This document shows, piece after piece, positions 1-64,000 of a stretch of DNA of 64,000 nt. The notes under the pieces were generated by a model that worked only from the letters and a program-made list of their open reading frames with translations, did not search any database and was not told where the DNA came from. This DNA is from Nocardioides eburneiflavus. GTDB lineage: Bacteria; Actinomycetota; Actinomycetes; Propionibacteriales; Nocardioidaceae. The first letter of the stretch is position 1, and each line of letters starts with the position of its first letter. The stretch lies in the NCBI RefSeq assembly GCF_004785795.1, contig NZ_SRRO01000001.1:3596001-3660000 (forward strand). Direction: 5' to 3'. Made by a program: the position numbers and the translations under genes.

Positions 1-1493
1 GGCTGGCAGCCGTTGGTCGGCGAGGTGTCGGGCGTGCCGTCCGGCGCCGTGCCGGTGGCCGGGTCGTCACCGACGACGACCGACGCGGTGACGGGCGTCT
101 GGCCGAAGACCGGACCGAAGGACGCAGGAGCGGCGGTGCAGTCACCGGCGGCGCCCGCCGGCGAGGTGATCTCCATCGTGATGCCGGAGCGGGTGTAGTC
201 CGAGCACAGTCCCGGTGTGCGGTAGACCGTGTCCGCGGGCGTCTCGCCACCCTCGTTCTGGCGGTCGTTGAGCATGTCGACGGTCTCGCCCCAGATGTCG
301 GAGTACGCCTCGTTCATCGCGCCGGCCTGCCACTGGTAGATGAGGCCGGAGGTCGACTCGGTGTAGGCGTGGCCCCACTCGTGGGCGACGGTGTCGTCAC
401 CGGTGACGCCGTTGCAGTAGTTGGTCGAGTAGCCGTTCCAGTTGGCGTTCGGGCAGCTGATGCGCGGGTCGTTGTTGACCACACGCATCTTCCCGCCGTT
501 GCCGTCCCACGAGTTGTAGCCGAACGTGTTGCGGAACATCCAGTAGGACTCGCTGGTGCCGAGCACCTCGTTCTGCTGGTCCTCGTTGAGGGTGCCCGGG
601 AAGGCGTCGCCCTCGGTGTAGACCGGCTCGTCGAGCCCACCCACGAAGTCGTCGTCGGGGTCGTCGGGCGTGCCGTTGTCGTCGACGTACGCCTCGTAGA
701 GCTCGCGGTCGAGCGCGTGGGCCATCATCGACCAGCGGTTCAGCGCCTTGCCGGTGTCGGCGTCGAGGATCAGCGTCTCGCGCACCGAGGACTTGTTCCA
801 GACCTCCACGGCCCACGCCAGGCGAGCCTCGCCGTCGATGCCGCGCGGGCTGCCGGTGCGGTAGATGGTGAGCTCGGCGTCGCGGACGGTGAGGCCGTTG
901 CGGTAGCCGGCAGGGCCACCGTCCTCGTGGCCGGAGGGCTTCGCCTTCACGGCCGTGAGCGCCCGGTCGGCCGCCTGTGACTTCGAGAGGCCCGGGGTGA
1001 CGTCGAGGGAGAGGTCCGGGGCGACGAAGCCGTTCACCGAGGTCAGGTCGCCCTGGCGGTCGACGTGGGCCTTGAGCTCGCCGGCGAAGACCGGGACGCC
1101 CTTGTAGGACTGGGAGAAGGTGATCGACCAGCCCGCCCGGTCGGCGTGCACCTCGCTGCGCCGCAGCTCGTCGGCGCGCGCGCCGAACGCGGCACCGTGC
1201 TGCGACACGTAGGCGCCGGCCTTCTGGATCGCGCCCTGGCGGCCGTCGGCCGCGACACCGGGCAGGAGGTCGCCCTTGGCGCCCTCGGCCCGGACGAAGC
1301 CGACCTCGCCGGTCGCCGGGTGCGCGCGTACTGCCACCGCTCCCGAGGCGGCGTCGCGGATCTTGGCGATCGCCGAGCGATCTGCGTTGGGTGCGGGTGC
1401 CGCGGAGGCTCCGAGCACCGGTGGGGCCGCCAGTCCGGCGGCGATGAGAGCGAGGCCCAGGGTGATGCCCTGCCCCCGATTGACATGCTTCAC
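1..1493 (-). CDS. Secreted M4-family (thermolysin-like) metallopeptidase, C-terminus beyond the left edge
   Basis: Zinc endopeptidase exported by the Sec pathway. The GTG start at 1493 follows GAGAGG by about 7 nt and opens a signal peptide (MKHVNRGQG, then a Leu/Ala-rich core ending near ASAAPAP). An FTP/PepSY-like propeptide follows. The zinc site HEWGH is at about residue 371 (369-383 on the plus strand), and the third ligand plus SD pair lies in NEAYSD about 20 residues later, as in M4 enzymes. After this, a Cys-containing stretch ending in NGCQP looks like the start of a protease-associated (PA) domain inserted in the catalytic domain. The reading frame is open at position 1, so the rest lies outside the window. 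The neighbour ftsK is divergent and unrelated. Family call is firm; substrate is unknown. Confidence 0.9.
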   Translation of the reverse strand, partial: MKHVNRGQGITLGLALIAAGLAAPPVLGASAAPAPNADRSAIAKIRDAASGAVAVRAHPATGEVGFVRAEGAKGDLLPGVAADGRQGAIQKAGAYVSQHGAAFGARADELRRSEVHADRAGWSITFSQSYKGVPVFAGELKAHVDRQGDLTSVNGFVAPDLSLDVTPGLSKSQAADRALTAVKAKPSGHEDGGPAGYRNGLTVRDAELTIYRTGSPRGIDGEARLAWAVEVWNKSSVRETLILDADTGKALNRWSMMAHALDRELYEAYVDDNGTPDDPDDDFVGGLDEPVYTEGDAFPGTLNEDQQNEVLGTSESYWMFRNTFGYNSWDGNGGKMRVVNNDPRISCPNANWNGYSTNYCNGVTGDDTVAHEWGHAYTESTSGLIYQWQAGAMNEAYSDIWGETVDMLNDRQNEGGETPADTVYRTPGLCSDYTRSGITMEITSPAGAAGDCTAAPASFGPVFGQTPVTASVVVGDDPATGTAPDGTPDTSPTNGCQ

Positions 1494-1678
1494 GAAATTA
1501 CCTCTCGCTCCGCACTCAGGTCCGTCCCGAGTGGACTGGGTCACCTTAAGGACGGATTCCGTGTCGAAGGAAGGCTCTCCGGACAACTTGTCGCGCGCGA
1601 CCCGAACCCGCGCGAGGTTTTGTGCCCGTTGGGGTGAGGTGGGCACCGGCGGGCCACGACACGCACTCGTGTGGTCCC

Positions 1679-1706
1679 TGTGACTGGTGTGACGTGGCCG
1701 TAGGGT
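1679..1706 (+). promoter_or_regulatory. Predicted ftsK promoter, leaderless
   Basis: A TGTGAC box (1679-1684) and a TAGGGT box (1701-1706) are 16 nt apart. TAGGGT ends 6 nt before the ftsK ATG at 1713, so transcription would begin at or next to the start codon. No Shine-Dalgarno sequence is visible. I see no gene in the rest of the 1494-1712 gap. Confidence 0.5.
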
Positions 1707-1712
1707 CGGACC

Positions 1713-4355
1713 ATGGCGACCCGTACGTCTTCCCCGCCGGGTTCGCGGAGCTCGAGCACGTCTGGAACCAAGCGCACCACCAAGGGTTCGAGCACCCGAT
1801 CACGGAGTACCAGCACCAAGCGTCCGGCCCCGCGCTCCTCAGCGAAGGGCAGGGGCCGGTCCAGCGCTGCCTCGCGCCGCCCCGCTCCGCGTGCGGTGCG
1901 CAACGGCCCCGGCCCGGTCTCGCGCACCTTCGGTGCGCTCGGCCGCGCGCTGGCAGCGGTCTGGCTCGGCATCGCCCACGCGGTCGGGGCGGTCGCCCGC
2001 TCGATCGGGCAGTCGGCCCGCGACCTCGACCCCGAGCACCGCCGCGACGGTGTCGGCCTGTTCCTCTTCGGCCTCGCGATGGTCGCCGCCGCCGCCGTGT
2101 GGTGGCAGCTGCCGGGCGGGGTGATGGACTTCGCGCGGTCGCTCACGTCGGGCGCCGTCGGCAAGGTCGGCTGGTTCGTCCCGCTGTTCCTGGTCTACGC
2201 CGGGTGGCGCACCCTGCGCGACCCCGAGCGCAACGGCCCCGCCGGCCGCCAGGTGATCGGCTGGAGCGCCTTCACGCTCGGACTGCTCGGCATCGTCCAC
2301 ATCGCCAACGGCAACCCCCAGCCCGTGCTCGGCGACGCCACCAACCTCCAGGAGGCCGGGGGAGCGGTCGGCTACGTCACCTCGAGCCTGCTGCTCGACC
2401 TGATGCAGACCCCGTACGTCGTGGTGCCGCTGCTGGCCCTGCTGGCGATCTTCGGCGTCCTCATCATCACCGCGACCCCCGTCTACCAGATCCCGGCGAG
2501 GCTGGCCGCGCTGCGCGACAAGGCGCTGGGCCGTACGCCCGCCGAGGACGCGGCGCCCGACGACGAGCCGACGAAGCCTGTGCGCACGCGCCGCCGCTCG
2601 ATGCTCGACGACGAGGTCGACCCGGAGATGGGCGACCCGGCCTACGACAGCCCGGTCCTCTCCGACCGCGAGCTCCGCAAGCGCCGCAAGAAGGGCGCGG
2701 AGCCGCAGGAGGACTACGGCATCGACCTGTTCGCCGACCCGGTCGACGAGTCCGCCGACGCGCCCACCGCCGTCACCCCGGCCGTGGCCGCCGCGGTCCC
2801 GGGCGGCAAGGACGACACCGGTCCGGTCGAGCCGCCGCCGCACACGCCGCTGCCGGCCCGCGTCGAGCAGCTCGCGCTGTCCGGCGACATCGCCTACTCC
2901 CTGCCCGACAACTCCGCGCTCAAGCCGGGCTCGCCCCACAAGGCCCGCTCCAAGGCCAGCGACGCGGTCGTCGAGCGGCTGATGCAGGTGATGGAGGAGT
3001 TCGGCATCGACGCCACGGTCACCGGCTACACCCGCGGCCCGACGGTCACCCGCTACGAGGTCGAGCTCGGCCCCGCGGTCAAGGTGGAGAAGGTCACCGC
3101 GCTGTCGAAGAACATCGCCTACGCCGTCGCGTCCGCCGACGTCCGCATCCTCAGCCCGATCCCCGGCAAGTCGGCGATCGGCATCGAGATCCCCAACACC
3201 GACAAGGAGATCGTCTCCCTCGGCGACGTGCTCCGGTCCACCACGGCCCGCTCGGACCACCACCCGATGGTGGCCGGCCTCGGCAAGGACGTCGAGGGCG
3301 GTTTCGTCGTCGCCAACATGGCGAAGATGCCGCACCTGCTGGTCGCCGGTGCGACCGGCTCCGGCAAGTCGAGCTTCATCAACTCGCTGATCACCTCGAT
3401 CCTCATGCGCTCCACGCCCGACGAGGTGCGGATGATCATGGTCGACCCCAAGCGGGTCGAGCTGAACGCCTACGAGGGCGTGCCGCACCTCATCACCCCG
3501 ATCATCACCAACCCCAAGAAGGCCGCCGAGGCGCTGGCGTGGGTCGTGCGCGAGATGGACATGCGCTACGACGACCTCGCCAACTTCGGCTTCCGCCACA
3601 TCGACGACTTCAACAAGGCCGTACGAGCCGGGAAGGTCGAGGTCCCTGCGGGCAGCGAGCGCACGCTGACGCCGTACCCCTACCTCCTCGTCATCGTCGA
3701 CGAGCTCGCCGACCTGATGATGGTCGCCCCGCGCGACGTCGAGGACTCGGTCGTCCGCATCACCCAGCTGGCCCGGGCGGCCGGCATCCACCTGGTGCTC
3801 GCCACGCAGCGCCCCTCGGTCGACGTCGTCACCGGCCTCATCAAGGCCAACGTGCCGTCGCGCCTCGCGTTCGCGACGAGCTCGCTCGGCGACAGCCGCG
3901 TCATCCTCGACCAGCCAGGCGCCGAGAAGCTGGTCGGCCAGGGTGACGGCCTCTTCCTGCCGATGGGCGCGTCCAAGCCCGTGCGCGTGCAGGGGTCGTG
4001 GGTCACCGAGGCCGAGATCCACCAGGTCGTCAAGCACTGCAAGGACCAGCTCGAGCCGACCTACGTCGAGGACGTGACGGCTCCGAAGGAGTCCAAGCGC
4101 GAGCTCGACGACGACATCGGTGACGACATGGAGCTGGTGGTGCAGGCCATCGAGCTCATCGTCTCCACGCAGTTCGGCTCGACGTCGATGCTGCAGCGCA
4201 AGCTGCGCGTCGGCTTCGCCAAGGCCGGACGCCTGATGGACATCCTCGAGAGCCGCGGGGTCGTGGGACCCAGCGAGGGCTCGAAGGCGCGTGACGTCCT
4301 GGTCAAGCCGGACGAGCTGGACTCCGTGATCGCCACGTTGGAGGGGGGAGCCTGA
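1713..4355 (+). CDS. ftsK: FtsK/SpoIIIE DNA translocase
   Basis: Septum-anchored DNA pump that clears and helps resolve chromosomes at division. At 880 aa it is normal for an actinobacterial FtsK. The N-terminus is a Ser/Thr/Arg-rich basic tail followed by about four membrane segments (roughly residues 110-270), then an acidic, low-complexity linker. The motor domain has Walker A GATGSGKS at about residue 546 and Walker B LLVIVDELADLMM near residue 660. A winged-helix gamma domain closes the protein (about residues 810-875, with FGSTSMLQRKLRVGFAKAG). The ATG at 1713 is chosen because a TAGGGT box lies 6 nt upstream. The stop overlaps the next start in TGATG, so the RodZ-like gene is translationally coupled. 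Confidence 0.97.
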   Translation: MATRTSSPPGSRSSSTSGTKRTTKGSSTRSRSTSTKRPAPRSSAKGRGRSSAASRRPAPRAVRNGPGPVSRTFGALGRALAAVWLGIAHAVGAVARSIGQSARDLDPEHRRDGVGLFLFGLAMVAAAAVWWQLPGGVMDFARSLTSGAVGKVGWFVPLFLVYAGWRTLRDPERNGPAGRQVIGWSAFTLGLLGIVHIANGNPQPVLGDATNLQEAGGAVGYVTSSLLLDLMQTPYVVVPLLALLAIFGVLIITATPVYQIPARLAALRDKALGRTPAEDAAPDDEPTKPVRTRRRSMLDDEVDPEMGDPAYDSPVLSDRELRKRRKKGAEPQEDYGIDLFADPVDESADAPTAVTPAVAAAVPGGKDDTGPVEPPPHTPLPARVEQLALSGDIAYSLPDNSALKPGSPHKARSKASDAVVERLMQVMEEFGIDATVTGYTRGPTVTRYEVELGPAVKVEKVTALSKNIAYAVASADVRILSPIPGKSAIGIEIPNTDKEIVSLGDVLRSTTARSDHHPMVAGLGKDVEGGFVVANMAKMPHLLVAGATGSGKSSFINSLITSILMRSTPDEVRMIMVDPKRVELNAYEGVPHLITPIITNPKKAAEALAWVVREMDMRYDDLANFGFRHIDDFNKAVRAGKVEVPAGSERTLTPYPYLLVIVDELADLMMVAPRDVEDSVVRITQLARAAGIHLVLATQRPSVDVVTGLIKANVPSRLAFATSSLGDSRVILDQPGAEKLVGQGDGLFLPMGASKPVRVQGSWVTEAEIHQVVKHCKDQLEPTYVEDVTAPKESKRELDDDIGDDMELVVQAIELIVSTQFGSTSMLQRKLRVGFAKAGRLMDILESRGVVGPSEGSKARDVLVKPDELDSVIATLEGGA

Positions 4356-6004
4356 TGAGTACGGTCCTGAACGAGAACGAGGTCTTCGACGACGACTCCA
4401 CGGGCCCGGTGCCCGCGGTCGTCCCGGACCACGTGGAGGTACGCCGCCACGCCGGTGTCGCGGCCGGGGTCGGGCTGACCGCCTCCGCCGTCGCCATCGC
4501 CTACCTGGGCCGCGCCACGCAGTCCGGGTCCGCCCTCGACTGGGCGTTCGTCGCGGTGATGGGGCTGCTCGGGGCGTACTGGCTCGTCGGTCTCGTCGAC
4601 GCGCGCACCCCTCTGCTCGTCGCGGACGCCCAGGGCATCCGGATCCGCCTCGGCCGCACGTGGCGCGGGCTGCCGTGGACGGCGGTGCACCACGTCGAGC
4701 ACATGCCGCGCCAGGGCCTGCTGCGCGACGGCCGCCTCGTCGTCGTGCCGCACAACCTCGAGCTGATCGAGGCGGAGCTCACCGGTGCCGGCAAGCGCCA
4801 CACGAGCCTCTCGCGGCTCCTGCACGGCGCGCCGCTCGCGGTCCCGCTGGGCCTGTCGACGCGGGTCGTCGGCGCCGACGGTGACCTGACCGACGCGCTG
4901 GGCCGGGTTGCCCGCGACGCGAGCCAGATCGTCGTGCTCGAGCCCGAGCCCGGGTCGGCCGAGGACCGCTCCGGGGACGCGCTCGAGGAGGTCGACGCGG
5001 AGGGGGCCGACACCGAGCAGGCCGTCGCCGACAAGGCCGCGGCACCCCTGGTCGCGAGCCCCACCCCGGTCGCGCTGCGCGAGCCGGGTGCGGGCCGGCG
5101 CTCCGAGGTCCGCCGCGACGTCGTCGAGGACACCTCGGACGAGCCGGCGGGCCGTGAGCTGCACCGGCCCGGCCGGGTCAGCCTCGTCGAGGAGACCCAG
5201 TCCTGGGGCGACCGCGTACGTGCCATCGCCCGCCCCGGTGAGGCGGTCGAGCCGCTCGTGCTCGACGACTTCGAGGTCGAGCCCGCCGAGGACCCGGTCA
5301 TCGGGCCGGAGCTCGCCGCAGCCCGTACGCGCCTGGGGCTCACGGTCGACCAGCTGGCCGACCGCACGCGGATCCGTCCCCACGTCATCGAGGCCGTCGA
5401 GGTCGACGACTTCGAGCCCTGCGGCGGCGACTTCTACGCCCGCGGACACCTGCGCACGCTCGCGCGGGTGCTCGGCATCGACGTCGCGCCGCTCCTGGCG
5501 ACGTACGACGAGCGCTACGCGCACGCCCCGATCAACCCGCGCCGGGTCTTCGAGGCCGAGCTCGCCACCGGCGTCAACGGCTCCATCCGCAGCACGCGCG
5601 GCGGCCCGAACTGGTCGGTGCTCGTGGCCGTGGTCATGGCGCTCGTCCTCGCCTGGTCGATCGCCCGGCTGGTCATGGACACCCCGCCCGAGCTGCGCGG
5701 CGCCACGCCCGTGCTCAACGGCTCGGGTGGTCCGCAGGGCGCCGGCACCGCGCCGCTCGCCGACGCGGTCCCGGTCGTGGTCACCGCCGCGACCGGCGGT
5801 GCCAAGGTCGTCGTGCGCGACGGCGCGGGCGAGGTCGTCTTCAAGGGCAGCCTCGCCGTGGGCCAGACCCGCGAGCTCGACGCGTCGCCGCCCGTCCGCG
5901 TGCATTCCACTGACGGCGCCGTGACGGTGTCGATCGCCGGGGGAGCGGCACGGCCGGTCGGCGAGCCCGGTGTCGCGGGCCAGGGGACCTTCGTCGCCGA
6001 CTGA
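4355..6004 (+). CDS. RodZ-like membrane protein with HTH_25 and DUF4115 domains and an extra N-terminal membrane/PH-like module
   Basis: Likely a cell-shape or divisome scaffold. Residues about 25-85 hold two hydrophobic helices, followed by a compact beta-rich segment (WRGLPWTAVHHVEHMP) that resembles a bacterial PH-like domain. After an acidic, variable linker comes a RodZ-type helix-turn-helix (about residues 310-385, LAAARTRLGLTVDQLADRTR), a Lys/Arg-poor linker, one transmembrane helix (LVAVVMALVLAWSIARLVM, near residue 430), and a C-terminal DUF4115-type extracellular domain. Canonical RodZ lacks the N-terminal module. The start codon overlaps the ftsK stop by 1 nt. The HTH and C-terminal domains are clear; the PH-like call is inference from pattern only. 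Confidence 0.8.
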   Translation: MSTVLNENEVFDDDSTGPVPAVVPDHVEVRRHAGVAAGVGLTASAVAIAYLGRATQSGSALDWAFVAVMGLLGAYWLVGLVDARTPLLVADAQGIRIRLGRTWRGLPWTAVHHVEHMPRQGLLRDGRLVVVPHNLELIEAELTGAGKRHTSLSRLLHGAPLAVPLGLSTRVVGADGDLTDALGRVARDASQIVVLEPEPGSAEDRSGDALEEVDAEGADTEQAVADKAAAPLVASPTPVALREPGAGRRSEVRRDVVEDTSDEPAGRELHRPGRVSLVEETQSWGDRVRAIARPGEAVEPLVLDDFEVEPAEDPVIGPELAAARTRLGLTVDQLADRTRIRPHVIEAVEVDDFEPCGGDFYARGHLRTLARVLGIDVAPLLATYDERYAHAPINPRRVFEAELATGVNGSIRSTRGGPNWSVLVAVVMALVLAWSIARLVMDTPPELRGATPVLNGSGGPQGAGTAPLADAVPVVVTAATGGAKVVVRDGAGEVVFKGSLAVGQTRELDASPPVRVHSTDGAVTVSIAGGAARPVGEPGVAGQGTFVAD

Positions 6005-6023
6005 CGCGAGACCCACCAGCGTC

Positions 6024-7106
6024 GTGACCGCGTCCGCGGATCCCGCCTCGGTGCTCGACGCGCTCGTCGCGTCGGGCCGCGACCCGGGCTGTGCGGTCGC
6101 GGTGGTGCGCGACGGGTCGGTGGACGTGGACCACACGGCAGGCACCACTGACGGTCGTCGGGAGTGGACGTCGGACACCTTGGTGATGACCTACTCGGTC
6201 GCGAAGCCGTTCGCGGCGCTGGCGGTGCTCGACGTCGTGGCCGAGGGCGCGCTCGGGCTGGACGACGCGGTCACGACGGTGTGGCCGGAGTACGGCGTCG
6301 CGGGCAAGTCCGGCACGACCCTCCGGCACTTGCTCTCTCACCAGGCTGGCCTCCCGACGTTCGGCCCGGAGGCCGCCGGCGTGGCGTACGACGACCGCGA
6401 GACGCTCGTGGCGCTGCTCGCGCGGTCCGCTCCCGTGCACCGACCCGGTGCCGGCGTGGCCGAGCACGCCCTGACGTACGGCCACCTGCTGGACGAGGTG
6501 GTCCGCCGCGCGACGGGTGAGGACCTGGCCGCCCGGTTCGCTCGCATCTGCGCCGCCGCGGGCTGGGACCTCCACCTCCGGCTGGAGGTGGCCGACCTCG
6601 GCCGGGTCGCGACGGTGACAGAGCTGTCGCCGGGCTGGCGGCTGGACTACGAGCGCGACCCGCGGTGGGGGCCCGCCCTGGGGCGGCCGCCAGGGATGCT
6701 CGATCCCGCGGTGGTCAACTCCGCCCGCTTCCGGCGGGCGTCCTTCCCGGCGATCGCACTGCACGCGTCGGCCATCGCGCTCGCGCACTTCTACGACGAC
6801 GTACGCCGGCCCGACGGGTGGGTGGCGCACCGGCTCGGTCACGAGACCTGGAGCGCCTGCCTCGAACCTGCCGCTACCGGGCACGACCTGGTGCTCGACC
6901 GCGAGGTGGTGTGGACGCTCGGCTTCCAGCGCGACGAGGAGGACGGGCGACTCGAGATCGGCATGGGTGGCGCGGGTGGGTGCTCGGCCTGGACCGAGCC
7001 GAACGCCCGCTACGGCGCGGCCTTCGTCAGCCGCGGCCTGGGCGGGCACGACCGGGGCGAGGACGTGTGGAGGAGCATCAGGAGCGCGTACGCGCCGAGG
7101 CCCTGA
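6024..7106 (+). CDS. Serine hydrolase of the beta-lactamase/class C family
   Basis: Predicted penicillin-binding-protein-like or esterase-type serine hydrolase of about 360 aa. The catalytic SxxK motif is S-V-A-K in MTYSVAKPF. The second motif is probably the Tyr in HALTYGHLLDE (family YxN position), and a Gly-rich GMGGAGG near the C-terminus sits where the KTG/HxG motif is expected. I see no signal peptide. The GTG at 6024 is used because it avoids overlap with the upstream gene; an in-frame GTG at 5970 would add 18 residues that overlap the RodZ-like gene's end. It is not part of the usual ftsK-recA order, so it is probably an insertion. Substrate is unknown. Confidence 0.8.
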   Translation: MTASADPASVLDALVASGRDPGCAVAVVRDGSVDVDHTAGTTDGRREWTSDTLVMTYSVAKPFAALAVLDVVAEGALGLDDAVTTVWPEYGVAGKSGTTLRHLLSHQAGLPTFGPEAAGVAYDDRETLVALLARSAPVHRPGAGVAEHALTYGHLLDEVVRRATGEDLAARFARICAAAGWDLHLRLEVADLGRVATVTELSPGWRLDYERDPRWGPALGRPPGMLDPAVVNSARFRRASFPAIALHASAIALAHFYDDVRRPDGWVAHRLGHETWSACLEPAATGHDLVLDREVVWTLGFQRDEEDGRLEIGMGGAGGCSAWTEPNARYGAAFVSRGLGGHDRGEDVWRSIRSAYAPRP

Positions 7107-7193
7107 ACACGGCCGGTGTCGGCGGCCCGCCGCGCGGAGCGGCACGCAGGTCCTGCGCGCATCCATGCCGGTTTGGACGCGCCAGTGGCCCTG

Positions 7194-8431
7194 TCAGCGG
7201 GTGGCTGGCGGGGTGTGGGGCGGGGTCATGGTCGGCGGGGTCGTGGGACCTGCTGCCGACCGCTGGCCGAGGACGCGCGCTGGCGCCGGTGTTGGTCGAG
7301 GAGGGCGGCGGGTGTGGCTCGCTGGTCGAGGAGGGCGTGCTGGCGCCGTCACGAGACCCGGTGGCTGTGGCCGGTCGAGCTGGTCTGGCTCGAGCTCGGT
7401 GGTGCCGGTGTGGTCGCGGCGGTAGCGCTGCCCATGGGGGCTGGTCCACTCGAACACGCCCGGCTCGGTCATGGTGTAGTGCCAGGCGGAGTGGGTCTTG
7501 AGGCGGTGGTGGAACCGGCACAACGCGGCCAGGTTGCTCGTCGCCGTCGGCCCCGGCTGGGCTCTGCCCTCGGCGTGGGCGTCGTGGTCGAACGCGATGA
7601 TGTGGTCGATGTCGCAGCGCCTGGCGGGGCGGGTGCACCAGCCGAACACGCAGGTCCGGTCCCGCAGCACGATCTGCTCGCGGATGCGGGCGGGGATCTC
7701 GTAGCCCTGGGCGGTGAGCTCGGCGTTGAGGTCGATGACCGGCTTCACGCTCACCTCGGTGTGGGTGTCGGCGCACCACGACCGGATCTGGTCGAGCAGC
7801 ACGAGGCGCTGGTGGTTCTCCATGCGTCCGGTGGGTCCGAAGACGGTGGTGTCGCCGGAGAGCGAGGCGTCGAAGTGGGCGTGGATGATCACCTGCCGCG
7901 CTGCCGGCAGGGACGGCTGGTCGTCGGCCACGGCGTCGGCGTCGGCGTCGGTGTCTGTGTCTGTGTCGGTGTCGGTGGTGGCGGTGCGAGCGGCATCGTC
8001 TCGGCCCGTGACGTCGTGTCCTGCGAGGTCGGGTCCTCCGAGGTCGAGTCGTGCGAGGTCGAGAGCGGTCTGGGTGCGGGCGAGGTCGCCGAGGGCCTTC
8101 GCCCGCCGCGCGTCGATCGGCAGCTCGGATCCCAAGGCCTTCTGGACCTCAGCACCGTGGGCGACGGCGCGGTCGAGGTCGAGGGCATCGGCGAGGTCGA
8201 CCTCGGCCTCGATCCGCATGGTGCCGGCGTAGTGCACGTCCTCGGTGTTCACGGTGACGTGGCGGGGGTCGACGGCGAGGTAGCCGTCCTCGGGATCGTC
8301 GGTGGGGTCGGCGGTGGCGAGGTCGTAGCGCTTGATCGCCTCGGCGACGAGCCGGTCGAGCTGCGCGGGCCCGATGCGCCCGGCCACGGCCGCGACCTGC
8401 GCGTCGATGAACCCGGCCGCCTCACGCGTCC
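7194..8431 (-). pseudogene. DUF222/HNH endonuclease gene (13E12-repeat type), N-terminus removed by an IS30-family insertion
   Basis: The C-terminal HNH nuclease domain is intact: CDIDHIIAFDHDAHAEG (near 7600) followed by TSNLAALCRFHHRLKTHS. Upstream is the second half of a DUF222 region (REAAGFIDAQVAAVAGRIGP). The frame can be read up to 8431, where the left end of the IS begins, with only the transposase stop before it. The first in-frame start left is GTG at 8387. No DUF222 N-terminus is found beyond the right end of the IS, so the 5' part was lost as well as interrupted. The C-terminus carries REP-like sequence (7324-7358). Such genes occur in many copies in actinobacteria; their role is unknown. 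Confidence 0.75.
7324..7358 (-). repeat. REP-like element, 35 bp, inside the HNH gene's 3' part
   Basis: On the minus strand it starts GGTCTCGTGACG and ends CCTCCTCGACC. It has the same length (35 bp) and the same kind of ends as the copies at 9578 and 25379. The edge TGGTCGAGGAGGGC is repeated about 30 bp upstream (near 7293-7306), which suggests a partial duplication. Confidence 0.5.
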
Positions 8432-8456
8432 CGCGAATTCAAACGGCTGATGCAAC
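8432..8456. repeat. IS30 terminal inverted repeat, left
   Basis: Reads CGCGAATTCAAACGG then CTGATGCAAC from outside to inside. It overlaps the transposase stop codon at 8439-8441. It is the partner of 9514-9538. Confidence 0.85.
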
Positions 8457-9494
8457 GAGCCTCTGATTGAGCGCCTGGCCCGGAGTCTGCCACTCGAGTG
8501 TCTTGCGGGGGCGGGTGTTCAGCTTCAGGGCCACCCGGTCGCACTCGGCCATGGTGAGGTGACGCAGGTCGGCGCCCTTGGGCCAGTACTGGCGCAGCAG
8601 GCCGTTGGTGTTCTCGTTGGTGCCCCGCTGCCATGGCGACTGGGGGTCGCAGAAGTAGATCGGGATCCCAGACTCGATGCTGAACTTGGCGTGCTGAGCC
8701 ATCTCGGATCCACGGTCCCAGGTGATCGACTTCCGCAGCTCCAACGGCAGGGTCGCGATCATCTCGTTCAACGTCCACCGGGCCTGGTCGGCGCGGTGTT
8801 GGCCTGGCAGCGGCGCGAGGAGCACGAACCTCGAGGACCGCTCGACCAGCGTGAGTACCGCCCCCTTGCCGACACCACCGAGCAGCAGATCGCCCTCCCA
8901 ATGTCCGGGCACGGCCCGATCGTCCGCCTCAGCGGGTCGCTGTGAGATCCGGATGTCATCGGTGATCCCCAGCGTGACCCGCTTCGCGCCGCCGGTCTGG
9001 GCCTTGCGGCGCTGCCGGCGGGTGCGCAGGTGCGCGGTCAACTCACGCTTGAGCTCGCCCTTGGTCTGGACGAACAGCGACTGGTAGATCGTCTCGTGCG
9101 ACACCCGCATCCTCAGATCGCGTGGGAACAACACCGGCAGCATCGCCGCGATCTGCTCAGGCGACCAGTCGTCGCGTAGCAGCCCCCACACCTTCTCCCG
9201 CAACGGCGCGTGGTCCAGGCGCCGCGCCTTGGGCCGGCGCGCCTTCCTCGCTGCCTCACGCTGGGACCACTTCGCGGAGTACTTCACCCGATACCCAGCA
9301 CCACGCCCCCGCGCGGTGCGAGCACGTGGCGACCTGGTCCCGAACGACCCCGCACGCCGCAACTCCCTCGAGATCGTCGAGGGATGCTTGCCCACCAACG
9401 CCGCAATCGTGGCCTGTGGCAGGCCCGCCATGTACGCCCGCTCTATCACCAACCGCTGATCCGCGGTCAACCTCACTCCCGGCACGCGCCGCAA
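8439..9494 (-). CDS. IS30-family transposase
   Basis: DDE transposase of 351 aa. The N-terminal helix-turn-helix is [20 protein letters not shown] followed by [12 protein letters not shown]. The catalytic residues are in WEGDLLL (first D), TWDRGSEM (second D) and [12 protein letters not shown] (E, about 33 residues after the second D), a canonical IS30 spacing. The TTG at 9494 follows GGAG by 7 nt. A GTG at 9485, 9 nt after AGAGG, is an equally good start and would remove three residues. No frameshift or internal stop is seen, so the enzyme may be active. Confidence 0.93.
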
Positions 9495-9513
9495 CCTCTC
9501 ACTCCACGATCGA

Positions 9514-9538
9514 GTTGCAACAACCGGTTGAGTTCGCG
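9514..9538. repeat. IS30 terminal inverted repeat, right
   Basis: Reads GTTGCAACAACCGG then TTGAGTTCGCG on the plus strand. Its complement pairs with 8432-8456 with four mismatches. Confidence 0.85.
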
Positions 9539-9577
9539 TGCCTGTGGACGGTTGCTGGCCGACCTCATTCGGGGACG

Positions 9578-9612
9578 GGTTTCGACACGGTCGCTGCGCG
9601 ACCTGCTCAACC
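9578..9612 (+). repeat. REP-like element, 35 bp, with central hairpin
   Basis: Starts GGTTTCGACACG and ends CCTGCTCAACC. The centre GGTCGC-TGC-GCGACC forms a stem. This is the clearest copy of the repeat family in the window and leads directly into the 29-bp tandem array. The 9540-9889 stretch holds only these repeats and the rimO upstream region. Confidence 0.75.
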
Positions 9613-9771
9613 AGCGGGCCGGCTGCGCGACCTGCTCAACCATCGGCCCGGCTGCGCGACCTGCTCAACCATCGGCCCGGCTGCGCGACCTGCTCAACCA
9701 GCGGTCCGGCTGCGCGACCTGCTCAACCAGCGGTCCGGCTGCGCGACCTGCTCAACCAGCGGCCCTGCTGG
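9598..9771 (+). repeat. Six tandem copies of a 29-bp unit
   Basis: Each unit begins GCGACCTGCTCAACC and ends near CGGCTGC. Unit starts are 9598, 9627, 9656, 9685, 9714 and 9743. Units differ by one to three bases and the last is the most divergent. There are no spacers between units. The first unit contains the second half of the REP-like element at 9578-9612, so the array looks like an expansion of that element. Confidence 0.9.
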
Positions 9772-9889
9772 GCGTTGTGTTTCGAGGCTCGCTACGCGGC
9801 CCACCCGGGCTGCGAGGACGCCGGTGAGGCGCCTCACCGCGTTGCCGGTGCGGGTCCACGCGGCCCGAACCGGCATACTCACGCATGCG

Positions 9890-11401
9890 ATGACAACGAC
9901 TGAGACCGAGACCCCCACCGTCGAGGCGGCCGCTCCGCTGCAGGTCGCGGTGGTCACCCTCGGGTGCGCCCGCAACGAGGTCGACTCCGAGGAGCTCGCC
10001 GGTCGGCTCGAGGCGGGCGGCTTCGTCCTCGTCGACGACGCGGAGGACGCCGACACGGTCGTGGTCAACACCTGCGGGTTCGTCGAGGCCGCCAAGAAGG
10101 ACTCGGTGGACACCCTGCTCGAGGCCGCGGACCTCAAGGCCTCGGCCGGCCACGGCGGCAGGGCTCAGGCTGTCGTCGCGGTCGGCTGCCTGGCCGAGCG
10201 CTACGGCAAGGACCTCGCCGAGTCGCTGCCGGAGGCCGACGCGGTGCTCGGCTTCGACGACTACCCCGACATCGCGTCCAAGCTCCGTGCCATCGTCGGC
10301 GGTGAGACCCACCACCCGCACACGCCGTCCGACCGGCGTCGCCTGCTCCCGATCTCGCCGGTCGAGCGCGACGCCTCCACGGTCTCCGTCCCCGGCCACG
10401 ACGTACGCGCGGACGCCAGCGAGATCGGTGAGGGTGCGCCCGCGACAGGTCCTCGGGCCGTACGCCGCCGGCTCGACGCCGGCCCCATGGCGCCGCTCAA
10501 GCTGGCCAGCGGCTGCGACCGGCGCTGCTCCTTCTGCGCGATCCCGAGCTTCCGCGGGTCCTTCGTCAGCCGTCGGCCGAGCGACGTGCTCCAGGAAGGG
10601 CAGTGGCTGGCCACTCAGGGCGTCAAGGAGCTGTTCCTCGTCAGCGAGAACTCCACCTCCTACGGCAAGGACCTCGGCGACCTGCGCCTCCTCGAGACGC
10701 TGCTGCCCGAGCTGGCCGGCATCGACGGCATCGAGCGCGTACGGGTGTCCTACCTCCAGCCCGCCGAGACCCGCCCCGGCCTGATCGAGGCCATCGCCTC
10801 GACGCCCGGTGTCGTGCCCTACTTCGACCTGTCCTTCCAGCACGCCAGCGGCCCGGTGCTGCGCCGGATGCGCCGCTTCGGCGACCCGGAGAGCTTCCTC
10901 GGGCTCCTCGAGCAGATCCGGTCGCTCGCCCCGCTGGCCGGCGTACGCTCCAACGTCATCGTCGGCTTCCCCGGCGAGACCGAGGACGACCTGCAGACCC
11001 TCTGCGACTTCCTCGAGGCCGCGCGGATGGACGTCACCGGCGTGTTCGGCTACTCCGACGAGGACGGCACGGAGGCCGCGGGCTTCGCCGACGACCTCAA
11101 GCTGGACGAGGACGAGATCCGCGCGCGCACCGAGCACGTGACCACGCTCGTCGAGGAGCTCAACGCCCAGCGGGCGGAGGAGCGCATCGGCGAGCGGGTC
11201 GTCGTGCTGGTGGAGTCGGTCGACGACGAGGAGGGCGAGCTCGTGGTCGAGGGTCGCGCGGCCCACCAGGGCCCGGAGGTCGACGGCACGACGCTCCTGA
11301 CCGGTACGACGGGCGCGCGGGTCGGCGACCTGCTCGCCGCCACCGTCACCGGGACGGACGGGGTCGACCTGGTTGCACGAGTGGACGGAGACCGAGCATG
11401 A
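9890..11401 (+). CDS. rimO: Ribosomal protein S12 methylthiotransferase RimO
   Basis: Radical-SAM enzyme that methylthiolates an aspartate of ribosomal protein S12. The N-terminal UPF0004 domain starts [16 protein letters not shown]. The radical-SAM cluster motif CxxxCxxC is in [16 protein letters not shown]. The C-terminal TRAM domain includes [20 protein letters not shown]. The ATG at 9890 gives 503 aa; the frame stays open upstream only because it runs through the 29-bp repeats. A CATACT box at 9874-9879 is the best -10 candidate, and no Shine-Dalgarno is seen. The stop overlaps the pgsA start in ATGA. It keeps its usual place between the RodZ-like gene and pgsA, though about 3.9 kb has been inserted before it. 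Confidence 0.95.
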
Positions 11402-12012
11402 CGACCGAGCAGCGGGTGTCGAACTTCAACATCGCCAACGTGCTCACCGTGCTGCGCATCGCCATGGTGCCGCTCTTCGGCTGGGCCCTCCTGCACGACG
11501 GCGGCGACTCGGCGACCTGGCGGTGGATCGCGTTCGCGATCTTCGCCGTCGCGATGATCACCGACAAGATCGACGGCGACCTGGCTCGCAAGCACAACCT
11601 GATCACGGACTTCGGCAAGATCGCCGACCCGATCGCCGACAAGGCGATCACCGGCATGGCCTTCATCGGCCTGTCGGTCGTCGGGGACATCTGGTGGTGG
11701 GTGACGATCGTCGTGCTGGTGCGCGAGTGGAGCGTGACGCTGCTACGGCTGTCGATCCTCAAGGACGTCGTCATCGCGGCCGCGCAGAGCGGGAAGATCA
11801 AGACCGTGCTCCAGGCGCTCGCCCTGGCCGGCCTGACCTGGCCGCTCCCGCACGGCGACGCACACGGCGGTGCGTTCGACTTCTGGCCCGGCCCGCTCGG
11901 CGAGGTGCTCTTCTACGTCAGCCAGCTCATGCTCGCCGCGGCCGTGGCGATGACGATGTGGTCGGGCTGGGAGTTCTTCCGCGACGTACGCACGCAGCGC
12001 CGGAAGTCCTGA
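11398..12012 (+). CDS. pgsA: CDP-diacylglycerol-glycerol-3-phosphate phosphatidyltransferase
   Basis: Integral membrane enzyme that makes phosphatidylglycerophosphate from CDP-diacylglycerol. At 204 aa it is the usual length. The CDP-alcohol phosphotransferase signature is complete: DG-x2-AR-x8-G-x3-D-x3-D, seen in [12 protein letters not shown] and continuing [12 protein letters not shown]. Several hydrophobic helices follow, and the protein ends with a basic tail ([10 protein letters not shown]). The ATG overlaps the rimO stop by 4 nt, so the two are translationally coupled. It corresponds to the pgsA copy found next to clgR in mycobacteria. Confidence 0.94.
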
Positions 12013-12154
12013 CGCGGCAAGGGCAAATCCTGCTCAAGATCCGGTTCACTTTTCAGCCGCGAACCGTTCGGGAAATGCATCCCCAAGTGGGGTTCTGGGG
12101 CGGGAAGTCAGGGTTACAGTGACCCGGCTCACCCACCCTTCGAAAGGTCTTCCT

Positions 12155-15079
12155 GTGTCAGCATCCCGACCCGGGCGCCGGTTCTCCCTGGCAGCCGTCG
12201 TGACAGGAATGCTTGCTGCGCCGCTTGCCGTGGTGACCACGGCCGCGCCCGCACAAGCCGCTCCCGTCGACATCCAGATCCTGGCGACCAACGACTTCCA
12301 CGGTCGCCTCCTGCCCAACACATCCTTCGGTGCCCAGGAAGCGGGCGCTGCGCAGTTCGCGGGTGCGGTCAAGCAGCTCGAGTCGGACTACCCCGGCTCG
12401 ACGGTCTTCACCGCCGCAGGCGACCTCATCGGAGCATCCACGTTCGAGTCATTCATCCAGCGCGACAAGCCGACGATCGACTCGCTCAACATCGCCGGCC
12501 TCGACGTCTCGGCCGCGGGCAACCACGAGTTCGACGCGGGCTACGACGACCTCGTCGACCGTGTGATGGCTCCCTACGACGCGACCACCAACCCCGAGGG
12601 TGGAGCCGAGTGGCAGTACATCGCCGCCAACGTACGCGACGCTGCGGCGCCGACCGAGTACGCACTGCCCGACGTCACCGCGAACACCCCCGACCCCGCT
12701 GACGTCTCCGACGGCGGCACGTGGATGACCACGATGAACGGCGTCAACGTGGGTTTCGTGGGCGCTGTCACCGAGGACCTGCCGTCCCTGGTCAGCCCGG
12801 CAGGCATCGCCGAGATCGACGTGACCGACATCGTCGACGAGGTCAACGCCGGCGCCGACGCGCTCAAGGCGGACGGTGCCGACATCGTCGTCATGCTCGT
12901 CCACGAGGGTGCGACGTCGACCAACATCGCCGCGCTGGACGACGGCTCCGCCTTCGCCCAGATCGTCAACGGCGTCGACGGCGACGTCAGCGCGATCGTC
13001 TCGGGCCACACCCACCTGGCCTACAACCACTTCTTCGAGGGCCGTCCGGTCGTCTCTGCAGGTCAGTACGGGACGAACCTCAACAAGCTGGTCTTCAGCG
13101 TCGACCCGGTCGCCGACACCGTCGCGCTCGTGAGCCAGGAGGTCGTCCAGGCCAACACCGTCACGATCGAGGACACCGACGCGATCGCGGCTCGTGACGC
13201 TGCCGCGGACGTCGTCCAGGACGCGGTGGACGTCGCGGACGAGCTCGGCGCCCAGGAGCTCGGCGAGATCGCCGGTCCGTTCACGCGGGCGCGGCTCTCC
13301 AACGGAAACGAGAACCGTGGTGGCGAGTCCACCCTCGGAAACATGGTCGCCGAGGTGCAGCGCTGGGCCACCGGTCCGGAGTCGTCCGGGACGGCCCAGA
13401 TCGCCTTCATGAACCCGGGTGGCCTGCGCGAGGACATGCTGGGCAACGCCGAGGACGGCTATCCCGCCCCCCTCACCTACAAGCAGGCGGCTGTCGTTCA
13501 GCCGTTCGCCAACACGCTGGTGACGATGGACATGACGGGTGCGCAGCTCAAGACGCTGCTCGAGCAGCAGTGGCAGCGTGACGGGAACGGCAACGTCCCG
13601 TCGCGCCCGTTCCTGCGCCTCGGCACGTCCGAGGGCTTCTTCTCGACCTACGACGCGACCCGGCCCGAGGGCGACCGCATCACCGGGATGTGGCTGGATG
13701 GCACGGCGATCGAGCCGGGCACCACCTACTCGGTGACGGCCAACTCCTTCCTGGCTGCCGGGGGCGACAACTTCCGCGCGTTCAACCTGGCCACCAACAA
13801 GCGGGACTCGGGCCGCGTGGACCTTCAGGCCATGGTCGACTACATGGCGGCGAACTCGCCCGTCGAGGGCGACCCGACCCAGCACTTCGTGGGTCTGAGC
13901 TTCCCGCCGGAGGCGCCGTCGGTCTACCACCCGGGCGAGCACGTCCGCTTCGACGTGAGCTCGTGGTCGTTCACCGCTCCCGGTGACCCGCGTGACGAGA
14001 CCGTCGCGGTCCTGATGGACGGCGAGGAGATCGACACCCTCCCGGTGGACAACTCGCTGGGCACCACGACCAACGACCAGTACGGCAAGATCGTCGGCGA
14101 CGTCGTGATCCCGGTGGGTACCCCTCCCGGCACGCACACGCTGGAGATCGTCGGCACCACGACCGGGACCTCGCTCGAGCTCCCCGACGTGGAGACGGAC
14201 CGTGCCCCGATCAAGTCGGACGCGAGCGTGCAGGTCGTCGCCACCCCGGCGACGATCCCCGCGCAGACCGGCACCACTGTCCTCGACGTCACCGTCGCCA
14301 CCTCGGGCCAGAAGGCCACCGGCCTGGTCGCGGCGATGCTCGACGGCAAGGTCGTGGGCGGCGCCGAGCTCGTCGACGGCAAGGCCTCCCTGCCCGTCGG
14401 CCCGTTCGACACGGCCGGCGACAAGCTGATCGAGGTCCGCTACTACGGCGACGAGGGCACCAAGGCGGCGACCGGCCAGGTCACCGTCACGGTGACGCCC
14501 GCGCCGGTCGTCGTGAAGGCGACCCCGACGCTCACGGCGACGGTCTCGCCCGACCGCGTGAAGGTCAACAAGGAGGGCGCGACCGTTTCCCTCACGGTCA
14601 GCAAGGCCTCCGGCATCCCCACCGGCGCGGTCATCGCGACCGTCGGCGGCAAGGTCGTCGGTGCCGGCGAGCTGGCCGCGGGCAAGGCCGACATCGCCCT
14701 CCAGCCGTTCGAGGAGGTCGGCACGCAGGCGGTCGTCCTGGAGTACTTCGGCGACGACAGCACGAAGGCCGGGTCGACCACGGTCCAGGTCGAGGTGACC
14801 AAGGCGCGCCCGAAGCTGAAGGTGCGCGGCCCCAAGCGGGTCGAGCGCGGCGACAAGGGCGTCTTCACCGTCGTCGCAGACGCGGCTGGCCACACGCCCT
14901 CCGGCAAGGTCACGGTGAAGGTCGCGGGCAAGAAGGTCACCAAGAAGCTGAAGCAGGGTCAGGCGACGTTCCGCATCGCCATGACCGAGCTCGGCAGGAA
15001 CAAGGTGGTCGTGAAGTACCGCGGTGACGAGCTCACGACCTCGAAGAAGAAGGTCCTTCGCGTCACCGTGACGCGCTGA
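12155..15079 (+). CDS. Secreted bifunctional metallophosphatase/5'-nucleotidase with Ig-like C-terminal repeats
   Basis: Exported enzyme expected to release phosphate and nucleosides from nucleotides. The GTG at 12155 lies 7 nt after GAAAGG and starts a signal peptide (SASRPGRRFSL to AAPAQAAP). The metallophosphatase domain has LATNDFHGRL, GDLIGAS, GNHEFD and SGHTH. The 5'-nucleotidase C-domain has NRGGESTLGNMVAEVQ and AGGDNFRAF. From about residue 690 to the end (974 aa) there are three Ig-like repeats, each with a GDxxTK-type strand, and the last is Lys-rich, which may bind the cell surface. I see no sortase motif. A strong terminator follows. Its neighbour is a secreted nuclease with a similar C-terminal module. 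Confidence 0.93.
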   Translation: MSASRPGRRFSLAAVVTGMLAAPLAVVTTAAPAQAAPVDIQILATNDFHGRLLPNTSFGAQEAGAAQFAGAVKQLESDYPGSTVFTAAGDLIGASTFESFIQRDKPTIDSLNIAGLDVSAAGNHEFDAGYDDLVDRVMAPYDATTNPEGGAEWQYIAANVRDAAAPTEYALPDVTANTPDPADVSDGGTWMTTMNGVNVGFVGAVTEDLPSLVSPAGIAEIDVTDIVDEVNAGADALKADGADIVVMLVHEGATSTNIAALDDGSAFAQIVNGVDGDVSAIVSGHTHLAYNHFFEGRPVVSAGQYGTNLNKLVFSVDPVADTVALVSQEVVQANTVTIEDTDAIAARDAAADVVQDAVDVADELGAQELGEIAGPFTRARLSNGNENRGGESTLGNMVAEVQRWATGPESSGTAQIAFMNPGGLREDMLGNAEDGYPAPLTYKQAAVVQPFANTLVTMDMTGAQLKTLLEQQWQRDGNGNVPSRPFLRLGTSEGFFSTYDATRPEGDRITGMWLDGTAIEPGTTYSVTANSFLAAGGDNFRAFNLATNKRDSGRVDLQAMVDYMAANSPVEGDPTQHFVGLSFPPEAPSVYHPGEHVRFDVSSWSFTAPGDPRDETVAVLMDGEEIDTLPVDNSLGTTTNDQYGKIVGDVVIPVGTPPGTHTLEIVGTTTGTSLELPDVETDRAPIKSDASVQVVATPATIPAQTGTTVLDVTVATSGQKATGLVAAMLDGKVVGGAELVDGKASLPVGPFDTAGDKLIEVRYYGDEGTKAATGQVTVTVTPAPVVVKATPTLTATVSPDRVKVNKEGATVSLTVSKASGIPTGAVIATVGGKVVGAGELAAGKADIALQPFEEVGTQAVVLEYFGDDSTKAGSTTVQVEVTKARPKLKVRGPKRVERGDKGVFTVVADAAGHTPSGKVTVKVAGKKVTKKLKQGQATFRIAMTELGRNKVVVKYRGDELTTSKKKVLRVTVTR

Positions 15080-15101
15080 GCCACTCACCACACCGAACGG
15101 G

Positions 15102-15130
15102 AAGGGGCCCGGCCACTCGTCGGGCCCCTT
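15102..15130 (+). terminator. Rho-independent-type terminator after the 5'-nucleotidase gene
   Basis: AAGGGGCCCG pairs with CGGGCCCCTT across a 9-nt loop, followed by TTTCC. The stem is perfect. Confidence 0.85.
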
Positions 15131-15165
15131 TCCGCCCCCTCGCACACACTCCTCAGGAGCAGTCC

Positions 15166-18100
15166 ATGCACTCTTCCGCGTTCGTACGACGCGCGGCCGG
15201 CGGCCTCGGCCTCGGCCTCCTCACGGCAAGCCTGGTAGGCCTGCCGAGCACCGCCCACGCCAACCCCGACGGTGACGACCTGGTCATCAGCGAGGTCTAC
15301 GGCGCTGGCGGCAACGGCACCGGAGCCAGCCGGAACGCCGACTTCATCGAGCTCTACAACCCCACCGACGCCCCGATCAGCGTGAGCGGCATGTCCGTCC
15401 AGTACCGGAGCACGAGTGGCACCTCGGTCGGTGTCTCGAACATCACCGCCCTCAGCGGCTCGGTGCCGGCCAACGGACACTTCCTGGTGGGCGCCGCCCC
15501 CGGCGCTGACACGGCGCGGCCCGGTCTCCCGACCCCCGACGTCGCGGGGAACATCGCGATGGGCGGCGCGTCCGGACAGGTCCTCCTCGTCGACGGGACT
15601 GCCCCCAGCACGGTTGGCACCGGCGACCTCGCCGGCAACCCGGACCTGGTCGACATGGTCGGCTACGGCTCGGCAGGCTCGTACGAGACCGCCCCCACCG
15701 GGGTCACGCTCGCCAACACGACGTCTGCCCAGCGCTCGGCCACCGGCGCGGACACCGACCACAACGCCAACGACTTCTCCGAGGCCGTGCCCACGCCCAC
15801 CAACGCCGCGGGCCAGACCGAGCCTCCTGTCGCTCCTCCGCCGGCAGACCCGGTCGAGGTGAGCATCGCCGAGATCCAGGGCACCGGCACGGTCAGCCCC
15901 CTCGAGGGCGACCCGGTGATCACGGAGGGCGTCGTCACCGCCGCCTACAGCACCGGTGGCTACAACGGCTTCTACATCCAGACGGGTGGTGAGGACACCA
16001 CGCTGGGGGCCTCTGACGGCATCTTCGTCTACGAGCCCGGGTTCCCGGCCACGATCGAGGTGGGTGACTCGGTCGAGGTCGAGGGAGAGGTCGTCGAGTT
16101 CGGCTCGGGGTCGAACACCCTGACCGAGATCGACGCGACCGAGATCACCGAGCTGACGACGGCCCTTCCGACCGTCGTTCCCAACACCGAGCTGCCCGGC
16201 ACCGACTGCGCGCTGCCCGGCACGGACTGCCCGAGTGCAGCCGAGCTGGACGTCCTTCGCGAGGAGTTCGAGGGGGAGGCCTTCCTGCCCACCGCTCCGA
16301 TGACTGTCACCGACGCGTACGACTTCGGTGTCACGTCGTCGAGCTTCTTCGGTGAGATCGGCATCGCAGCCGGGTCCGACATCCCGCTCGTGACGCCCAC
16401 CGAGGTGGTCGACGCCCAGGACACCGCCGGCATCGCCGCTCGGACGGCCTACAACGAGGCGCACCGCGTCGTGCTCGACGACGGCTCCTCGGCCACCTAC
16501 TGGAACACCAGCAACACCGCCGGCGCCCAGGACCAGCCGGTCCCGTGGCTCACCGCGGACCACACGGTGCGCGTCGGTGCGGCCGTCACCTTCGACGAGC
16601 CCGTCATCCTCGACTACCGCTTCGGGTGGAAGCTCCAGCCGCAGCGCCAGGTCGTCGGCGAGCCCACCGGGCTCGTGACCTTCGAGCAGGACCGCCCCGC
16701 AGCACCGGCCCCGGTCGGCGGCGACCTCAAGCTCGCGACCTTCAACGTCCTGAACTACTTCACCACGTTCGGCAGCGACGTGCCCGGGTGCACGGCGTTC
16801 GTCGACCGGGACGACAACCCGATCGCCACCCGCAGCTGCACCGCCTCCAATGGCCCGCGCGGCGCGTGGAACCAGGTCAGCTTCGAGCGTCAGCAGACGA
16901 AGATCGTGAACGCGATCAACGCCATGGACGCCGACATCGTCACGCTCCAGGAGCTCGAGAACTCGCTGAGCGTCGACGGGACCGACCGAGACGAGGCCGG
17001 CAAGGCGCTGGTCGCCGCGCTCAACGCCGACGCCGGCACGGTGCGCTGGTCCTTCGTCCCGTCGCCTGCGGAGGTCCCGGCCAGCGAGGACGTCATCCGC
17101 AACGGGTTCATCTACGACCCGTCCTCTGTCTCGCTCGTCGGCGACAGCCAGATCTACGACGTCCCGGCGTTCGACAACGCCCGTGACCCGTTCGCCCAGG
17201 TCTTCAAGCCCAAGGGCGGCACGGTCGACCAGGCCTTCGCCGTGATCGTCAACCACTTCAAGTCCAAGGGCTCCGGCTTCGACGATGGCACCGGCCAGGG
17301 CAACGCCAACCCCGACCGCATAGCGCAGGCGACGGCGCTGACCGAGTTCGCCAGCGACTTCGCGGCCTCGCGTGGCACCGACAAGGTGTTCCTGGCCGGC
17401 GACTTCAACGCCTACTCGATGGAGGACCCGGTCCAGGTCATCACCGGTGCCGGCTACACGGCGCTGGAGTCGACCGACGACCCGGACGAGGAGACCTACA
17501 GCTTCGCCGGCACGTCCGGGTCGCTCGACCACGTGTTCGCCAACGCCGCGGCGAAGGCGATGGTCACCGGCGTGGACGTGTGGGAGATCAACGCCAACGA
17601 GTCGGTCTACTACCAGTACAGCCGCTACAACTACGTCGGGACCGACCTCTACAGCCCCGACGTGTTCGCGAGCTCGGACCACAACCCCGAGCTGGTGGGG
17701 ATCAAGGTCCCGACGACGCCGGAGCCGACCCCGTACGCCGTCGAGGCGAAGGTGACCCCGCAGGTCGTCGTGGTGGACCGCACCGAGGCGACCGTCAACG
17801 CGAAGGTCACGCGCGGCTCCACGGCACCCGCAGCGGGCGCCATCGAGGTCCGTGAGGGGGGCGTCCTCCTCGCGTCCGGGCCCGTGAACGGTGGGGCCGC
17901 CAACGTCAAGCTGCCGGCCTTCACGACCACCGGGGACCACACCCTGACCGTGCGGTACGTCGACGGGACCTCGGTCCTCGCCGAGCAGACGGTCGTCGTC
18001 ACGGTCCTCCGTGCCGCGTCCGACATCCGGGTCCTGCGGGCCAAGGCCGTGCAGGGCAAGAAGGGCGTGCTGAAGGTCGCGGTGCGCGACTCCGACCTCG

Positions 18101-18294
18101 GCGCAGCCGACGGTCGGGTCCGGATCAAGGCGGCCGGCAAGTGGCGCAACGTGCGACTCGAGGACGGGCGGGCGAAGGTGAAGCTGCCCGCGTTCGCCAA
18201 GCCGGGCACCAAGCGGATCGTCGTCGCGTACGCCGGCTCGTCCAGCGTGGAGGGCGACCGGCAGGTCGTGAAGCTGCGCGTGAAGCGCCGCTGA
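15166..18294 (+). CDS. Secreted ExeM/NucH-family extracellular endonuclease with lamin-tail and Ig-like domains
   Basis: Predicted extracellular DNase/nuclease of 1042 aa. The signal peptide runs from MHSSAFVRRAAGG to STAHAN. A lamin-tail domain follows (VISEVYGAGGNGTG, ADFIELYNP), then an OB-fold-like region (about residues 225-500). The exonuclease-endonuclease-phosphatase domain carries LATFNVLNYF, LQELENS, VNHFKSKG, LAGDFNAYS and SSDHNPELVG, which are the metal and catalytic motifs of the family. Two Lys-rich Ig-like repeats end the protein. AGGAG lies about 6-7 nt before the ATG at 15166. With the upstream 5'-nucleotidase it could turn extracellular DNA into nucleosides and phosphate. 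Confidence 0.92.
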   Translation: MHSSAFVRRAAGGLGLGLLTASLVGLPSTAHANPDGDDLVISEVYGAGGNGTGASRNADFIELYNPTDAPISVSGMSVQYRSTSGTSVGVSNITALSGSVPANGHFLVGAAPGADTARPGLPTPDVAGNIAMGGASGQVLLVDGTAPSTVGTGDLAGNPDLVDMVGYGSAGSYETAPTGVTLANTTSAQRSATGADTDHNANDFSEAVPTPTNAAGQTEPPVAPPPADPVEVSIAEIQGTGTVSPLEGDPVITEGVVTAAYSTGGYNGFYIQTGGEDTTLGASDGIFVYEPGFPATIEVGDSVEVEGEVVEFGSGSNTLTEIDATEITELTTALPTVVPNTELPGTDCALPGTDCPSAAELDVLREEFEGEAFLPTAPMTVTDAYDFGVTSSSFFGEIGIAAGSDIPLVTPTEVVDAQDTAGIAARTAYNEAHRVVLDDGSSATYWNTSNTAGAQDQPVPWLTADHTVRVGAAVTFDEPVILDYRFGWKLQPQRQVVGEPTGLVTFEQDRPAAPAPVGGDLKLATFNVLNYFTTFGSDVPGCTAFVDRDDNPIATRSCTASNGPRGAWNQVSFERQQTKIVNAINAMDADIVTLQELENSLSVDGTDRDEAGKALVAALNADAGTVRWSFVPSPAEVPASEDVIRNGFIYDPSSVSLVGDSQIYDVPAFDNARDPFAQVFKPKGGTVDQAFAVIVNHFKSKGSGFDDGTGQGNANPDRIAQATALTEFASDFAASRGTDKVFLAGDFNAYSMEDPVQVITGAGYTALESTDDPDEETYSFAGTSGSLDHVFANAAAKAMVTGVDVWEINANESVYYQYSRYNYVGTDLYSPDVFASSDHNPELVGIKVPTTPEPTPYAVEAKVTPQVVVVDRTEATVNAKVTRGSTAPAAGAIEVREGGVLLASGPVNGGAANVKLPAFTTTGDHTLTVRYVDGTSVLAEQTVVVTVLRAASDIRVLRAKAVQGKKGVLKVAVRDSDLGAADGRVRIKAAGKWRNVRLEDGRAKVKLPAFAKPGTKRIVVAYAGSSSVEGDRQVVKLRVKRR

Positions 18295-18310
18295 CCCTCG
18301 CGAGCACCGG

Positions 18311-18341
18311 CGGCCCGGTTCCCCTTCAGGGGGCCGGGCCG
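18311..18341. terminator. Hairpin between convergent nuclease and GH15 genes
   Basis: CGGCCCGG-TT-CCCC pairs with GGGG-GCCGGGCCG around a short loop. It lies in the 56-bp gap between two gene ends and could serve both strands. Confidence 0.7.
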
Positions 18342-18350
18342 TCGTCCTGC

Positions 18351-20117
18351 TCAGCGCAGGGCGAGGGCCGCCTGCACCAAGGCCAGGTGGCTGAAGGCCT
18401 GAGGGAAGTTGCCGGCCATCCGCCCGTGCACCGCGTCGTACTCCTCCGACAGCAGGCCGACGTCGTTGGCCAGACCGCACAGCCGGTCCATCAGGGCCGT
18501 CGCCTCATCGCGGCGCCCGGCCGCCGCGAGTGCCGACACCAGCCAGAACGAGCACGCCAGGAACGGGTGCTCGTCGCCGGAGAGTCCGTCGACCCCGGTC
18601 TCCGTGCGATAGCGCAGCAGGAGACCGTCGGAGTCGAGGTCGGCCAGGACGGCCTCGATCGTGCCGAGCACGCGCGGGTCGTCGCCGGGCAGGAACCCGA
18701 CGAGCGGAATCGTGAGCAGCGAGGCGTCGACCGCCGTCGTGTCGTAGTGCTGCGTGAAGGTCCCGCGCTCCTCGTCGAAGCCCTTGTCGAGGATCTCCTC
18801 GCGCACCCGGTCGCGCAGGTCGCGCCAGCGCTCGACCGGTCCGTCGAGGCCGTGCTGCTCGACGGCGGCGACCGCCCGGTCGAACGCGACCCACACCATC
18901 ACCCGGGAGTGGGTGAAGTGCCGCTGGGGCCCGCGGATCTCCCACAGGCCGTTGTCGGGCTCGTCCCAGCGGTCGGCGAGCTCGTCGACGAGCGCGCGCT
19001 GCAGCGCCCACGAGTTGTGCGTCTCGTCCAGCCCCGCGGCCCGGGCCAGGTCGAGGGCGATCATCACCTCGCCGAGCACGTCGTTCTGCCGCTGCGACAC
19101 CGCGCCGTTGCCGATGCGCACGGGCCGGCTGCCGGCGTACCCGGGCAGGTGCGGCACCTCCCGCTCGGGCAGCTGGCGACCGCCGTCCACGGTGTACATG
19201 ATCTGCAGGTCCGCAGGGTCCCCGGCGACCGCCCGCAGCAGCCACCCGCGCCACTCCAGCGCCTCCTCGGCGTAGCCGGCGCCGAGCAAGGACTCGAGGG
19301 TGAGCGCGGCGTCTCGCAGCCAGCAGAAGCGGTAGTCCCAGTTCCGCTCGCCGCCGAAGTCCTCCGGCAGCGACGTCGTGGGCGCAGCGACGATGCCGCC
19401 GGTCTCGGCGTGCGTCATCAGCAGCAGGGTGAGCAGGCTGCGCCGCACCAGGTCCGCGTGGGGCACGTCCTCGGGCGCGCGCTCGGACCAGGCACGCTGC
19501 CGGTCGGTCGTCGCGTCGATGCGCCCGTCGAAGCACAGCGGCACGGGCACGTCGCGCCACGAGCGGACCCATGTCATCGAGAACGTCGCCTCCTCGCCGG
19601 CCGCCAGGTCGAACTCCTCGGTGTGGTGGCCGTGTCGGCCGTGCGGCAGGTGCGGACCCCGGAGCACGAACTTGTCCGGCCCCGCGACCGCGACGACCAC
19701 CTCGTCGCCGTCCGCGTGCTCGCGGCTCACCCAGGGGCGCACCCGCCCGTAGTCGGTGCGCACCACCCAGTCGTGCCGGATGCGCACGGTCCCGCGGGTG
19801 CAGGTGAGGCGGCGCACGACGTCCGCGCGGCCGTCGCCGGTCGGCATCACGTCGAGCAGCACCACCTCGCCGTCGGCGGTGGTGAAGGTCGTCTCGAGCA
19901 ACGCGGTGCCGTCGACGTACCTGCGTCGCGTCGCCACCACCTCATCGGCCGGGGCGAGGAGCCACCGCCCGTGCTCCTCGGTGCCGAGCAGGGCGGCGAA
20001 GCAGGCGGGGGAGTCGAAGCGGGGCAGGCACAACCAGTCGATCGACCCGTCCCTCCCGACCAGGGCTGCCGTGCCGCGGTCGCCGATCAGCGCGTAGTCC
20101 TCGATGGGGAGTGCCAT
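18351..20117 (-). CDS. Glycoside hydrolase family 15 protein (glucoamylase/trehalase-like)
   Basis: Predicted cytoplasmic alpha-glucan or trehalose hydrolase of 588 aa; no signal peptide. It opens with PIEDYALIGDRGTAALVG and DGSIDWLCLPRFDSPA, the typical N-terminal beta-domain of actinobacterial GH15 proteins. The (alpha/alpha)6 barrel has the signature GGERNWDYRFCWLRDA near residue 252 and a second conserved acidic region near DEHPFLACSFWLVSAL. The ATG at 20117 is 18 bp from the divergent cinA start. Mycobacterial relatives act on trehalose, while others act on starch or dextran, so the substrate is not decided. It is an insertion in the usual pgsA-cinA order. Confidence 0.9.
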   Translation of the reverse strand: MALPIEDYALIGDRGTAALVGRDGSIDWLCLPRFDSPACFAALLGTEEHGRWLLAPADEVVATRRRYVDGTALLETTFTTADGEVVLLDVMPTGDGRADVVRRLTCTRGTVRIRHDWVVRTDYGRVRPWVSREHADGDEVVVAVAGPDKFVLRGPHLPHGRHGHHTEEFDLAAGEEATFSMTWVRSWRDVPVPLCFDGRIDATTDRQRAWSERAPEDVPHADLVRRSLLTLLLMTHAETGGIVAAPTTSLPEDFGGERNWDYRFCWLRDAALTLESLLGAGYAEEALEWRGWLLRAVAGDPADLQIMYTVDGGRQLPEREVPHLPGYAGSRPVRIGNGAVSQRQNDVLGEVMIALDLARAAGLDETHNSWALQRALVDELADRWDEPDNGLWEIRGPQRHFTHSRVMVWVAFDRAVAAVEQHGLDGPVERWRDLRDRVREEILDKGFDEERGTFTQHYDTTAVDASLLTIPLVGFLPGDDPRVLGTIEAVLADLDSDGLLLRYRTETGVDGLSGDEHPFLACSFWLVSALAAAGRRDEATALMDRLCGLANDVGLLSEEYDAVHGRMAGNFPQAFSHLALVQAALALR

Positions 20118-20135
20118 GCGGCTAGTGTCGCGGAC
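20118..20135. promoter_or_regulatory. 18-bp bidirectional promoter between GH15 and cinA
   Basis: On the plus strand TAGTGT (20123-20128) ends 7 nt before the cinA ATG. On the minus strand the same bases read GACACT, 6 nt before the GH15 ATG. One symmetric box appears to serve two leaderless genes. Confidence 0.5.
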
Positions 20136-20648
20136 ATGTGGTCAGGAGGTGTGGCCGAGCAGGTCCTCGAGGCGCTGGCCGGGCGCGGAGAGACGCTGGC
20201 GAGCGCCGAGTCGTTGACCGGCGGCCTCCTCGCGGCCCGGCTCACCGACGTGCCGGGAGCGTCCCGCAGCTTTGTCGGCGGGGTGGTGTCGTACGCCACC
20301 CGCGTCAAGGTCGCGCTGCTCGACGTGCCGGACGCGGTCGTGCAGCGCCATGGCGTCGTCTCGCAGGAGTGCGCGGTGGCCATGGCACAGGGCGTACGCA
20401 CCCGGCTCGGCGCCACGTGGGGGCTCGCGACGACCGGCGTCGCGGGTCCGGACGAGCAGGACGGACACCCGGTCGGCACCGTCTGGATCGCGGTCGCCGG
20501 ACCGTCGGGCGTGGCGGCCCGGCTGCTGGCGCTGACGGGGGACCGGCTCGCGATCCGGCAGGCGACGTGCGACGCCGTGCTGGCAGACCTGGCGGCCCGA
20601 CTGGGCGATGTCGAGGTCTTCGCGCGGGAAGAAGGAGCCCTCGGGTAG
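20136..20648 (+). CDS. cinA: CinA-family nicotinamide-nucleotide amidohydrolase
   Basis: Stand-alone CinA C-terminal (PncC-type) domain of 170 aa that deamidates nicotinamide mononucleotide to nicotinate mononucleotide in pyridine-nucleotide salvage. Key motifs are ESLTGGLLAARLTDVPGAS near the start and TTGVAGPDEQDGHPVGTVWI in the second half. The long CinA form has an N-terminal MoaB-like domain, which is absent here. The ATG at 20136 is set by the TAGTGT box 7 nt upstream. It sits directly before the clgR-like gene, as in other actinobacteria. Confidence 0.92.
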   Translation: MWSGGVAEQVLEALAGRGETLASAESLTGGLLAARLTDVPGASRSFVGGVVSYATRVKVALLDVPDAVVQRHGVVSQECAVAMAQGVRTRLGATWGLATTGVAGPDEQDGHPVGTVWIAVAGPSGVAARLLALTGDRLAIRQATCDAVLADLAARLGDVEVFAREEGALG

Positions 20649-20705
20649 CGTTGGGCCAGACGGCTTCCCCTCGCAACGGATCTCCCGAGAGTAAGGACCT
20701 CGCGC

Positions 20706-21017
20706 ATGGTGCTCTTCCGACGACTGCTCGGTGACGTGCTGCGCAGCGCGCGGATGCAGCGCGGGATGACCCTCCGCGAGCTCTCGGCCGAGGCGCGGGT
20801 GAGCCTGGGCTACATCTCCGAGATCGAGCGCGGCCAGAAGGAAGCCTCCTCCGAGCTGCTCGCGTCGCTGTGCCAGGCGATGGACCTGCCGCTGTCCGAC
20901 GTGCTGCGCGACGTCGCCGACGCGGTGGCCCTCGAGGAGGCCGCGATGGAGATCGTGGCGAGCACGCCGATCACGGCGGCGCGGCCGTCGGGCGACGTCG
21001 TCGCCTCGGCCGCCTGA
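20706..21017 (+). CDS. clgR: XRE-family transcriptional regulator, ClgR-like
   Basis: DNA-binding regulator of 103 aa. In actinobacteria ClgR activates clp protease and other proteostasis genes and is itself a Clp substrate. The helix-turn-helix spans about residues 10-65 ([39 protein letters not shown]). The C-terminus ends in small hydrophobic residues (VVASAA), as expected of a Clp-degraded protein. AAGGAC lies 7 nt before the ATG. The position after pgsA and cinA matches clgR in Mycobacterium and Streptomyces. I could not find a clear ClgR operator in the 57-nt gap upstream. Confidence 0.85.
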
Positions 21018-21026
21018 CGTCCGTCG

Positions 21027-21818
21027 TCACCGCTCCGGCTGGCAGCTGGGGCACCAGTACGCCGCGCGCTCGCGCCCCGGGTCGCCGAGCATCGTGACCG
21101 CGACCGGGGTCCGGCACCGCCGGCACGGCGACGTGTCACGGCGGTAGACCCACATGCGCTCGCGCTCGCGCAGGTCGCCGGTGGTCGACTGGATCGCGCG
21201 CTCCTTGTTGACGTCGAGCATCTGCCTGCCGCGTCGCACCAGCCGAGGGAGCTGGTCGACCGTCGAGACCGGGCTGGCGGGGTTGACGCCCATCGTGAAG
21301 CACAGCTCGGCCATGTACATGTTGCCGATGCCCGCGAGGTTGCGCTGGTCGAGCAGCGCCTGCCCGATCGGACGGTCCGGCTGGGCGCGGAGGTTGGCCA
21401 GGGCGCGGTCCTCGTCCCAGTCCGGTCCGAGCAGGTCGGGGCCGAGGTGGGCGACCAGGTCGGCCTCGTGCTCGCGCGGCACGAGCTCGACGACGCCGAG
21501 CTGGAAGCCGACCGCCTTGCGTCCCTCGATGCCGAGCACGAGGCGGGCCTGGGTGTCGGGACGTCGCCACCTCTCGCCCTCGGGGTAGACGTGCCACGAG
21601 CCCTCCATCTTGAGGTGCGTGTGGATCGTCCAGGCGCGGTCGTGGTCGATACGGGTGAGGATGTGCTTGCCGCGGGAGAGCGAGCGGATGACCGTGCCCT
21701 CGCGGAGGTCGACCGTGGCGAGGGCGGGCACCCGGAAGTCGGTGAGCGTGAGGCGGTGGCCCGTCAGCGCGCGGTCGAGCTTGGCTGCTGCTCGGTAGAC
21801 GGTGTCGCCCTCAGGCAC
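21027..21818 (-). CDS. nei: Fpg/Nei-family DNA glycosylase (endonuclease VIII-like)
   Basis: Base-excision-repair glycosylase/AP lyase for oxidised bases, 263 aa. It begins with the processed N-terminus PEGDTVYRAAAKLD, in which Pro2 and Glu3 are catalytic; the PEGDTV form is typical of actinobacterial Nei2. The helix-two-turn-helix region contains LLDQRNLAGIGNMYMAE. A C-terminal zinc finger has CRRCRTPV and YWCPSCQ. The GTG start at 21818 overlaps the lhr stop by 8 nt, so it is translationally coupled to lhr. The lhr-nei pair also occurs in M. tuberculosis. Confidence 0.92.
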   Translation of the reverse strand: MPEGDTVYRAAAKLDRALTGHRLTLTDFRVPALATVDLREGTVIRSLSRGKHILTRIDHDRAWTIHTHLKMEGSWHVYPEGERWRRPDTQARLVLGIEGRKAVGFQLGVVELVPREHEADLVAHLGPDLLGPDWDEDRALANLRAQPDRPIGQALLDQRNLAGIGNMYMAELCFTMGVNPASPVSTVDQLPRLVRRGRQMLDVNKERAIQSTTGDLRERERMWVYRRDTSPCRRCRTPVAVTMLGDPGRERAAYWCPSCQPER

Positions 21819-24800
21819 GCAACCTCAGTCCCTTCGGTGTCGCCACGAAGCCGGCCGCGGTGAGCGCGAGCCGGATCGGGCTCTCGCCGCCGCTGCCGAT
21901 CAGCGCGTGGCCGTCCGCCTTCTCCACCGTCAGCCGGCCCAGGGCGCCGCGGCGCGCGGCGTCGGCGAGCGCGGCCATGGCCGGCGTCAGCACGTCCACG
22001 TCCTCGCTCCAGGTGAGCAGGGTGCGTCCGCCGCGCTCGACGTAGACCGTCAGCGCACCGTCGACCAGCACGACGAGGGCACCGGCCTTGCGCCCGGGTC
22101 GGTGGCCCGAACGCTCGGGGTCGCCGGCGTCGGGCCACGGCAGCGCGGCGCCGAAGGCGTTGGCGGGGTCGGTGGCGGCGAGCGCCACCACGGACGGCTT
22201 GGTGCCGGGCCTGCCGCTCTCGGGCTCGGCGAAGGTGCGGAGCCGGTCGATGGCGCCGGCGCTGCCGAACTGCGCGGCGCCGAGGCCCTCGATGAAGTAG
22301 CCGCGCCGGCAGCGGCCGGTGTCCTCGAAGGCGCTGAGCACCTTGTAGACCCCGGCGAAGCCGCCGGCGACGCGCTCGCTGACGACGGCGCCCCGGGTGA
22401 CGACACCGTGCCGCTCGAGGAGGTGCTCGGCGCGGGCGTGGGCGCGCCGGGTCGGGTCGCCGTCGCGCTCGGGCAGGAGCGCCCAGCGCCCGGCGGTCTC
22501 GGGTGGCCCGGTGCGGACGGGCATCCGGCCCCCGGTCGTGCGGCCGAGCCGTGGAGGCGTACGCCGGGTGCGGTGCGAAGGCGTGCCGCTGCGCACCAGC
22601 GCCCGCAGCGGCGCGAGGGTGTCGTTGGTGACGAGGCCCTGCCAGACCAGCTCCCACAGGGCCGAGCTGAGCTCGGCGTCGCTGGTGGCGCCGACCCGGT
22701 CGGCGAGCTGGCGGAAGAACCACGCACCGCCCGGGTCGAGCGCGTCGAGGACGGCTCGCTGGAGACCGTCGGGCTCGTCGCCCTCGACCTCGGGGAGCGT
22801 GAGGTGGGCCTGGTCGGCGAGGTGGAGGCTGACCCAGCCGTCGCTGCCCGGCAACGGGGCGTGGCCGGTCCAGATGACCTCCCCCGAGGCCGTGAGCTCG
22901 TCGAGCATCGAGGGCTCGTAGTCGCGGACGCGGGCGGCGAGCACGAGCGGCTCGAGCGCGCTGGCCGGGACCGGGCAGCCGGCGAGCTGGTCGATCGCGG
23001 CGATGACGCCGTCGAGGCCGCGCAGGGACCCGCCGACGCGTTGCCACGCGGGCAGGAAGCGGGCGACGGCGTCGTGGCTGACGGGCTCGATCTCCTGGCG
23101 CAGCCGGGCGAGCGAGCGGCGGCGCAGCTTGCGGAGCACCTCGGCGTCGCACCACTCGGTGCCGGAGCCGGACGGCCGGAACTCGCCGTCGAGGACGCGG
23201 CCCCGGTGGGCGAGCCGCTGGAGGGTCTGGCGGGCGACGGCCTCGCCGAGCCCGAGCCGGGTGGCGACCTCGGCGGTCGTGAACGGCCCGTGGCTGCGCG
23301 CGAAGCGGGAGACCAGGTCGCCGAGGGGGTCCTCGGGCAGCTGGAGGAAGGCGTCGGGCGTGCCGACGGGGACGGGGACGCCGAGCCCGTCGCGCAGTCG
23401 CCCGATGTCCTCGATGGCGGTCCAGCGGTCGTCCCCGGCCATGCGTACGGGGGCGACGCGCCGATCGAGGGAGGCCAGCCAGCCCTCGACGTCGGCGCCG
23501 TCCACGGACCGTGCGCGGATCTCCTCGACCGAGAGCGGCCCGACCAGGCGCAGCAGGTCGGCGACGGCCTCGGCGTTGCGGGCGCGGCGGTCGGGGGCGA
23601 GCCACTGGAGCTCGGCCTCGACCTCGGTGAGCACCTCGGGGTCGAGCAGCTCGCGCAGCTCGGCGCGACCGAGGAGCTCGGCGAGCAGGCCCTGGTCGAG
23701 CGACAGCGCGGCGGCACGGCGCTCGGCGATGGGGGAGTCGCCCTCGTAGACGAACTGCGCGACGTAGCCGAAGAGCAGGCTCCGGGCGAACGGGCTCGGC
23801 TGGGTGGTGGCGACGTCGACGACGGTGACCTCGCGGCGCTGCACACGCCCGAGCAGGGCGACGAGCGCGGGCAGGTCGTAGACGTCCTGGAGGCACTCGC
23901 GCACCGCCTCGAGCACGATGGGGAAGGCGGGGTACTGGGACGCGACCTCGAGGAGCTGGGCGCTGCGCTGGCGCTGCTGCCACAGCGGACTGCGGCGCCC
24001 GGGGTCGCGCCGGGGGAGCAGCAGGGCGCGGGCGGCGCACTCGCGGAACCGGCTGGCGAACAGTGCGGACCCGCCGACCTCCTGGGTGACGAGCTGCTCG
24101 ATCTCCTCGGGCTCGAAGACGATGACCTCGCCGGTCGGGGGCTCGGCGTCGGTGTCGGGGATGCGGATGACGATGCCGTCGTCGGAGGCGACCGCCTGCC
24201 CGTCGACGTCGAAGCGCTCGCGCAGGCGGGCGTTGATGGCCAGCGCCCAGGGTGCGTGGACCGGCGTGCCGTAGGGGGAGTGGACGACCAGTCGCCAGTC
24301 ACCGAGCTCGTCGCGGAACCGCTCGACGACGACCTGGGTGTCGTTGGGCACGACCTGGGTGGCCTCGCGCTGCTCGCCGAGGTAGGTGACGAGGTTGGTG
24401 GCGGCGTACTCGTCGAGCCCGCGCTCCCTGACCCGGGCGACGGCCTCGTGCGGGGACGTGCTCGCCAGCTCGCGGGTGAACGCCCCGACCGCGGCGCCGA
24501 GCTCGGCGGGACGCCCGAGGGAGTCGCCCTTCCAGAACGGCAGGCGGCCGGGGATGCCGGGTGCGGGGGTGACGAGCACCCGGTCGTGGGTGATGTCCTC
24601 GATGCGCCAGCTGGTCGCGCCGAGGGCGAACACGTCGCCCACGCGTGACTCGTAGACCATCTCCTCGTCGAGCTCGCCGACGCGGCTTGCCTTCTCGCCG
24701 ACCAGGAAGACGCCGAAGAGCCCACGGTCGGGGATCGTGCCGCCGCTGGTCACCGCGAGCCGCTGGGCACCCGGTCGTCCGGTGAGGGTGCCGGTCACCC

Positions 24801-26355
24801 GGTCCCACACGATGCGGGGGCGAAGCTCGGCGAACTCGTCGCTCGGGTAGCGGCCGCTCAGCAGGTCGAGGGTGGCGTCGTAGGCGGAGCGGGGGAGCTG
24901 GGTGTAGGAGGCGGCGCGGGTGACGAGGGAGAAGAGCTCGTCGACGTCCCACTCCTCCATGGCGAGCGCGGCGACGACCTGCTGTGCCAGGACGTCGAGC
25001 GGGTTGGCGGGGATCGACATCTTCTCGATGGCGCCGGAGCGCATACGCTCGACCGAGACGGCCGTCTGCGCGAGGTCGCCGCGGTGCTTGGGGAACAGGA
25101 CGCCCCGGCTCACCTCGCCGACCTGGTGGCCGGCGCGACCGACGCGCTGGAGGGCGCTGGCGACGCTGGGCGGCGACTCGATCTGGATGACGAGGTCGAC
25201 TGAGCCCATGTCGATGCCGAGCTCGAGGCTGCTGGTGGCGACGACGCAGGGGAGCCGCCCCCGCTTGAGGTCGTCCTCGATCATCGCCCGCTGCTCCTTG
25301 GACACCGAGCCGTGGTGGGCCTTGGCGATGGTGGCCTCGGCGCCCGAGCTCTGCCCGGACTGCGCCATGATCACCGCCGGTTGAGCAGCCGAGGGACGAG
25401 GCGTGTCGAAACCAGGGTCGCCTTCCCCGCCCTCGCCCGTGGCCCGCTCCGTCGCGATCTCGTTGAGCCGGGCGGTCAGCCGCTCGGCGAGGCGGCGGGA
25501 GTTGGCGAAGACGATGGTCGAGCGGTGCTGCTCGACGAGGTCGACGACGTGCTCCTCGACGTGGGGCCAGATGCTCGTCGCCCGGCCGGGGTCGCCGGAC
25601 TCCTCGTCGTACTCCCCGGGCATGGTCATGTCCTCGACGGGCACGACCACGCGCAGGTCCCACTCCTTGGTGCTGGGCGGGGCGACGACCTCGACTGGCT
25701 GCGTGCCGCCGAGGAACCGTGCGACCTCCTCGAGGGGGCGTACGGTCGCGCTGAGGCCGATGCGCTGGGCCGGCTGGTCGAGCAGGTGGTCGAGCCGCTC
25801 CAGGCTGATGCCGAGGTGGGCGCCGCGCTTGGTGCCGGCGACGGCGTGCACCTCGTCGACGATCACGGTGTCGACGCCGCGCAGCGTCTCGCGCGCCTGG
25901 CTGGTGAGCATGAGGAAGAGCGACTCGGGCGTGGTGATGAGGATGTCGGGTGGCGTGGTGCCGAGCTTGCGCCGGTCGGCCGGGCTCGTGTCACCCGAGC
26001 GGAGCCCGACGGTCACGTCGGGGACGGCGGCCTCGAGCCGCTCGGCGGTGTTGCGGATGCCGGTGAGCGGGGCGCGCAGGTTGCGCTCGACGTCGACACC
26101 GAGCGCCTTGAGCGGCGAGATGTAGAGGACGCGGGTGCGCCGGGACCTGTCGTCGGGCCGCGCGGTGCTCAGCAGCCGGTCGATGGCGTGGAGGAAGGCG
26201 CTCAGCGTCTTGCCGCTGCCGGTGGGTGCGACGACGAGCGCGTTCTTGCGGGCGGCGATGGCGTCCCACGCGCCCTCCTGCGCCGGGGTGGGACTCGCGA
26301 ACGACGCCTCGAACCACGCACGCGTGGGCGCGCTGAAGCGGTCGAGGGCGGTCAT
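21811..26355 (-). CDS. lhr: Large ATP-dependent helicase Lhr
   Basis: Superfamily 2 3'-5' helicase of about 1514 aa implicated in DNA repair. The helicase core has Walker A APTGSGKT near residue 44, a DEVH box (VIVDEVHAVAGTKRGAHLGI) near residue 166, and motif VI in QRVGRAGHQVGE. The long C-terminal region has the winged-helix and Lhr-CTD layout, with DGALTVYVERGGRTLLTW close to the end. The ATG at 26355 is chosen over an in-frame start at 26385 because a promoter box lies 7 nt upstream. A short linker (GFDTPRPSAAQP, about residues 314-326) is encoded by a REP-like element. The gene is followed by nei in an overlapping pair. Confidence 0.95.
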   Translation of the reverse strand: MTALDRFSAPTRAWFEASFASPTPAQEGAWDAIAARKNALVVAPTGSGKTLSAFLHAIDRLLSTARPDDRSRRTRVLYISPLKALGVDVERNLRAPLTGIRNTAERLEAAVPDVTVGLRSGDTSPADRRKLGTTPPDILITTPESLFLMLTSQARETLRGVDTVIVDEVHAVAGTKRGAHLGISLERLDHLLDQPAQRIGLSATVRPLEEVARFLGGTQPVEVVAPPSTKEWDLRVVVPVEDMTMPGEYDEESGDPGRATSIWPHVEEHVVDLVEQHRSTIVFANSRRLAERLTARLNEIATERATGEGGEGDPGFDTPRPSAAQPAVIMAQSGQSSGAEATIAKAHHGSVSKEQRAMIEDDLKRGRLPCVVATSSLELGIDMGSVDLVIQIESPPSVASALQRVGRAGHQVGEVSRGVLFPKHRGDLAQTAVSVERMRSGAIEKMSIPANPLDVLAQQVVAALAMEEWDVDELFSLVTRAASYTQLPRSAYDATLDLLSGRYPSDEFAELRPRIVWDRVTGTLTGRPGAQRLAVTSGGTIPDRGLFGVFLVGEKASRVGELDEEMVYESRVGDVFALGATSWRIEDITHDRVLVTPAPGIPGRLPFWKGDSLGRPAELGAAVGAFTRELASTSPHEAVARVRERGLDEYAATNLVTYLGEQREATQVVPNDTQVVVERFRDELGDWRLVVHSPYGTPVHAPWALAINARLRERFDVDGQAVASDDGIVIRIPDTDAEPPTGEVIVFEPEEIEQLVTQEVGGSALFASRFRECAARALLLPRRDPGRRSPLWQQRQRSAQLLEVASQYPAFPIVLEAVRECLQDVYDLPALVALLGRVQRREVTVVDVATTQPSPFARSLLFGYVAQFVYEGDSPIAERRAAALSLDQGLLAELLGRAELRELLDPEVLTEVEAELQWLAPDRRARNAEAVADLLRLVGPLSVEEIRARSVDGADVEGWLASLDRRVAPVRMAGDDRWTAIEDIGRLRDGLGVPVPVGTPDAFLQLPEDPLGDLVSRFARSHGPFTTAEVATRLGLGEAVARQTLQRLAHRGRVLDGEFRPSGSGTEWCDAEVLRKLRRRSLARLRQEIEPVSHDAVARFLPAWQRVGGSLRGLDGVIAAIDQLAGCPVPASALEPLVLAARVRDYEPSMLDELTASGEVIWTGHAPLPGSDGWVSLHLADQAHLTLPEVEGDEPDGLQRAVLDALDPGGAWFFRQLADRVGATSDAELSSALWELVWQGLVTNDTLAPLRALVRSGTPSHRTRRTPPRLGRTTGGRMPVRTGPPETAGRWALLPERDGDPTRRAHARAEHLLERHGVVTRGAVVSERVAGGFAGVYKVLSAFEDTGRCRRGYFIEGLGAAQFGSAGAIDRLRTFAEPESGRPGTKPSVVALAATDPANAFGAALPWPDAGDPERSGHRPGRKAGALVVLVDGALTVYVERGGRTLLTWSEDVDVLTPAMAALADAARRGALGRLTVEKADGHALIGSGGESPIRLALTAAGFVATPKGLRLRA
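25379..25413 (-). repeat. REP-like element, 35 bp, inside the lhr coding sequence
   Basis: On the minus strand it starts GGTTTCGACACG and ends GGCTGCTCAACC, like the copy at 9578. It is translated as part of Lhr without breaking the frame. Confidence 0.7.
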
Positions 26356-26362
26356 GCCCTGC

Positions 26363-26384
26363 AGTCTGTCACCCGCCACCGACA
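26363..26384 (-). promoter_or_regulatory. PafBC-type (RecA-independent DNA-damage) promoter of lhr
   Basis: On the minus strand TGTCGGTGGC is followed after 6 nt by CAGACT, which ends 7 nt before the lhr ATG. The recA upstream region has the identical TGTCGGTGGC, also 6 nt before a -10 box (TAGCGT). This fits the RecA-NDp/PafBC motif known from mycobacteria. Confidence 0.65.
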
Positions 26385-26515
26385 CCGGCCCCGCCCCGAA
26401 GGCGGGCCCCGGTGCGCGGGAGTCGTCGTGAGGGACGCTCGCGACGCCACCCTATTTCGGGCATGTTTGCTGCGGGATGAGCGCATTGGCGGTGATCTGC
26501 CGCCATCGTGTACCG

Positions 26516-26737
26516 ATGACGGCGGTGACGCTCGACGACGCAGCCACGGTGATCCGTGAGCTCGGTCGCGCGGCCGATGCCTTCGCGCTGCGGGCCGGGG
26601 AGCAGGAGGCCTGCCGGGACCGGGCGCGGCCCGGGTCCGCCGTGCAGCACCACCACGCACACTCGGCCACCCTCTGGCGACAGGCGGAGCAGGTCCTCAG
26701 GGCCCGCATCGGTGAGCTCGCGGCAGGGCCGCGCTAG
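26516..26737 (+). CDS. Small hypothetical protein
   Basis: I do not recognise this protein. It has 73 aa and begins MTAVTLDDAATVIRELG. It is helix-prone and rich in Ala, Arg and His, with a HHHAH cluster in the middle and no signal peptide or membrane helix. The ATG at 26516 follows a CATCGT box by 6 nt, and codon use from here on is typical of the genome. The in-frame ATG at 26477 would add 13 codons with atypical third positions. It is divergent from lhr. Confidence 0.5.
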   Translation: MTAVTLDDAATVIRELGRAADAFALRAGEQEACRDRARPGSAVQHHHAHSATLWRQAEQVLRARIGELAAGPR

Positions 26738-26806
26738 GGACAGGACCGGCTCGCCTCCAGCGACCGGGCGACGGGGCAGCGGTACTGACCAGAGAGGGGT
26801 CCCGGG

Positions 26807-26830
26807 CCGCTGGTCAGATACGACCAGCGG
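26807..26830. repeat. Perfect 9-bp inverted repeat in a 313-bp gap
   Basis: CCGCTGGTC and GACCAGCGG flank a 6-nt loop (AGATAC). It could be an operator or a weak terminator of the small upstream gene; there is no T-run. Otherwise the 26738-27050 gap shows no gene. A good Shine-Dalgarno (GGAGGG) lies at its right end, before the next gene. Confidence 0.6.
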
Positions 26831-27050
26831 ACACCACCCGATCGTGTCCTCGACTGGCCCAGACGCACGCAGACGCCTGCCGCACGGGCCAGGACTGGTC
26901 TGGTCCGGTCTTCAACCATCGGTCAACGCGAGCGGAACACCATGCTCGGTACGGACACAGAGGGTCCGTTCGTGCTCGGACGAACCGTCCCGGGAGCCAC
27001 CGTCGTACTCACGCATCGCGCCGCGATGCGACGCAGTCTTCGGAGGGATC

Positions 27051-28112
27051 ATGAACAGGTACAAGAAGGTGGCGGGAGGCATTCTTGCCCTCACCGTGGC
27101 AACGACGTCCACCACACTTCTCGCCGGGCCCGCGGAGGCTGCTCCGCCCAGCCGCATCAAGGGCGTCGTCACGGCCGACGGGGTGCCTCTGCCGAACGTG
27201 GAGGTGACGACGTGGGCCCTGGTTGCTGGTGCCTGGGTCAGCATGGACAGCGACGTCACGGGCCTCGACGGCAAGTACAACGTCGGCAAGCTCGATGACG
27301 GTGCCTACCGTGTGCGGTTCGACGACCTCACCGGTGCCTACGCGACGGAGTTCCACCTCGACGCGTCCCGGATCGAGGACGCCGAGGACGTGCAGCTGGT
27401 CGACGGGAGTGGCATGCAGACCCTGCCTGACCCGGACCTCCAGAGCGCTGCCCACGTCCTCGGCACGGTGACCGGCGGCGACGGCAAGGCCATCAGCGGC
27501 GCCGAGGTCACCGCGTACGTCGTGCAGGGAGCCGCATGGGCCTCGTTCCGGACGGTGCTCACCGGCGCCGACGGCACCTACGACCTGGGCGGGCTGCCCG
27601 GCGGCGACTACACGCTCGGCTTCCGCGACCCCGTGTCGGGTGTCACCGAGTACTGGAACGACAAGGAGGCGCTCGGCGATGCGGGCACGGTGACGGTCCC
27701 CACCAGCGAGCGCCACGACGCGCAGCTGGCCACCCCGATCGCTGCTCCTGACCCGGACCTCGTCCCCGTGCCGGTACCCACCCCGGTGACCGCCACGGAC
27801 TCGCCGACCACCGCGGCTCCGACCACGGCGCCCACCGCTGGCGTCACCGTGTTGAAGAAGCCGCGCATCAGGGGGTACGCCAAGGTCGGTCAGCGCCTGC
27901 GAGTGACGACCGGAACCTGGAACCCCGGCAAGGTGAGGCGCACGATCAAGTGGTTCGCCGACGGCAAGCGGATCAAGGGCGCGACCAAGAACCGTCTCCG
28001 CCTCACCGGCACGCTCAAGGGCAAGCGGATCTCTGCGCGCGTCACCGCCTCCGCCCCCGGCCGCACCTCGTTGAAGGTCACGACGCGGAGGACCAAGAAG
28101 GTCAGGGCCTGA
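27051..28112 (+). CDS. Secreted protein with two CarboxypepD_reg-like repeats
   Basis: Exported protein of 353 aa without a visible enzyme domain. GGAGGG lies 3 nt before the ATG. The signal peptide runs from MNRYKKVAGGILALTVATTS to GPAEAAP. Two CarboxypepD_reg/SdrD B-like beta-sandwich repeats follow (IKGVVTADGVPLPNVEVTTW and VLGTVTGGDGKAISGAEVTA; each has a GLDGKYNVG or GADGTYDLG turn). A Pro/Thr-rich stalk (about residues 235-265) leads to a basic Ig-like domain with WNPGKVRRTIKWFADGKRIK. The Lys/Arg-rich C-terminus suggests cell-envelope binding. A strong terminator ends the unit. Confidence 0.8.
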   Translation: MNRYKKVAGGILALTVATTSTTLLAGPAEAAPPSRIKGVVTADGVPLPNVEVTTWALVAGAWVSMDSDVTGLDGKYNVGKLDDGAYRVRFDDLTGAYATEFHLDASRIEDAEDVQLVDGSGMQTLPDPDLQSAAHVLGTVTGGDGKAISGAEVTAYVVQGAAWASFRTVLTGADGTYDLGGLPGGDYTLGFRDPVSGVTEYWNDKEALGDAGTVTVPTSERHDAQLATPIAAPDPDLVPVPVPTPVTATDSPTTAAPTTAPTAGVTVLKKPRIRGYAKVGQRLRVTTGTWNPGKVRRTIKWFADGKRIKGATKNRLRLTGTLKGKRISARVTASAPGRTSLKVTTRRTKKVRA

Positions 28113-28165
28113 GCCCAGGCACCACGACAGCGCGCGCGGACCCACACAGCCGCTGGCGCTCATCG

Positions 28166-28195
28166 GAGGCGGCTCCCCCGGCGGGGAGCCGCCTC
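28166..28195 (+). terminator. Hairpin terminator after the secreted CarboxypepD_reg gene
   Basis: GAGGCGGCTCCCC and GGGGAGCCGCCTC pair perfectly over 13 bp around a 4-nt loop. It lies between two convergent genes. Confidence 0.8.
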
Positions 28196-28259
28196 GCTAC
28201 GGCGCGGCGTGTCGCGACGACCACCCCGTCCTGATGGGCGCGGGGATCTGACTGCTGCG

Positions 28260-28997
28260 TCATCCGCGCTCGCTCCTCTGTCGGCGGCTTCCGCCGTGCC
28301 AGTCCTCCTGCTTGCCGACGGTGCCGGGCTGCACTCCGAACCCGACCAGCTGTGGCCTCTCGCGCAGGCTGCGCTTCAGCTCGGCGAAGCCGGGGAATCG
28401 CGCCAGGCCGACGACGTGGTCCCACAGCTCCACGGCCTGCTCGGGCTCGGGGAGGCGGCTGATCACGGGGCCGAAGAACGCCACCCCGTCCGGAGGCTCG
28501 AAGTGGATGATCGGCGTGCCCACGTCCTTGCCGGTCAGCGCGAGAGCCTCGTCGCCGTCCGCGCGGATCGCGTCGTCCCAGGCGGTGTCGTCGAGCGCGT
28601 CGGCAAGGTCGGTGGGCAGGCCCACGTCGCGGAGGACGGGCTCGAGGAACTCCCGCGTTCCGTGCCGAAGGCCCGCGTCGGCGACCGTGGTCTCGGCGGG
28701 CGGGGTGTCGAAGATGTGGGCCCCGAGTGCGGCCTGGAGCGAGTCGACCGCACCGGCGCCGTGCTCGTGACGCGCCCGGGCCACGGCACGCAACAGGCGC
28801 AGGCCAGCGGTGTGACCGGTCTCGTACTCGGGCGGGAAGTGGGCGTCGTAGTCGATGTGCTCGTTGATCAGGCGCAACGAGATGAACCGCCAGTCCACCG
28901 ACACGGCTCGCTCGGCCTGCACCATCCGGACCCACTTGCTCGTCAGCCAGCAGAACGGGCACACCGGATCGAAGTAGAAGCGGATGTCGGACGTCAT
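28260..28997 (-). CDS. DsbA-family protein, mycothiol-dependent nitroreductase (Rv2466c-like)
   Basis: Thioredoxin-fold oxidoreductase of 245 aa. The active site is in FYFDPVCPFCWLTSKWV, with a CPFC motif at about residues 13-16, and the cis-Pro loop is in GTPIIHFEPPDGVAFFGPV. The pattern DPxCPxxW...SL.LINE.. and the late block VAFFGPVISRLPEPEQAVELWD resemble M. tuberculosis Rv2466c, a mycothiol-dependent reductase that activates nitro prodrugs. The ATG at 28997 has a TAGTGT box 6 nt upstream. The neighbours are unrelated. Confidence 0.85.
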   Translation of the reverse strand: MTSDIRFYFDPVCPFCWLTSKWVRMVQAERAVSVDWRFISLRLINEHIDYDAHFPPEYETGHTAGLRLLRAVARARHEHGAGAVDSLQAALGAHIFDTPPAETTVADAGLRHGTREFLEPVLRDVGLPTDLADALDDTAWDDAIRADGDEALALTGKDVGTPIIHFEPPDGVAFFGPVISRLPEPEQAVELWDHVVGLARFPGFAELKRSLRERPQLVGFGVQPGTVGKQEDWHGGSRRQRSERG

Positions 28998-29062
28998 GGA
29001 CCGACACTAGGACCCGGACCCGAGGACGGCGCCTGACGCGCCAGAGACGTCCAACGCGCCGT

Positions 29063-29791
29063 TCACCCCAGCAGCGCCAGGTCCCGCCGTACGTACCTCA
29101 GGTGCGCCCACTCCTCCTCGAGGATCACGCGGACGCAGTCACCGACCGTGGGGCTCCAGTCGAAGCCCCACGGGTCCCTCCGCTCCTCGGCGAGCAGCTC
29201 GGGGGTGACCGTGGCGAGGAAGTCGGTGACCATCTGCTGTCGCTCGGCGCGTACGGCGAGCACCTCGTCGTAGGTCGGCGGCTCGACGCGGAAGATCGAG
29301 GTGTCGAAGCCCATCTCCGCGGCGCCGGTGAAGATCTGGCCGATATCGTGGAACGGCTGCTCGATCCGCAGGATCCCGCGGCGGAGCCACGTGTCGGTCG
29401 CCAGGACGAGGTGCCGCAGGGTCTGGGCGAGGGACCACTCGTCCGGGACGTGGGCGTCGACCAGCTCGGGCGGGGTGTCGGCGACGGTCGCGGCCCACGC
29501 GGCCTGCACCGCGACCCAGCCCTCGCGCAGGCCCTCGGGCGTCTGCGCCTTCTGGAGCTCGCGACCGGGGAACCGCCGGTTGAGCTCGGCGTCCACGAGT
29601 GGCACCACGTCGACGCCGTTGACGAGCAGGCTCCCCATGAACAGGTCGTGGCTGTCGATGTCGAGGCCGTCGACGTCGACGCTGCGCATCGTCACCCCGC
29701 TCACGTCGGAATAGCGCAGGGTGGCGCCCTTGAAGCTGGTCCTGACGAAGGTCGCGCCCTCGAAGTCACCGGTCCCGGAGTCGTTGGTCAT
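29063..29791 (-). CDS. DinB-family protein with N-terminal pentapeptide-like repeats
   Basis: Predicted metal-binding DinB_2 four-helix protein, 242 aa; such proteins in actinobacteria include mycothiol-dependent transferases. Residues about 8-45 (FEGATFVRTSFKGATLRYSD and onward) have A-x-L/F-x-x pentapeptide spacing. The DinB domain follows with EWSLAQTLRHLVLATDTWLR and EEEWAHLRYVRRDLA, which hold the likely metal-binding His residues. The ATG at 29791 is chosen because a CATCAT box lies 6 nt upstream; an in-frame start at 29839 would add 16 residues of atypical composition. Confidence 0.8.
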   Translation of the reverse strand: MTNDSGTGDFEGATFVRTSFKGATLRYSDVSGVTMRSVDVDGLDIDSHDLFMGSLLVNGVDVVPLVDAELNRRFPGRELQKAQTPEGLREGWVAVQAAWAATVADTPPELVDAHVPDEWSLAQTLRHLVLATDTWLRRGILRIEQPFHDIGQIFTGAAEMGFDTSIFRVEPPTYDEVLAVRAERQQMVTDFLATVTPELLAEERRDPWGFDWSPTVGDCVRVILEEEWAHLRYVRRDLALLG

Positions 29792-29911
29792 GGCCCCATG
29801 ATGGCCGCTGCCGGGGGCCGCGCGACAGGACCTCCCCACGCCCGGTTTGCCTCGTCACCCCGTCCGCGACATGGTGGAGGGGACACATTCGCCACACGGA
29901 TTGGAGAGCCC

Positions 29912-30187
29912 ATGCTCGCTCTCACCGAGAACGTGACCGACATCGTCAAGAAGCTCGCTGAAGAGGTGCCGGAGATCTCGGCGCTCCGCATCGCGACCGA
30001 GGTCGACGGGGAGTCCCTCTCCGTCAGCCCGGCCGACCACGGCGAGGCCGACGACCAGGTGATCCAGCAGGACGGCGCGACGGTCTACGTCGACGCGCCG
30101 GCCTCGGAGCTCCTGGCCGACAAGGTGCTGGACGGAGGCGTGGACGAGGAGGGAAACATCCAGTTCGCGCTCGGCCAGCAGGCCTGA
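29912..30187 (+). CDS. HesB/IscA-fold small protein without cysteines
   Basis: Small protein of 91 aa with the beginning MLALTENVTDIVKKLAEE and the strand pattern ISALRIATEVDGESLSVSP, matching the HesB/IscA (iron-sulfur cluster biogenesis) fold. There is no cysteine in the whole protein, so it cannot bind a cluster in the IscA way; its role is unknown. Many actinobacteria encode such a version. TTGGAGAGCC precedes the ATG and provides a Shine-Dalgarno. A strong hairpin follows. Confidence 0.75.
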   Translation: MLALTENVTDIVKKLAEEVPEISALRIATEVDGESLSVSPADHGEADDQVIQQDGATVYVDAPASELLADKVLDGGVDEEGNIQFALGQQA

Positions 30188-30210
30188 TCGACCGCTCCAC
30201 CCACGGCGAC

Positions 30211-30242
30211 GAGCCCCGGACCCCGCGTGGGGGCCGGGGCTC
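30211..30242. terminator. Hairpin terminator between convergent genes
   Basis: GAGCCCCGG-A-CCCC pairs with GGGGG-CCGGGGCTC around GCGT. It can end transcription of both the HesB-like gene and the epimerase gene, whose stop is at 30246. Confidence 0.8.
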
Positions 30243-30245
30243 CGC

Positions 30246-31145
30246 TCATCCCCGTCGCGGGTCGTCGAGCACGTCGCGCCACGAGTGCCGCGGCTCGAAG
30301 CCGACCAGCTCGCGCGCCTTGTCGATCGCGTAGAACGTCTCGTCGCGCCGCATCTCGCGGCGCACCTCGACGCCGTCGTAGAAGCGCTCGATGACCTCCG
30401 CCGTCGTCGCGGCGACCGACATGTCGGCGTTGGCGACGTTGAAGACCTCGTAGCCCAGGCCGTCGGTCTCCAGGCAGCGTTGGACCATCAGGCCGAGGTC
30501 GCGCACGTCGATGTAGGCGAAGATGTTGCGCCGCCGCAGGCCCGCGTCCTCGAGGAAGTCGGGGAACATCTCGGCGTACTCGTGCGGCTCGATCACGTTG
30601 TTGATCCGCAGGCCGTAGACGTCCGCACCCGTGCGCGCCTGGAACGACCGCGCGGTCACCTCGTTGGCGACCTTCGACATCGCGTACGAGTCCTCGGGGA
30701 CCGTCGGGTGCTCCTCGTCGACGGGGAGGTAGAGCGGGCGGCGCTCGCCCTGCGCGAAGCACACGCCGTAGGTCGTCTCGGACGAGGCGAAGACGACCTT
30801 GCGGATGCCGAGGCGGGTCGCCGCCTCGAGCACGTGGTAGGTGCTGAGGACGTTGGTGGCGTAGGTCGTCGAGTCGGCCGTGCGCAGGATGGCGGGCACC
30901 GCGGCGAAGTGCACGACGGCGTCGTACGACGGCTTCTCGGGCAGGTCGAGCTCGTCGAAGGTCGCCAGCCCGGCGAGCGCCGACCAGACCTCGCCCGGCT
31001 CGGTGAGGTCGACCGCCAGGTCGTGGACGTCGGGGTGGTCGAGCGGGACGAGGTCGGCGTTGGTGACCTGGTGGCCCTGCTCCGCGAGGTACGGGGCGAC
31101 GTGGCGTCCGGCCTTGCCGCTGCCGCCCGTGAAGAAGATGCGCAT
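30246..31145 (-). CDS. NAD-dependent epimerase/dehydratase (extended SDR)
   Basis: Nucleotide-sugar epimerase/dehydratase-like enzyme of 299 aa. The NAD-binding Rossmann motif is TGGSGKAGRH at residues 6-15. The active-site segment holds SSETTYG and the Tyr-x3-Lys pair in SYAMSKVANE. GAAGGA lies 4 nt before the ATG at 31145. The gene is 10 bp downstream of a hypothetical gene on the same strand, so the two probably form an operon. The sugar substrate cannot be deduced. Confidence 0.88.
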   Translation of the reverse strand: MRIFFTGGSGKAGRHVAPYLAEQGHQVTNADLVPLDHPDVHDLAVDLTEPGEVWSALAGLATFDELDLPEKPSYDAVVHFAAVPAILRTADSTTYATNVLSTYHVLEAATRLGIRKVVFASSETTYGVCFAQGERRPLYLPVDEEHPTVPEDSYAMSKVANEVTARSFQARTGADVYGLRINNVIEPHEYAEMFPDFLEDAGLRRRNIFAYIDVRDLGLMVQRCLETDGLGYEVFNVANADMSVAATTAEVIERFYDGVEVRREMRRDETFYAIDKARELVGFEPRHSWRDVLDDPRRG

Positions 31146-31155
31146 GGGTTCCTTC

Positions 31156-31764
31156 CTACCCCGGCGGGGCAAGGGCGGACCCGCCCGGTCGGGCCTGCAG
31201 CTGACGCCGCGCCAGCTCGAGGCCCGCGATCCATCCCGGAGCGCGCCCACCCGTGGGTGGGCGGATCACGCCCATGTCGTGCCCTGCGCGGGCCAGCGCC
31301 CAGGCGACCACGGAGTTGGAGTTCCACATCTCACCGGTGCCCAGCTCGTCACGGCCCCAGACCAGCGGTGGCACCTGCTCGAGGACCGCGAGCACGCTCG
31401 CGACCCGCGCCGGGTCCTCGGTCGTGCGGACGGGACTGGCGATCGCGTCGGCGACGTCGGGGATCCGGCCGCCGGCCCAGCAGCGCACCTCGTAGCGGAA
31501 AGGACGGAGCCGACCCAGGCCGTACGCCCCGACGGGACCTTCGCAGAGGACGCCGCGGTCGTCGTCGGCGACGTTCCACACCGGTCCCATCTCGACCGCG
31601 TAGGTGACGTCGTCGGCGCGGACCATCAGGGCGGAGTGGTAGAGGTCGGAGGCGGGCCGGTGCCCACGCCACGCGGCCAACCGCTCGTAGACGCGGCCGT
31701 TGGTCCGGACGAACCACCCGCCGGCGCCCAGCGGCAACCAGTACAGGTCGACCCATGAGTCCAT
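31156..31764 (-). CDS. Conserved hypothetical protein, possibly papain-like
   Basis: I do not recognise a named family with certainty. The protein has 202 aa and no signal peptide. Two blocks look conserved: LYHSALMVRADDVTYAVEMG near the N-terminus and GEMWNSNSVVAWALARAG in the second half. This order, a His-containing strand first and an NSNSxxxWAL helix later, recalls circularly permuted NlpC/P60-LRAT proteins, but the cysteine expected at the helix start is a Ser, so it may be inactive or unrelated. It is followed after 10 bp by the epimerase gene. Confidence 0.6.
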   Translation of the reverse strand: MDSWVDLYWLPLGAGGWFVRTNGRVYERLAAWRGHRPASDLYHSALMVRADDVTYAVEMGPVWNVADDDRGVLCEGPVGAYGLGRLRPFRYEVRCWAGGRIPDVADAIASPVRTTEDPARVASVLAVLEQVPPLVWGRDELGTGEMWNSNSVVAWALARAGHDMGVIRPPTGGRAPGWIAGLELARRQLQARPGGSALAPPG

Positions 31765-31801
31765 CGCACCGCCCTCCGACCCGACCCGGACCGCAGCCCG
31801 G

Positions 31802-32473
31802 TCAGTGCGCCACCGAGACGTCCTCGCAGCCGATCAGCGTGTCGAGGGGGTCCAGGCCGCCCTCCCCGTCCAGGGCGTAGTAGGTGACCCGGTCGAACCC
31901 GCTGCCGCAGTCGATGACGTCCGGCACCCCGTCGTCGACCGTCTTCACCTCGTCGTCGCCCGCAGCGGCGACGACGCGGTCGCGGCCACCGGTGACGCCG
32001 AAGAAGTCGTCGCCGGTGCCGCCGCGGAGCACGTCGTCCCCGGGCTCGTCGGTCAGCTCGCTGATCACGCCGTCGGTCAGGGAGTCGTCGCCGGTGCCAC
32101 CCCGGAGCCTGTCGTCGCCGGGGCCGCCGGAGAGGACGTCGCGGCCGATTCCGCCGGCGAGCAGGTCGTCGCCGCCGTCGCCGAAGAGCATGTCGGCTCC
32201 GCCCCCACCCGCGAGCAGGTCGCGGCCGGACCCACCGCCGCCCACGTCGCGTCCGAGCCCGCCGCGGAGGACGTCGGTCCCGGCGCCACCGTGGAGCCGG
32301 TCCGCTCCCGCCCGCCCGCGGAGGACGTCGTCGCCACCGCGGGCCCGGACGACGTCCGCCCCGGGCGTGCCGACGAGCGTGTCGTCACCCGGGGTGCCCG
32401 TGATCACAGCGGCGGCCGCCGGTGCGGCCAGGGTCAGCGCGAGGGCCAGGCCTGCGGTCATGGTGCGTCGCAC
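31802..32473 (-). CDS. Secreted RTX-type calcium-binding repeat protein
   Basis: Protein of 223 aa made almost wholly of glycine-aspartate nonapeptide repeats (GTPGDDTLVG, GGDDVLRGRAGADRLHGGAG and about eight more), which fold into a calcium-loaded beta-roll. The GTG at 32473 follows AAGGG by 7 nt and starts a Sec signal peptide (RRTMTAGLALALTLAAPAAA). Classic RTX toxins lack this and use type I secretion. The C-terminal 60 residues have no repeats (CGSGFDRVTYYALDGEGG, IGCEDVSVAH) and two Cys. No enzyme domain is fused, so it is not a toxin by sequence. Confidence 0.85.
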   Translation of the reverse strand: MRRTMTAGLALALTLAAPAAAAVITGTPGDDTLVGTPGADVVRARGGDDVLRGRAGADRLHGGAGTDVLRGGLGRDVGGGGSGRDLLAGGGGADMLFGDGGDDLLAGGIGRDVLSGGPGDDRLRGGTGDDSLTDGVISELTDEPGDDVLRGGTGDDFFGVTGGRDRVVAAAGDDEVKTVDDGVPDVIDCGSGFDRVTYYALDGEGGLDPLDTLIGCEDVSVAH

Positions 32474-32579
32474 GGGATCACCCTTCGTCGGAGTTCGCTC
32501 CATGCTGTGCCACGTCGAGGGTCCACCGCTAGGGGCGGAGGTCCCCGACTAGGCGACTCACGCCGACCGAGGGGGTGGC

Positions 32580-33899
32580 TCACCGGTCCGGCCGCGCTGC
32601 GTTCTCCTGCGCCCGCAGCAGCAGCACCGCGCGCTCGCCCTCGTTGCGGGTGAGCGCCGCCGCCTCGACGAAGGCGGCCTCCGCCTCGGCGAACCGCCCG
32701 GCCCGCTCCAGCAGGTCGCCGCGCACGGCCAGCACGAGCGGCGAGCCGGGCAGCTCGGCCGCGTCGACCGCGGCCAGCACGGCGAGGCCGGCCTCGGGGC
32801 CGTGTGCCCGCCCGTGGGCGACCGCCCGGTTCACCTCGACGACGGGGCCGGGCGCCGCCTGCGCCAGCACGTCGTAGAGCGCGGCGATCCGCCCCCAGTC
32901 GGTGTCCTCGGCGCGCGCGGCGACGGCGTGCTCCGCAGCGATGGAGGCCTGGAGGAAGTACGTCCCGACCGGGGTGCCGGTGGCGGCGAGGCGGGAGGCC
33001 GCCCGCAGCACGGCGAGGCCGCGCCGGACCATCAGCGGGTCCCACCGCGTACGGTCCTGGGCCTCGAGCAGCACGGGGGTGCCGTCGGGGGAGAGGCGGG
33101 CGGCCGTGCGCGAGCCCTGCAGCTCGAGCAGTGCCTGCAGCCCCAGCACCTCGGGCTCGTCGGGGGCGAGGTCGGCCAGCATGCGTGCCAGGCGGGTCGC
33201 CTCGGCGGCGAGGTCCGGGCGCATCCAGTCCGCGCCCGACGTGGCGGTGTAGCCCTCGTTGAAGATCAGGTAGATCACCGCCATCACGTCGTCGAGGCGC
33301 GCGGCCCGCTCCTCGCCGGTGGGCATCTCGAGCTCGGCGCGGACCGATGCGAGGGTCTTCTTGGCCCGCGAGATGCGCTGGCCCATCGTGGCCTCGCTGG
33401 TGAGGAAGCCGCGGGCGATCTCGGCGGTCGTGAGGCCGCCGACCAGACGTAGCGTGAGTGCCGCACGGGACTCGGGGGTGAGCGCAGGATGGCAGGACAG
33501 GAACACCAGCCGCAGGACGTCGTCCTCGATGTGGTCGACCTGGTCGTCGAGGTCGGGCACGTGTGCCTCCTCCCCGCCGCTGACACCGCGGTCGTGCTGC
33601 AGCTCGGCGACCTTGCGGCGCAGCGTCTCGGCGCGCCGGAAGTGGTCGACGCCGCGGCGCTTCGCCGTCGTCATCAGCCAGGCGGACGGGTTGTCCGGGA
33701 TCCCTGTACGCGGCCACTGCTCGAGCGCGGCGACGAGCGCGTCCTGCGCGAGGTCCTCGGCGAGGTCCACGTCGCGGGTCATCCGGGTGAGGGCGCCGAC
33801 GAGGCGGGCCGACTCGGCCCGCCACGCGGCGATCACGGCCCCTGTCGAAGCATCTGAGGGGTCGTCCGTCCTGTCGTCTGGGGGAGTCCCTGCCGGCAC
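32580..33899 (-). CDS. ECF42-type RNA polymerase sigma factor with DUF6596 C-terminal domain
   Basis: Extracytoplasmic-function sigma factor of about 439 aa. Region 2 is in VGALTRMTRDVDLAEDLAQD and SAWLMTTAKRRGVDHFRR; region 4 is in LRLVGGLTTAEIARGFLTSE. The long C-terminal extension is a TPR-like DUF6596 domain (VIYLIFNEGYTATSG, LLEAQDRTRWD, EVNRAVAHGRA), the hallmark of the ECF42 group. The GTG at 33899 has a TACGCT box 6 nt upstream. It lies 23 nt after the DGPF gene, the known genomic partner of ECF42 factors, and there is no anti-sigma gene. Confidence 0.92.
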   Translation of the reverse strand: MPAGTPPDDRTDDPSDASTGAVIAAWRAESARLVGALTRMTRDVDLAEDLAQDALVAALEQWPRTGIPDNPSAWLMTTAKRRGVDHFRRAETLRRKVAELQHDRGVSGGEEAHVPDLDDQVDHIEDDVLRLVFLSCHPALTPESRAALTLRLVGGLTTAEIARGFLTSEATMGQRISRAKKTLASVRAELEMPTGEERAARLDDVMAVIYLIFNEGYTATSGADWMRPDLAAEATRLARMLADLAPDEPEVLGLQALLELQGSRTAARLSPDGTPVLLEAQDRTRWDPLMVRRGLAVLRAASRLAATGTPVGTYFLQASIAAEHAVAARAEDTDWGRIAALYDVLAQAAPGPVVEVNRAVAHGRAHGPEAGLAVLAAVDAAELPGSPLVLAVRGDLLERAGRFAEAEAAFVEAAALTRNEGERAVLLLRAQENAARPDR

Positions 33900-33922
33900 C
33901 GGGCCAGCGTAGTGAGGCCGGG

Positions 33923-34297
33923 TCAGCCTGTCGGGGCGTCCGGGCCGTCGGAGATCTGGCGCAGCGTCGACACCACGGTGACCTCGGGCCAGTGCTCGGC
34001 GTGGAGCTCGGCGAACTTCTGCTGGTCGGCCACGGCCTCCTCGAGACTGGGGTACTCCAGCAGCGACCAGCCGCCGACGACCTCCTTGGCCTCGGCGTAC
34101 GGCCCGTCGACCCGGCTGACCTCGCCCTTGCGCACCACGAAGTTGACGGCGTCCTCGGTGCCGTACAGGCCGCCGCCGTCGAGGAAGACGCCGCTGGCGG
34201 CGCGCTCGCCGATGTAGACGTCCATCGCGTCGAACAGCGACTGCGGCGGCATCCCGATGTTCTCTTCCATCCTGACGAATCCCATGAAACGCGGCAT
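33923..34297 (-). CDS. YCII-related DGPF-domain protein
   Basis: Small protein of 124 aa with a ferredoxin-like YCII fold. It contains RVDGPYAEAKEVVGGWSLLE, which holds the DGPF-like signature (here DGPY). A strong Shine-Dalgarno (AGGAGGAG) lies 8-9 nt before the ATG at 34297. DGPF genes are linked to ECF42 sigma factors and are their expected targets. Here the gene precedes the sigma gene and carries an ECF42-like promoter. Confidence 0.9.
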   Translation of the reverse strand: MPRFMGFVRMEENIGMPPQSLFDAMDVYIGERAASGVFLDGGGLYGTEDAVNFVVRKGEVSRVDGPYAEAKEVVGGWSLLEYPSLEEAVADQQKFAELHAEHWPEVTVVSTLRQISDGPDAPTG

Positions 34298-34342
34298 GGT
34301 ATTTGCTCCTCCTGTGGGCGGTGGGTGTGTTCTCGCACGTAC

Positions 34343-34369
34343 GTCGAACGGGTCCGACGCGTCTCGACA
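34343..34369 (-). promoter_or_regulatory. Predicted ECF42-dependent promoter of the DGPF-sigma operon
   Basis: On the minus strand TGTCGA (34364-34369) and CGAC (34343-34346) are separated by 17 nt, 45 nt before the DGPF start codon. As I recall, ECF42 promoters have TGTCGA at -35 and CGWC at -10, so this matches exactly and predicts autoregulation. Confidence 0.7.
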
Positions 34370-34430
34370 TCGGTGTCAGAAGTTTTTCCGACGCATCCCT
34401 GGCTTGCCACCCCCACGCACGATGGAAGCC

Positions 34431-35582
34431 ATGAGGTCCCCCGCTCCCGCCCTCGCCGGGCTGGTCGCCCTGCTCGCCACCGGGTGCTCGGGCGACACTG
34501 CGGCGTCCGGCTCGCTCGGGCCCGCCACGGCGGAGAGCGATGACGGCTGGCCGTTCGTGGTCGAGGAGGTGGACCGCCTCGAGGACCCGTGGGCGATGGC
34601 GTTCCTGCCCGGCACCGGCGACCTGCTCATCACCGAGCGCACCGGCGCGTTGCACCTGCGCGACGCCGGGAGCGGCGAGCGGGTCGAGGTCGGGGGAGTG
34701 CCGGAGGTGGTCGTCGCGGGGCAGGGCGGGCTCGGCGACGTGCTGCCCGCCCCGACGTACGCGGACGACGGGCTCGTCTACCTGAGCTGGGTGGAGGAGG
34801 GCGACGGCGGCACCGGGGCCGTCGTCGGGCGTGCCGGGCTCGAGACCGGCGACCGGCCGCGCCTGGTCGACCTCGAGGTCGTCTGGAGGCAGACGCCGAA
34901 GGTCGACGGCGACGGCCACTTCGGACACCGGCTCGCCTTCTCGCCCGACGGGCAGCACCTGTTCGTCTCGTCCGGCGACCGGCAGCTCCAGGACCCGGCG
35001 CAGGACACGACGAACACGCTCGGCACGATCGTCCGGCTCACCCCCGACGGGGACCCGGCGCCCGGCAACCCGCTGGCCGACGAGGGCGGCGCGGCCGCGG
35101 AGATCTGGAGCTGGGGCCACCGCAACCCGCTCGGCCTCGAGCTCGCTCCCGACGGCACCCTGTGGTCGTCGGAGATGGGGCCCGAGGGCGGCGACGAGCT
35201 CAACCTCGTCGAGGCCGGGTCCAACTACGGCTGGCCCGAGGTCTCCGACGGCAGCGACTACGGCGGCGGCGAGATCCCCGACCACGCCGAGGGGGACGGG
35301 TACGCCCGTCCCGCGCGCTCATGGACTCCGAGCATCTCGCCGGGCAGCCTGATGATCTACCGTGGCGACCTCTTCGAGGACTGGCAGGGCGACGCGTTCC
35401 TCGGCGCGCTGTCGGGCGAGGCACTCGTGCGCGTCGACCTCGACCGCGAGACCGCGGGCGACGCCGAGGTCTTCGACACCGGCGAGCGCATCCGCGCCGT
35501 CGAGGAGGGACCCGACGGCTCGATCTGGCTGCTCGAGGACGCGGGCGCGGGGCGCCTGCTGCGACTGACGCCGGCGGAGTAG
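34431..35582 (+). CDS. PQQ-dependent sugar dehydrogenase (GSDH-type) lipoprotein
   Basis: Periplasm-facing beta-propeller oxidoreductase of about 383 aa. It has a lipoprotein signal (MRSPAPALAGLVALLATGCS, lipobox LATGC). Conserved pieces are EDPWAMAFLPGTGDLLITER, the catalytic-His block GDGHFGHRLAFSPDGQ, WSWGHRNPLGLE and GSNYGWPEVSDG, as in soluble glucose/sorbosone dehydrogenases. An ATG at 34422 in the same frame would add three residues; 34431 gives the cleaner signal sequence. I see no PQQ synthesis genes in the window. It is divergent from the DGPF-sigma operon. Confidence 0.88.
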   Translation: MRSPAPALAGLVALLATGCSGDTAASGSLGPATAESDDGWPFVVEEVDRLEDPWAMAFLPGTGDLLITERTGALHLRDAGSGERVEVGGVPEVVVAGQGGLGDVLPAPTYADDGLVYLSWVEEGDGGTGAVVGRAGLETGDRPRLVDLEVVWRQTPKVDGDGHFGHRLAFSPDGQHLFVSSGDRQLQDPAQDTTNTLGTIVRLTPDGDPAPGNPLADEGGAAAEIWSWGHRNPLGLELAPDGTLWSSEMGPEGGDELNLVEAGSNYGWPEVSDGSDYGGGEIPDHAEGDGYARPARSWTPSISPGSLMIYRGDLFEDWQGDAFLGALSGEALVRVDLDRETAGDAEVFDTGERIRAVEEGPDGSIWLLEDAGAGRLLRLTPAE

Positions 35583-35651
35583 CCGCGCGTCGCGGTCGGA
35601 TGCGGCCGTTCGGCGCTCCGGTGTCGTCACCCTCAACTAGGCTCGGTCCCC

Positions 35652-36578
35652 GTGACGGAAGCCATGATCTCGGCGCGGGGACTGCGCAAGTCGTTCGGTG
35701 ACTTCGAGGCCGTCAAGGGCATCGACGTCGAGGTGCGCCGGGGCGAGGCGTTCGGCTTCCTCGGACCCAACGGTGCCGGCAAGTCGAGCACCATGCGGAT
35801 GATCGCGTCGGTGAGCCCGGTGACCTCGGGCGAGCTGCGGATCCTGGGCCTCGACCCGGCGACCGACGGCCCGGCGATCCGCGGGCGCCTCGGCGTCTGC
35901 CCGCAGGAGGACACCCTCGACAACGAGCTCAACGTCTTCGACAACCTCTACATCTACGGCCGCTACTTCGGCATCGACCGCGCCACCTGCCGCGAGCGGG
36001 CCCGCGAGCTGCTCGAGTTCGCCCAGATCACCGACAAGGCGAAGTCAAAGGTCGAGGACCTCTCCGGCGGCATGAAGCGGCGGCTCACCATCGCCCGCAG
36101 CCTGATCAACAACCCCGACCTGCTCCTGCTCGACGAGCCGACCACCGGCCTCGACCCGCAGGCCCGCCACGTGCTGTGGGACCAGCTGTTCCGCCTCAAG
36201 CAGGCCGGCGTCACCCTCGTGATCACCACCCACTACATGGACGAGGCCGAGCAGCTGTGCGACCGGCTCGTCGTCATGGACAAGGGCCTCATCGCCGCGG
36301 AGGGGTCCCCGCGCGAGCTCATCGACGCCCACTCGACCCGCGAGGTCGCCGAGCTGCGCTTCGGCGTCGGCGAGCACGAGGCGCTCGCCGCCAAGGTCGA
36401 GGACCTCGGCGAGCGGGTGGAGGTGCTGCCCGACCGCCTCCTCGTCTACAGCGACCACGGCGAGGACGTCGTCACGGCGGTGCTCGAGCGCGGACTGCAA
36501 CCCCTCGCGACGCTCGTACGCCGCTCCACCCTCGAGGACGTCTTCCTGCGCCTCACCGGCCGGACCCTGGCGGACTGA
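35652..36578 (+). CDS. ABC transporter ATP-binding protein (DrrA/NodI type)
   Basis: ATPase of an export ABC system, 308 aa. Walker A is GPNGAGKSS near residue 39, the signature is LSGGMKRRLTIARSL, Walker B is LLLLDEPTTGLDPQ, and the H-loop is ITTHYMDEAE. The C-terminal 80 residues are the extra domain seen in DrrA/NodI proteins. The GTG at 35652 is preceded by a TAGGCT box 8 nt upstream. The stop overlaps the next gene's ATG by 1 nt, so the three ABC genes form one operon. Substrate is unknown (drug or polyketide-type exporters are the nearest families). Confidence 0.95.
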   Translation: MTEAMISARGLRKSFGDFEAVKGIDVEVRRGEAFGFLGPNGAGKSSTMRMIASVSPVTSGELRILGLDPATDGPAIRGRLGVCPQEDTLDNELNVFDNLYIYGRYFGIDRATCRERARELLEFAQITDKAKSKVEDLSGGMKRRLTIARSLINNPDLLLLDEPTTGLDPQARHVLWDQLFRLKQAGVTLVITTHYMDEAEQLCDRLVVMDKGLIAAEGSPRELIDAHSTREVAELRFGVGEHEALAAKVEDLGERVEVLPDRLLVYSDHGEDVVTAVLERGLQPLATLVRRSTLEDVFLRLTGRTLAD

Positions 36579-37429
36579 TGGAGTCCGAGGTGGCGACCGA
36601 CGCGACGCCCGGGAGCACGTCCCGCGGCCCCGGCCCGGCCGGGGCGCTGTCGGCATGGGAGGGCATGGCCCGCCAGTACGACTACTGGCTCACCGTCCTC
36701 AAGCGCACGTGGCGCGGGGGAGTGGTCAGCAGCTTCCTGACCCCGCTGCTCTACGTCGTCGCGATGGGGGTCCTGCTCGGCGGCTTCATCGAGGGAGACC
36801 CCGACAAGCTCGAGGGGGCGACCTCCTACCTCGCCTTCGTCGTGCCCGGACTGGTCGCCTCGCACGCCATGACGATCGCGGTCAGTGAGTCGACCTACCC
36901 GGTCATGGGCGCCATCAAGTGGCACAAGACCTTCTACGCCCAGCTGGCCACGCCCCTGGCGGTGCGCGACCTGGTCAACGCCTTCATCGGGTTCGTGATG
37001 TTCCGCGTCGCCTCCGCGTGTGCCGTCTTCATGCTCGTCATCGCGCCCTTCGGCGTCTTCGCGACCTGGTGGGGACCGATCCTGGCCTGGCTGTCGCAGG
37101 TGCTCGTCGGCTTCGCCTTCGCCACCCTCGTCTTCGCCTACAGCGCGCGGCTCAGGTCCGAGGAGGGCTTCGGGGTGCTGTTCCGCCTCGGGGTGATCCC
37201 GCTGACGCTGTTCTCGGGGGCCTTCTTCCCGATCGGCAACCTCGGCCCGGTGCTGGAGTGGCTCGCGCGCCTCACCCCCCTGTGGCACGGCGTCTCCCTC
37301 TCGCGGATGTTCTGCGTCGGGCAGGTCGACTGGTCCCTGGCGCTCCTGCACGTCGTGGTCCTGGCCACCCTCACCGTCGTCGGCTGGTTCCTCGCCGTGC
37401 GCAACCTCGACCGTCGGCTGGAGGTCTGA
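36578..37429 (+). CDS. ABC-2 type permease, first of two
   Basis: Membrane subunit of the exporter, 283 aa with about six membrane helices. The region VVSSFLTPLLYVVAMGVLLG is the first helix, and LTLFSGAFFPIGNLGPVLEW is the ABC-2 signature segment near the end. A Gly/Pro-rich cytoplasmic tail of about 30 residues precedes the first helix. It overlaps the ATPase stop by 1 nt and ends 1 nt before the next permease gene. Confidence 0.93.
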   Translation: MESEVATDATPGSTSRGPGPAGALSAWEGMARQYDYWLTVLKRTWRGGVVSSFLTPLLYVVAMGVLLGGFIEGDPDKLEGATSYLAFVVPGLVASHAMTIAVSESTYPVMGAIKWHKTFYAQLATPLAVRDLVNAFIGFVMFRVASACAVFMLVIAPFGVFATWWGPILAWLSQVLVGFAFATLVFAYSARLRSEEGFGVLFRLGVIPLTLFSGAFFPIGNLGPVLEWLARLTPLWHGVSLSRMFCVGQVDWSLALLHVVVLATLTVVGWFLAVRNLDRRLEV

Positions 37430-37430
37430 G

Positions 37431-38231
37431 ATGGCGCTGCTGCAGGACATCCCGGCCCCCCTCACCCCGGCCGCCGCCACCAGGGTCCTGGTGCTGCGCA
37501 ACTACGTCGTCTACAAGGACGCGTGGAAGCTCTTCATCACCGGCTTCCTCGAGCCCGTCTTCTACCTGTTCTCGATCGGCATCGGGGTCGGCCAGCTCAT
37601 CGACACCTTCGAGTTCCACGGCGAGGCGGTGCCCTACGCCGAGTTCGTCGCGCCCGCCATGCTCGCCACCTCGGCGTTCAACGGCGCCCTGCTCGACTCC
37701 ACCTACAACGTCTTCTTCAAGATGAAGTACGAGAAGCTCTACGACCAGATGCTCGCCACGCCGCTCTCGACGAGCGACATCGCCCGCGGCGAGATCGCCT
37801 GGGGCCTGATGCGGGGCTCGGTCTACTCCGCGGCCTTCCTCGTGGTGATGGCGGCGATGGGGCTGACGAGCTCGTGGTGGGCGCTGCTCGCCCTGCCGGC
37901 GACGATCCTCATCGCCTTCGCCTTCTCCGCGGTCTGCATGGCCGTGACGACCTGGATGAAGTCCTGGCAGGACTTCGACAAGATCACGCTCGTCCAGATG
38001 CCGCTCTTCTTGTTCTCGGCCACGTTCTTCCCCGTGGAGGCGTTCGGCGACGGTGTCCTGCGCTGGGTCGTCGAGGCCACGCCGCTCTACCGCGGCGTGG
38101 TGCTGTGCCGCGAGCTCACCACCGGGGTCGTGACCTGGGAGTCGGCGGTCTCGGTGGTCTACCTCGTCGCCATGGGGATCATCGGCCTGCTCGTCGTACG
38201 TCGGCGCCTCGACAAGCTGCTGCTGACCTGA
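37431..38231 (+). CDS. ABC-2 type permease, second of two
   Basis: Second membrane subunit, 266 aa, paralogous to the previous gene (both NodJ/DrrB type). Typical segments are GFLEPVFYLFSIGIGVGQLI and LFLFSATFFPVEAFGDGVLR. Two different permeases suggest a heterodimeric channel working with one ATPase species. No terminator is obvious in the following 88 bp. Confidence 0.93.
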   Translation: MALLQDIPAPLTPAAATRVLVLRNYVVYKDAWKLFITGFLEPVFYLFSIGIGVGQLIDTFEFHGEAVPYAEFVAPAMLATSAFNGALLDSTYNVFFKMKYEKLYDQMLATPLSTSDIARGEIAWGLMRGSVYSAAFLVVMAAMGLTSSWWALLALPATILIAFAFSAVCMAVTTWMKSWQDFDKITLVQMPLFLFSATFFPVEAFGDGVLRWVVEATPLYRGVVLCRELTTGVVTWESAVSVVYLVAMGIIGLLVVRRRLDKLLLT

Positions 38232-38319
38232 GATCCACCGGGGCTGCGGCGGAGCGGTCGCCGAGGCCCGCGAGGTGGAGACGCGCGAGGTCTCTGCGTC
38301 GCGCCTCGGACCCGGCTGG

Positions 38320-38802
38320 TCACCCGAGCCGCCGCTGCCACCACGCGAGATCGATCCACCGACCCTGCTTGTGCCCCACCTCCCGCATCACGCCCACCTC
38401 CTCGAAGCCGCAGCCGCGGTGGAGCGCGAGGCTGGCGGGGTTGGGCAGCGCGACGGCGGCGACGACGAGGTGCACGCCGTCGTCGGCGAGCAGCGCCAGC
38501 AGCGCGTCGTACAGGGCACGTCCGGTGCCGAGGCCCTGGTGGCCGGGCGCCACGTAGACCGTCGTCTCCCGCGTGTGGCCGTAGGCAGGCTTGGGGCGGA
38601 ACGGCGCGGAGCTGGCATAGCCGATGACCGTGCCCTCGAGGTCGGCGACGAGGAGGTGGTCACCCTCGGCGGACAGCTTCTCCTCCCAGAGCGCCATCGG
38701 GAGTGGCTCGAGGTCGAAGGTGGCATGTCCCTCGCGGGCCTCGCGGCCGTAGATCGCCGCGACGGCTGGCAGGTCGGCGGGAAGTGCGCGGCGGATGTCC
38801 AT
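38320..38802 (-). CDS. GNAT N-acetyltransferase, phosphinothricin acetyltransferase-like
   Basis: Acetyl-CoA-dependent transferase of 160 aa. It starts MDIRRALPADLPAVAAIYGR, has GYASSAPFRPKPAYGHTRET and the acetyl-CoA loop QGLGTGRALYDALL, and ends GRWIDLAWWQRRL; this layout is that of the Pat/Bar family, many of which act on other amines or amino acids. The ATG at 38802 has a GACAAT box about 7 nt upstream; an ATG at 38811 would add three residues. It shares an upstream region with the divergent DinB gene. Confidence 0.85.
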   Translation of the reverse strand: MDIRRALPADLPAVAAIYGREAREGHATFDLEPLPMALWEEKLSAEGDHLLVADLEGTVIGYASSAPFRPKPAYGHTRETTVYVAPGHQGLGTGRALYDALLALLADDGVHLVVAAVALPNPASLALHRGCGFEEVGVMREVGHKQGRWIDLAWWQRRLG

Positions 38803-38845
38803 TCTTGCCATTGTCCCCGGTGCCCGGGCTGGTTGGATGACGGGC

Positions 38846-39397
38846 ATGGCCGGCACCCCCGACGCGACCACGCCCGACGCGATCACGCCTGACACCAAGG
38901 ACTGGACCTGGGTCCTGGGCCGCTCGTGCGACGAGTGCGGGTTCGACGCGGCCGCCCACGACGTCGCCGACCTGCCCGGCCTCCTGCACGACACGGCGAT
39001 GACCTGGTCGGAGGTGCTCGCGCGCCCCGACGCCGCCGAGCGGCCGGCGTCGACGGTGTGGTCGCCGCTGGAGTACGCCTGCCACGTCCGCGACGTGCAC
39101 GAGCTGTTCGCCCAGCGCCTGCGACTGATGCTCGAGGAGGACGCACCGACCTTCGCCAACTGGGACCAGGACGCCACGGCGGTCGCCGACGACTACGGCA
39201 GCCAAGAGCCGACGACCGTGGCGGTGGAGCTGATCGAGGCCGCGGGCACGGTCGCGGGGATCTACGCCACCGTCACCGACGCCGCGCGTGGGCGCCGTGG
39301 GCTGCGCTCCAACGGCGACGAGTTCACGGTCGAGAGCCTGGGTCGCTACCACCTCCATGACGTCGTCCACCACCTCCACGACGTGGGGGCGCAATGA
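38846..39397 (+). CDS. DinB-family protein
   Basis: Predicted metal-dependent DinB-fold protein of 183 aa. It contains FDAAAHDVADLPGLLHDTAM, YACHVRDVHELFAQRLRLML and the C-terminal YHLHDVVHHLHDVG, which give the conserved His triad. A related short version lies at 29063-29791. The ATG at 38846 follows a TTGGAT box by 7 nt. The stop overlaps the start of the next gene in ATGA. Its substrate is unknown; it may use mycothiol. Confidence 0.82.
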   Translation: MAGTPDATTPDAITPDTKDWTWVLGRSCDECGFDAAAHDVADLPGLLHDTAMTWSEVLARPDAAERPASTVWSPLEYACHVRDVHELFAQRLRLMLEEDAPTFANWDQDATAVADDYGSQEPTTVAVELIEAAGTVAGIYATVTDAARGRRGLRSNGDEFTVESLGRYHLHDVVHHLHDVGAQ

Positions 39398-39807
39398 CCT
39401 CTGCCGAGACGGTCCGCGCCTACGACCTCGACGCCGCGGCGTACGCCGCCGTGACGGCGACGGTGCCCGACCGGGTGCGGACCGTCCTGGAGGACCTGGC
39501 GCGGCGCCTCGGCGACGGCGCGCGTGTGCTGGAGGTCGGGTCGGGTAGTGGTCGCGACGCGCTGCTGATGGAGTCGCTCGGCCTCGACGTACGCCGCACC
39601 GACGTCACACCGGGGTTCGTCGCACTGCTGCGCGAGCAGGGCCACGCCTGCGACCTGCTCGACCCGCTCGTCCACGATCTCGCCGCGCTCGCAGAGGCCG
39701 TCACGGCGTCGGGCTGGGCGGGCGTCGACCTCCGCGGAGGGTTGGTCGGCAGCCGTGGGGAGTCGTGGCTCGCGGTGTCGGCGGTCCGTGATGGGGTGTC
39801 GGCATGA
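39394..39807 (+). pseudogene. Class I SAM-dependent methyltransferase with a large internal in-frame deletion
   Basis: The reading frame is open (137 aa) and overlaps its neighbours by 4 nt on both sides. Motif I is normal (ARVLEVGSGSGRDALLMESL), followed by VRRTDVTPGFVALLREQGH. The protein then jumps from CDLLDPL to an end block (AEAVTASGWAGVDLRGG, GESWLAVSAVRDG). In relatives as I know them, the substrate-binding and motif IV-V core, roughly 55-60 residues, lies between these blocks. Without it the enzyme is very unlikely to work. The frame may be kept to hold translational coupling with DUF3046. The deletion is inferred from family knowledge, not alignment. Confidence 0.6.
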
Positions 39808-39998
39808 GGCACACGGAGTTCTGGGCGCGGCTCGACGACACCCTGGGCCGGGCCTACTCACGGACGTGGGCCGAGCTCACGGTCGTGCGGGAGCTCGGCG
39901 GCCGCACGACCCGGGAGGCCCTCGACGCGGGTGTCCCGCCCAAGCAGGTGTGGGCGGCCGTGCGCCGGCACCTCGAGCTGCCGGACAGCGAGCGGTGA
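39804..39998 (+). CDS. DUF3046 protein
   Basis: Small conserved actinobacterial protein of 64 aa of unknown role, with the family pattern MRHTEFWARLDDTLGRAYSR, AELTVVRELGGRTTREALDA and PPKQVWAAVRRHLELP. It usually lies close upstream of recA, as here. The ATG overlaps the preceding stop by 4 nt and the stop overlaps the next GTG start by 4 nt. Confidence 0.92.
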   Translation: MRHTEFWARLDDTLGRAYSRTWAELTVVRELGGRTTREALDAGVPPKQVWAAVRRHLELPDSER

Positions 39999-41251
39999 CG
40001 ACCCGGCTGGACCCCCGGCTCGACCTCGCCGTCGTCCAGCGGCGCACCGTCCGCACGCTCGTCGTCTCGCAGGCGGTGGGCGCGGTGGGCGTCACCATCG
40101 GCGTGACGACGGCCTCGCTCCTGGCCCGCGACATCTCCGGCAGCGAGGCCATGGCCGGTCTCGCGCAGACCTGCCAGGTGCTCGGCACGGCCCTCGCGGC
40201 GTACGCCCTGGCGCGCGTGATGCGGCGCCGCGGGCGTCGCGTCGGCCTGGTCGCCGGCTACCTCGTCGGGGCGACCGGCGCCGTGCTCGCCGTGGTGGCC
40301 GGGGTCGTCGACTCGATGGCGGTCCTGCTCACCGGAGCGGTGCTGCTGGGCGCCACGTCCGCGGTCAACAGCGGCTCGCGCTACGCCGCCACTGACCTGG
40401 CCACCGAGGAGCACCGGGCCCGCGCCCTCTCCGTGGTCGTGTGGGCGACGACCGTGGGCGCGGTCGCCGGGCCCAACCTGGTCGGGGTGGGCGGTTCGGT
40501 GGCCCGCTCCCTCGGCATCCCCGAGCTCACCGGCGGCTTCGCGATCGGCGCCGTCGTGCTGGTCCTCTCCGCCGCCTGGGTCTGGCTCCGGCTGCGCCCC
40601 GACCCGCTGCTCCTCGCCCAGCAGGCCGCCGGCGTCGTCCCGGCCGCGGGACCGGAGGAGCGCGGTCGGTCCTGGAGCCGCTTCGTCACGGTCGTCCGCG
40701 AGGTCCCGGCCGTCGGCGCGGCCGTCGTGGCGATGGCCTGCGCACACGCCGCGATGGTCACGGTGATGATCATGACGCCGCTGCACATGGAGCACGGCGG
40801 AGCGCACCTCGAGGTGATCGGGTTCGTCATCTCGGTCCACGTGCTCGGCATGTTCGCGTTCTCGCCACTCGTCGGATGGGCGGCCGACCGTCTCGGACGC
40901 GCGACGGTGCTGGTCGCAGGCGGAGCGGTCCTCCTCGTGTCGCTGGCGCTGTGCGGGCTCTCGCCCGAGGGGTCCTCGTGGCAGATCCTCGTCGGGCTGT
41001 TCCTGCTCGGCCTCGGCTGGTCCTGCGCCACCGTGGCGGCCTCGACCGTGATCGCCGACCGCACGCCCATCGAGGCCCGCACCGACGTGCAGGGCACCTC
41101 CGACATGGCGATGGCCCTCACCGCGGCGGGAGGCGGCGCGCTCGCCGGCGTCATCGTCGGCGCGCTGGGCTATCCGGCCCTCGCGGCCTTCGCCGCCCTG
41201 CTGGCCGGCACCGTCCTGGCGGCGGGCTGGGTCACAGGCCGGCACGGCTGA
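39995..41251 (+). CDS. MFS transporter
   Basis: Proton-linked major-facilitator transporter of 418 aa with about 12 membrane helices. The loop after helix 2 ([20 protein letters not shown]) and the later loop [17 protein letters not shown] match the MFS A-motif region. The GTG start overlaps the DUF3046 stop by 4 nt (GTGA). Its substrate cannot be told from sequence. It is placed between DUF3046 and recA, where most actinobacteria have no such gene. Confidence 0.92.
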
Positions 41252-41317
41252 GCCCGCGCCCGGCGCCGCGCCGGCAGGTCCGACAACGTGCGCGACACGC
41301 CGTGCCCGAACGCGGCG

Positions 41318-41333
41318 TCGAACACCTGTTCGG
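41318..41333 (+). promoter_or_regulatory. LexA (SOS) box of recA
   Basis: TCGAACACCTGTTCGG fits the actinobacterial SOS consensus TCGAAC-N4-GTTCGA with one mismatch at the last base. It lies about 137 bp before the recA start. Confidence 0.88.
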
Positions 41334-41402
41334 GCTACTGTTCATCCACAGGTACGACGAGGGGCGAGGTTGTCCACAGCGTGCGGCGGTCCTGATCAGG
41401 GA

Positions 41403-41425
41403 CTGTCGGTGGCTCGCCCTAGCGT
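41403..41425 (+). promoter_or_regulatory. RecA-NDp (PafBC-type) promoter of recA
   Basis: CTGTCGGTGGC (41403-41413) is followed 6 nt later by TAGCGT (41420-41425), the damage-inducible, LexA-independent promoter motif. A leader of roughly 38 nt would precede the recA ATG. Confidence 0.8.
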
Positions 41426-41469
41426 CGGAGAAGTACCTCACACACACGACGAGAGAACGGGACACAGCA

Positions 41470-42522
41470 ATGGCTGGTGCAGACCGCGAGAAGGCCCTCG
41501 ACGCCGCGCTCGCACAGGTGGAGAAGCAGTTCGGCAAGGGTTCGGTCATGCGGCTGGGCGACGAGACGCGTGCCCCCCTCGAGGTGATCCCCACAGGGTC
41601 GATCGCCCTCGACGTGGCCCTCGGCCTGGGCGGCCTGCCGCGCGGTCGCGTCGTCGAGATCTACGGTCCGGAGTCCTCCGGAAAGACGACTGTCGCGCTG
41701 CACGCGGTGGCCAGCGCCCAGGCGGCCGGCGGCATCGTCGCCTTCATCGACGCCGAGCACGCGCTCGACCCCGACTACGCCAAGGCCCTCGGCGTCGACA
41801 CCGACGCCCTGCTGGTCTCCCAGCCCGACTCCGGTGAGCAGGCGCTCGAGATCGCCGACATGCTGATCCGCTCCGGCGCCCTGTCGTTGATCGTCATCGA
41901 CTCCGTGGCCGCCCTGGTGCCCCGCGCCGAGATCGAGGGCGAGATGGGCGACAGCCACGTCGGCCTCCAGGCCCGCCTGATGAGCCAGGCGCTGCGCAAG
42001 ATGACCGGTGCCCTCAACAACTCCGGCACCACCGCGATCTTCATCAACCAGCTCCGCGAGAAGATCGGTGTCATGTTCGGCTCGCCCGAGACCACCACCG
42101 GTGGTCGCGCGCTGAAGTTCTACTCCTCGGTGCGCCTCGACGTGCGCCGCATCGAGACGCTCAAGGACGGCACCGACATGGTCGGCAACCGCACCCGCGT
42201 CAAGGTCGTCAAGAACAAGGTGGCCCCGCCGTTCAAGCAGGCCGAGTTCGACATCATGTACGGCAAGGGCATCAGCCGCGAGGGCGGCCTGATCGACGTC
42301 GGCGTGGAGGCGGGCATCATCCGCAAGGCCGGCGCCTGGTACACCTACGAGGGCGACCAGCTCGGCCAGGGCAAGGAGAACTCGCGCAACTTCCTCAAGG
42401 ACAACCCCGACCTCGCCAACGAGATCGAGAAGCTCATCCTGGAGAAGCTGGGCGTCATTCCCGCCGTCGACAAGCCCGCCGACGACCTGAGTGACGAGCC
42501 CATCGGGGTCAATGACTTCTGA
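41470..42522 (+). CDS. recA: Recombinase RecA
   Basis: DNA-strand-exchange ATPase and co-protease for LexA, 350 aa, the standard length. Walker A is GPESSGKTT near residue 66; the L1/L2 loop regions ([36 protein letters not shown]) are intact, and there is no intein. The C-terminus is acidic ([17 protein letters not shown]). Two damage-responsive elements lie upstream: a LexA box and a PafBC-type promoter. The 3' end overlaps the start of a small reading frame that leads to recX. Confidence 0.99.
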
Positions 42523-42628
42523 TCCCGCAGCTGACTCCGAGGAACGAGGAGTCGGCGTGGGCGGGGTCAGGTCGAGCAAGCGATCGCCCGAGCCTGCGAG
42601 GACGATGATGCGTGTCGAGACCCGATGA
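42512..42628 (+). CDS. 38-codon reading frame linking recA and recX, probably the displaced 5' end of recX
   Basis: It starts [15 protein letters not shown] inside the last codons of recA and ends in a TGA that overlaps the recX ATG at 42625 (ATGA). Its second half is the REP-like element at 42570-42622. It could carry ribosomes from recA to recX. It may be the original recX N-terminus cut off by the repeat. Function as a peptide is doubtful. Confidence 0.35.
42570..42622 (-). repeat. REP-like element, 53 bp, between recA and recX
   Basis: On the minus strand it starts GGTCTCGACACGC and ends GCTTGCTCGACC, the same ends as the 35-bp copies but with a longer middle. Confidence 0.65.
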
Positions 42629-43371
42629 CCAGCGAAGAACATCGCCCACCTCCGGCCTGGGCCGGCGACGTCGGCCTCGGCGTGCAGGCGTGGGTGGGGG
42701 AGACCCCACCCACGCCGGGCGAGCCGCGACCTCGGGGCGATCGCTCCTCCGGCACCCGTTCGTCGGGCTCGACCCGGACTGGCGGACGCAAGAAACGGCG
42801 CACCTGGGAGGAGTGGGAGGCAGCCCGCATCGCTCGTGAGGAGGCCGCGGCCGCCGAGGTCGAGGCCGATCCCGAGGCCGTGGCTCGCAGGATCCTGCTC
42901 GATGCGCTGACCGGACAGGCGCGCTCGCGCCAGGAGCTCGCCGACAAGCTGGACGCCAAGGGCGTCCCTGAGCAGCTGGCGCACGACCTGCTCGACCGGT
43001 TCACCGAGGTCGGCCTGATCGACGACGCTGCCTATGCCCGGCAGTGGGTCGAGAGCCGACACCGCAGCCGTGGCCTGGCGCCGCGTGCCCTGGCCCAGGA
43101 GCTGCGTCGCAAGGGTGTCGGCGACGAGGAGGCCAAGGCGGCGCTCGAGCAGATCGACGAGACCGACCAGCGGGCCGCCGCACGGGCACTCGTCGACAAG
43201 AAGCTGCGCTCGATGCGTGGCGTCGACCGGCAAGTGGCCACCCGGCGCCTCGCCGGGCTGCTCGCCCGCAAGGGTTACTCGGCCGGGCTGGCGTTCTCGG
43301 TCGTGCGCGAGGCGCTCGACGATGGGGACGACCCCGACGGTGCCGGCGACCTCGACCACCCGGACTTCTAG
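42625..43371 (+). CDS. recX: Regulatory protein RecX
   Basis: Inhibitor/modulator of RecA filaments, 248 aa. The RecX three-helix repeats begin near residue 82 (ARRILLDALTGQARSRQELA), with LLDRFTEVGLIDDAAYARQW and RSRGLAPRALAQELRRKGV further on. The N-terminal 75 residues are low-complexity, Pro/Gly/Arg-rich and not part of the RecX domain. The ATG at 42625 has no good Shine-Dalgarno but overlaps the stop of an upstream 38-codon frame, so re-initiation is likely. Confidence 0.9.
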   Translation: MTSEEHRPPPAWAGDVGLGVQAWVGETPPTPGEPRPRGDRSSGTRSSGSTRTGGRKKRRTWEEWEAARIAREEAAAAEVEADPEAVARRILLDALTGQARSRQELADKLDAKGVPEQLAHDLLDRFTEVGLIDDAAYARQWVESRHRSRGLAPRALAQELRRKGVGDEEAKAALEQIDETDQRAAARALVDKKLRSMRGVDRQVATRRLAGLLARKGYSAGLAFSVVREALDDGDDPDGAGDLDHPDF

Positions 43372-43415
43372 GCCCGCCCTTCCGCCGTCCGCCGGGACTC
43401 TGGTGGGATGGCTCC

Positions 43416-43907
43416 GTGAGCAACGAGCGTGAGGTCCTCACCTACGACCTGTTCGGCACCGCCACCCGCGAGCTGGCCCAGCAGGTCGCCGACTCGGCCT
43501 TCCGGCCCGACCTCATCCTGTCCATCGCCCGCGGGGGCCTCGCCCTCGGGATGGGCCTGGGCTACGCCCTGGCGGTGAAGAACATCTCCGTGGTCAACGT
43601 CGAGTTCTACACCGGCGTCGACCAGCGGCTCGACGTCCCGATCATGCTGCCGCCGACCCCGGCGGTCGTCGACCTTTCCGGGCTCAAGGTGCTCGTCGCC
43701 GACGACGTCGCCGACACCGGGCGCACGCTCGAGCTCGTCCACGAGTTCTGTGCGGGTCACGTCGCAGAGGCCCGGACGGTCGTGATCTACGAGAAGCCGC
43801 AGTCGGCCATCAAGGCCGACTACGCGTGGCGCCGGACCGAGCGGTGGATCGACTTCCCCTGGTCGGTGCTGCCGCCCGTCGTCGACCCGGACGCGCTCGC
43901 GCACTGA
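43416..43907 (+). CDS. Phosphoribosyltransferase-family protein
   Basis: PRTase-fold enzyme of 163 aa. The PRPP-binding motif is VLVADDVADTGRTLELV, and the N-terminal block PDLILSIARGGLALGMGLGY matches the hypoxanthine/xanthine-type group. It has no hood domain that would reveal the base. The GTG at 43416 has a TGGGAT box 6 nt upstream, so it is probably leaderless. A GNAT gene follows after 7 bp. Confidence 0.87.
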   Translation: MSNEREVLTYDLFGTATRELAQQVADSAFRPDLILSIARGGLALGMGLGYALAVKNISVVNVEFYTGVDQRLDVPIMLPPTPAVVDLSGLKVLVADDVADTGRTLELVHEFCAGHVAEARTVVIYEKPQSAIKADYAWRRTERWIDFPWSVLPPVVDPDALAH

Positions 43908-43914
43908 CCGGTCG

Positions 43915-44664
43915 GTGGCGACCAGGCGTGTGACGGTCAGGGGCGAGGGCGTCGCCCTCGCCGGCGAGGTCGGGCCAGGGGAGAGCTGGGCGGGTGCGGC
44001 GGCCCGCATCGCCGCGCCGCTGCCGGGCGACCCGGTGGCAGACGACCTCTCCGGCGAGATCCTGGCCTTCGTCGCCGACCCGGACCTGCGCATCGACCTC
44101 CGCGCGATGACCCACGGTGACCTGCCGATCCTCACGAGGTGGCTCACGGCACCGCACGTCCGCCGGTGGTGGCACTCCGACGGTGAGCCGACCCTCGAGC
44201 GGGTCACCACGACGTACGGCCCGCGAGTCGACGGGCTCACGCCGACCCGGATGTGGGTCGTCGAGGTCAACGGCCGGTCGGTCGGCTTCGTGCAGGACTA
44301 CCGCATCCGCGAGCACCCGGACTTCGCGCTGCTCACCCCGAACCCCGACGCCATCGGTCTCGACTACGCCGTCGGCGAGCCCGAGTGGGCCGGTCGTGGG
44401 CTCGGCGCCCGCATCCTCTGGGCCTGGATGGTCGGCGCGACGCGACGGTTCCCCGACGCCGAGGAGTTCTTCGCCGCACCCGACCACCGCAACGCGGCAT
44501 CCCTGCGGATCCTCGACAAGGTGGGATTCGTGCAGGGCACGTGGTTCGACGAGCCCACGCGCGACGGGTCCGTGGCGACGGTCGTCGGCTGCCGCCTCGA
44601 CGTACGCCGTGTCCTCGGCGGCACGCAGCGCGGCGAGCCCGGTCCAGCGCCCCGTGGGCCATGA
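43915..44664 (+). CDS. GNAT acetyltransferase resembling the AAC(6')/siderophore-acetyltransferase group
   Basis: Protein of 249 aa with an N-terminal extension of about 60 residues of unclear nature and a C-terminal GNAT domain. The domain has RWLTAPHVRRWWHSDGEPTL, GFVQDYRIREHPDF, GLDYAVGEPEWAGRGLGARI and NAASLRILDKVGFVQGTWF, the arrangement of AAC(6')-like enzymes. Resistance should not be assumed. The GTG start lies 7 bp after the PRTase stop. Confidence 0.78.
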   Translation: MATRRVTVRGEGVALAGEVGPGESWAGAAARIAAPLPGDPVADDLSGEILAFVADPDLRIDLRAMTHGDLPILTRWLTAPHVRRWWHSDGEPTLERVTTTYGPRVDGLTPTRMWVVEVNGRSVGFVQDYRIREHPDFALLTPNPDAIGLDYAVGEPEWAGRGLGARILWAWMVGATRRFPDAEEFFAAPDHRNAASLRILDKVGFVQGTWFDEPTRDGSVATVVGCRLDVRRVLGGTQRGEPGPAPRGP

Positions 44665-44671
44665 TGACCCC

Positions 44672-45523
44672 ATGACCTCCGCCATCGCCGACGCGCTGCG
44701 ACTCCCTGCCGGTCCGGTGGACCTGACCGCCGTCGACACCGACTCCGCACCGGGCTTCGACGGCAAGAAGGCCGACGGCAAGGCAGCACTGGCCGGGATG
44801 CAACCCGAGCTCGCCGACCTGCAGGAGCGGCTCTGGGCCGAGCGGACCGCGGGGTCCGAGCGTCGGGTCCTCCTGGTGCTGCAGGGCATGGACACCAGCG
44901 GCAAGGGCGGCGTGCTGCGCCACACCATCGGGCTGGTCGACCCGCAGGGCGTGCGGATCACCAGCTTCAAGGCGCCGACCGAGGAGGAGCGCGCCCACGA
45001 CTTCCTGTGGCGCATCGAGAAGGGTCTTCCGGAGGCGGGCTACATCGGTGTCTTCGACCGCTCGCACTACGAGGACGTCCTCATCGCTCGCGTGCGCGGG
45101 CTGGCCGACGCTGCTGAGATCGAGCGCCGCTACGGGGCGATCAACGACTTCGAGGCCCGGCTCGTCGACGAGGGCTTCTCGCTCGTGAAGTGCATGCTCC
45201 ACATCAGCGCCGACGAGCAGAAGGCGCGCCTCGCCGAGCGGCTCGCCAACCCGGAGAAGCACTGGAAGTACAACCCCGGCGACCTCGACGAGCGGGCTCA
45301 CTGGCCGGCCTACCGCGAGGCGTACGAGATCGCGCTCGAGCGCACGAGCACCGAGGTCGCCCCGTGGCACGTCGTGCCGGCCGACAAGAAGTGGTTCCGC
45401 AACCTCGCCGTGGGCCAGGTCCTCCTCGACACCCTGCGCGGCCTCGACCTGCAGTGGCCTGCCGCCGACTTCGACGTGGAGGCCGAGACCGCCCGACTGG
45501 CCGCGGAGGCCCCGGTCCGGTGA
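44672..45523 (+). CDS. Polyphosphate kinase 2 family protein
   Basis: Polyphosphate:nucleotide phosphotransferase of 283 aa that can make nucleoside di- or triphosphates from polyphosphate. The P-loop is VLQGMDTSGKGGVLRHTIG near residue 70, the second motif is GVFDRSHYEDVL, and KHWKYNPGDLDERAHWPAY and WHVVPADKKWFRNLAV are the lid and C-terminal signatures of PPK2. The ATG at 44672 follows a CATGAT box by 6 nt. The stop overlaps the HipA-like start in GTGA. Whether ADP or AMP is preferred is unknown. Confidence 0.92.
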   Translation: MTSAIADALRLPAGPVDLTAVDTDSAPGFDGKKADGKAALAGMQPELADLQERLWAERTAGSERRVLLVLQGMDTSGKGGVLRHTIGLVDPQGVRITSFKAPTEEERAHDFLWRIEKGLPEAGYIGVFDRSHYEDVLIARVRGLADAAEIERRYGAINDFEARLVDEGFSLVKCMLHISADEQKARLAERLANPEKHWKYNPGDLDERAHWPAYREAYEIALERTSTEVAPWHVVPADKKWFRNLAVGQVLLDTLRGLDLQWPAADFDVEAETARLAAEAPVR

Positions 45524-46332
45524 CCGCGGAGCTCCCCACGGACCTGCCCACGGTCCTTCCCTCGGTCCAGGTCACGCGCTACGTCACGCCCCTGCGCGAG
45601 GGCGGCAGCCTGCCCGGGGTCGTGGAGGGCGACGACCTCGGCACGTACGTCTGCAAGTTCCGCGGCGCCGGCCAGGGCGCGAAGGTGCTGGTGGCCGAGG
45701 TGATCGTCAGCGGGCTCGCCACCCGGCTCGGCCTGCGCACGCCGCGGCTCGTCGTGCTCGACCTCGACCCCGAGCTCGCCCGCTACGAGGCCGACGAGGA
45801 GGTGCAGGACCTCCTCAACGCCAGCGTCGGGCCCAACCTCGGCATCGACTTCCTCCCCGGGTCCTTCGGGGTCGACGGGCAGGTCGCCACGGCCGACGAC
45901 GAGGGCGCGAAGGTGCTCTGGCTCGACGCGTTCACCGCCAACGTCGACCGCTCGTGGCGCAACCCCAACCTGCTGCTCTGGCACGGCGACCTCTGGGTCA
46001 TCGACCACGGTGCCTCGCTCTACTTCCACCACGGCTGGCAGGCCGGCGTCAACGACCCGGCGCGGTTCGCCGCGCAGGCCTGGGACGCCGCCGGGCACGT
46101 CTTCGAGAGCTGTGCACGACGGGCGCGGGAGCTGGACGACGAGATCGCGGCGCCACTGGACCGGACAGCCTTCGCGGAGGTGCTGGCGACCGTGCCCGAT
46201 GTCTGGCTCGAGCCGGTCCCCGGGGCCGACGGCGCCGAGGCGCTGGGGCCGGACGCCCTGCGCGCCGCCTACGTCGACTTCCTCACCGCCCGCCTCGGCA
46301 CGCGGCAGTGGCTCCCGGGGGTGGCGCCGTGA
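45520..46332 (+). CDS. HipA-like kinase domain protein
   Basis: Predicted protein kinase-fold enzyme of 270 aa, annotated in actinobacteria as HipA family kinase. The ATP-binding Lys is probably in LGTYVCKFRGAGQGAKVL. The catalytic loop is LDAFTANVDRSWRNPNLL (Asp and Asn of D-x4-N), and the metal-binding Asp is in WVIDHGASLYFHH. There is no HipB-like antitoxin beside it, which separates it from the classical HipBA module. It overlaps PPK2 upstream and DUF3037 downstream by 4 nt each, so the three are coupled. Confidence 0.85.
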   Translation: MTAELPTDLPTVLPSVQVTRYVTPLREGGSLPGVVEGDDLGTYVCKFRGAGQGAKVLVAEVIVSGLATRLGLRTPRLVVLDLDPELARYEADEEVQDLLNASVGPNLGIDFLPGSFGVDGQVATADDEGAKVLWLDAFTANVDRSWRNPNLLLWHGDLWVIDHGASLYFHHGWQAGVNDPARFAAQAWDAAGHVFESCARRARELDDEIAAPLDRTAFAEVLATVPDVWLEPVPGADGAEALGPDALRAAYVDFLTARLGTRQWLPGVAP

Positions 46333-46715
46333 GCACGACTCGCCTGCCCTACCAGTACGTCGTCCTGCGCTGCGTGCCGCGACCCGACCGCGAGGAGTTC
46401 GTCAACGTCGGCGTGGTGCTGCACTGCCAGGGTGCGGACTTCCTCGACGCCGCCTGGTCCGTCGACCGCGACCGGCTGCGAGCCCTCCACGCCGGCGTCG
46501 ACGTCGACCAGGTCTGCGAGGCCCTCGCCTTCGTCGACCTGGTGTGCCGGGGTGACGCGCGCGGCGGCGAGGCGGCGCGCCAGTCGCTCGGCCAGCGCTT
46601 CGGCTTCCTCAAGGCGCCCCGCAGCACCGTCCTCCAGCCCGGACCCGTGCACGGGGGCGTCACCGACGACCCGGCCCGCCAGCTCGAGCACCTCCGCGAG
46701 CGTCTCGTCGGCTGA
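46329..46715 (+). CDS. DUF3037 protein, partner of the HipA-like kinase
   Basis: Protein of 128 aa of unknown function. Family features are LPYQYVVLRCVPRPDREEFV and NVGVVLHCQGADFLDA. DUF3037 genes are often found directly after HipA-like kinases, as here (GTGA overlap). It could be a regulator or substrate of the kinase. That link is inference. Confidence 0.88.
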   Translation: MSTTRLPYQYVVLRCVPRPDREEFVNVGVVLHCQGADFLDAAWSVDRDRLRALHAGVDVDQVCEALAFVDLVCRGDARGGEAARQSLGQRFGFLKAPRSTVLQPGPVHGGVTDDPARQLEHLRERLVG

Positions 46716-46769
46716 CCGGGTCCCTGCGCGCGGGTGCACCGGGGCCACCCGCAGGCGGATACTCGTGAC

Positions 46770-49700
46770 GTGAACCCGCCCGGCGGACCCGTACGGTTCC
46801 GGCTCTCGTCCACCCTCGTCGTCGAGGCAGGCGACCACGAGCGGTCGGGGCGCGAGCTCGGCAGCCGCAAGGCACGCACGCTGCTGGCCCTGCTCGCAGC
46901 AGAGCGCGGACGCCCCGTCCCCACCGATCGCATCGTGGACGCGTTGTGGCACGAGACCCCACCGAGCGACCCCGCGGCCAACGTCGCGACCCTGGTGAGC
47001 AGGATCAGGCGGACCGTCGGTCCGTCGCTCGTGGTCGGGCTGCCCGGTGCCTACAGCCTCGGCGGAGCCTGGGCCCTCGACCTCGTCGACGCCGAACGGT
47101 GGTGCGCCGAGGCCGCCGCCCGGATCGGAGCGGCCGAGCACGCGCTGGCCGATTCGGCGGCCAGCGCCGCACTGGACCTGCTCGGTGGACAGGTCGCCCT
47201 CCTCGACGAGGCGGACGACGACTGGGTCCTCGCGGTCCGCGCCCAGGTCGACGCCCTGCGCCGATCGGCGCGCCGCCAACGGGTCGCGGCGCTGCTCCAC
47301 CTCGATCCGGACACGGCCGTACGGGTCGCGACCGACGGCGTCGCCTCCGACCCCTACGACGAGCAGGCCGTCCGCGACCTGATGCGCGCGCTGGCCGCTG
47401 ACGGCCGGGTGTCCGCTGCGCTCGCCGCCCACGACCGGCTCGCCCGAACCCTTCGCGAGGAGCTCGGCACCGACCCGGACCCTGCGACCGAGGCGCTGCA
47501 CCTGTCCCTCCTCCGCGCCGGGAGCGGCGCAGCGGATCCGGGGATGCCAGTGGTCCCGGACGACCCGGTCGAGGCGGCAGCGGCCCCGACGCCGGTGGGG
47601 AGCCTGCTCGTGGGGCGCGCGGACGAGCTCGCCCGGGTCGGGGAGTCGTGGGGGCGGGCGGTCGCGGGAGGAGGCACCTGCCTCGTCGTCGTCGGCGAGG
47701 GCGGGATCGGCAAGACCCGGCTGCTCGACGCCGTCGCGGAGGACTGCGCGGCGACCGGTGGACAGGTCCTGCGTGGACGGTGCCACCCGGCGGAGCGGTC
47801 ACTGTTCCTGCAGCCGTTCGTGGATGCGCTCTGGCCCGTGCTCGGCGGGTTGCGCCACGACCGGGTGCGGTCCGTGCTGCGCGACCACGAGGCCGCGTGG
47901 GTCTCGCTCGTCCCCGACCTGGCCGGGGTGCTGCCCCCCGCCCTCCGGCCGGCGGACCGCGACCTGCAGCGGCGGGCGACGTACGACGCGGTGGCTGCGG
48001 CACTGCGCCGGCTCGCGGACACGCGGCCCGTCCTCCTGGTCGTCGACGACCTCCAGGACGCCGGTGCCGCCACGATCGACCTGCTCGGCTACCTCTCCCG
48101 GCAGCTGGCGACGGCCCGCGTGCTGCTGGTCGGTGCCGTCCGGAGCGAGGACCCGACCGTGCTCGACCGGCTGGGGGAGCGTGCCACCCCGGTGCCGCTC
48201 GGCCCCCTCGGCGGGCCGGCGGTGGAGGCGCTCGCGGAGGCCGCCGGGCTGCGTGACCACGGCCACCAGGTGATGGCCCGCACCGCCGGGCACACGTTGA
48301 GCGTCGTCGAGTGCCTGCGCGCGCTGCAGGGCGGGGAGCAAGGCGTCCCCGCCTCCCTCGCCGACGGCGTGCTGGCCCGGGTGCGGCGGCTGGACGCAGA
48401 CGGCCGGTCCGTCGTCGAGGCAGGATCCGTGCTGCGACGGCGACTCGACCCACGGCTGCTCGCGGGCCTCACCGAGCTGTCCGAGGTCGGTGTCATCCGC
48501 CACGCCGAGGACCTGACCCGGTCCGGGCTCTTCGTGCGTGCCGGCGAGGTCTACGAGTTCACCAACGACCTGTTCCAGGAGTGCGTGTACGCCGCCCTGC
48601 CCGCGACCGTCGCGGCGGCCTACCACCGCCGTGCGGCCGACCTGACCAGCGACCGGCCGGAGGTGATGGCCGTCCACGCGCACGCCGTCGGGGACGACGC
48701 GCGCGCAGCGCTGGGCTGGCTCGTCGCCGGCGAGGAGGCGTTGCGGCGCTCGGCGGTCGAGGACGCGCGGACCCTGGTCGAGCGCTGCCTGGAGATGACG
48801 TCGACGGAGGGCGACGTGCGCGCGCGAGCGCTGCTGGTCCGGGCCCGGGTGCACGAGGCCGGGATGAGCTGGTCCGCGGCCATCCACGACGCCGACGCCG
48901 CCCTGGGCCTGGCGCGCAGCAGCGGCGAGCGACGGCTCGAGCTGGCCGCGCTCCGGGCCCGCGGCGGCGACGCCGCGGTCGGCGCCCAGCTCGGCGCCGA
49001 CGAGGTGAGCGCAGCCCTCGAGGACGGCCAGCGGCTCGCCGCCGACCTGGGGGACCGGCGCGCGGAGGCGGACTTCGCGAGTCGGCTGGCGGTGCTCGAG
49101 GCCAGCCGGCTGCGGCTCGTCGACGCAGGTGCGCGGGCCGCGAGCGCCCTCGCGCGAGCGCACGCGGCGAGCTCGCCGGACGGGACGATGCTCGCCCTGG
49201 ACGGCCTGAAGACCGTCGCCTGGTACCTCGGCGACGCGCCGGCCCTCGCCGACGCGGTCGCGCAGCTCGAGCCGATGCTGGAGGAGCGCCCCGACCCGTG
49301 GCTGCGGCAGTGGGTGGTCTTCGAGTCCGCCTTCGTGCCCGCGTCGGCCGACCGGTGGGAGGAGGCGTCGCGCGCCATGGCGGATGCCCTCGCCCTCAAC
49401 CGCCGCAGCGGGTTCCCGGCGTACGCCGGCTGGCTGCACGCCTACGAGGCGTGGCTCGCGCGCCTCGAGGGCGACCTCGACCGCGCCAGGGCCGTCGGGC
49501 GCCGTGCCGTGGAGCAGACCTCGGCGGTCGACCATCCGTGGTGGCACTCGTGGGCGGCCGGACTGCTGGCCGCGACCCTGGTGGAGACCGGCGACCGCGC
49601 CGAGGCGCAGGCAGTGGCCCGGGCCGGCCTCGCCGCCCGCAGCGGCACCGCGCGCCCGGGTCGGCTGCTCTGCGCGGCGGCCCTGGTCGAGCTGACCGGT

Positions 49701-50003
49701 GAGCACGTCCGCGGGGCCACGGACGCGCTGGGGCGGGTGGACTGCCCGCCGGGCCGCGCCTGGATCCTCGGCGCCGACGCCTACCTCCTGCTCGCGGGTG
49801 CGGCCGCGGCCCGCGGCGACGAGGTCGAGGCCGACCGCCTGCTCGCTCCGTTGCGTACGGCGACGGCCGGGTCGTGGCCGTCGGTCCGGCGCCGCGTCGA
49901 GGACCTGGACCGGGCCACCTCGGGCCGGGGCGCGGCGCCTCAGAGCACCTCGAGCGCCATCCGCGCCGCCCGCGCGGCTCCGTCGGACGGCACCGGCAGG
50001 TAG
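46770..50003 (+). CDS. AfsR/SARP-family transcriptional regulator with BTAD and AAA ATPase domains
   Basis: Large regulator of 1077 aa. The N-terminal OmpR-type winged helix (GSRKARTLLALLAAERGRPV) is followed by a bacterial transcriptional activation domain (ELGTDPDPATEALHLSLLRA). The ATPase has Walker A VVVGEGGIGKTRLLDA and Walker B LLVVDDLQDAG. The C-terminal half is helical, TPR-like. Such proteins activate secondary-metabolite or development genes. The GTG at 46770 has a GATACT box 6 nt upstream and no Shine-Dalgarno. The last 64 bp overlap the end of a convergent gene. Confidence 0.9.
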   Translation: MNPPGGPVRFRLSSTLVVEAGDHERSGRELGSRKARTLLALLAAERGRPVPTDRIVDALWHETPPSDPAANVATLVSRIRRTVGPSLVVGLPGAYSLGGAWALDLVDAERWCAEAAARIGAAEHALADSAASAALDLLGGQVALLDEADDDWVLAVRAQVDALRRSARRQRVAALLHLDPDTAVRVATDGVASDPYDEQAVRDLMRALAADGRVSAALAAHDRLARTLREELGTDPDPATEALHLSLLRAGSGAADPGMPVVPDDPVEAAAAPTPVGSLLVGRADELARVGESWGRAVAGGGTCLVVVGEGGIGKTRLLDAVAEDCAATGGQVLRGRCHPAERSLFLQPFVDALWPVLGGLRHDRVRSVLRDHEAAWVSLVPDLAGVLPPALRPADRDLQRRATYDAVAAALRRLADTRPVLLVVDDLQDAGAATIDLLGYLSRQLATARVLLVGAVRSEDPTVLDRLGERATPVPLGPLGGPAVEALAEAAGLRDHGHQVMARTAGHTLSVVECLRALQGGEQGVPASLADGVLARVRRLDADGRSVVEAGSVLRRRLDPRLLAGLTELSEVGVIRHAEDLTRSGLFVRAGEVYEFTNDLFQECVYAALPATVAAAYHRRAADLTSDRPEVMAVHAHAVGDDARAALGWLVAGEEALRRSAVEDARTLVERCLEMTSTEGDVRARALLVRARVHEAGMSWSAAIHDADAALGLARSSGERRLELAALRARGGDAAVGAQLGADEVSAALEDGQRLAADLGDRRAEADFASRLAVLEASRLRLVDAGARAASALARAHAASSPDGTMLALDGLKTVAWYLGDAPALADAVAQLEPMLEERPDPWLRQWVVFESAFVPASADRWEEASRAMADALALNRRSGFPAYAGWLHAYEAWLARLEGDLDRARAVGRRAVEQTSAVDHPWWHSWAAGLLAATLVETGDRAEAQAVARAGLAARSGTARPGRLLCAAALVELTGEHVRGATDALGRVDCPPGRAWILGADAYLLLAGAAAARGDEVEADRLLAPLRTATAGSWPSVRRRVEDLDRATSGRGAAPQSTSSAIRAARAAPSDGTGR

Positions 50004-52054
50004 TCGACCGGTTGGCGGAGCGCAGCGGTCAGCTCCTCGGCGATCCGGTCGGGACTCGCGTCGGCGTACCCGAGCCGCCGTCCCGCCCGGTGTCGCTCGA
50101 GCCGGTGCCGCACGTGCACCTGCTGCTCGAAGTGGTGCTCCAGCGGAACGTAGACGAAGGGCCTCCGCGCAGCGGTGAGCTCCATCGTGGTGCTCAGCCC
50201 GCCCTGGACCACGGCCACGTCGCACGCGGCGTGGTGGAGGTCCAGGTCGGGCAGGAAGCCGTGCAGCTCGACGCCCTCCGGGACGCACAGCGCGTCGCGG
50301 TCGATGCGCGGGCCGGTGACCATGACCATGCGCAGCCCCGGCACCCGGTCGGCCACGGACCCGTACGCCGCGGCGACGCGTCGCAGCAGGTGGTGCCCGA
50401 CCCCCGAGCCCCCGACGGACACCAGGCAGACCACCTCGTCCTCCCCGTAGCCGAGGCGAGCGCGCAGCTCGTCACGACGTCCCGGGTCCGGTCGTGCGCC
50501 CATGACGTAGCCGGCGAAGTCGAAGTTCGCGCGGGTCCAGTCGCGCGCAGTGGGCAGCCCCGGGCCGAGGGGCAGGTCGACCACGTCGTCGGGGTCGCCG
50601 ACGAAGACCGACCGGTCGCGCAGCCCCGGCGACCGGCCGACGTGCTCGACCATCTCGGCGTTGTAGTCCGCTGTCAGGAACGCCTCCCGCTCGCCGCCGT
50701 CGGGCATCGGTACCCAGCCGACGAAGTCGGTCATCCAGACGAACGGCGCGCGCTTGAGGGAGGGGTGCTCGTGGAGGAAGTGGTCGAGGTCCCATGCCTC
50801 GTCGCCGACCCACAGGTCGAACCGCTCGCGCTCGACCAGGTCGTCGAACACCATGAAGTTGTTGACCAGCACCTCGTCCATGCGGCGCACCGCGTCGAAC
50901 GCGTGCAGGTCGTGCTCGCCCGACTCCGCCTCGAAGTGCCCCGACTCGCTGGCCAGCAGCCGCGAGGCCGGGTGAACGACCTCGCCGCGCCGCTCGAGGA
51001 ACTCGGCGACGGGTGACTGGGTCAGCCACTCCACCTCCAGGTCCGGCCGCTCGGCGCGCATCGCGTCGGCGACCGCGAGGTCGCGCCGGACGTGGCCGAG
51101 CCCGATGGGGGAGGACAGGTAGAGCGCGCGGGGTCGGCGACGGCTCGCCCGGCGCGGCCGCGGCACGGTCCGGTGCCCCGTCGCCCGGTCGACCAGCGCC
51201 TTGATCGCGCGGTTGACGACCACCGGGTGGCGGGCCATCGGCAGGTGCCCCGACCCCTCCAGCAGCAGGAGCTCGGCGCCCGTCCATGCCGCGACCGACC
51301 GGCCGCGCCCCTGCGGCTGGCAGAGGTCGGCCGTGCCCTGGACGACCAGCACGGGCGCGGTGATCCCCCGGAGCAGCGCCTCCGCCTCGTCGGCCGTGTC
51401 GGGGAACCGCGGTGAAGCGTTCTCGGCGAGGATCACCGCGCCGGTCGTCTCGCGGGTGAACCCGACGATGTCCTCGAGCTGCTTCGTCGAGTGCGGCTCG
51501 GGGAGCATCTGGTCGAAGAAGAACTCGGCGTACTCCGGCCAGTGGTCCGGCAGGTAGTGGCGGTTGTTGCCCCGCCACCCCGAGTAGTCGTCGAGCTCCT
51601 CCTCGAAGTGCACGGCCGCCTCGAGGCGTACGGGGAACGGCGGGGTGCGGTCGCGCGCCCACGGGGCCACCGCGACGACCCCTGCCACCCGCTCGGCGTG
51701 CAGCGCAGCGGTCAACAGTGCCTGCCACGCGCTGACGCAGATCCCGACCAGCACGGCGCGGTCGATGCCGAGGTGGTCCATCACGGCCAGCGTGTGCTCG
51801 ACCATCGCCAGGTCGCCGTACGCAGCCGGGTCGAGCTCGCGTCCCGACCGCCCGTTGCCCGGCGGGTCCACCGTGACCACGCGGTGGTGCTGTGCCAGGT
51901 AGGCCACCTGCCCCTTCCAGGCGCGACTGTGCACGCACGTGTCGATCGGGACGAACAGCACCGTCGTCGGCGCCGTGTCGTTGAACGACTCCCACGCGAG
52001 GCGCACGCCGTCCACCTCGACGGTCCCGTCGCTGTCAGGCTCTCGTGCTCGCAT
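49940..52054 (-). CDS. Alpha/beta hydrolase fused to a MurG-like (GT1/GT28-type) glycosyltransferase
   Basis: Two-domain protein of 704 aa. Residues about 1-280 are an alpha/beta hydrolase: DPPGNGRSG loop, nucleophile elbow LVGICVSAWQ where Cys stands in place of the usual Ser, acid in VVQGTADLCQ, His in LEGSGHLPMA. A basic hinge (RRASRRRPRA) leads to a GT-B fold with SSPIGLGHVRRDLAVADAMR at the start, VSVGGSGVGHHLLRR in the middle and DVAVVQGGLSTTMEL in the donor site. GGAGGG lies 7 nt before the ATG at 52054. The acceptor is unknown; the fusion suggests that the two steps act on one substrate. Confidence 0.87.
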   Translation of the reverse strand: MRAREPDSDGTVEVDGVRLAWESFNDTAPTTVLFVPIDTCVHSRAWKGQVAYLAQHHRVVTVDPPGNGRSGRELDPAAYGDLAMVEHTLAVMDHLGIDRAVLVGICVSAWQALLTAALHAERVAGVVAVAPWARDRTPPFPVRLEAAVHFEEELDDYSGWRGNNRHYLPDHWPEYAEFFFDQMLPEPHSTKQLEDIVGFTRETTGAVILAENASPRFPDTADEAEALLRGITAPVLVVQGTADLCQPQGRGRSVAAWTGAELLLLEGSGHLPMARHPVVVNRAIKALVDRATGHRTVPRPRRASRRRPRALYLSSPIGLGHVRRDLAVADAMRAERPDLEVEWLTQSPVAEFLERRGEVVHPASRLLASESGHFEAESGEHDLHAFDAVRRMDEVLVNNFMVFDDLVERERFDLWVGDEAWDLDHFLHEHPSLKRAPFVWMTDFVGWVPMPDGGEREAFLTADYNAEMVEHVGRSPGLRDRSVFVGDPDDVVDLPLGPGLPTARDWTRANFDFAGYVMGARPDPGRRDELRARLGYGEDEVVCLVSVGGSGVGHHLLRRVAAAYGSVADRVPGLRMVMVTGPRIDRDALCVPEGVELHGFLPDLDLHHAACDVAVVQGGLSTTMELTAARRPFVYVPLEHHFEQQVHVRHRLERHRAGRRLGYADASPDRIAEELTAALRQPVDYLPVPSDGAARAARMALEVL

Positions 52055-52086
52055 GCCGTCACCCTCCGCGGACGTGGTTGCAGCGC

Positions 52087-52107
52087 GGTTGCAATCGCAG
52101 CGCAACC
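52087..52107. promoter_or_regulatory. Candidate operator between hydrolase-GT and methyltransferase genes
   Basis: GGTTGC and GCAACC flank a 9-nt spacer, and a further GGTTGC lies 11 bp upstream. The site sits in the 112-bp divergent region, so a regulator bound there could affect both genes. No regulator is identified. Confidence 0.4.
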
Positions 52108-52166
52108 GGCGCCGCGCACCCTCACCTGACAGCATCCACCCGGGATGCCCGAAGAGGGAGACCCAG

Positions 52167-53270
52167 ATGACCACCATCGACCAGGCAGCAGCAGCGGAAG
52201 CCGCTCCGGCGGCGCCCCCGATCGACATGGACGCCCTGATGGCGTTCGTCGGCGCGTTCGTCGGCGACCTCGGCGCCACCGTGGGTGCCGGCAACGTCCT
52301 GCTCGGAGAGCGCCTCGGCCTCTACCGGGCGCTCGCCCAGGGACCGGCCGACGCCCGTACGCTCGCCGCCGCCACCGGCACCGACCCGCGCTACGTCGAG
52401 GAATGGCTGCGCGGCCAGGCGGCCGGCGGCTACGTCGAGCACGACGCCGTCACGGGGACGTTCTCCATGACGCCGGAGAAGGCGTTCGCGCTCACCGACC
52501 CCGCCGGACCGGTCTTCCTGCCCGGCGCCTTCGAGCTCGCGCTGGGCGCGCTCAAGGCGCTGCCGGAGATCGAGCACGCCTTCCGCACCGGCGCCGGCTA
52601 CGGCTGGCACCAGCACGACCAGGACGTCTTCACCGGCTGCGAGCGGTTCTTCCGGCCCGGGTACCTCATGCACCTGCTCAGCGAGTGGATCCCGGCGCTC
52701 GACGGGGTGGGCGCCAAGCTCGAGCGCGGGGCGCGCGTCGCCGACCTCGGCTGCGGCCACGGCGCGTCGACGGTCCTGATGGCCGAGGCGTTCCCGGCGA
52801 GCACCTTCGTCGGGTCCGACTACCACGCCGGCTCCATCGAGGCGGCCCGCACCCGCGCCGAGGAGGCCGGGGTCGCCGACCGCGTGCGCTTCGACGTGGC
52901 CGGCGCGCAGGCCCTCGCCGACCACGACCTCGACCTCGTCACGACCTTTGACTGCCTCCACGACATGGGCGACCCGCTGGGAGCCGCGCAGCACGTCCGT
53001 CGCTCGCTCGCCGCCGACGGCACGTGGATGATCGTCGAGCCGGCGGCGGGGGACACGGTCGCGGACAACCTCAACCCGGTCGGCCGCGTCTTCTACGGCT
53101 TCTCGACCTTCCTGTGCGTGCCCAACGCCGTGTCCCAGCCTGGGGGCTACGCGCTGGGAGCCCAAGCAGGAGGGGCCGCGATCCGCCAGGTGGTGACCGA
53201 CGCGGGGTTCACCCGCTTCCGCCGCGTCGCCGAGACCCCGTTCAACCACGTCTACGAGGCTCGTCCCTGA
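52167..53270 (+). CDS. SAM-dependent methyltransferase with N-terminal dimerisation domain
   Basis: Methyltransferase of 367 aa. A winged-helix-like N-terminal region (ERLGLYRALAQGPADARTLA, YVEEWLRGQAAGGYVEHDAV) precedes the Rossmann domain with motif I RVADLGCGHGASTVLMAE, motif II-like STFVGSDYH, and motif IV-V DLVTTFDCLHDMGDP. Proteins of this layout methylate small molecules. GAGGGAG precedes the ATG at 52167. It is divergent from the hydrolase-GT gene, with a shared putative operator. Confidence 0.88.
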   Translation: MTTIDQAAAAEAAPAAPPIDMDALMAFVGAFVGDLGATVGAGNVLLGERLGLYRALAQGPADARTLAAATGTDPRYVEEWLRGQAAGGYVEHDAVTGTFSMTPEKAFALTDPAGPVFLPGAFELALGALKALPEIEHAFRTGAGYGWHQHDQDVFTGCERFFRPGYLMHLLSEWIPALDGVGAKLERGARVADLGCGHGASTVLMAEAFPASTFVGSDYHAGSIEAARTRAEEAGVADRVRFDVAGAQALADHDLDLVTTFDCLHDMGDPLGAAQHVRRSLAADGTWMIVEPAAGDTVADNLNPVGRVFYGFSTFLCVPNAVSQPGGYALGAQAGGAAIRQVVTDAGFTRFRRVAETPFNHVYEARP

Positions 53271-53301
53271 CGCTGTCGGAGGCGGCTGCGAGGATGCCGC
53301 C

Positions 53302-53994
53302 ATGACCTACGTGGGGGCTGTGCGGGCGGCCCTGGCCGAGGTGGGGGACCCGGCCAGGGCTGCTCAGCAGCAGGCCTACATGAAGTCGGAGCTGCCCTAC
53401 GTCGGCCTGCGCGCCCCGGCGCTCAGCGCCCTGCTGCGCCCGCTGCTGGCCGAGCACCGCTTCGTCGACCGGGCCCAGTGGGAGCACGCGGTGCTGGAGC
53501 TGTGGGAGGACGCCGAGCACCGGGAGGAGTGGTACGCCGCGATCGCGCTGCTGCGCTACCGGGCCTACCGGCCGTGGCTCGACCCCGACCTGCTGCCCCT
53601 GCTCGAGACGCTCGTGCGCACGGGCGCGTGGTGGGACGTGGTCGACGAGATCGCCTCGCACCTCGTCGGCCAGGTCCTGCTCGACCACCGCGCCGCGACG
53701 ACCCCGGTGATGGACGCCTGGTCCGTGGACGCCGACAGCCTGTGGGTCCGTCGCACGGCGATGCTCGCGCAGCTGCGCCACGCCGGTCGCACCGACACCG
53801 ACCTGCTCGGCCGCGTCCTTGTCGCGAACCTGGACGACACGGCGTACGGACGCGAGTTCTTCGTCCGCAAGGCGCTCGGGTGGGCGCTGCGCCAGCACGC
53901 GCGCACGGACCCGGCGTGGGTCCGCACGTTCGTCCGGACCCACGCCGACCGACTCAGTGGGCTGTCGCGCCGCGAGGCGCTCAAGCACCTGTGA
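53302..53994 (+). CDS. DNA alkylation repair protein (AlkD-like HEAT repeats)
   Basis: Predicted alkylpurine-DNA glycosylase or HEAT-repeat protein of 230 aa. Key blocks are QQQAYMKSELPYVGLRAPAL, YRAYRPWLDPDLLPLLETLV, TGAWWDVVDEIASHLVG and FFVRKALGWALRQHARTDPA, as in the DNA alkylation repair family. The ATG at 53302 has a GAGGAT box 6 nt upstream. It is followed by a repeat-rich gap. Confidence 0.87.
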   Translation: MTYVGAVRAALAEVGDPARAAQQQAYMKSELPYVGLRAPALSALLRPLLAEHRFVDRAQWEHAVLELWEDAEHREEWYAAIALLRYRAYRPWLDPDLLPLLETLVRTGAWWDVVDEIASHLVGQVLLDHRAATTPVMDAWSVDADSLWVRRTAMLAQLRHAGRTDTDLLGRVLVANLDDTAYGREFFVRKALGWALRQHARTDPAWVRTFVRTHADRLSGLSRREALKHL

Positions 53995-54000
53995 GGGATC

Positions 54001-54140
54001 ACGTCGCGCTCGTGCCTCGCGCGCCGCTGCTCGTCTCATTTCGACGCGCTCGTGCGACTTCGTTCCTCAGTCGCGTCGCTTGCTCAATCTGGCCGAGCCC
54101 ACGCGTCGCGCTCGTACCTCGCGCGCCGCTGCTCGTCTCA
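54001..54140. repeat. Nested repeats: a REP-like element flanked by 38-bp direct repeats
   Basis: The direct repeats are 54001-54038 and 54103-54140 (36 of 38 identical; both end CCGCTGCTCGTCTCA). Between them, 54038-54088 starts ATTTCGACGCGC and ends TTGCTCAAT, a diverged REP-like copy. The second direct repeat holds the stop codon of the chelatase gene. Confidence 0.8.
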
Positions 54141-54881
54141 GACAGGCACGAGCTCCACCGCGCCCACGGCGTAGCGGGCGAGGATCGCGCGCGCGACGGC
54201 CGGGTGCGCGCCCAGCGGGTCGGAGACGGCGACGGCGCCGGCCTCGACGGCGAGCTCCGTCGCACGGTCCGGCAGCCGGCCCGGGGCGAGGAAGAACGAC
54301 GCGACCGCGATGTGGCGCTTGCCCGCGGAGCGGAAGGCGCGCACGGCCTCGCCGGCGGCCGGCGGTGCCGCGGAGGCGAACGCGGCCGTGACCGGGAGCC
54401 GGTGCCGCGCGCCCCACGTGCGGGCGATCCGGGCGACGGCCTGGTTGGCGAGCGGGTCGGAGGAGCCGGCGGCGGCGAGCACCAGGGCGTCGAGCTCGCG
54501 GACCCGCGCCGCCTTGAGCGCCTCGCGCAGCCGGACGTCGAGGACCTCGAGGAACGCGGTCTCCATGCCGAGGATGCGGCTCGCCTGGATCCGTACGCCC
54601 TCGTGCCGGGCCATGGCCGCCGCGATCGCCTCGGGGACGTCGACCTTGGCGTGGAACGCCTCGGTGAGCAGCAACGGCACCACGACGATCTCGTCGTGGC
54701 CAGCCTTGACGAGCCGGTCGACGACCGTGTCGAAGGACGGCTTCGACAGGTCGAGGAAGGCCGTCTCGATGCGGAGGTCGGGGCGCATGGCCTTGACCTC
54801 CGCGACGAGCGCCTTGATCGTCGCGGCGGATCGCGGGTCCCGGCTTCCGTGGGCCAGGGCAACCAGAGCAGGAGCAGCCAT
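54138..54881 (-). CDS. Sirohydrochlorin chelatase (CbiX/SirB type)
   Basis: Inserts iron into sirohydrochlorin to make siroheme, the cofactor of the sulfite reductase encoded nearby. It has 247 aa. The active-site His is in LVALAHGSRDPRSAATIKAL, and a second His lies in PLLLTEAFHAKVDVPEAI, both as in the two-domain SirB/CbiX family; the C-terminal half has VASFFLAPGRLPDRA. It is the last gene of the minus-strand sulfur cluster, separated from cysH by a 120-bp gap with a REP-like element. The stop codon lies within a direct repeat. Confidence 0.9.
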   Translation of the reverse strand: MAAPALVALAHGSRDPRSAATIKALVAEVKAMRPDLRIETAFLDLSKPSFDTVVDRLVKAGHDEIVVVPLLLTEAFHAKVDVPEAIAAAMARHEGVRIQASRILGMETAFLEVLDVRLREALKAARVRELDALVLAAAGSSDPLANQAVARIARTWGARHRLPVTAAFASAAPPAAGEAVRAFRSAGKRHIAVASFFLAPGRLPDRATELAVEAGAVAVSDPLGAHPAVARAILARYAVGAVELVPV

Positions 54882-54949
54882 CAGGGGTGCCTCCGATCGT
54901 GAGTGGTGGTGCGGTCGTGCTGGGTGGGTGCGACGACGTTGTCGCTCGT

Positions 54950-54982
54950 GCTGAGGAGGTCGCGCAGCGACCGTCTCGAAGC
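54950..54982 (-). repeat. REP-like element in the cysH-chelatase gap
   Basis: On the minus strand it starts GCTTCGAGACGG and ends GACCTCCTCAGC. Its centre, CGGTCGCTGCGCGACCT, is identical to that of the copy at 9578. Confidence 0.7.
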
Positions 54983-55001
54983 GCTGGGCTGAGGGAGTGA
55001 G

Positions 55002-55745
55002 TCAGGCATGGATGCCGCACTCGGTCTTGGTGGTGCCGGCCCAGCGCCCGCTGCGCGGGTCGTCGCCGGGAGCGACGCGGCGCGTGCAGGGCCAGCAGCC
55101 GATGCTGGGGTAGCCGTCGTGGACGAGCGGGTTCACCAGGACCCCGTTGTCCTGGATGTAGCGCTCGACCTGCTCGTCGCTCCAGCGGGCCAGCGGGGAG
55201 ACCTTGACCTTGCCCTTGCGCGCGTCCCAGCCGACGACCGGGGCGATCACGCGGTTGTGCGTCTCGGCGCGGCGCAGCCCGGTGGCCCACGCGTCGTACT
55301 CGGCGAGCGTGTCGGCGAGCGGCTTGACCTTGCGCAACGCGCAGCACAGGTCGGGATCGGTCTTGTAGAGGTCCTTGCCGTACTGCGCGTCCTGCTCGGC
55401 GACCGTCTGTGCCGGGGTGACGGTGCGCAGGGTGACCGGCAGGGTCGCCTCGACGGCGTCACGCGTGCCGATGGTCTCGACGAAGTGGTAGCCGGTGTCG
55501 AGGAAGACCACGTCGATGCCCGGCGCGACCTTGGAGGCGAGGTGCGCCAGCACGGCGTCGCCCATCGACGAGGTGATCGCGAACCGGTCGCCGAAGGTCG
55601 CGACGGCCCACTCGATGATGACCTCGGCGGGAGCGAGCTCGAGCTCGGCGCCCACGTGGGAGACGAGCTCGCGCAGCTCCTCGGGCGTACGTCCCGCGGT
55701 GTGGGTGCCCTTGAAGTCGCGTGCGGCTCGGGTCGAGAGACTCAT
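55002..55745 (-). CDS. cysH: Phosphoadenylyl-/adenylyl-sulfate reductase, iron-sulfur type
   Basis: Reduces (phospho)adenylyl sulfate to sulfite in assimilation, 247 aa. It has the nucleotide-binding block FAITSSMGDAVLAHL, the cluster cysteines in PDLCCALRKVKPL and GCWPCTRRV, and the catalytic Cys in TECGIHA at the C-terminus. Cys-pair plus GCxxC indicates a [4Fe-4S] enzyme, usually with APS as substrate. The ATG overlaps the preceding gene's stop by 4 nt. Confidence 0.93.
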   Translation of the reverse strand: MSLSTRAARDFKGTHTAGRTPEELRELVSHVGAELELAPAEVIIEWAVATFGDRFAITSSMGDAVLAHLASKVAPGIDVVFLDTGYHFVETIGTRDAVEATLPVTLRTVTPAQTVAEQDAQYGKDLYKTDPDLCCALRKVKPLADTLAEYDAWATGLRRAETHNRVIAPVVGWDARKGKVKVSPLARWSDEQVERYIQDNGVLVNPLVHDGYPSIGCWPCTRRVAPGDDPRSGRWAGTTKTECGIHA

Positions 55746-55906
55746 GGTGTGCCTCCTCCGTTGCCGGGGTGCGGGATCATGCCGGTCATCTGGACGGTGA
55801 AGCTGCGCAGGCACGAGCGGCACTCCCAGGCGCCCGCACCCTCGCGCGGGAAGAGGTTCTCGTCCCCGCACCAGGGGCAGTGGAAGGGCACCGCACGTTC
55901 GGACAT
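55742..55906 (-). CDS. Small zinc-ribbon protein between sir and cysH
   Basis: A 54-aa protein with CPWCG and CRSC motifs 19 residues apart, the pattern of a zinc ribbon. It begins MSERAVPFHC and ends with a Gly/Pro tail. It overlaps sir (1 nt) and cysH (4 nt). A similar small gene occurs between the sulfite reductase and cysH genes of other actinobacteria; its role is unknown. Confidence 0.8.
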   Translation of the reverse strand: MSERAVPFHCPWCGDENLFPREGAGAWECRSCLRSFTVQMTGMIPHPGNGGGTP

Positions 55907-57618
55907 CAGACCGCCACCGGCTCCCCGCGCAGCAGGGCCTCGTCGGCTCGGGCGACCCACGCGGCGAACCGCTCGCCGTCTGTGCGGTCGGACAGGTACG
56001 CCGACACGACCGCGGTGACGTAGTCGTCGAGGCCGGCGCTGGTGACCTTGTGGGCGCGCAGCTTGCGGCCCATCGCCGGGTTGAGCCCGAGGGCCCCGCC
56101 GAGGTGCACCTGGAAGCCCTCGACCTGCTGGCCGTTGTCGTCCATGACCAGCTGGCCCTTGAGGCCGATGTCGGCGACCTGGGTGCGGGCGCAGGCGTTG
56201 GGGCAGCCGTTGACGTTGACCGAGATGTCGGTGTCGAGGTCGGGGAAGCGCTTCTCCAGCTCGGTCACCAGGCGACGTGCCCGCTCCTTGGTGTCGACGA
56301 TGGCGAGCTTGCAGAACTCGATGCCGGTGCACGCCATCGTGGAGCGGCGCCAGTTGCTCGGGCGGGCGGTCAGCCCGATCTTCTCGAGGTCGTCGGCGAA
56401 GGCCTCGGTGTCCTCGGCTGCGACGCCGATCACGACGAGCTTCTGGTAGGCGGTCAGGCGGGCGCCGCGGGCGCCGTACGACTCGACGAGGTCGGCGAGG
56501 CCGCTGAGCGTCGTGCCGTCGATGCGGCCCACGACGGGGGCGGCGCCGACGTAGAAGCGGCCGTCCTTCTGCTCGTGGATGCCGATGTGGTCACCCTGCT
56601 GCACGGGCGCCTCGGGGGAGGGGTTGTCGACGAGCTGCCGGTGCAGGTACTCGTTCTCGAGGACCTCGCGGAACTTGTCCTTGCCCCAGTCGGCGAGCAG
56701 GAACTTGAGGCGGGCCTTGGAGCGCAGCCGGCGGTAGCCGTAGTCGCGGAAGATGCCGGCGACGCCCTCCCAGGCGTCGGCGACCTCTTCGACGGGGATC
56801 CAGACGCCGAGCTTGTGCGCGAGCATCGGGTTGGTCGACAGCCCGCCGCCGACCCACAGGTCGAAGCCCGGGCCGTGCTCGGGGTGGACCGTGCCGACGA
56901 AGGACACGTCGTTGACCTCGGGCGCGACGTCGTGGCTCGGGTGGCCGGTCAACGCGGTCTTGAACTTGCGCGGCAGGTTGGAGTAGTCCGGGTTGCCGAG
57001 GATTCGCCGCTTGATCTCGCCGAGGGCCTCGGAGCCGTCGATGATCTCGTCCTTGGCGATGCCGGCGACGGGGGAGCCGAGGAAGGGGCGCGGGCTGTCG
57101 CCGCACGCCTCGAGCGTGGTGAGGCCGACGCCCTCGAGGCGCTCCCAGATCGCCGGGACGCTCTCGATCTCGATCCAGTGGTACTGGATGTTGTTGCGGT
57201 CGGTGATGTCGGCGGTGTTGCGGGCGTACGCCGTCGACACCTCGCCGAGCGCGCGCAGGGCTGGGCCGTCGAGGATCGCGCCGTCGGTGCGGACGCGCAT
57301 CATGAAGAAGCGGTCGTCGAGCTCCTCCTCCTCGAGCTGGGCGGTCTTGCCGCCGTCGAAGCCCGGGGCGCGCTGGGTGTAGAGACCCATCCAGCGGAAG
57401 CGACCGCGCAGGTCGGCCGGGTCGATGGAGTCGAAGCCGCGGCGCGAGTAGGTGTGGAGGATGCGATCGCGCACGTTGAGCGGGTCGTCGTCCTTCTTGG
57501 ACTGCTCGTTCTTGTTGAGCGGCTCGGTGTAGCCGAGCGCCCACTGACCCTCGGCGCGCTTCGGGCGCGGGATCTCGGTGTTCTGGGCGGCCTGGGGCTT
57601 GAACCGGAGGTCGGGCAT
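55906..57618 (-). CDS. sir: Ferredoxin-dependent sulfite reductase (nitrite/sulfite reductase family)
   Basis: Siroheme enzyme reducing sulfite to sulfide, 570 aa. The [4Fe-4S]-siroheme cysteines are in STMACTGIEFCKLA (near residue 430) and NVNGCPNACARTQ (near residue 472). The two-fold repeated ferredoxin-like halves are seen from NIQYHWIEIES and GVAAEDTEAFADDLEK. The ATG at 57618 has no good Shine-Dalgarno; upstream is a 19-residue leader peptide, which could control expression. The gene is first in the sulfur operon. Confidence 0.94.
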   Translation of the reverse strand: MPDLRFKPQAAQNTEIPRPKRAEGQWALGYTEPLNKNEQSKKDDDPLNVRDRILHTYSRRGFDSIDPADLRGRFRWMGLYTQRAPGFDGGKTAQLEEEELDDRFFMMRVRTDGAILDGPALRALGEVSTAYARNTADITDRNNIQYHWIEIESVPAIWERLEGVGLTTLEACGDSPRPFLGSPVAGIAKDEIIDGSEALGEIKRRILGNPDYSNLPRKFKTALTGHPSHDVAPEVNDVSFVGTVHPEHGPGFDLWVGGGLSTNPMLAHKLGVWIPVEEVADAWEGVAGIFRDYGYRRLRSKARLKFLLADWGKDKFREVLENEYLHRQLVDNPSPEAPVQQGDHIGIHEQKDGRFYVGAAPVVGRIDGTTLSGLADLVESYGARGARLTAYQKLVVIGVAAEDTEAFADDLEKIGLTARPSNWRRSTMACTGIEFCKLAIVDTKERARRLVTELEKRFPDLDTDISVNVNGCPNACARTQVADIGLKGQLVMDDNGQQVEGFQVHLGGALGLNPAMGRKLRAHKVTSAGLDDYVTAVVSAYLSDRTDGERFAAWVARADEALLRGEPVAV

Positions 57619-57693
57619 GTCAGGAGATTCCTGTTCGCTGAATGTGTGCCGCGCGCGACGTTGGGCGCGGAAGGGGTGTTGGGGCGGGCGGCG

Positions 57694-57753
57694 TCAGCGA
57701 TGCCAACAGGTCGCGCTGCCCACACGCATGAGGTCGACGTGACGTCGAACCAC
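57694..57753 (-). CDS. Leader peptide upstream of the sulfur operon
   Basis: A 20-codon frame encoding MVRRHVDLMRVGSATCWHR. It has the RRHVDLxRVxSxxC pattern of a short leader-peptide family found before sulfur genes in actinobacteria, with one Cys codon near the end. The GTG start is 6 nt after a -10-like CACACA. Between its stop and sir lies about 75 bp with a CCGCGC/GCGCGG stem (57649-57670). A regulatory role by cysteine supply is inferred. Confidence 0.7.
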   Translation of the reverse strand: MVRRHVDLMRVGSATCWHR

Positions 57754-57759
57754 GAGGTG

Positions 57760-57788
57760 TGTGTGGGTGGAGGCGGAGACCATGTCAA
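57760..57788 (-). promoter_or_regulatory. Predicted promoter of the sulfur operon
   Basis: TTGACA (57783-57788) is followed after 17 nt by CACACA (57760-57765) on the minus strand, 6 nt before the leader peptide's GTG. The -10 box is poor, so activation by a regulator is possible. Confidence 0.45.
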
Positions 57789-57909
57789 GAAGTCTCAGGG
57801 AGTGGACACCTGATCCACAAGACGAAATCTCGGCATGTGGGACCTAGAACCACCATGTGAGACGTCAGCCCGCCCCCACGCGAGGCGCGCGGGCCGGGTG
57901 CGGCCCAGG

Positions 57910-58527
57910 TCACACGGGTCGGCGCTCGCCGCAGGAGGCGATCCCGAGCCAGGTGTGCCGGTTGCCCCACCAGCACCACCCGAGCTTCACGGCGTCCCGG
58001 CGCTCGCGGCCGTCGCGCCCCGTGCCGTTGCTGATCCACAGCGCGGGCGTGCGGGCGTCGTACGACCCGTCGGCCCGCCGCAGACGCGAACCGGGCGTCA
58101 TGAAGCAGGCGTTGCGCTCGAGGACGCCGGGCTCCTGGAGCACCCAGTGCAGGCCCTCGGCGAGGGTCACGGGCGAGCGCCCAGCGGCGAGCAGCTCCGG
58201 GACCGACTCGGCCGGCGTCCGGTCGAGGTAGGCGTCGCCGCGGTCGAGGCCGAGCGCGACGTACGGGGCTGCCGGCACGTCGTCGGTGGGGGCGAAGAGG
58301 TCGACGTCGGTCATGTCCTCGACGACGAAGCCGTCCTTCTCCTCGTGGCCCCCCGCGCGGCGCAGCAAGGGCGCGAGGGCCGACGCCGGGGCGGAGGTCA
58401 CGAGGAGGCCGTCCGCGGGGCCGTGCGCAGCGAGCTCGCGCAGCCGGTCGGCGGGGATCCCGGCGACGTCGTGGACGCCGAGGCGGACGAGCCGCTCGGC
58501 CTGGTCGATCAGGGAAGGGAGGGCCAC
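57910..58527 (-). CDS. DUF5701 protein
   Basis: Conserved actinobacterial protein of 205 aa of unknown role. Typical features are ALPSLIDQAERLVRLGV, VALGLDRGDAYLDRTPAES, ALWISNGTG and the C-terminal VKLGWCWWGNRHTWLGIASC. The GTG at 58527 is the first start that avoids overlap with the divergent glyA promoter. No enzyme motif is recognised. It lies upstream of the sulfur operon on the same strand but has its own start region. Confidence 0.8.
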   Translation of the reverse strand: MALPSLIDQAERLVRLGVHDVAGIPADRLRELAAHGPADGLLVTSAPASALAPLLRRAGGHEEKDGFVVEDMTDVDLFAPTDDVPAAPYVALGLDRGDAYLDRTPAESVPELLAAGRSPVTLAEGLHWVLQEPGVLERNACFMTPGSRLRRADGSYDARTPALWISNGTGRDGRERRDAVKLGWCWWGNRHTWLGIASCGERRPV

Positions 58528-58614
58528 GCGGGTCCAACGCCCCACGCGCCTACGGGGTTCCCGTCCCGGTGTCCAGCGCCCGCGGGCCGCGAGCGCGCAC
58601 GCGCGAGCGGGCCC

Positions 58615-58620
58615 TAGGCT
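58615..58620 (+). promoter_or_regulatory. -10 box of glyA, leaderless
   Basis: TAGGCT ends 6 nt before the glyA ATG. No Shine-Dalgarno is present. Confidence 0.5.
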
Positions 58621-58626
58621 GGGGCC

Positions 58627-60063
58627 ATGACGGACTCCCTGATCAGCAGTGCGTACTCGCAGGCCCTCGAGGTCATCGCCTCGGTCGAACCCCGCATCGC
58701 GGAGGCGACCCGCCAGGAGCTGGCCGACCAGCGGGCCTCGCTCAAGCTGATCGCCTCGGAGAACTACGCGTCGCCCGCCGTGCTGATGACCATGGGCACC
58801 TGGTTCAGCGACAAGTACGCCGAGGGCACCGTCGGTCACCGCTTCTACGCCGGCTGCCAGAACGTCGACACCGTCGAGTCGCTCGCCGCCGAGCACGCCC
58901 GCGAGCTCTTCGGAGCGCCGTACGCCTATGTCCAGCCGCACTCCGGCATCGACGCCAACCTCGTGGCGTTCTGGTCGATCCTGGCCAACAAGGTGGAGAG
59001 CCCCTACCTGGAGAAGCTCCAGGCCAAGAACGTCAACGAGCTCACCGAGGCCGACTGGGAGACGCTGCGCCACGACTTCGGCAACCAGCGGCTGCTCGGC
59101 ATGTCGCTCGACGCCGGCGGTCACCTCACGCACGGGTTCCGCCCCAACATCAGCGGCAAGATGTTCCACCAGCAGCAGTACGGCACGGACCCGGAGACCG
59201 GGCTGCTCGACTACGACGCCGTCGCCGCCAAGGCGCGCGAGTTCAGGCCGCTCGTCCTCGTCGCCGGCTACTCCGCCTACCCCCGCCGGGTGAACTTCGC
59301 GAAGATGCGCGAGATCGCCGACGAGGTCGGTGCGGTGCTGATGGTCGACATGGCGCACTTCGCGGGCCTCGTGGCCGGCAAGGTCTTCACCGGCGAGGAG
59401 AACCCGGTCCCGTACGCCCACTTCACGACCACCACCACGCACAAGTCGCTGCGCGGCCCCCGCGGCGGCATGGTCCTGGCCCAGGAGGAGTTCGCCGCCG
59501 ACGTCGACCGCGGCTGCCCGATGGTCCTCGGCGGCCCGCTCTCGCACGTCATGGCCGCCAAGGCCGTGGCCTTCGCCGAGGCACGCACCCCCGATTTCCA
59601 GGCCTACGCCCAGCGCATCGCCGACAACGCGAAGTCCCTGGCCGAGGGGTTCCTGACCCGCGGCGCCAACCTCGTCACCGGCGGAACCGACAACCACCTC
59701 GTCCTGCTCGACGTGTCGTCCTTCGGTCTCACCGGCCGCCAGGCCGAGTCGGCTCTCCTCGACGCGGGCGTCGTGACCAACCGCAACTCGGTCCCGGCCG
59801 ACCCCAACGGCGCCTGGTACACGTCCGGCGTCCGGCTCGGCACGCCCGCGCTCACCACCCGCGGCTTCGGCCACGACGAGTTCGACACCGTCGCCGAGCT
59901 GATCGTCGACGTGCTCAGCAACACCGAGGCGGGCACGACCAAGGCGGGCGGGCCCAGCAAGGCGTCGTACGTCCTGGGCGACGGCGTCGCCGACCGCGTC
60001 ACCAAGCGGTCGGCCGAGATGCTCGACAAGCACCCGCTCTACCCGGGCCTGGTCCTCAGCTGA
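58627..60063 (+). CDS. glyA: Serine hydroxymethyltransferase
   Basis: PLP enzyme that converts serine to glycine and supplies one-carbon units, 478 aa. The PLP lysine is in [15 protein letters not shown] near residue 273. The N-terminal block [15 protein letters not shown] and the [12 protein letters not shown] strand are normal. Compared with about 420 aa in E. coli, there is an insertion of roughly 60 residues after the first third (around [20 protein letters not shown] to [12 protein letters not shown]), which I associate with a longer actinobacterial form. Confidence 0.95.
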
Positions 60064-60067
60064 TCGG

Positions 60068-60079
60068 GTCTACGTAGAC
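60068..60079. repeat. 12-bp perfect palindrome after glyA
   Basis: GTCTACGTAGAC lies 5 bp after the glyA stop. Its arm belongs to a CGCGCGTCTACG motif that occurs again at 60139-60160 and 60438-60459, on either side of the DUF559 remnant. Confidence 0.6.
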
Positions 60080-60110
60080 GCGCGGGCACAACGTCGCGCC
60101 GTGGGTGGCG

Positions 60111-60418
60111 TCACGCGGCGACCGGCCACGCCGCCAGAGGTTCCGTCCGCGTGTCTACGCCGACCGTCCGGTACAGGACCTCGCGCACCCAGGTCGGCCA
60201 CATCATCACGTCGTCCCAGGTGAACCGAAGGACGGTCCAGCCGTCGGCGGCCAGCAGGGTGTAACGCCGGACGTCCTTGGAGCCCAGCGACCTGCAGGCA
60301 GATCGCCCTCGTCACGGACTCGAACGGGTTCGCAGCGCGAGCATCGGCCTGCTCCGCGATCCGCCGCACCTTGGCGCTCCCTGCGCCACGGACGCTCGCC
60401 ACCACCCAGCTGAGCGTA
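60111..60418 (-). pseudogene. Remnant of a DUF559-type endonuclease-like gene
   Basis: Two pieces of one family are left in different frames. The 5' piece reads VVASVRGAGSAKVRRIAEQA and NPFESVTRAICLQVAGL. The 3' piece reads SKDVRRYTLLAADGW, VLRFTWDDVMMWPTWV and ends at a TGA at 60111-60113. A deletion and frameshift between them removed the catalytic core; about 100 of the usual 280-300 residues remain. The family is related to Vsr-type nucleases. The 60064-60453 stretch holds only this remnant and repeats. Confidence 0.75.
60139..60160 (+). repeat. 22-bp direct repeat, copy 1 (with 60438-60459)
   Basis: GGTTCCGTCCGCG and TGTCTACGC; the second copy has two changes. It lies in the 3' end of the DUF559 remnant. 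Confidence 0.7.
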
Positions 60419-60437
60419 CGACTCGCCCGGCGGCAGG

Positions 60438-60459
60438 GGTTCTGTCCGCGCGTCTACGC
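60438..60459 (+). repeat. 22-bp direct repeat, copy 2
   Basis: GGTTCTGTCCGCG and CGTCTACGC, 20 of 22 identical to copy 1. It contains the stop codon of glgA. Confidence 0.7.
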
Positions 60460-61641
60460 GAGCGAGCGGTAGAGCTCCAGGGTCCGCGCGGCGATCGAGC
60501 CCCAGCTGAACGACTCCTCGGCACGCCGGCGACCGGCCGCGCCGTACGCCCGGGCGCGGTCGGGGTCGCTGACCGCGTCGGTGAGCGCGGCGGCGAGGTC
60601 GGCGACGTAGCGCTCCGGGTCGAGCGGGGTGCCGGTGCCGTCGGTGGCCTGGTCGATCGGCACCAGCCAGCCGGTCTCACCGTGCACCACCACCTCGGGG
60701 ATTCCGCCGGTGGCGGTGGCGACGACGGCGGTCTCGCAGGCCATCGCCTCGAGGTTGACGATGCCGAGGGGCTCGTAGATCGAGGGGCAGGCGAACACCG
60801 TGGCCGCGGTCAGCAGTGCGACCACGTCGGGGCGCGGGAGCATCTCGGCGATCCACACCACGCCCGAGCGGGTCGCAGCGAGCTCCTCGACCAGCCCGCG
60901 CACCTCGGCCTCGATCTCCGGTGTGTCGGGCGCGCCGGCGCACAGCACGAGCTGGACGTCGGGCGGGAGCGCGGCAGCCGCGCGGAGGAAGAGCGGCAGG
61001 CCCTTCTGGCGAGTGATCCGGCCGACGAAGATGACGCTCGGCCGGTCGGGGTCGACGCCGAGCTCGCGGACGCGGTCGGGGTTCGCGACCGGCGACCACT
61101 CGGTGGTGTCGATGCCGTTGTGCACGACGTGCACGCGAGCCGGGTCGACCGACGGATAGCTGCGCAGGACGTCGTCGCGCATCGCCGCGCTGACCGCGAC
61201 GATGCCGGCGGCGCCCTCGTACGCCATGCGCTCCGCCCAGCTCGACAGGGCGTAGCCGCCGCCGAGCTGCTCGGCCTTCCAGGGCCGCATCGGCTCGAGG
61301 GAGTGGGCGCTGACGACGTGGGGGATGCCGTGCATCAGGCCGGCGAGGTGGCCGGCCATGTTGGCGTACCAGGTGTGCGAGTGCACGAGGTCGGCCCCGG
61401 CGCAGTCGTCGACCATGGCGAGGTCGACGCCGAGCGTACGGATGGCCGCGTTGGCCCCTGCGAGCGACGACGGCTCGGCGTACGCCGTGGTGCCCGCCTC
61501 CGACCGCGGCGCGCCGAAGCACCGCACGCGTGCGTCCACGTCGGGCAGCACCCGCAGTGCGCGGACCAGCTCGGCGACGTGCACGCCCGCTCCGCCGTAG
61601 ACCTCCGGGGGGTACTCCTTGCTGAGGACGTCGATGCGCAT
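60454..61641 (-). CDS. glgA: Glycogen synthase, actinobacterial type (GlgA/GlgM)
   Basis: GT4-family enzyme of 395 aa. In M. tuberculosis the homologue (GlgM) makes maltose-1-phosphate or elongates glucan from ADP-glucose. It starts MRIDVLSKEYPPEVYGGAGV, with the donor-binding loop VFVGRITRQKGLPLFLRAAA-like (here IFVGRITRQKG), and the catalytic E-x7-E motif in CPSIYEPLGIVNLEAM. The ATG at 61641 has a TAGGTT box 6 nt upstream. It is divergent from glgC, which makes its substrate. Confidence 0.93.
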   Translation of the reverse strand: MRIDVLSKEYPPEVYGGAGVHVAELVRALRVLPDVDARVRCFGAPRSEAGTTAYAEPSSLAGANAAIRTLGVDLAMVDDCAGADLVHSHTWYANMAGHLAGLMHGIPHVVSAHSLEPMRPWKAEQLGGGYALSSWAERMAYEGAAGIVAVSAAMRDDVLRSYPSVDPARVHVVHNGIDTTEWSPVANPDRVRELGVDPDRPSVIFVGRITRQKGLPLFLRAAAALPPDVQLVLCAGAPDTPEIEAEVRGLVEELAATRSGVVWIAEMLPRPDVVALLTAATVFACPSIYEPLGIVNLEAMACETAVVATATGGIPEVVVHGETGWLVPIDQATDGTGTPLDPERYVADLAAALTDAVSDPDRARAYGAAGRRRAEESFSWGSIAARTLELYRSLA

Positions 61642-61647
61642 GGGCCG

Positions 61648-61708
61648 AACCTAGCCTGAGAACGCCATGGCGAGGGAGGTCGACCGCGCACCCGCGGACG
61701 GCTAGTTT
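61648..61708. promoter_or_regulatory. Divergent leaderless promoters of glgA and glgC
   Basis: On the minus strand TAGGTT (61648-61653) ends 6 nt before the glgA ATG. On the plus strand TAGTTT (61703-61708) ends 6 nt before the glgC ATG. The two -10 boxes are about 49 bp apart. Confidence 0.55.
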
Positions 61709-61714
61709 CGTCGC

Positions 61715-62968
61715 ATGGCCATCACGCCCCCGCGCAAGAAGGTGCTCGCCGTCGTCCTCGCCGGAGGTGAGGGCAAACGCCTCATGCCGCTGACGGCCGA
61801 CCGGGCCAAGCCGGCGGTGCCGTTCGGCGGCATCTACCGCCTCATCGACTTCGCGCTCTCCAACGTCGTCAACTCCGGCTACCTCAAGGTCGTCGTGCTG
61901 ACCCAGTACAAGTCCCACAGCCTCGACCGCCACGTCACCACGACGTGGCGGATGTCCAACCTCCTCGGCAACTACGTCACCCCGGTGCCGGCCCAGCAGC
62001 GCGTCGGCAAGCGGTGGTACCTCGGCAGTGCCGACGCCATCTTCCAGTCGCTCAACCTGCTCACCGACGAGCAGCCCGACATCGTGGTGGTGGTCGGTGC
62101 CGACCACGTCTACCGCATGGACTTCTCGCAGATGGTGGCCGACCACGTCGAGTCCGGCGCCGGCTGCACGGTCGCCGCGATCCGCCAGCCCATCGGCCTC
62201 GCCGACCAGTTCGGCGTGATCGACGTCGACCCGGCCAGCCCGCAGAAGATCCGGGCCTTCCTCGAGAAGCCCACCGACCCGGTCGGCCTGCCCGACTCGC
62301 CGGACGAGGTGCTCGCGAGCATGGGCAACTACGTCTTCACCGCCGACGCACTGGTCGACGCGGTCACCCGCGACGCGGACCGCGAGCAGTCCAAGCACGA
62401 CATGGGCGGCGACATCGTGCCGTGGTTCGTCGACAAGTCCGAGTCCGCGGTCTACGACTACAAGGACAACGAGGTCCCGGGCGCGACCGACCGCGACCGC
62501 GGCTACTGGCGCGACGTCGGGACGATGCGGTCCTACTACGACGCCCACAAGGACCTGGTCTCACCGCTCCCGGTCTTCAACCTCTACAACAAGGCCTGGC
62601 CGATCTACACCAGCTATGGGCCGCACCCGCCGGCCAAGCTCGTCGAGGGCGCCAGCGGCGCGGGCGTGTCGACCTTCAACTCGATCCTCTCGCCCGGCGT
62701 CGTCGTCACCGGCGGCACGGTGAACCAGTCCGTGCTCTCGCCCGCAGTGTGGGTCAAGGACGGTGCCGAGGTGTCCGACTCCGTGCTGATGGACGGCGTC
62801 TGGATCGGCGAGGGCGCCGTCGTGCGCAACGCGATCATCGACAAGGGCGTCGTCGTTCCGCCGGGCGTCCAGATCGGCGTGGACCACGAGGCCGACCGGG
62901 CCCGCGGGTTCGTGGTCGACGAGGGCCTCACGGTCCTCGCCAAGCAGCAGTCGGTGCCCGAGGACTGA
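61715..62968 (+). CDS. glgC: Glucose-1-phosphate adenylyltransferase
   Basis: Makes ADP-glucose, 417 aa. The N-terminal motif [20 protein letters not shown] and [13 protein letters not shown] are the nucleotidyltransferase and regulatory signatures; the substrate-binding block is [17 protein letters not shown]. The C-terminal left-handed beta-helix has repeated hexapeptides ([20 protein letters not shown]). The ATG is set by a TAGTTT box 6 nt upstream. The stop is 10 bp from the convergent sigma-factor gene. Confidence 0.96.
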
Positions 62969-62978
62969 CCGGCGAGGC

Positions 62979-64000
62979 TCAGCCCAGCCCGTCCCGCTGG
63001 CTCGTGAGGAAGGCGCGCTCGACGTCGTTGCGGCACGCCGCGATCGCCTGGTCGTACGCCGCGCGCGCCGCGTCGGTCTCGCCGGCCCGCGACAGCAGCT
63101 CGGCGCGCACTGCGGCCGGACGGTGGCTGTCGGGGATCTCCAGGCCCTCCAGCGCATCAAGGCCCGCGGCTGCGCCGCGGTCCTCCGCGACCGCGACCGC
63201 ACGGGCCAGTCGCGCGGAGGGGGAGGGGGCGATCTGCAGCAGCAGGTCGTAGAGGCCGACGATCCGGTCCCAGCGGGTCTCCGCCGCACTGGCCACGGTG
63301 GCGTGCTCCGCGGCGATGCGCGCCTGGAGGACGTACGACGCGGTCAGCGGTGTCACGGGGCCGCCGAGGCAGGGGGCGGCCAGCAGGCGGGTCGCCTCGG
63401 CCACCTCGTCGTGGTGCCAGCGGGTGCGGTCCTGCTCGGCGAGGAGCACGAGCCGGCCGTCGCTGACCCGGGCGTCGCGGCGCGAGTGCTGGAGCAGCAT
63501 GAGCGCGAGCAGCGCCAGTAGCGACGGCTCATCGGGGCGCAGCCCCAGCACCACCCGCGCCAGACGGATCGCCTCGCCCGACAGCTCCGCGCGCAGCAGG
63601 TCCGGGCCGGTGCCCGGGGCGTAGCCGGCCGTGAAGGCGAGGTACGTCGTCTGGGCGACCGTGTCGAGCCTGCCGGGCAACGCGGAGGCGTCGGGCACCG
63701 CGAACGGGATGCCCGCGCCCACGATCCGCTTCTTGGCACGGGTGATCCGGGCCGCCATCGTCGGCGCCGGCACGAGGAAGAGCCGGGCGATGTCGCTGGT
63801 CGGGACACCGAGGACCAGGCGCAGGCTCAGCGCGCTGGCCGACTCCGGCGCGAGCGCCGGGTGGGCGCACATCAGCACCAGCCGGAGCACGTCGTCCTCG
63901 ACGAGGCTGCCGCTGTCGGCCATGGTGCGCGCCCCCTCCTGGTGGCGTTCGGCGTCGGTGAGGAGCAGCTGCTGCTTGCGCGCGGCCACCGCCTCGGTGC
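62979..64000 (-). CDS. Second ECF42-type sigma factor with DUF6596 domain, start beyond the right edge
   Basis: The 5' end lies outside the window; the frame is open at 64000. Region 4 is seen in LSLRLVLGVPTSDIARLFLV and PTMAARITRAKKRI, followed by the DUF6596 domain (TTYLAFTAGYAPGTGPDLLR, LLAEQDRTRWHHDEVAEATR, HATVASAAETRWDRIVGLYD). It is paralogous to the factor at 32580-33899 but clearly diverged. The expected DGPF partner would lie upstream, to the right of the window. Confidence 0.9.
   Translation of the reverse strand, partial: TEAVAARKQQLLLTDAERHQEGARTMADSGSLVEDDVLRLVLMCAHPALAPESASALSLRLVLGVPTSDIARLFLVPAPTMAARITRAKKRIVGAGIPFAVPDASALPGRLDTVAQTTYLAFTAGYAPGTGPDLLRAELSGEAIRLARVVLGLRPDEPSLLALLALMLLQHSRRDARVSDGRLVLLAEQDRTRWHHDEVAEATRLLAAPCLGGPVTPLTASYVLQARIAAEHATVASAAETRWDRIVGLYDLLLQIAPSPSARLARAVAVAEDRGAAAGLDALEGLEIPDSHRPAAVRAELLSRAGETDAARAAYDQAIAACRNDVERAFLTSQRDGLG

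Follow-up and report, generated by a model that had tools for sequence, protein, structure and literature searches.

Ahead of its sulfite-reductase genes, a soil actinobacterium encodes a tiny peptide by which its ribosomes probably sense a shortage of cysteine. The window (the whole stretch of DNA that was analysed, 64,000 nucleotides) carries the frame for this peptide on its minus strand, and, as far as sequence can tell, the frame is a real and conserved member of a recognised leader family, NCBIfam NF042934; that it encodes a cysteine-related leader peptide ahead of the sulfite-reductase operon is strongly supported. The leader family itself already has a name; the new part, which we did not find described elsewhere, is a UGU codon locked to one register of the peptide. 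The leader and the genes behind it are as follows.

57694 to 57783, minus strand: leader ORF of 29 codons plus TGA, from ATG 57783 to TGA 57694, encoding MVSASTHTHLVVRRHVDLMRVGSATCWHR; matches NF042934
57706 to 57747, minus strand: conserved motif RRHVDLMRVGSATC, registers 0 to 13, from leader alignments
57706 to 57708, minus strand: putative sensing Cys codon TGT at register 13, from codon counts across leaders
55906 to 57618, minus strand: sir, nitrite/sulfite reductase (Pfam NIR_SIR, NIR_SIR_ferr)
55742 to 55906, minus strand: zinc-ribbon-like frame of 54 aa between sir and cysH (weak Pfam matches under cut-off)
55002 to 55745, minus strand: cysH-type PAPS/APS reductase (Pfam PAPS_reduct)
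54138 to 54881, minus strand: CbiX-type chelatase (Pfam CbiX)

The genes behind the leader form a sulfur operon (sir, cysH, cbiX), as expected of a cysteine-responsive attenuator. Against NF042934, named "putative leader peptide," the full 29-residue peptide scored 30.7 bits at a cut-off of 27, and a 20-codon version of the leader scored 29.5 bits; searching its own genome with the family gave the leader at E 6.7e-6. The same genome holds two further members of the family, both below the curated cut-off: one precedes a sodium:dicarboxylate-type symporter (Pfam SDF), the other a membrane-type frame to which no Pfam family matched, together with a sulfurtransferase-like frame (read by eye). An Rfam search of 55000-60200 with E up to 1 found no family at the leader, its one weak match lying on the opposite strand within sir. 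The earlier note had proposed looking for the frame upstream of sir in relatives, and it is indeed there: of the 573 related loci that a Sir-based search of named GTDB genomes gave, the best 80 were kept, most from Nocardioides and others from Aeromicrobium, Kribbella, and Streptomyces, and in 78 of these 80 it stood ahead of sir, which, together with the NF042934 score above cut-off, bears out that note's placing of a leader before the sulfite-reductase operon. The two loci without a leader were L069, which comes without upstream DNA, and L050 of Nocardioides jejuensis. The latter retains a promoter-like TTGTGA...GAGACT with no leader frame behind it; the sensor may have been lost there naturally.

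The leader had been described in the earlier note as a 19-residue, 20-codon peptide started by GTG, with a Cys codon near its stop and a 75-nt gap before sir. Such a frame is present on the minus strand (GTG GTT CGA CGT CAC ... TGT TGG CAT CGC TGA, 57753-57694, that is, (M/V)VRRHVDLMRVGSATCWHR), with its TGT at 57708-57706, and the gap from the leader stop to the sir ATG at 57618 was confirmed; the start and the length have to be corrected. Among 76 distinct sir leaders, the proposed start codon is GTG in 69, GTA in 5, and GTC in 1 (one more, L087, was mis-registered), and because GTA and GTC cannot serve as a start in those loci, the GTG start was rejected. An upstream ATG (69) or GTG (6) occurs in all 75 loci for which a start was picked, 8-10 codons above the earlier GTG, and in 75/75 its register is confined to -12 to -10, three neighboring positions 10-12 codons ahead of the motif. 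In the window this start is ATG 57783, and the GTG frame makes up the final two thirds of the resulting 29-codon ORF. Two boxes, both drawn from conservation across sir loci, precede it.

57815 to 57820, minus strand: -35-like box TTGTGG
57791 to 57796, minus strand: -10-like box GAGACT, 7 nt before the leader ATG

The layout in the window is therefore TTGTGG, 18 nt, GAGACT, 7 nt, ATG. A box of the form NANNNT lies 6-7 nt before the upstream start in 74/75 sir loci, against a background of about 10%, a spacing that is not fully independent evidence since the -10 score had a part in choosing the start. GAGACT itself serves as the -10-like box in 55/75 sir loci, and the T, T, G, and T of the -35-like box are kept in 72%, 96%, 77%, and 60% of the 75 loci, respectively. 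A plain sigma-70 consensus scan of 57500-58000 gave no promoter, so it is conservation that identifies TTGTGG and GAGACT. The promoter of the earlier note, TTGACA/CACACA, was rejected: TTGACA is present at 57788-57783, as a by-product of CTTGAC followed by ATG, yet TTGAC overlaps the start in only 31/75 sir loci, and the position of the proposed -10-like box has the NANNNT form in 4/75 loci (background about 10%) versus 74/75 for the upstream box. Because the -10-like box lies 6-7 nt before the start, the sir leader transcript is probably leaderless, with ATG 57783 at +1; the same -10 pattern is reported, in passages of PMC8079986, for leaderless promoters of Streptomyces lividans. About 43-48 nt before the leader start there is also a GAGATT-like block (57826-57831, minus strand), conserved at 57-72% per base in sir loci, a possible regulator site.

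We hold, with moderate confidence, that the best reading of this arrangement is a cysteine-responsive translational attenuator of the sir-cysH operon, the leader itself probably sensing cysteine. RNA polymerase would start at the leader ATG 57783, and a ribosome would load on the leaderless mRNA; when the sole UGU reached the A site, the RRHVDLxRVxSxxC motif, conserved as shown by the alignments, would by its expected geometry lie in the upper exit tunnel. With Cys-tRNA plentiful, the ribosome would pass UGU, three more codons, and the stop, and leave, after which UCGCUGA could pair with UCAGCGA by the sir Shine-Dalgarno sequence (SD), a helix that was computed together with its covariation, and sir translation would presumably be held down. 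With Cys-tRNA scarce, the ribosome would wait at UGU and cover the leader arm, leaving the sir ribosome-binding site (RBS) free. The elements concerned are the following.

57694 to 57700, minus strand: 5' arm UCGCUGA (last base of CAU, codon CGC, and stop), from fold, duplex, and covariation
57635 to 57641, minus strand: 3' arm UCAGCGA, directly before the SD, from fold, duplex, and covariation
57629 to 57632, minus strand: sir SD AGGA, inside a predicted hairpin CAGGA-AUC-UCCUG (57633-57621)
57642 to 57693, minus strand: C-rich, G-poor spacer (29 C and 11 G of 52), possible Rho loading site

Folding covered 76 of the 79 sir leaders (L087, L065, and L068 were left aside, their register or sir start being unclear), and the test of SD bases covered 74, two more having no SD. 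The leader end paired with its own pre-SD segment at -10.87 kcal/mol versus -9.74 +- 0.33 kcal/mol for permuted partners (49 clusters, fraction 0.0005), the clusters being defined by shared 8-mers as a rough guard against relatedness. The complement of a locus's own last codon plus UG was found upstream of sir in 27/76 loci, versus 21/1064 for other codons, and in 13/49 clusters; the two-sided exchanges comprised CGC/CAGCG (24 loci), TGC/CAGCA (L028), GGC/CAGCC (L048), and TCC/CAGGA (L038). All 27 of these loci are Nocardioides-type, and none belongs to Aeromicrobium, Kribbella, or Streptomyces. Covariation in Nocardioides-type loci thus suggests that the last codon and stop of the leader can pair with the sequence before the SD. 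Neither the 84-nt stretch around the SD (z -0.49) nor the whole leader RNA (z -1.23) is unusually stable. By eye, the closest relatives, L014-L017 and L020, share the SD hairpin.

In 113/211 leaders, UGU is followed by three sense codons and then the stop; given the size of the ribosome footprint, a ribosome waiting at UGU would therefore cover most of the leader arm. The earlier note had proposed that stalling at TGT refolds the 75-bp region before sir, a proposal that is moderately supported. In its favor, masking the stall footprint in the window lowered the predicted opening cost of the sir RBS to 9.8 kcal/mol, down from 13.0, and 17/76 loci showed a drop above 3 (2 and 3 of 76 with control masks). 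Against it, the same mask raised the cost by more than 1 in 12/76 loci, a control mask 27 nt upstream gave 10.0 in the window, close to the stall mask, and the four SD bases taken alone showed no release by stalling (0.06 to 0.07 unpaired in the window; up in 13/74 loci, down in 15/74). Release of these four bases by the stalled ribosome is accordingly unsupported, as they stay paired either way. A ribosome on the stop codon freed the RBS as much as a stalled one did (effect above 3 in 18/76 loci, 9.5 in the window, mean 10.42 versus 10.54 for the stall), so that dwell time would have to decide the switch, the ribosome stalling for long at UGU but resting only briefly at the stop. Reversed loci, the control mask, and the stop-codon effect together leave the evidence for the output step moderate.

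The main rival keeps the same sensor and replaces the output by Rho-dependent termination: the C-rich spacer would be exposed after the leader stop, and a stalled ribosome would shield the start of the site. We regard this as possible, though unlikely. Its case is built on composition, the 70 nt that follow the leader stop having more C than G in 76/77 sir loci and more than 1.5 C per G in 66/77 (adding the mis-registered L087 gives 77 and 66 of 78), compared with 42/97 and 12/97 for other 5' regions from the same loci, taken with a simple gene finder; across all leaders, the figures are 135/211 versus 14/211 for an upstream control stretch. It also fits the finding of no terminator-like site (0) in 57500-58000, where a classical transcription attenuator would have its intrinsic terminator, and passages of PMC1262725 (Seliverstov 2005) describe mycobacterial cys leaders of this kind without terminators and already suggest Rho for them. 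C-richness alone does not show Rho use, however; the covariation between leader end and SD favors translational control, and the work on Mycobacterium smegmatis is cited, in the passages concerned, as translation attenuation.

The new feature of the sensor is its codon usage. With the first Arg of the motif set as register 0, the Cys codon lies 13 codons later, at register 13, and 211 of the 217 distinct leaders have Cys there, encoded by TGT in 208 and by TGC in 3 (L107, L221, and L231). TGT occupies register 13 in 79/79 sir leaders, the window included, in 20/21 anonymised families (136 loci with a family number, the named sir loci excluded), and in 36/36 leaders fetched later. This later set (40 stretches, of which 2 were duplicates, 2 were unparsed [L326, with TGT, and L316, unscored], and 36 were counted) was drawn from the same match lists, its families being mostly and its genomes partly those already sampled, and hence tests the UGU rule rather than new lineages. 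The remaining six of the 217 comprise L087 and L119, which were mis-registered and both have TGT, the spurious L108, which has no Cys, and L234, L238, and L246, also without Cys. These last three are RRHIDL-type leaders with Ser, TGA, and Gly, respectively, at register 13, and are possibly decayed or different sensors. Eight loci fell outside the parsing pattern (L115, L118, L159, L182, L184, L205, L239, and L251), and all eight have TGT; because that pattern demands parts of the motif, motif residues are no independent evidence where it was used.

Three codon controls disfavor base composition as the cause of TGT: it accounts for 89 of 833 Cys codons in the downstream frames; Cys at register 6 of the same peptides is encoded by TGC in 69/71 cases (22/23 in the later set); and His2 and Asp4 are biased toward C-ending codons, 130 to 24 and 180 to 36. 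Cys at register 11 is mixed (33 TGC, 15 TGT). The poly-Cys leaders of family f4 in the survey have TGT at register 13, except L107, and in poly-Cys leaders TGT is also possible at other positions. Third positions beside register 13 vary, and Arg appears as both CGN and AGG, Ser as both AGC and TCN, which argues that the peptide is kept at the amino-acid level and the register-13 codon at the base level. Register 13 is followed by C or T in 205/211 leaders, over different amino acids; in the later set the next base was C or T in 29/36, A in 5, and G in 2, so that a pyrimidine after UGU was dropped as a strict rule and stands as a tendency.

Such a tendency would suit an explanation in which UGU is kept by RNA pairing, not by decoding, UGU-Y forming part of a paired element, for example an anti-SD in which GUC pairs with GAC of AGGAC, and GU(C) does pair with GAC/GGAC at the SD in some predicted duplexes. 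We nevertheless think it improbable. Changing UGU to UGC in silico shifted the opening cost of the sir RBS by a mean of -0.14 kcal/mol (22 lower, 16 higher, 38 within 0.5; n=76) and weakened the duplex in 24 but strengthened it in 26 of 76 loci; UGU persists in loci that have AGGAA as their SD and the pairing at another site; and the variable third positions nearby speak against it as well. A role of UGU as a pairing element is thus unsupported by folding and duplex results alike, and, given the lack of a consistent folding effect, the constraint looks like one of decoding.

The genome gave 45 tRNA matches, including one tRNA-Cys, with anticodon GCA. UGC and UGU are read by this same tRNA-Cys (GCA), UGU through a G-U wobble. 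In passages of PMC1183508, biased control codons in attenuators are explained by selective charging of isoacceptors; with a single tRNA-Cys found, isoacceptor charging cannot separate UGU from UGC here. We infer that UGU is kept for its slow wobble decoding: reading by G-U wobble would make the sole tRNA-Cys slow at UGU and let decoding fail early. Extending this, we tentatively propose, at somewhat below even confidence, that actinobacterial Cys leaders carry a register-locked UGU 13 residues into an arrest-like motif, decoded by slow wobble by the sole tRNA-Cys, and are tuned by codon-anticodon geometry together with the nascent chain, not by codon counting or isoacceptor choice. If true, one rule would hold for sulfur genes across many families, and the near-invariant wobble U, with UGC a few codons off as a built-in control, would allow a clean one-base test of whether wobble sets attenuator sensitivity. 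No description of the UGU rule was found in the literature searched (most subscription papers being outside reach), and a search for the leader motif gave one unrelated paper. The nearest report, in passages of PMC9094748, is that six regulatory small ORFs of M. tuberculosis have their G/C skew reduced by Cys codons and that codon choice there may be restricted by other constraints.

A sensor of another kind would be an arrest peptide, in which the nascent chain, alone or with free cysteine bound in the tunnel, halts the ribosome near Cys13 and uncharged tRNA is not the signal. TnaC, which arrests the ribosome with Trp, provides a precedent, and the motif residues of the present leaders, kept at the amino-acid level and with constant spacing to the Cys codon, are consistent with it. 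Poly-Cys versions (CCCCCC in L094 and L096) look instead like codon counters, and a base-level constraint on UGU is unexpected if only the Cys residue counts; we judge an arrest peptide of this sort to be quite unlikely.

Beyond sir, leader-family matches were found in 16/197 genomes of the phylum and 36/59 of the genus (E up to 0.001; one match in the phylum, L108, is spurious) and in 225/393 genomes of the class (E up to 0.0001). Among 131 of the 136 frames behind other leaders (L133, L135, L136, L138, and L142 were not searched), taken as the longest open frame and thus in some cases maybe non-coding, the commonest Pfam was rhodanese (41), followed by NIR_SIR_ferr (14) and by sulfatase, SDF symporter, DUF1416, and luciferase-like monooxygenase (5 each). 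With the leader so conserved, its promoter spacing fixed, and its placement ahead of sulfur genes, a chance frame or an ordinary small protein without regulatory role is scarcely credible.

Compared with known systems, the leader has the same motif as NF042934 (cis_reg_atten) and likewise lies ahead of a sulfur operon; that family is a protein profile without codon information and was compared here by name and scores. Through this leader, whose start is corrected here and whose end has a pairing partner beside the SD, the named family now reaches the sir operon of a Nocardioides-like genome. Mycobacterial leaders were reportedly found by Canestrari, in 2020, to attenuate translation in response to cysteine. 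Passages of PMC4633059 (Shell 2015) describe Cys-rich leaderless small ORFs before mycobacterial nirA and cysA2, the one before cysA2 being ribosome occupied, and passages of PMC13236596 and PMC9031893 cite Cys leaders of mycobacteria as attenuators of translation. Our leader resembles these ORFs (nirA/Msmeg_4527 and cysA2/Msmeg_5788) in its like target genes, its related motif (29.7 bits for the full peptide against NF042936, the Ms4527A Cys-rich leader model), and its likely leaderless start; it differs in scoring under the Ms4527A cut-off of 45 and in having one Cys codon where theirs form a run, no run near the stop of the kind seen in poly-Cys leaderless attenuators being present here. 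The alphaproteobacterial uORFC-8-2 motif before cysS, as presented in passages of PMC8632094, has two tandem Cys codons, mainly UGC, and an intrinsic terminator. It shares with our system a Cys-codon leader thought to sense charged tRNA-Cys, whereas one UGU is found here and no shared motif was noted; since its Cys codons are mainly UGC, UGU is not needed for cysteine sensing in general. With the classical leu and thr attenuators, as treated in passages of PMC1183508, the common trait is a bias in control codons; there the bias arises from several isoacceptors, whereas here one tRNA-Cys was found.
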